Below are positions 1-12,832 of a stretch of 12,832 nucleotides of DNA, piece after piece. How positions within the stretch are numbered: the first letter of the stretch is position 1; every line of letters starts with the position of its first letter. The DNA comes from Rubrobacteraceae bacterium. GTDB lineage: Bacteria; Actinomycetota; Rubrobacteria; Rubrobacterales; Rubrobacteraceae. Below the pieces are notes generated by a model. The model worked only from the letters and a program-made list of their open reading frames with translations, searched no databases and was not told the DNA's origin. Both the position numbers and the translations under genes were made by a program. The stretch covers positions 1 through 12,832 of the forward strand of contig JACCSM010000138.1 in NCBI GenBank assembly GCA_013698525.1, in the 5' to 3' direction.

Positions 1-2
1 AC

Positions 3-1445
3 GCGGTAATGGTCAACTCCAACCCTGAGACCGTCTCGACCGACTACGATACCTCTACACGCCTGTACTTCGAGCCGCTCACAGCGGAGCACGTGCTCGA
101 GGTCATAAGGCGCGAAGAGCCTGAAGGCGTCATCCTGCAGTTCGGCGGCCAGAGCCCCCTGAAGCTAGCGCACGAGCTAGAGGCGGCGGGAGCACGGATC
201 CTCGGCACCTCCCCCGACGCCATAGACCTCGCCGAAGACCGCTCCAGGTTCGGACGGCTCGTCGCGGAGCTTGGCATCCCACACCCAAGGTTCGGGACGG
301 CATCGAAGGCCGAGGAGGGGAGAGAGGTGGCGCGCGAGCTCGGCTACCCGGTCGTCGTGCGGCCCTCTTACGTCCTCGGCGGGCGCAGGATGGAGATCGT
401 CTACAACGACGATGACCTCGACCTCTACATCAGGACCAGCGTGAGCGCGGGCCCTGGGCACCCGACCCTTATCGACAAGTTTATGGAGGACTACACCGAG
501 GTCGACGTGGATGCCGTCTCCGACGGGAAGGACGTTTACGTCGGAGGGATAATGGAGCACGTCGAGGAGGCCGGCGTTCATTCAGGCGACTCATCCTGCG
601 TGACGCCCCCGATCACGATCCACCGGGAGTTGTTGCGGAGGATCGAAGACTACACGAGACGGCTGGCGCTCTCCGTAGGAGTCGTCGGGCTTATGAACGT
701 GCAGTTCGTCGTGAGGGGCGACGACGTGCTCGTGATCGAGTGCAACCCCCGCGCCTCGCGTACCGTGCCCTTCATCTCCAAAGCGACGGGTGTGCCGCTG
801 GCCAAGATAGCGACCCGAGTTCTCCTTGGTGAGAAGCTCGAGGACATGAGGCTACGGGCTTCCACCAACGGGCACTTCTCCGTCAAGGCGCCAGTCTTCC
901 CGTTCGACAGGTTCGCTGACGTGGATCCTCTGCTAGGGCCCGAGATGCGCTCTACGGGGGAGGCGATGGGGATTGACCGCACATTCGGCGGCGCCTTTGC
1001 GAAGGCGCTAACGGCGGCTGGGCAGGAGCTTCCCGTCTCCGGCCGCGTCTACATCTCCGTCTCCAACAGGGAGAAGCGGGCCGTCGTGCTCATAGCCAGG
1101 GCATTCGCCGACCTAGGGTTCGAGATCTCCGCTAGCGAGGGAACGGCTGAGGTTCTCAAGAACAACGGGCTGCCGGTTATGATCGTGCCCAAGATAGGGG
1201 AGCTCGGCGAGGATGTGTTAGGCCTCATAGAGGCTGGTGGTGTAGACCTGATCGTAAACACCCCTTGGGGTCGCGGGCCGCGCACCGACGGGTACCTGAT
1301 CCGGCGCCGGGCCCTCATGCACGGCGTCCCATGTATCACCACCCTAGCAGGGGCCGCGGCAGCCGTTCAGGGCATAGAGGCAAGGGTCCGTGGCGGAACC
1401 AGACGCGTGAACTCGCTCCAGGGCCTCTACGCGGCGAGAGCATGA
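3..1445 (+). CDS. carB: Carbamoyl-phosphate synthase large subunit, C-terminal part (5' truncated by window edge)
   Basis: Makes carbamoyl phosphate from bicarbonate, ATP and glutamine-derived ammonia for pyrimidine and arginine synthesis. About 480 residues are visible, against roughly 1,070 for a whole CarB, and the frame is open to the left edge, so the true start lies outside the window. Seen in order: the motif MVNSNPETVSTDYDTS near the left edge; the second ATP-grasp domain (RPSYVLGG, HSGDSSCVTPP, NPRASRTVPFISKATGVPL); and a C-terminal methylglyoxal-synthase-like allosteric domain at about bases 1045-1420 (VYISVSNREKR, NTPWGRGPRTDGYLIRRRA). In the CarB family this last domain binds UMP or ornithine effectors. 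The stop overlaps the pyrK start as ATGA, which suggests translational coupling. No lesion is visible in this part. Confidence 0.97.
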   Translation, partial: AVMVNSNPETVSTDYDTSTRLYFEPLTAEHVLEVIRREEPEGVILQFGGQSPLKLAHELEAAGARILGTSPDAIDLAEDRSRFGRLVAELGIPHPRFGTASKAEEGREVARELGYPVVVRPSYVLGGRRMEIVYNDDDLDLYIRTSVSAGPGHPTLIDKFMEDYTEVDVDAVSDGKDVYVGGIMEHVEEAGVHSGDSSCVTPPITIHRELLRRIEDYTRRLALSVGVVGLMNVQFVVRGDDVLVIECNPRASRTVPFISKATGVPLAKIATRVLLGEKLEDMRLRASTNGHFSVKAPVFPFDRFADVDPLLGPEMRSTGEAMGIDRTFGGAFAKALTAAGQELPVSGRVYISVSNREKRAVVLIARAFADLGFEISASEGTAEVLKNNGLPVMIVPKIGELGEDVLGLIEAGGVDLIVNTPWGRGPRTDGYLIRRRALMHGVPCITTLAGAAAAVQGIEARVRGGTRRVNSLQGLYAARA

Positions 1446-2176
1446 AATTCTACAAAGTAAAGGTCGAAGAGCGAGAGGAGCTTGGCTCCTACACCCTGCT
1501 CCGCTACCGCTGGTCCGATGGACCCGTAGAGCCGGGGCAGTTCGTTATGGCGCGGGCCGCCGGTTACCCCGAGACCCTCGACCCCTTCCTCGCCCGCCCC
1601 TTCTCCTTCTACGACTACGACGGCGAAATGGCGAGCCTCCTCTTCGAGGTGCGGGGCCGTGGTACTGCGCTCCTGGATCTCGCACCGACCATAGAGGTGA
1701 CAGCCCCTCTCGGAAAAGGCTTCCGTATCGAGCCAGGGCTGGGGCGGGCAGCCCTTCTCGGAGGCGGCATAGGCGTCGCGCCGCTCAAGATTCTGGGCCG
1801 CCGGCTGGACGCCGCGGGCGTTCCCCACGACGTTTTTCTCGGGTTCGCCGACGCAAAGTCGGCGGTCGTCGCCCGTGAGTTCCAAGGAGCAGAGGTGGCG
1901 ACGATGGACGGCTCAGAAGGGACTCACGGGACCGTGCTCGATCCCATAGATACCCTCGAGGACTATGGGGCGGTCTACTCCTGCGGGCCAAACCCCATGC
2001 TGGCCGCGGTCAAGCTCGCGGCAGGGGAGAACAGTCTCTGCCAGCTCTCCGTGGAGGAGAGGATGGGGTGCGGGAACGGCTCGTGCAACGGGTGTGTGGT
2101 CCCCGTGCGCGGAGGCGGCTATATCAGGTCCTGCATCGAAGGACCCGTCTTCCGGGCGGAGGTTCTGGCGTGGTAG
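1442..2176 (+). CDS. pyrK: Dihydroorotate dehydrogenase B, electron-transfer subunit (FAD/2Fe-2S)
   Basis: Passes electrons from dihydroorotate oxidation in the class 1B PyrD to NAD+. The protein is 244 residues, normal for PyrK. The ferredoxin-reductase fold is marked by the flavin motif RPFSFY (residues 52-57) and the nucleotide-binding loop GGGIGVAPLK (107-116). The C-terminal 2Fe-2S site has four cysteines, C210, C215, C218 and C231, in the usual C-x4-C-x2-C-x12-C pattern after SVEERMG. The ATG at 1442 overlaps the carB stop by 4 bp, and the Shine-Dalgarno sequence is weak, which fits coupling. Finding it with pyrD tells that this organism uses the NAD-linked heteromeric enzyme rather than a quinone-linked PyrD. 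Confidence 0.96.
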   Translation: MKFYKVKVEEREELGSYTLLRYRWSDGPVEPGQFVMARAAGYPETLDPFLARPFSFYDYDGEMASLLFEVRGRGTALLDLAPTIEVTAPLGKGFRIEPGLGRAALLGGGIGVAPLKILGRRLDAAGVPHDVFLGFADAKSAVVAREFQGAEVATMDGSEGTHGTVLDPIDTLEDYGAVYSCGPNPMLAAVKLAAGENSLCQLSVEERMGCGNGSCNGCVVPVRGGGYIRSCIEGPVFRAEVLAW

Positions 2177-3102
2177 TGCGCGAGCAGAAAACCGGTGTCG
2201 ACCTAGCGGTCGAACTGTGCGGGCTCATGCTGCGGACGCCCCTGATCCCGGCCTCGGGAACACTCTCCAGAGAAGCTCTCGGAGAGGTCGAAGGCGTCTA
2301 CGGGGCGATGCTGCCGAAGACGGCGACCCCAGTGGCAAGGGCCGGCAATCCGCCGCCCCGCGTCGCCGAGACGCCCGCCGGGATGGTCAACTCGATCGGC
2401 CTCCAGAACCCCGGCGTCGAGGTCTTCTTGCGGGACCTCGACGCGTTCGACCTCGGGGTCCCCATCTTCATCTCCGTGGCCGGCGACACCGTCGCCGAGT
2501 TCGCTTCCCTCTGCGAGCGTCTCGCCGACGACGAACGCATCTGTGCCGTCGAGCTGAACCTCTCGTGCCCCAACGTGGAGTGCGGGGGCCTGGCCTTCTG
2601 CGCGGGACCCGCCTCCGTCGAAGAAGTGGTAGCGGCCTGCCGCGCCGCGGTTTCAGACAAACCCATCCTGGCCAAGCTCACGAACGGAGGTGTCGTCGAG
2701 AACGCCCGCGCCGCCGAGGCGGCCGGCGCCGACGCGCTCACCGTCATAAACACCCTCCCGGCGCTCACAGTCGACGCCCGCATGCGCAAGGTGCTCGTAA
2801 AGGGCGGCCTCTCCGGCCCCGCAATAAAGCCCGTCGCGCTCCGCGCCGTATACGACGTATCAGGCGTGGTCAGGGTACCTGTGGTAGGGAGTGGGGGGGT
2901 AACGAGTGGAACGGATGTGGCCGAGTTCATGCTCGCGGGCGCGACGGCGGTCCAGGTTGGCACAGCAAGCTTCGTAAGGGACCCGTACGAAATTCTCGAC
3001 GAGTTTACGGTCTACCTGAAGGAAAGCACATTGAGCGCAAAAGAGCTGACGGGAGCCTTACGCGGCGTTCGCCCCGTGCTAACAGGAGGTGAGGACATAT
3101 AG
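2170..3102 (+). CDS. pyrD: Dihydroorotate dehydrogenase B, catalytic subunit (class 1B)
   Basis: FMN enzyme oxidising dihydroorotate to orotate, the fourth step of UMP synthesis, working with PyrK. Counting from the GTG at 2170, the protein is 310 residues, the usual length. Visible: the FMN/substrate lysine in MLPKT (K50), NSIGLQNPG (74-82), the NLSCPNV loop with the class 1 active-site cysteine C133, GGLSGPAIKP, and the phosphate-binding end VGSGGV...AVQVGTA. Where many relatives have KLSPNV it reads KLTNGG, a small deviation. Start choice: GTG 2170 has GGAGG 8 bases upstream and overlaps pyrK by 7 bp. GTG 2176 is possible, but its spacing is poorer. The frame also extends upstream through pyrK but without family similarity there. 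Confidence 0.95.
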   Translation: MVVREQKTGVDLAVELCGLMLRTPLIPASGTLSREALGEVEGVYGAMLPKTATPVARAGNPPPRVAETPAGMVNSIGLQNPGVEVFLRDLDAFDLGVPIFISVAGDTVAEFASLCERLADDERICAVELNLSCPNVECGGLAFCAGPASVEEVVAACRAAVSDKPILAKLTNGGVVENARAAEAAGADALTVINTLPALTVDARMRKVLVKGGLSGPAIKPVALRAVYDVSGVVRVPVVGSGGVTSGTDVAEFMLAGATAVQVGTASFVRDPYEILDEFTVYLKESTLSAKELTGALRGVRPVLTGGEDI

Positions 3103-3128
3103 TGGGAAGAATGCGAGATAGTCCCTAA
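3084..3128 (+). other. Orphan Shine-Dalgarno and 8-codon stub at the end of pyrD
   Basis: The last codons of pyrD contain AGGAGGTGA (3084-3092), a perfect ribosome binding site. A GTG at 3102, overlapping the pyrD stop, opens a frame of only eight codons (with an ATG at 3111) that ends at TAA 3126-3128. Such a site normally serves the next overlapping operon gene, and pyrF or pyrE often follow pyrD. No such gene follows here. I infer a vestigial gene junction left by deletion or rearrangement. Chance occurrence is possible. Confidence 0.4.
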
Positions 3129-3175
3129 CCTCACTCTCCGCCATCCGGCCCCCCGCTGCCTTACCGTCACACGTA

Positions 3176-3187
3176 TTCATACCGAGT
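3176..3187 (+). repeat. 12-bp direct repeat, copy 1
   Basis: TTCATACCGAGT, repeated exactly at 3370-3381. The two copies frame a segment of 182 bases that contains the 3232-3264 hairpin. Confidence 0.5.
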
Positions 3188-3231
3188 ACGTATAAATGGG
3201 ACCGACTTCGGGCTGCAGGCACACCTAAATC

Positions 3232-3264
3232 GCCGTGCAGAAAGGATGGACCTTTCCGCACGGC
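3232..3264. terminator. Imperfect hairpin, candidate bidirectional terminator
   Basis: Arms GCCGTGC-A-GAAAGG and CCTTTC-C-GCACGGC pair over 14 positions with a single A/C mismatch, around a 5-base loop. No long T-tract follows on either strand; the minus direction has only a short ATTT. It lies about 130 bp after pyrD in a convergent gap, so termination or a small structured element are both possible. Confidence 0.4.
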
Positions 3265-3369
3265 TTGGCATCAGGTGTCCTTTCCGAAGACGGCTCGGGG
3301 GAAGGGTTGGCTATGCGTGTGCCACCTCCCGTTCGACCAATACGAAAAGTGCTGTAGGACCTCCTCTAC

Positions 3370-3381
3370 TTCATACCGAGT
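3370..3381 (+). repeat. 12-bp direct repeat, copy 2
   Basis: TTCATACCGAGT, identical to 3176-3187. The flanking bases differ between the copies apart from a few matches. Confidence 0.5.
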
Positions 3382-3433
3382 CCGCTTGAAGAGGAGCACG
3401 TTCTGGCTGCGTGCACGCCGATGCCCTCCTATG

Positions 3434-3461
3434 CGTCATTCCCGCGCAGGCGGGAATGACG
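3434..3461. repeat. Perfect palindrome of the ATTCCCGC...GCGGGAAT type, possible terminator
   Basis: A perfect 12-bp stem, CGTCATTCCCGC paired with GCGGGAATGACG, encloses the 4-base loop GCAG. It fits the general pattern ATTCCC-N8-GGGAAT known for small dispersed repeats such as neisserial dRS3, and similar REP-like palindromes occur in many genomes. It begins 40 bp downstream of the rhodopsin stop on the minus strand. There is no T-tract, so a terminator role is inferred from position only. Confidence 0.55.
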
Positions 3462-3500
3462 TATAGGCCGAGGCCCGATATCTACGCGAATTTCAGTGGA

Positions 3501-4226
3501 TCAACTAACCCTTGAAGCCTGCATCTTCCCGCCGGTGAGGTCCGAGAGGGCGTCGCGGCTGGTCAGGAGAAGGAAGCCGAAGCCGACCTTCGCTAGCAGG
3601 TCAAGAACCATGAAGACGAAGATCTCCGTGGTGATGCCAACCGCTCCGAAGCCCTCACTCCCCAGCAGGAACACGACCGGATAGAACGCCCAGAGAACAA
3701 CCGTCAGACCCGCGAGGGTGTTGAAGACCCGGGCGACGGCGGGAGACCTTCCGCGGGCCGCTTGCAGCAGCCTCGTGACGACCAGGTAAAGGACTGCGAC
3801 GAGCGCGGCCGTGCTGATCAGGAACAGTACCACTTGGAGGAAGGCGTTGGTTGAGAACCCGGCGCCGAGCCCCGTGAGTATCATTAGCACGTCGAGGCCG
3901 ATAATGCCTGAGATCAGGCCGGCGCTTTGCCCCGGCCTGATCAGCGCCAGCAGCGCGAGGTCGAGCAGCAACAGGGGCGTCGTGAGCAGCCAGTCTATAT
4001 AACGCGCCCAGTAGAACTCCCTGGTTTCGCCGTCCGCAGTGGTCAGTATCGTGGACCCTTGGCCCGTCGTCATAACGAGGTAGGAGATGAAGGCGATCAG
4101 GGTGATGCTAGCGGTGATCACGAAGAAATATCTGCTCCCCTGTGGCGCTCTCAGCCCCATCAGAATGAAGGCGACCGTTCCCAGCGCCATTCCCACTGTC
4201 CCAATGCTAAGCCATACCGTACTCAT
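3501..4226 (-). CDS. Bacteriorhodopsin-like light-driven proton pump
   Basis: Seven-helix retinal protein of 241 residues that should move protons out of the cell on illumination. Helix C reads RYIDWLLTTPLLLLD: R75, D78, T82 and D89 match bacteriorhodopsin R82, D85 (acceptor), T89 and D96 (internal donor). Helix G has the counterion D209 and the Schiff-base lysine K213 (MVLDLLAKVGFG). Helix F has W179, Y182 and P183. E191 and E201 match the proton-release glutamates E194 and E204, and D112 matches D115. L86, at the colour-tuning site, suggests green absorption. The position of W138 is F135 rather than glycine, so a xanthorhodopsin-type carotenoid antenna site is unlikely. The start has AGGAGAGGAG upstream and overlaps the damaged asp23-like frame by 4 bp (ATGA). 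It looks fully functional, and resembles the archaeal-type rhodopsin known from Rubrobacter xylanophilus (from memory). Confidence 0.96.
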   Translation of the reverse strand: MSTVWLSIGTVGMALGTVAFILMGLRAPQGSRYFFVITASITLIAFISYLVMTTGQGSTILTTADGETREFYWARYIDWLLTTPLLLLDLALLALIRPGQSAGLISGIIGLDVLMILTGLGAGFSTNAFLQVVLFLISTAALVAVLYLVVTRLLQAARGRSPAVARVFNTLAGLTVVLWAFYPVVFLLGSEGFGAVGITTEIFVFMVLDLLAKVGFGFLLLTSRDALSDLTGGKMQASRVS

Positions 4227-4537
4227 GCTTCTCCTCTCCTAGCTTTCGCCCGTGCTCGAGATGCGTCGTAGACGTATCCCCCGACGGCGTCCGGTAAATT
4301 TTCCGGCGATGCGCTGGATTTTTCACGGTCTTGCTCCTCGTTCGGGAAGTAGATGTCCGAGATAGTCACGTCGACCTGCGCAACCCTCAGGCCCGTCATC
4401 CTCTCCACGCTCCTGACGACGTTGTCGCGGACCGCTTGCGTCAACTGCTGTATCGGCTCGCCCTACTCCGTGGACACCACGACTTTCGCAATCGAGGTCG
4501 AGCCGTCGAGCTTTGAACTCCTAGCTTTCTCGCTCAT
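4223..4537 (-). pseudogene. Asp23/Gls24-family protein gene with an in-frame amber stop and shortened N-terminal half
   Basis: Read through the stop, the frame gives 104 codons: MSEKARSSKLDGSTSIAKV, then VVSTE-stop-GEPIQQL, then AVRDNVVRSVERMTGL, VDVTISDIYFP and a charged tail. The second half is the typical Asp23/Gls24 end, where an alternating EYG...P...A..VR.NV....E.MTGL pattern precedes V.V.V.DV.F. The TAG (4463-4465) sits exactly where the family normally has Tyr (EYG), so one C-to-G change of TAC would create it. The usual N-terminal half (around 60 residues, V..IA..A..EV.GV) is missing between GSTSIA and KVVVST, suggesting an internal deletion. A restart at TTG 4444 would give 73 residues but has no good Shine-Dalgarno. 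Asp23-type proteins are envelope-stress-associated in Firmicutes; a role with rhodopsin is unknown. Readthrough or sequencing error could restore it. Confidence 0.75.
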
Positions 4538-4689
4538 TGCCTATCGCCTGTTCTCCTATGTATAGGTTTGTCATTTCAATATAGGATCGCTTCGTGTGTG
4601 CCGCTGTAAGACTGGCTACAGTCCCCTTCGGTTAAGATCATTGGGCGGCCGGGAGATCCCGACCGCAAGGCGCTGAAGGAGGTGGGAGC
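4538..4689. promoter_or_regulatory. Divergent control region between the rhodopsin unit and crtY-blh
   Basis: All transcripts of the cassette must start in or near these 152 bp. An AT-rich patch at 4555-4585 holds CCTAT-GT-ATAGG (4555-4566), an inverted repeat, and a second ATAGG at 4581-4585. On the minus strand this patch gives -10-like words (TATACA, TATATT) but no good -35. On the plus strand TAAGAT (4633-4638) is -10-like. A second inverted repeat, CGGGA-GA-TCCCG (4650-4661), lies in the crtY leader. The crtY ribosome site AAGGAGGT begins at 4676. Operator function is inferred from symmetry and position. Confidence 0.5.
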
Positions 4690-5862
4690 ATGGACATAGC
4701 GATACTCGGGGCCGGCTGCTCGGGCGCTAGCCTCGCCTATTTCCTCGCCGACGCGGGGTTTCTGGGCCGGATCCACCTCTTCGACCGCCGGACAGACTTC
4801 TCCCAAGAGCAACGCTGGTGCAGCTGGGGTCCCGTGCCGAAGCGGCTTTCCGGCCTCGTTAGCGCGTCCTGGGATCGGTGGAGGATCGTCTCCGGGAACG
4901 CGGAGGTTGTGTGCTCCCTGCCGGAGCGTCCGTACCTCCACGTCCACGCGCCGGAGTTCTACGAGAGAATGCATGACAGACTCCGGCGTCATCCGAACGT
5001 GCGCCTGCACCTCGGATGCAGTGTGGAATCCGTCACTCCCACCGGGCTGCGGGGGGAGATCCGGCGAGTAGCCGCGGACTTCGGAGACTACGACGTGGAC
5101 CTCGTCTTCGACGGAAGACCCTCAGCGGAGAACATGGAAGCTACGCGCGGTTCGGGTGAGATAAGCCTTCTTCAATCCTTTGCGGGCCTCGTGGTCGAGT
5201 CGTCCGAGGCCGCCTTCGATCCCGATACCGTCACCCTCATGGATTTCGGCGCCGGGGACTCGCCCGAACTATCCTTTGTCTACGTCCTCCCCTTCTCTGC
5301 CCACCGGGCTTTGGTGGAGAGTACGGCGTTCTCCGGAGACGGGATAGCGTACGACGAGCACGAGAGACGCGTCGAGAACTACCTCAAAAAGCTGGGGGCG
5401 GGCGCGTACACCGTGGAGTCTCGGGAGAGCGGATGCATCCCGATGACGACGAGGAAATTGCCGCGCATGTCGGACGAGCGGCACATCATGATCGGGGCGG
5501 CCGGGGGCGCGACCCGCCCCTCGAGTGGCTATGCCTTCGTCCATATCCTCCGCCAGAGCGAGACTCTAGCCGGATCCCTGATGCGAGGGGAGCATACGTG
5601 GCGGAGGCCGATCCCACGCAAATACGGACTTCTCGACGCGGTCTTCCTGGACGCGCTGGAAGACTCGCCCGCGCACGCCCGCGAGAGCTTCCTGCGGATG
5701 TTCGGGCGTGTTCCGACCGGCGCGCTAGTTCGGTTCCTGTCAGGCGACAGTTCCCTGTGCGACGACCTGGCGGTGGTCGCCGCCCTAGATAAGACACCGT
5801 TCGTCGCAGCGGCGGCGCGACGGGTGAAAGCTTCCATGCTCGGTGCCGAGGAACGCCGATGA
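4690..5862 (+). CDS. crtY: Lycopene beta-cyclase, CrtY type
   Basis: Cyclises both ends of lycopene to beta-carotene, the precursor of retinal. The protein is 390 residues, normal for bacterial FAD/NAD(P)H-dependent CrtY. Visible: an N-terminal dinucleotide-binding motif GAGCSGASLAYFLADAG (7-23), the QRWCSWG block (41-47), FVYVLPFSAHRALVEST (196-212) with the conserved glutamate E210, CIPM (249-252), and the second flavin block IGAAGGATRPSSGYAF (268-283). The ATG has a strong AAGGAGGT site. The stop overlaps blh by 4 bp (ATGA), so the two enzymes are probably made together. The upstream genes crtE, crtB and crtI are absent here and must lie elsewhere. Confidence 0.95.
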   Translation: MDIAILGAGCSGASLAYFLADAGFLGRIHLFDRRTDFSQEQRWCSWGPVPKRLSGLVSASWDRWRIVSGNAEVVCSLPERPYLHVHAPEFYERMHDRLRRHPNVRLHLGCSVESVTPTGLRGEIRRVAADFGDYDVDLVFDGRPSAENMEATRGSGEISLLQSFAGLVVESSEAAFDPDTVTLMDFGAGDSPELSFVYVLPFSAHRALVESTAFSGDGIAYDEHERRVENYLKKLGAGAYTVESRESGCIPMTTRKLPRMSDERHIMIGAAGGATRPSSGYAFVHILRQSETLAGSLMRGEHTWRRPIPRKYGLLDAVFLDALEDSPAHARESFLRMFGRVPTGALVRFLSGDSSLCDDLAVVAALDKTPFVAAAARRVKASMLGAEERR

Positions 5863-6866
5863 GCGTGGCAAAAGTAACGTATCCTTCACGTCTCTCATAC
5901 GACCTCGTGCCGTGGATCTCAGCCGCCACGGCAACCGTCTGCGCCGTGATCTTCGACTCGAGCCTCTCGGGCCTCTGGTTCTTGCCGTGGACGCTTGGAC
6001 TGCTCCTCTTCGGACTACCCCATGGCGCCTGCGACCACCTCGTCGCATCGAAGTTGACGGGGCGAAGGTCCACGGGCGACGCGCTCGGCTTCGTGCTTTT
6101 CTATCTGGGCGCAGCCGCTGTCGTTTTCGAGTTGTGGATGGTGGATGCCACGCTCGCACTGGCTCTCTTCCTCGCCCTGACGGCCTGGCACTGGGGGAGC
6201 GCCGACGCAGCACACCGCAGAGAAGAGGAGGGCCTGGCCCCTTTCTTCATCGCGGCGGCGGCAAGGGGGGCGTTGGTGATATCGGCACCTGTGGCCTTCC
6301 ATCCCGAACAGTGCTTGTCCGCCTTCGCCGGCATCGTGTCGGTCTTCGGAGAGGCTCCGGCCTGGAACGTGGAGCGGCTTGCGACCCTGGCCGTCGCTGG
6401 CCTCGTCCTCTCCGTTATCGTGGAAGCGTCGGTAATTTTTTCCGACCTCGTCCGACGGTGCGCACGCTCCGCACTCCGCGGGGCGGTGGAGATCCTGCTA
6501 CTGATCGCTCTGTATTCTCTGGTATCCGCCATTACCGCGGTCGGTGCCTACTTCGTCTTCTGGCACGCTTGGAGGCACGTGCTCCGGGTGAGCGAGCTGC
6601 TAGAAGAACCCGGCAGCCGTCGCGAGAGGAGGCTCGTCTCCACTCTTGTCGGATACCACGCGAAGGCCCTTCCCCTCACGCTCCTTAGCCTCGCGTTGAT
6701 GATCGTCCTGACCCTCGTCTCCGGCCTGCAGGAACCTCAGCAACTCTTGGGGATCTACATAGTACTCATCTCCGCACTCACCGCCCCGCACGCCACACTC
6801 ATCTCCATCTGGGATATCGGAGCGGACGCGATCGACAGAAGGTGGGATTCGAGAACAGGGTCCTAA
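5859..6866 (+). CDS. blh: Beta-carotene 15,15'-dioxygenase, Brp/Blh family
   Basis: Integral membrane iron enzyme that splits beta-carotene into two retinals, the rhodopsin chromophore. The protein is 335 residues with several hydrophobic segments. The family histidine motifs are all present: GLPHGACDH (H55, H60), AWHWGSAD (H111), FVFWHAWRH (H236, H240) and TAPHATLISIWD (H311). These include the residues thought to hold the iron. The start ATG overlaps the crtY stop, with GAGGA a few bases upstream. The order crtY-blh opposite a rhodopsin gene strongly supports retinal supply as its job. No lesion is visible. Confidence 0.94.
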   Translation: MSVAKVTYPSRLSYDLVPWISAATATVCAVIFDSSLSGLWFLPWTLGLLLFGLPHGACDHLVASKLTGRRSTGDALGFVLFYLGAAAVVFELWMVDATLALALFLALTAWHWGSADAAHRREEEGLAPFFIAAAARGALVISAPVAFHPEQCLSAFAGIVSVFGEAPAWNVERLATLAVAGLVLSVIVEASVIFSDLVRRCARSALRGAVEILLLIALYSLVSAITAVGAYFVFWHAWRHVLRVSELLEEPGSRRERRLVSTLVGYHAKALPLTLLSLALMIVLTLVSGLQEPQQLLGIYIVLISALTAPHATLISIWDIGADAIDRRWDSRTGS

Positions 6867-6872
6867 CGTGTC

Positions 6873-6894
6873 CGCAGACGCTTTCACGCCTGCG
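6873..6894 (+). terminator. Hairpin just after blh, candidate terminator
   Basis: CGCAGACG and CGCCTGCG pair with one A/C mismatch around the loop CTTTCA, 6 bp after the blh stop. No T-tract follows, as is common in high-GC actinobacteria. The rest of the gap to 7099 shows nothing recognisable. Confidence 0.35.
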
Positions 6895-7099
6895 AAACGA
6901 AGCCGAGCCAGCCACCGCAGTCGAGCCTCTTCAATGCCAAATCCGGTTAGGGAACATAGTATTCGCATCCAACCATCCCAGTAGTTTGAGTAGAGATGCG
7001 GTCGGTGCATCCCAGCGGAAAAGACGACCACCTAACCGACGTTCAGAGTGCCAGCACCAGACAGGCACATCGTGGTAAACACGGCGGCTATCAGATTAT

Positions 7100-7621
7100 C
7101 TACTCATCGCCGCTTTGGAGGGTGCTTGCAATCACTATTCCCGCCGAGATCAAGATCAGGTTCTTGACTACGAACTCACCCTCGGTCGTAAGGAGCAGCG
7201 GATTGCGCCCCTGGAAAGCCACATCCGGCTTCTCCACGAACACGAGGAAGGTACCGGCCATCTGCATCAAGAAAAACAGCAGCGTCGTCCTCGGCGCGCG
7301 GCCACTTATGAGCCCGAGTCCCACAGCGATCTCCCACCATCCTAGGAAAGGCACAAAGAACTTGGGCGGCACCCAGTAGACCGTGTCAGCCACCAGTTCC
7401 CCGACCGGACTGCTGTTGGTGACCTTCAGCGCTCCGAACCAGATAAAGTTCGCGCCCAGAGAATACCGCAAGAGCGGCACCCCATAACGGGACGCCAGAC
7501 CCACCACCCGTTCGTCGAACTGCGCGCGCCGCTGGCCTTTCAGCCAGCTACTGGAGAATGCCTCAGATATCCTCCCAAACAACGGCGCCCCGGTGGTGCC
7601 TTGGTTCCGTCGAATGTTCAT
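7100..7621 (-). CDS. DoxX/YkgB-like small membrane protein
   Basis: The protein is 173 residues with about four hydrophobic helices (roughly 47-66, 88-107, 112-130 and 149-168) after a polar N-terminal tail of about 40 residues. The pattern RYSLGANFIWFGALKVT, then a second helix GWWEIAVGLGLISG, then TTEGEFVVKNLILISAGIVI resembles DoxX and DUF417 (YkgB) proteins, whose exact activity is often unclear; some are linked to redox or thiol stress. The assignment rests on this pattern alone. ATG 7621 has only a weak ribosome site. It lies 113 bp downstream of another minus-strand membrane protein gene and may be co-transcribed with it. Confidence 0.75.
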   Translation of the reverse strand: MNIRRNQGTTGAPLFGRISEAFSSSWLKGQRRAQFDERVVGLASRYGVPLLRYSLGANFIWFGALKVTNSSPVGELVADTVYWVPPKFFVPFLGWWEIAVGLGLISGRAPRTTLLFFLMQMAGTFLVFVEKPDVAFQGRNPLLLTTEGEFVVKNLILISAGIVIASTLQSGDE

Positions 7622-7734
7622 CGTAGAGAGACGGCATCCATTCCGAAGGCACCGTTCGAGGGTGGGAATCTCGATGAGTGACTAGAATAATCGTTGGGCA
7701 ACCCTTGGCAGATGTGGCGCACAGCTTCCCTTAT

Positions 7735-8190
7735 CTACCGGCGGCCGAACAGCCTTATCCAAGCCGGGAAAAACGTGCACAAGAAAGCGATGATCAGCAT
7801 CCCGGCGAGCGCCCCCCGGTCGCGCCGATGCGAGAAGAGGCTCCAAGAGAGCACTATCCACACGAGCATGTTCGCCGAAGCCACGGCGTAGACCCAGCTC
7901 GCGAACTTGTGCTGATCGCCAAAAAAGCCCATCTCCGAGATCTCGGGGTAGTTGGTGTTCTCACCCGTGCGCGAGCGAAGCAGAGCAACCGGCAGGACGT
8001 TCGCGCAGATCACACCTCCAGCCCACATCGGCAGCGTCAACGGCCCTTCGCTGCGGCCGCGGAGCAGATACGTCAGCAAGATGGTTAGCAGCACGTTGGC
8101 GGTGGCCCCGGCATGAACGGTCAGAGGGAACCGGCCCATGTCGCGCAGATCGTCCATCTCGTTCAATCGCTTGGACAGATGGCCGCTCAT
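7735..8190 (-). CDS. Unrecognised four-helix membrane protein
   Basis: The protein is 151 residues that I cannot assign to a family. Four hydrophobic segments are visible at about 22-43, 52-72, 96-119 and 126-146, with basic residues at the ends (HRRDR, RLFGRR). The N-terminus MSGHLSKRLNEMDDLRDMGRF is polar and probably cytoplasmic. The ATG at 8190 is preceded by TATACT about 8 bases upstream, which could be a -10 box giving an almost leaderless message. Internal Met codons at residues 12 and 18 are alternative starts. It could share a transcript with the DoxX-like gene that follows. It is probably a real gene, since the hydrophobic pattern is regular and the frame is closed neatly before nnrD. 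Confidence 0.65.
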   Translation of the reverse strand: MSGHLSKRLNEMDDLRDMGRFPLTVHAGATANVLLTILLTYLLRGRSEGPLTLPMWAGGVICANVLPVALLRSRTGENTNYPEISEMGFFGDQHKFASWVYAVASANMLVWIVLSWSLFSHRRDRGALAGMLIIAFLCTFFPAWIRLFGRR

Positions 8191-8460
8191 AGCGTTGAGT
8201 ATACGCTGTGTGGTCGGCGATTTCCCGAGGGAGAACCTCGTGCTACCATCGCCGCAATGAACCGGTGCAGACTTGGAAGGCAGGCTCCGGACCGAGAGCC
8301 GTACGGAACGGGACGCGCCCGTGTGCGCAGCGAGCCTTCGCCCTTCATACGCACGACAACATCATTCGGTGGAGGACGGGGTGCTTGGAGGCTACAGAGA
8401 CATGTTCGCTGCTGGAAACTATCCGTCGCACACCGCGCAACCGATCAAGGATAGAGGCTC

Positions 8461-10017
8461 ATGACCTTGCCCGAATGGCTCGACCCCCTGTACGGTCCTG
8501 ACGAGATGCGGGCGGCGGATCGCTTCGCCATGGAGCAGCGTGGCATCTTCGAGCTGGAGCTAGCCGAGAAGGCCGGAGCCGGGTTGGCTTCCGCGGTGGA
8601 GGCCGTCGCTGAGCCTGGGCCTATTCGCATTGTAGTGGGTCCGGGCAACAACGGCGGAGATGGCCTGATCGCCGCCAGGCTCCTGCGGAAGGCGGGGTAC
8701 GTCGTGGATGTGCACGCCCCGCTGCCGTTGGATGGTCTCGAGGGCGTGCCGCGTACCAACCTAGACCGCCTCCCCGGGCCGGCGCCGCAGACGTTCGACG
8801 TCGCGCTGTTGCGAGACTCCGGAGCCATAGTAGACGCGCTGCTCGGAACGGGATTCGAGGGAGCCGTCGGCGAGCCGCTTGATGAAGTGATCGCGGCGAT
8901 CAACGCTCAGGGGGCCCCGGTGGTGGCCGCTGACGTGCCGTCGGGGGTGAATGCGGCCACCGGAGAGGTCGAAGGCCCCGCTGTCGAGGCGACCGTTACT
9001 TCGACAAACCATGCCCCGAAGATCGGGCTGTACGTGGGGCGCGGAGCCAGGCACGCGGGCTCGGTGCGAACGGTGGACATCGGCATCCCGCCCGGCGACC
9101 CTGGTGCCAGCCTCGCCGGGCTTACGAGCCGACGAGTCATGCAGACGATCCCGGCCCGATCCCGTCGTGGCTCGAAGCTTGAGGCAGGGACCGTGCTGGT
9201 CGCCGGCGGGGCGCGGAACTCAATCGGCGCTCCTTCCCTGGCGGCACTGGCAGCGATGCGCGGCGGCGCCGGTCGGGTTCGCTTGGCGGTTCCGACCTCG
9301 ACCGCGACCGTCGTAAGCTCACGCATGCTCGAAGCGCTGGTGCACGGCCTGCAAGAGGATCGGAACGGATGCCACACCGAGGATGGCGCGGAGACGGTGG
9401 TGCGGCTCGCGATGCGGAACGGGGCTCCCGCCGAGACCATCGTGCTTGGGCCGGGCATGGGGAATAGTCCGGGCGAGGTCTCGTTCGCGCGAGCGATCAG
9501 GCGCGCGGACGCGTTCCCGCTGGTCACCACGGCCGACGCCTTGTCCGCCACCGGGGAGGCGCTGGAAGAACTTGCGGGGCGTTCGGGACATACGGTTATT
9601 GTGGCCGGCCCTGACGGGACGGCGCGTCTGCTCGGGGAGGACCCCGCCAGGGTCGAGGGACACCGGCTCGCAGCGGCGCGGACTCTGGCGGATCGCAGCA
9701 AGTCCGTGGTATTGCTCGAAGGAGACAACCCTATCGTCGTGTCACCCGGCGGTCCCTGCGCGGTGGGCCCCGGCGATACCGGTGCGCTCGCCACGAATGG
9801 GACCACTGACGTGCTCGCCGGCCTGGTCGGTGCACTGCTTTCCAAAGGATTAGAGCCGTTCCCGGCAGCGGCCGCGGGCGTCTTCGCGCGCGCCGAAGCA
9901 GGCAAGCGAGCCTCCCGGCACGTGGGAGGAGCAGACTACACGATAGCTTCCGACTTCATCGATGCTCTGCCCGAAACCCTGCCGCGTTCGATGGACCTGC
10001 CTTCTCGCACGACGTAG
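8461..10017 (+). CDS. nnrD: NnrD-like bifunctional NAD(P)H-hydrate repair protein with a degenerate dehydratase domain
   Basis: Family role: repair of damaged NAD(P)HX by an N-terminal epimerase and a C-terminal ADP-dependent dehydratase. The protein is 518 residues, normal for the fusion. The epimerase half (about 1-215) keeps GPGNNGGDG (60-68), DALLGTGFEG (125-134) and ADVPSGVNAATG (157-168) with D158, and K187. The usual TVTF before it reads TSTN. The kinase-like half (about 230-505) aligns throughout but departs from consensus: DADALN is TADALS (357-362), TPHPGE is VAGPDG (381-386), LKG is LEG with E420, the GGxGD loop is NGTTD (446-450), and the later AHG is ARA (476-478). Only D450 survives among the usual key residues. 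The frame is unbroken. I infer an intact or near-intact epimerase fused to a pseudo-dehydratase or altered enzyme. AAGGA lies 9 bases before the ATG. Confidence 0.85.
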   Translation: MTLPEWLDPLYGPDEMRAADRFAMEQRGIFELELAEKAGAGLASAVEAVAEPGPIRIVVGPGNNGGDGLIAARLLRKAGYVVDVHAPLPLDGLEGVPRTNLDRLPGPAPQTFDVALLRDSGAIVDALLGTGFEGAVGEPLDEVIAAINAQGAPVVAADVPSGVNAATGEVEGPAVEATVTSTNHAPKIGLYVGRGARHAGSVRTVDIGIPPGDPGASLAGLTSRRVMQTIPARSRRGSKLEAGTVLVAGGARNSIGAPSLAALAAMRGGAGRVRLAVPTSTATVVSSRMLEALVHGLQEDRNGCHTEDGAETVVRLAMRNGAPAETIVLGPGMGNSPGEVSFARAIRRADAFPLVTTADALSATGEALEELAGRSGHTVIVAGPDGTARLLGEDPARVEGHRLAAARTLADRSKSVVLLEGDNPIVVSPGGPCAVGPGDTGALATNGTTDVLAGLVGALLSKGLEPFPAAAAGVFARAEAGKRASRHVGGADYTIASDFIDALPETLPRSMDLPSRTT

Positions 10018-10106
10018 ATTGCGCCAAACAAGAAAACCGAGCCCAGAACCACGATAACCAAGATCTCCAGCAGAAACAGCGACGTAAGGTTTGGTGTGAA
10101 GGTCAA
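9936..10106 (-). CDS. Possible one-helix membrane microprotein
   Basis: A TTG start at 10106 with AGGGTGA 6 bases upstream opens a 56-residue frame: a short polar start, one long hydrophobic stretch (about residues 9-33, FLLEILVIVVLGSVFLFGA and onward), then a basic tail VVREGRSIERGR. The hydrophobic part lies outside nnrD, while the tail is antisense to the last 82 bp of nnrD. The composition looks like a real small membrane protein, but no family is recognised and the start codon is rare. Confidence 0.4.
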   Translation of the reverse strand: MTFTPNLTSLFLLEILVIVVLGSVFLFGAIYVVREGRSIERGRVSGRASMKSEAIV

Positions 10107-10233
10107 ATGGGATCACCCTGCTCCAGCATAGATCTTAGCTGCCGACTTATCTTCGGGTTCCACGCAGCCGGCGGGATCGCACCTCGTGCCGTCGAAGATC
10201 CGTAAGGCGGGCTAACGCGCAAACCGTACCCCC

Positions 10234-10950
10234 TTATTCGATGTGGACCGGGAACGAGGTGCCCATCCTTGCGGCATGTTCCCTGAGACCGGCCCGATCC
10301 GTGATCGTTATCATCCGCTGTCCGAGCTCTATAAACCCCTCGCTCCTGAGCTCTCCCAGAGCCTTGGAGACGGCTTCCCTGGTACAGGCGACCATTTCGG
10401 CAACCTCACCGTGCGTGAGGGGGATCGTAAGCGCGACGCCGTCCCTGCCATGCTCCCCGAACCTCTCCGCCAGCACCGGTATCAGGGAAGCCAGGCGCGT
10501 GGCGACGCCGCGGTGCAGTAACATCCCCATCGTCTGCTCGGAGTAACGGAACTTCTCGGAGAACTCATGGAACATCTCCACGGCAAGCCCGGGATGGCGC
10601 TCCATCGCGAGCCTCAGGTCGCCCTTGCGGACACTCGCCACCCGGCAGTCGGTCATCGCCCGGGCCGAGGCGCTCTGGCGATCTTTGCCGAAGAGGTCGA
10701 ACTCGCCGAATCCTCTACCATCCTTGAGCAGCGCGACGGTTGCCCGTCTGTAGTTGCCGTAGTACTTACAGATTTGGACCATGCCCTCGACCAACAGGTA
10801 GAGGCTCTCCGCGGGGTCGCCCGCCATGAAGATGGTCTGCGCCGGCTCGTAACGGCGCTGCGCCACCCTCAGGCCCGCCTCCTCGAGCCGTCCGACGTCG
10901 AAGAGGTTCGGCGGGGCGGTTGCGGTCCCCGTTTTCTCAAGCGTACGCAT
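10234..10950 (-). CDS. Crp/Fnr-family transcription regulator
   Basis: DNA-binding regulator of 238 residues from the ATG at 10950; a TTG one codon earlier is also possible. The N-terminal cyclic-nucleotide-binding-type beta-barrel reads IFMAGDPAESLYLLVEGMVQ, then GFGEFDLFGKDRQSASARA. A long dimer helix follows (about 120-150), then a Crp-type winged helix-turn-helix at about 178-215 (LTHGEVAEMVACTREAVSKA, ELRSEGFIEL). There is no N-terminal cysteine cluster, so it is not an oxygen-sensing Fnr. The residue matching the cAMP-phosphate arginine of E. coli Crp (R82) appears to be Gln, so the ligand may not be cAMP. GGAGGTG lies just upstream, inside the end of the preceding short frame. Targets are unknown. 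Confidence 0.88.
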   Translation of the reverse strand: MRTLEKTGTATAPPNLFDVGRLEEAGLRVAQRRYEPAQTIFMAGDPAESLYLLVEGMVQICKYYGNYRRATVALLKDGRGFGEFDLFGKDRQSASARAMTDCRVASVRKGDLRLAMERHPGLAVEMFHEFSEKFRYSEQTMGMLLHRGVATRLASLIPVLAERFGEHGRDGVALTIPLTHGEVAEMVACTREAVSKALGELRSEGFIELGQRMITITDRAGLREHAARMGTSFPVHIE

Positions 10951-11164
10951 CAAGATTCACCTCCGACGGCCGCTGGTACCCGCGGCGCGAGAACGTCCGG
11001 ACCTCCTCCTCAAAGCCGAAGACTGCCAGTGCCACTTTTCGGTCTTCCAGGTCGAGGGTCAGCACGTCCGTCCGCCCGGCTTCGCCCCCGACGATCAGAC
11101 AGTAGGCTTCGGGGTGGCGCGGTGGTCGTCGCGTCTTCCGTCGCGCTTCTTTGCACCGTTCCAT
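10937..11164 (-). CDS. Short ORF overlapping the start of the Crp-family gene
   Basis: A 75-residue frame from ATG 11164: a very basic, probably non-native start (MERCKEARRKTRRPPRHP), then AYCLIVGGEAGRTDVLTLDL, a beta-rich pattern, then FGFEEEVRTFSRRGYQ. From memory, similar short proteins starting around this beta-strand pattern occur in Rubrobacter genomes and continue longer, so this copy may be truncated at its C-terminus. It overlaps the Crp gene by 14 bp and carries that gene's ribosome site, so the two may be coupled. Its real start is uncertain, since no good ribosome site precedes any candidate. Confidence 0.45.
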   Translation of the reverse strand: MERCKEARRKTRRPPRHPEAYCLIVGGEAGRTDVLTLDLEDRKVALAVFGFEEEVRTFSRRGYQRPSEVNLDAYA

Positions 11165-11444
11165 TCCTTTCGCGCTCGAGTCGTGGAGAGGACAGCCTCG
11201 AGAGGGGGTGAGAAATACGCCGCCCTCCCCAGCGTGCCCGAAAAGGCACGCAGGCATTGTGGCCCGCCGGGGCAGTCCGGGCAAGCCGCGCAGGCTTCGA
11301 CGGACCATAAATGTATCGAAGTATGTACGATGGGCTGCATAACGACTCGTGGGTGCGTATGACAAGTTACACAATCGTGCGCGGGTGGCGGCGCGGCCCG
11401 GTCCTGGGGAGGGATAGCGCGGAGGACCGAAAGCAACTTCACGG

Positions 11445-11672
11445 TTGCCGACCGGGTCCAAAGACGATGATGAAAAACTGCCCACGAGAGTGCTTTTGGC
11501 CGGCGACCACGCCCTGTTCCGCGAGGGAATGGCGGGTCCGTCTCTTGCCCTTGCCCTTGTCTTCTCCCCCGAAAGTTGCAAAGTATCGAACAGGTGCTGT
11601 GGCTACACCTTTAGGCACATTTACGCGTGCGCCAGCACAGATGCCCTTGACCAAAGCAAGAGGGTAGAGTAA
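11445..11672 (+). pseudogene. Remnant of a NarL/FixJ-type response regulator receiver domain
   Basis: A TTG-started frame includes KLPTRVLLAGDHALFREGMA at about 11475-11534, clearly related to KVLLADDHTMFREGIA at the start of the intact response regulator 450 bp downstream. After MA the similarity ends and the frame continues into unrelated residues to a stop at 11672. The acidic pair that begins a receiver (DD) is GD here. DNA identity to the intact gene is only partial, so this is an old paralogue fragment, not a fresh duplication. Confidence 0.6.
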
Positions 11673-11681
11673 GTATTGATG

Positions 11682-11744
11682 CAACCGGGGCCCGTATCCT
11701 CCTTTCCCTTTTCACACCTATCACCCCGAATACGGGCCCGGTTG
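11682..11744. repeat. Large inverted repeat with pyrimidine-rich loop
   Basis: Arms CAACCGGGGCCCGTAT (11682-11697) and ATACGGGCCCGGTTG (11730-11744) pair over 15 bp with one bulged G. The loop is 32 bases and its plus strand is almost all C and T with a few A. It could be a terminator, a protein-binding site, or an element end. No T-tract follows on the plus strand. Confidence 0.6.
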
Positions 11745-11853
11745 TGATGATACCGGCAAACTTAGCACCTCCGTGGCCCTCCCGTCTACCCTTCTCCCAA
11801 AAGCTCCCACGCCAGGAGCGAGGTGGTGGGGCGTGGTTCTTTGTGGCTTTTCG

Positions 11854-11882
11854 TTGTGGGGACCATTACCCTCGGATAAAAT
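11854..11882 (+). promoter_or_regulatory. Candidate housekeeping promoter for the response regulator
   Basis: TTGTGG (-35) and TAAAAT (-10) are separated by exactly 17 bp, giving a predicted start near 11889. That leaves about 50 bases before ATG 11940. A second TTGTGG lies 13 bases upstream of the -35, at 11841-11846. This is the best sigma-70-like match in the window. Confidence 0.55.
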
Positions 11883-11939
11883 AGGGTCTTCGTGCCATCA
11901 GCTTCTCCTGCGCGGGGAGCGCGACTCGGGACATGGGGT

Positions 11940-12638
11940 ATGCAGGGAAGAAGCGAAGCCGATCCGATCAAGGTGCTCCTGGCAGACGACCACACCATGT
12001 TCAGGGAGGGCATAGCGAGCGTCTTGGCCGACTACGGCGGCATAGAGATCGTAGGCCAGTCGGACAACGACGAGGGGGCCGTCGAACTGGCCCGCCTGAC
12101 GAGGCCCGACGTTGTCCTGATGCAGGTGCAGATGCCCATCCCGAGGGCCAAGGAGAACCTCCGTAGGATGCGCGAGAGCGCCGATCCCGCTCCGAAGGTG
12201 GTGATAGTCACCATGATCGAGGACCCGCGCGAAGTCAGGGAGCTGATGGACCTCGGGGCGAGCGCCTACATCGTCAAGAGTGCCTCGGCCGCGCACCTGG
12301 TGGCCGCCGTACGCGCCGCCATCCTTGACCCTAAGAGCGAGAACGCGGTGGTGGGCATGCCCTTGGGGATGCTAGAAGAAGCGCAGGAGGGATCGGATGG
12401 CGTGCTTTCGGTTAGGGAGCTTGAGATACTGCTGTTGGCCGCCCGCGGCCTCTCCAACCACCAGATAGCATCGAGGGTGCACCTTGCGGAGGGAACAGTC
12501 AAGCGCCACCTCTCAAACACCTACCACAAGATGGGGGTAAGCTCCAGGGGTGAGGCCACGAGGATGGCCCTGTTTGAGGAGTGGATCACCATCCAGGACG
12601 TCACCGACAACCTCGATGGGACCGGAGGTGAACGGTAG
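11940..12638 (+). CDS. NarL/FixJ-family response regulator lacking the phosphoacceptor Asp
   Basis: DNA-binding regulator of 232 residues: receiver domain (about 10-125) plus LuxR-type helix-turn-helix (about 155-217, LSVRELEILLLAARGLSNHQ, then EGTVKRHLSNTYHKMGV). The receiver keeps the acidic pair D16-D17, T91 and K113, but the phosphorylation site in PDVVLMQVQMP is Gln62 (codon CAG 12123-12125) where the family has Asp. It should not be phosphorylated in the usual way, so it may act constitutively or respond to a ligand or partner. No histidine kinase is nearby. ATG 11940 was chosen because it sits 10 codons before the receiver begins. A GTG at 11892 lies just after the predicted transcription start and would allow a longer leaderless form. 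Confidence 0.9.
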   Translation: MQGRSEADPIKVLLADDHTMFREGIASVLADYGGIEIVGQSDNDEGAVELARLTRPDVVLMQVQMPIPRAKENLRRMRESADPAPKVVIVTMIEDPREVRELMDLGASAYIVKSASAAHLVAAVRAAILDPKSENAVVGMPLGMLEEAQEGSDGVLSVRELEILLLAARGLSNHQIASRVHLAEGTVKRHLSNTYHKMGVSSRGEATRMALFEEWITIQDVTDNLDGTGGER

Positions 12639-12706
12639 GGAAGGGCGGAGGCTCGCTCGGTACCCAAGGGGCGCCGCCTAAGGGCGCTACCCGAACGGGG
12701 TCGGTC

Positions 12707-12832
12707 CTACCCGACGTCCCCTTGCGACAGACTCTCGGCTTCCTCCAGCACCTCGAACAGATCCTCGAGGCAGACGTCGTGGACCTCAGAGGCCGTCCCG
12801 TCCAGTTCGATGGTGGCATCCATGCGGCCGGT
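12707..12832 (-). CDS. C-terminal end of an unidentified acidic protein (runs off right edge)
   Basis: The frame is open from the right edge to TAG 12707-12709 and shows 41 residues. The sequence MDATIELDGTASEVHDVCLE followed by DLFEVLEEAESLSQGDVG is acidic and probably a strand followed by a helix. It is either the tail of a longer protein or, if the ATG at 12823 is the start, a 38-residue peptide. Its base usage looks coding, but no family is recognised. It converges with the response regulator gene, with 68 bp between the stops. Confidence 0.5.
   Translation of the reverse strand, partial: TGRMDATIELDGTASEVHDVCLEDLFEVLEEAESLSQGDVG

What the first reader, a model, noticed from the sequence alone, without database searches (positions are those of the whole stretch)
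3501..6866. Compact divergent rhodopsin and retinal-synthesis cassette in an actinobacterium
A proton-pump rhodopsin (minus) and crtY-blh (plus) share one 152-bp control region. All active-site residues of the three proteins are present. The cassette would turn lycopene into retinal and use it for light-driven proton export. It sits directly beside a housekeeping pyrimidine operon.
Basis: partly seen in the sequence, partly recalled or inferred. Interest (0 to 1): 0.7.

Follow-up and report, generated by a model that had tools for sequence, protein, structure and literature searches.

The report
Rhodopsin and retinal genes in Rubrobacter
A bacterium of the Rubrobacter group carries a light-driven proton pump next to two genes that make its retinal pigment; this is a known kind of solar-energy cassette, but its gene order and a broken stress gene beside it suggest that this one was put together from separate pieces.

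Summary
The cassette is real: a bacteriorhodopsin-like proton pump (3501-4226, minus), a lycopene cyclase CrtY (4690-5862, plus) and a Brp/Blh beta-carotene dioxygenase (5859-6866, plus). The working residues of the characterised Rubrobacter xylanophilus pump (RxR) are all present, and the genome bin (80% complete) has crtB, crtI in two contig-end pieces and polyprenyl synthases. It is a known kind of system: R. xylanophilus has rhodopsin-crtY-blh in a row. The claimed shared 152-bp control region is wrong. The two starts are 463 bp apart, with a broken Asp23-family gene (N-terminal part missing, in-frame TAG) between them on the rhodopsin strand. That relic led to something more interesting: in 10 of the 14 rhodopsin-bearing Rubrobacterales genomes whose upstream side can be read, rhodopsin follows a GlsB-Asp23-AmaP-DUF2273 envelope-stress operon, a linkage found in no paper my searches listed. 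The crtY-blh pair has two lineages in the order; the window has the R. xylanophilus one, five species of its own genus the other. So: an ordinary pump cassette in kind, with a mosaic history. Activity was not testable.

The parts
3501..4226 (-). RxR-type light-driven proton-pump rhodopsin, 241 aa; D78/T82/D89 (helix C), E191, E201, D209, K213 (retinal lysine)
   Evidence: PF01036 1.2e-56; best solved relative 6kfq, E 1.4e-80; residue mapping to RxR
4223..4537 (-). relic of an Asp23-family gene: only the C-terminal part of the domain, in-frame TAG at 4463-4465; its frame ends in TGA overlapping the rhodopsin ATG
   Evidence: translation; PF03780 5.8e-7 for the piece after the TAG; PF03780 1.3e-7 with 1 TAG in the genome scan; GC at third positions 0.89 in the domain part, 0.53 in the tail
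4538..4689 (.). 152-bp stretch between the relic's ATG and crtY; likely place of the crtY promoter (inference)
   Evidence: coordinates; no sigma-70 consensus site found
4690..5862 (+). crtY, FAD-type lycopene cyclase (probably beta), 390 aa, lineage 'B' (R. xylanophilus type)
   Evidence: PF05834 2.3e-53; TIGR01790 2.3e-30, below its cut-off; 46% identical to R. xylanophilus CrtY, 36-39% to the 14 others compared in the order
5859..6866 (+). blh, beta-carotene 15,15'-dioxygenase (retinal-forming), 335 aa, lineage 'B'; 4-bp overlap with crtY
   Evidence: PF15461 2e-54; TIGR03753 175.6 bits, cut-off 95.25; H55, D59, H111, H236, H311 in 39 of 39 Blh aligned
4236..4247 (.). 12-bp exact direct repeat, copy 1, overlapping the rhodopsin Shine-Dalgarno; copy 2 at 4518-4529 near the start of the Asp23 relic
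   Evidence: the tool warns that short two-copy repeats are often chance; unexplained

Best explanation
A rhodopsin phototrophy cassette. CrtY cyclises lycopene (made elsewhere in the genome by a GGPP synthase, CrtB and CrtI) to beta-carotene, Blh cleaves beta-carotene to retinal, and retinal binds K213 of the rhodopsin, which exports protons by the RxR/bacteriorhodopsin mechanism (D78 acceptor, D89 donor, E191/E201 release group). Shown: gene families, residues, linkage and presence of lycopene genes in the bin. Inferred: activity, expression and energy use. The cassette also looks like a mosaic (inferred): rhodopsins of the order mostly follow an Asp23-AmaP-DUF2273 envelope-stress operon; here that link is probably reduced to a broken asp23 piece, and a crtY-blh pair of the R. 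xylanophilus lineage stands divergently beside it, next to pyrD, in a species whose closest held relative has none of the three genes.
For: Families; RxR-like solved structure as best match and the mechanism residues conserved; residues invariant in the aligned Blh and CrtY sets kept; crtB, crtI pieces and polyprenyl synthases in the bin; blh in 15 of the 17 rhodopsin-bearing genomes of the order against 1 of the 22 without rhodopsin; rhodopsin-crtY-blh in a row in R. xylanophilus (G014), R. marinus (G028) and G037. Mosaic: types A and B in one clade rejected for CrtY (p 1e-4) and Blh (p 3e-7), both on quick trees; window rhodopsin together with G017, G021 and G024 of its genus rejected, p 2e-5; bases 1-3170 are 90% identical in DNA to G022, which lacks the cassette there.
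Against: No biochemical data. CrtY scores below NCBIfam's curated cut-offs, so its exact product rests on family and context. The genome is a 639-contig bin, 79.8% complete, 4.43% contamination; crtI is seen as two pieces at contig ends, each below the family cut-off. The Asp23 relic is too short to be assigned firmly to the operon paralogue: among 32 Asp23 proteins a stand-alone one ranks fourth by phmmer and second by BLAST, and the bin's own stand-alone copy is 52% identical over 42 residues. A first quick rhodopsin tree put the window with the operon-linked G036 and G034, but the careful tree with more rows and without G034 did not keep that, and a clade with R. xylanophilus is not rejected (p 0.06).
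Confidence: 0.9

Rival explanations
1. The rhodopsin is a light sensor, or CrtY-Blh serve another use of beta-carotene or retinal, rather than a proton pump supplied with its own pigment.
For: No direct assay; blh occurs once in the order without a detected rhodopsin (G004, a 60% complete bin).
Against: The RxR pump residues, including the cytoplasmic donor D89 and the release pair E191/E201, are kept; no transducer family turned up among the window proteins scanned; blh tracks rhodopsin in the order.
Confidence: 0.05
2. The divergent arrangement is one regulatory unit: a single bidirectional control region co-regulates pump and pigment genes.
For: The two arms are divergent and functionally linked; 152 bp without a gene lie upstream of crtY.
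Against: 463 bp separate the starts and a gene relic sits in between; no sigma-70-like site found; in the three relatives with all three genes together they lie on one strand, so divergence is not conserved among the genomes held.
Confidence: 0.3
3. The Asp23 piece has nothing to do with the rhodopsin operon of relatives: it is a fragment of a stand-alone Asp23 paralogue that landed there by chance.
For: Stand-alone Asp23 L153 is 57% identical over 42 residues, and G000's own L119 52%.
Against: Same strand and immediately upstream of rhodopsin, as in relatives; 13 of its best 14 phmmer matches among 32 Asp23 proteins are of the operon type, which makes up 19 of the 32; no AmaP match elsewhere in G000, though about 20% of that genome is missing.
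Confidence: 0.35

Closest known systems
Rubrobacter xylanophilus rhodopsin RxR (PMC6959264; PMC5349596; PDB 6kfq) and its neighbours crtY and blh (Rxyl_2039)
   Same: Same rhodopsin family (60% identical), same mechanism residues, same three genes together, same CrtY/Blh lineage (46% and 40%).
   Different: R. xylanophilus has the three genes on one strand in a row; the window has rhodopsin divergent, with an Asp23 relic in between, beside pyrD.
Rhodopsin plus beta-carotene dioxygenase reported in Rubrobacteria bins of desert soil crust (PMC7901476)
   Same: Same gene pair in the same group, reported there for 11 and 12 bins (passages seen).
   Different: A term search of its main text found no 'operon', 'lycopene', 'alkaline shock', 'carotenoid' or 'gene cluster'.
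Proteorhodopsin operons with retinal-synthesis genes (Sabehi et al. 2005 as cited in passages of PMC7734400)
   Same: Pump and retinal-synthesis genes together.
   Different: In the window no crtE, crtB or crtI lies at the site (that marine clusters carry them is recalled), and the pump is bacteriorhodopsin-like with Asp as donor.
Asp23-AmaP-DUF2273 alkaline-shock / envelope-stress operon
   Same: A relic of an Asp23 domain stands directly upstream of rhodopsin.
   Different: No GlsB, AmaP or DUF2273 match in the window; the Asp23 piece is broken.

Membership tests
Light-driven proton-pump rhodopsin (RxR/BR type) | seven-helix Bac_rhodopsin family protein | tested here: met
   PF01036 1.2e-56
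Light-driven proton-pump rhodopsin (RxR/BR type) | retinal lysine, Asp acceptor and donor, secondary counterion, Glu release pair | tested here: met
   RxR K209, D74, D85, D205, E187, E197 map to K213, D78, D89, D209, E191, E201; roles from passages of PMC6959264
Light-driven proton-pump rhodopsin (RxR/BR type) | light-driven outward proton transport | not testable with these tools
   needs expression
Brp/Blh beta-carotene 15,15'-dioxygenase | family score above curated cut-off | tested here: met
   TIGR03753 175.6 bits against 95.25
Brp/Blh beta-carotene 15,15'-dioxygenase | His/Asp residues invariant in the family | tested here: met
   H55, D59, H111, H236, H311 in 39 of 39 aligned rows; which of them bind iron was not tested
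FAD lycopene cyclase CrtY | Lycopene_cycl family and dinucleotide-binding glycines | tested here: met
   PF05834 2.3e-53; G7, G9, G12 in 27 of 27 aligned rows
FAD lycopene cyclase CrtY | NCBIfam curated cut-offs (TIGR01790 lycopene cyclase family; TIGR01789 CrtY equivalog) | tested here: not met
   106 bits against 209.5, and 36.7 against 215.2; so 'lycopene cyclase family, probably beta-cyclase' is the safe name
Complete retinal pathway | lycopene-forming genes in the genome | tested here: inconclusive
   crtB 1e-76, over its cut-off; crtI only as two contig-end pieces (positions 1-229 and 330-492 of 504), each below the cut-off; 3 polyprenyl synthase matches, one partial, none proven a GGPP synthase. 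Points to present, but not one unbroken crtI
Asp23-AmaP-DUF2273-rhodopsin operon | intact asp23, amaP and DUF2273 upstream of rhodopsin | tested here: not met
   only a broken Asp23 piece in the window

The most novel reading that the evidence does not exclude
In Rubrobacterales the light-driven proton pump is, ancestrally, part of an Asp23-AmaP-DUF2273 cell-envelope (alkaline-shock) operon: pump and envelope-stress module are expressed together, for instance because pumping protons out makes the cytoplasm alkaline and loads the envelope. The window records the breakdown of this coupling, with asp23 decayed and rhodopsin re-partnered with pigment genes of another lineage.
Probability: 0.4. Interest if true: 0.55.

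Novelty: new member of a known kind. Interest (0 to 1): 0.35.

Why it matters
The cassette itself adds one more RxR-type phototrophy system in the Rubrobacter group. The wider point is the context it exposes. In 10 genomes of six genera, rhodopsin follows an envelope-stress operon, 70-109 bp after DUF2273. That ties a light-driven proton pump to a cell-envelope protein family and makes the two testable together. Retinal synthesis in the order has two separate gene lineages that stand in different relations to rhodopsin, which bears on how such systems are put together by gene exchange.

Tried and rejected
Rejected: a shared 152-bp bidirectional control region (relic in between; no sigma-70-like site). 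Rejected as evidence: the long open frame after the TAG in the relic; 941 of 2000 shuffles had a run of 79 codons or more, observed 78. Not accepted as firm: the relic as a remnant of the operon-type Asp23; it is only likelier. Led nowhere: a genome-contig scan for Blh returned 44 loci, none titled Rubrobacter (the tool says that records very near the window's genome may be left out); Blh against plasmids, no match; Rfam at gathering scores, no match; solved structures by sequence, none for Blh at E 1 or CrtY at 0.001; the hairpin at 3428-3467 as a repeat family, 2 exact copies of its core in the bin. GC content falls to 0.60 at 3001-5000 but the window ranges from 0.585 to 0.696 elsewhere, so it does not mark an insertion. 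Structure prediction and viral-contig scans were not used.

Rows left out: the rhodopsin trees lack G019 and G020 (fragments at contig ends); the careful tree also lacks G034 (broken frame). The Blh tree took 12 of the 44 outside loci and 11 of the 49 proteins. The careful rhodopsin tree took 26 of 120 listed proteins, the CrtY tree 21 of 120. Outgroup G038/G012 was my choice. Type A and B were split on the identity table before the trees; the metagenome members of B were picked by identity. The two rhodopsin tests were named after a first quick tree. In one search one set of identical rows lay on both sides and was left free.
Full report
What is there. The window is one whole contig (G000:C314) of a 639-contig bin, 79.8% complete with 4.43% contamination. 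It starts with carB-pyrK-pyrD and then holds rhodopsin (3501-4226, minus), crtY (4690-5862, plus) and blh (5859-6866, plus), followed by a DoxX-like gene, a small gene without a Pfam match, an NAD(P)H-hydrate repair gene (nnr), a Crp-type regulator and a LuxR-type response regulator. The three cassette genes are secure by family. CrtY is below NCBIfam's curated cut-offs for lycopene cyclases, so the beta-cyclase name rests on Pfam, invariant residues and its pairing with blh.

Pump. The best solved relative is 6kfq; its printed sequence agrees by eye with that of R. xylanophilus P0086. RxR is a characterised proton pump with Asp74, Asp85, Glu187/Glu197, Asp205 and Lys209 as working residues (PMC6959264, abstract and passages; of PMC5349596 I saw the listing and an empty term search). 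They map to D78, D89, E191/E201, D209 and K213; Thr78 maps to T82 and Leu82 to L86. Green absorption near 540 nm is an inference from RxR.

Pigment supply. The same bin has crtB (E 1e-76) next to a C-terminal crtI piece (profile 330-492) at the end of contig C34; an N-terminal piece (1-229) lies at the end of C590, and a longer, weaker relative on C353. That the two pieces are one gene cut by the assembly is an inference. There are three polyprenyl synthase matches, one of them partial. In the 39 genomes held of the order, rhodopsin is found in 17 and blh in 16; 15 have both, G006 and G007 have rhodopsin alone, and G004 (60% complete) has blh alone. In all 16, the best blh has crtY directly upstream on the same strand; a second, partial blh match in G020 was not examined.

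The control region. The starts of rhodopsin and crtY are 463 bp apart. Between them, on the rhodopsin strand, runs a frame from ATG 4537 with one TAG at codon 25. The part after the TAG matches the last third of the Asp23 domain (PF03780 positions 71-107, E 5.8e-7), and the genome scan found the same place with one TAG inside (positions 62-107, E 1.3e-7). The N-terminal half of the domain is absent. The frame ends in a TGA that overlaps the rhodopsin ATG. Codon-position GC looks coding in the domain part (0.89 at third positions) but not in the tail (0.53). This is best read as a broken gene, unless the TAG is a sequencing error, which would still leave half the domain missing.

What the relic points to. 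I read 16 rhodopsin regions and 11 Asp23 regions with single-sequence searches. In 10 genomes (G005, G006, G007, G012, G017, G021, G024, G034, G036, G038) rhodopsin directly follows a run of GlsB, Asp23, a small Asp23-like gene, two AmaP-like genes and DUF2273, on the same strand, with 70-109 bp between DUF2273 and rhodopsin. Exceptions inside this set: G005 and G007 reach a contig end before asp23; no GlsB was found in G012; in G034 the AmaP part is one frame and rhodopsin itself is broken. Names come from PF04226, PF03780 and PF10031, and AmaP from NF033218 below its cut-off. Three genomes (R. xylanophilus G014 and R. marinus G028, named by matching contig lengths; and G037) instead have rhodopsin-crtY-blh in a row and the envelope operon elsewhere. 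G013, G019 and G020 cannot be read because of contig ends. Six rhodopsin-less genomes (G022, G023, G015, G018, G030, G025) have the run up to DUF2273; a seventh, G009, is cut by a contig end. So of 14 readable rhodopsin genomes, 10 follow the operon, 3 are linked to crtY-blh, and the window has the second link plus a piece of an Asp23. Since the species are related, the 10 may go back to one event. In a sample of 396 genomes of the phylum, 28 outside the order had a rhodopsin match, 23 of them over the cut-off; loci came for 16, and none showed these operon genes within up to 1.5 kb. Searches of the paper library for Asp23 with rhodopsin (24 of 25 papers listed), any two of AmaP, rhodopsin, Asp23 and DUF2273 (25 of 25), alkaline shock protein with rhodopsin and operon (0) and Rubrobacter with Asp23 (1) showed, by title and abstract start, no paper on such a link. 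The library is incomplete.

How sure is the relic's origin? Of 32 Asp23 proteins compared (19 of the operon type), the best three and 13 of the best 14 by phmmer are of the operon type, but a stand-alone Asp23 ranks fourth (second by BLAST), and the bin's own stand-alone copy is 52% identical over 42 residues. No AmaP match was found elsewhere in the bin, which fits loss of the operon or its absence from the missing 20%. I put the operon reading at about 0.6.

Mixed ancestry. CrtY and Blh fall into two lineages. Type A is in 14 genomes, including five species of the window's own genus; type B is in R. xylanophilus and the window (46% and 40% identical to each other; 31-39% to type A) and in metagenome proteins. 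One clade of A plus B is rejected for Blh (p 3e-7) and CrtY (p 1e-4) on quick trees. The window's rhodopsin together with G017, G021 and G024 of its genus is rejected (p 2e-5), while a clade with R. xylanophilus is not (p 0.06). A first quick tree had set it with operon-linked G036 and G034; the careful tree did not keep this. Yet pyrD is 88% identical to same-genus G022, and bases 1-3170 are 90% identical in DNA to G022, which then continues with other genes and has no rhodopsin or blh match. The simplest reading is that the cassette was gained in this lineage beside the pyr operon; loss in G022 is possible too. Close relatives of all three proteins (rhodopsin 93%, CrtY 88%, Blh 86%) are listed with the same longest contig of 554,644 bp, and another set with 8,962 bp, so the linkage probably recurs; their order and strands could not be read.

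Known or new. Rhodopsin with beta-carotene dioxygenase was reported in most Rubrobacteria bins of a desert crust (PMC7901476, passages), and R. xylanophilus carries the same three genes in a row. PMC2889829 (passages) already noted that rhodopsins and CrtB/CrtI do not cluster alike in organisms including R. xylanophilus. The cassette is thus a new member of a known kind in a rearranged order. The part that a specialist might not expect is the envelope-stress operon link in its relatives.

Noticed in passing
L024:5590-8852 and equivalent places in nine other genomes: Rhodopsin follows a GlsB-Asp23-AmaP-DUF2273 envelope-stress operon in Rubrobacterales; 10 of 14 readable rhodopsin genomes.
   Followed up: yes
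L033:6336-6919: The rhodopsin of G034 is split into two overlapping frames, so it is broken by a frameshift or by an assembly error.
   Followed up: no
window 8461-10017; L107, L023, L105, L106, L110: A second type of NAD(P)H-hydrate repair gene (nnr), 37-42% identical to the common type, was matched in G000 (two copies), G037, G022, G013 and G017 (partial) of 39 genomes; in G037 it lies about 5 kb from the rhodopsin cassette.
   Followed up: partly
window 4236-4247 and 4518-4529: A 12-bp exact direct repeat brackets most of the Asp23 relic; one copy overlaps the rhodopsin ribosome-binding site.
   Followed up: no
window 3428-3467: A strong hairpin (18-nt arms, 94%) lies between pyrD and rhodopsin; its core occurs twice in the bin. 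Two 50-nt copies, 72% alike, of a repeat lie just before it (3176-3225, 3370-3419).
   Followed up: partly
G006 and G007: Two genomes of one genus have the operon-type rhodopsin but no blh match: retinal source unknown or genes missing from the bins.
   Followed up: no
P0117: A rhodopsin relative of 239 aa carries a precomputed PF01595 label besides PF01036; not examined.
   Followed up: no
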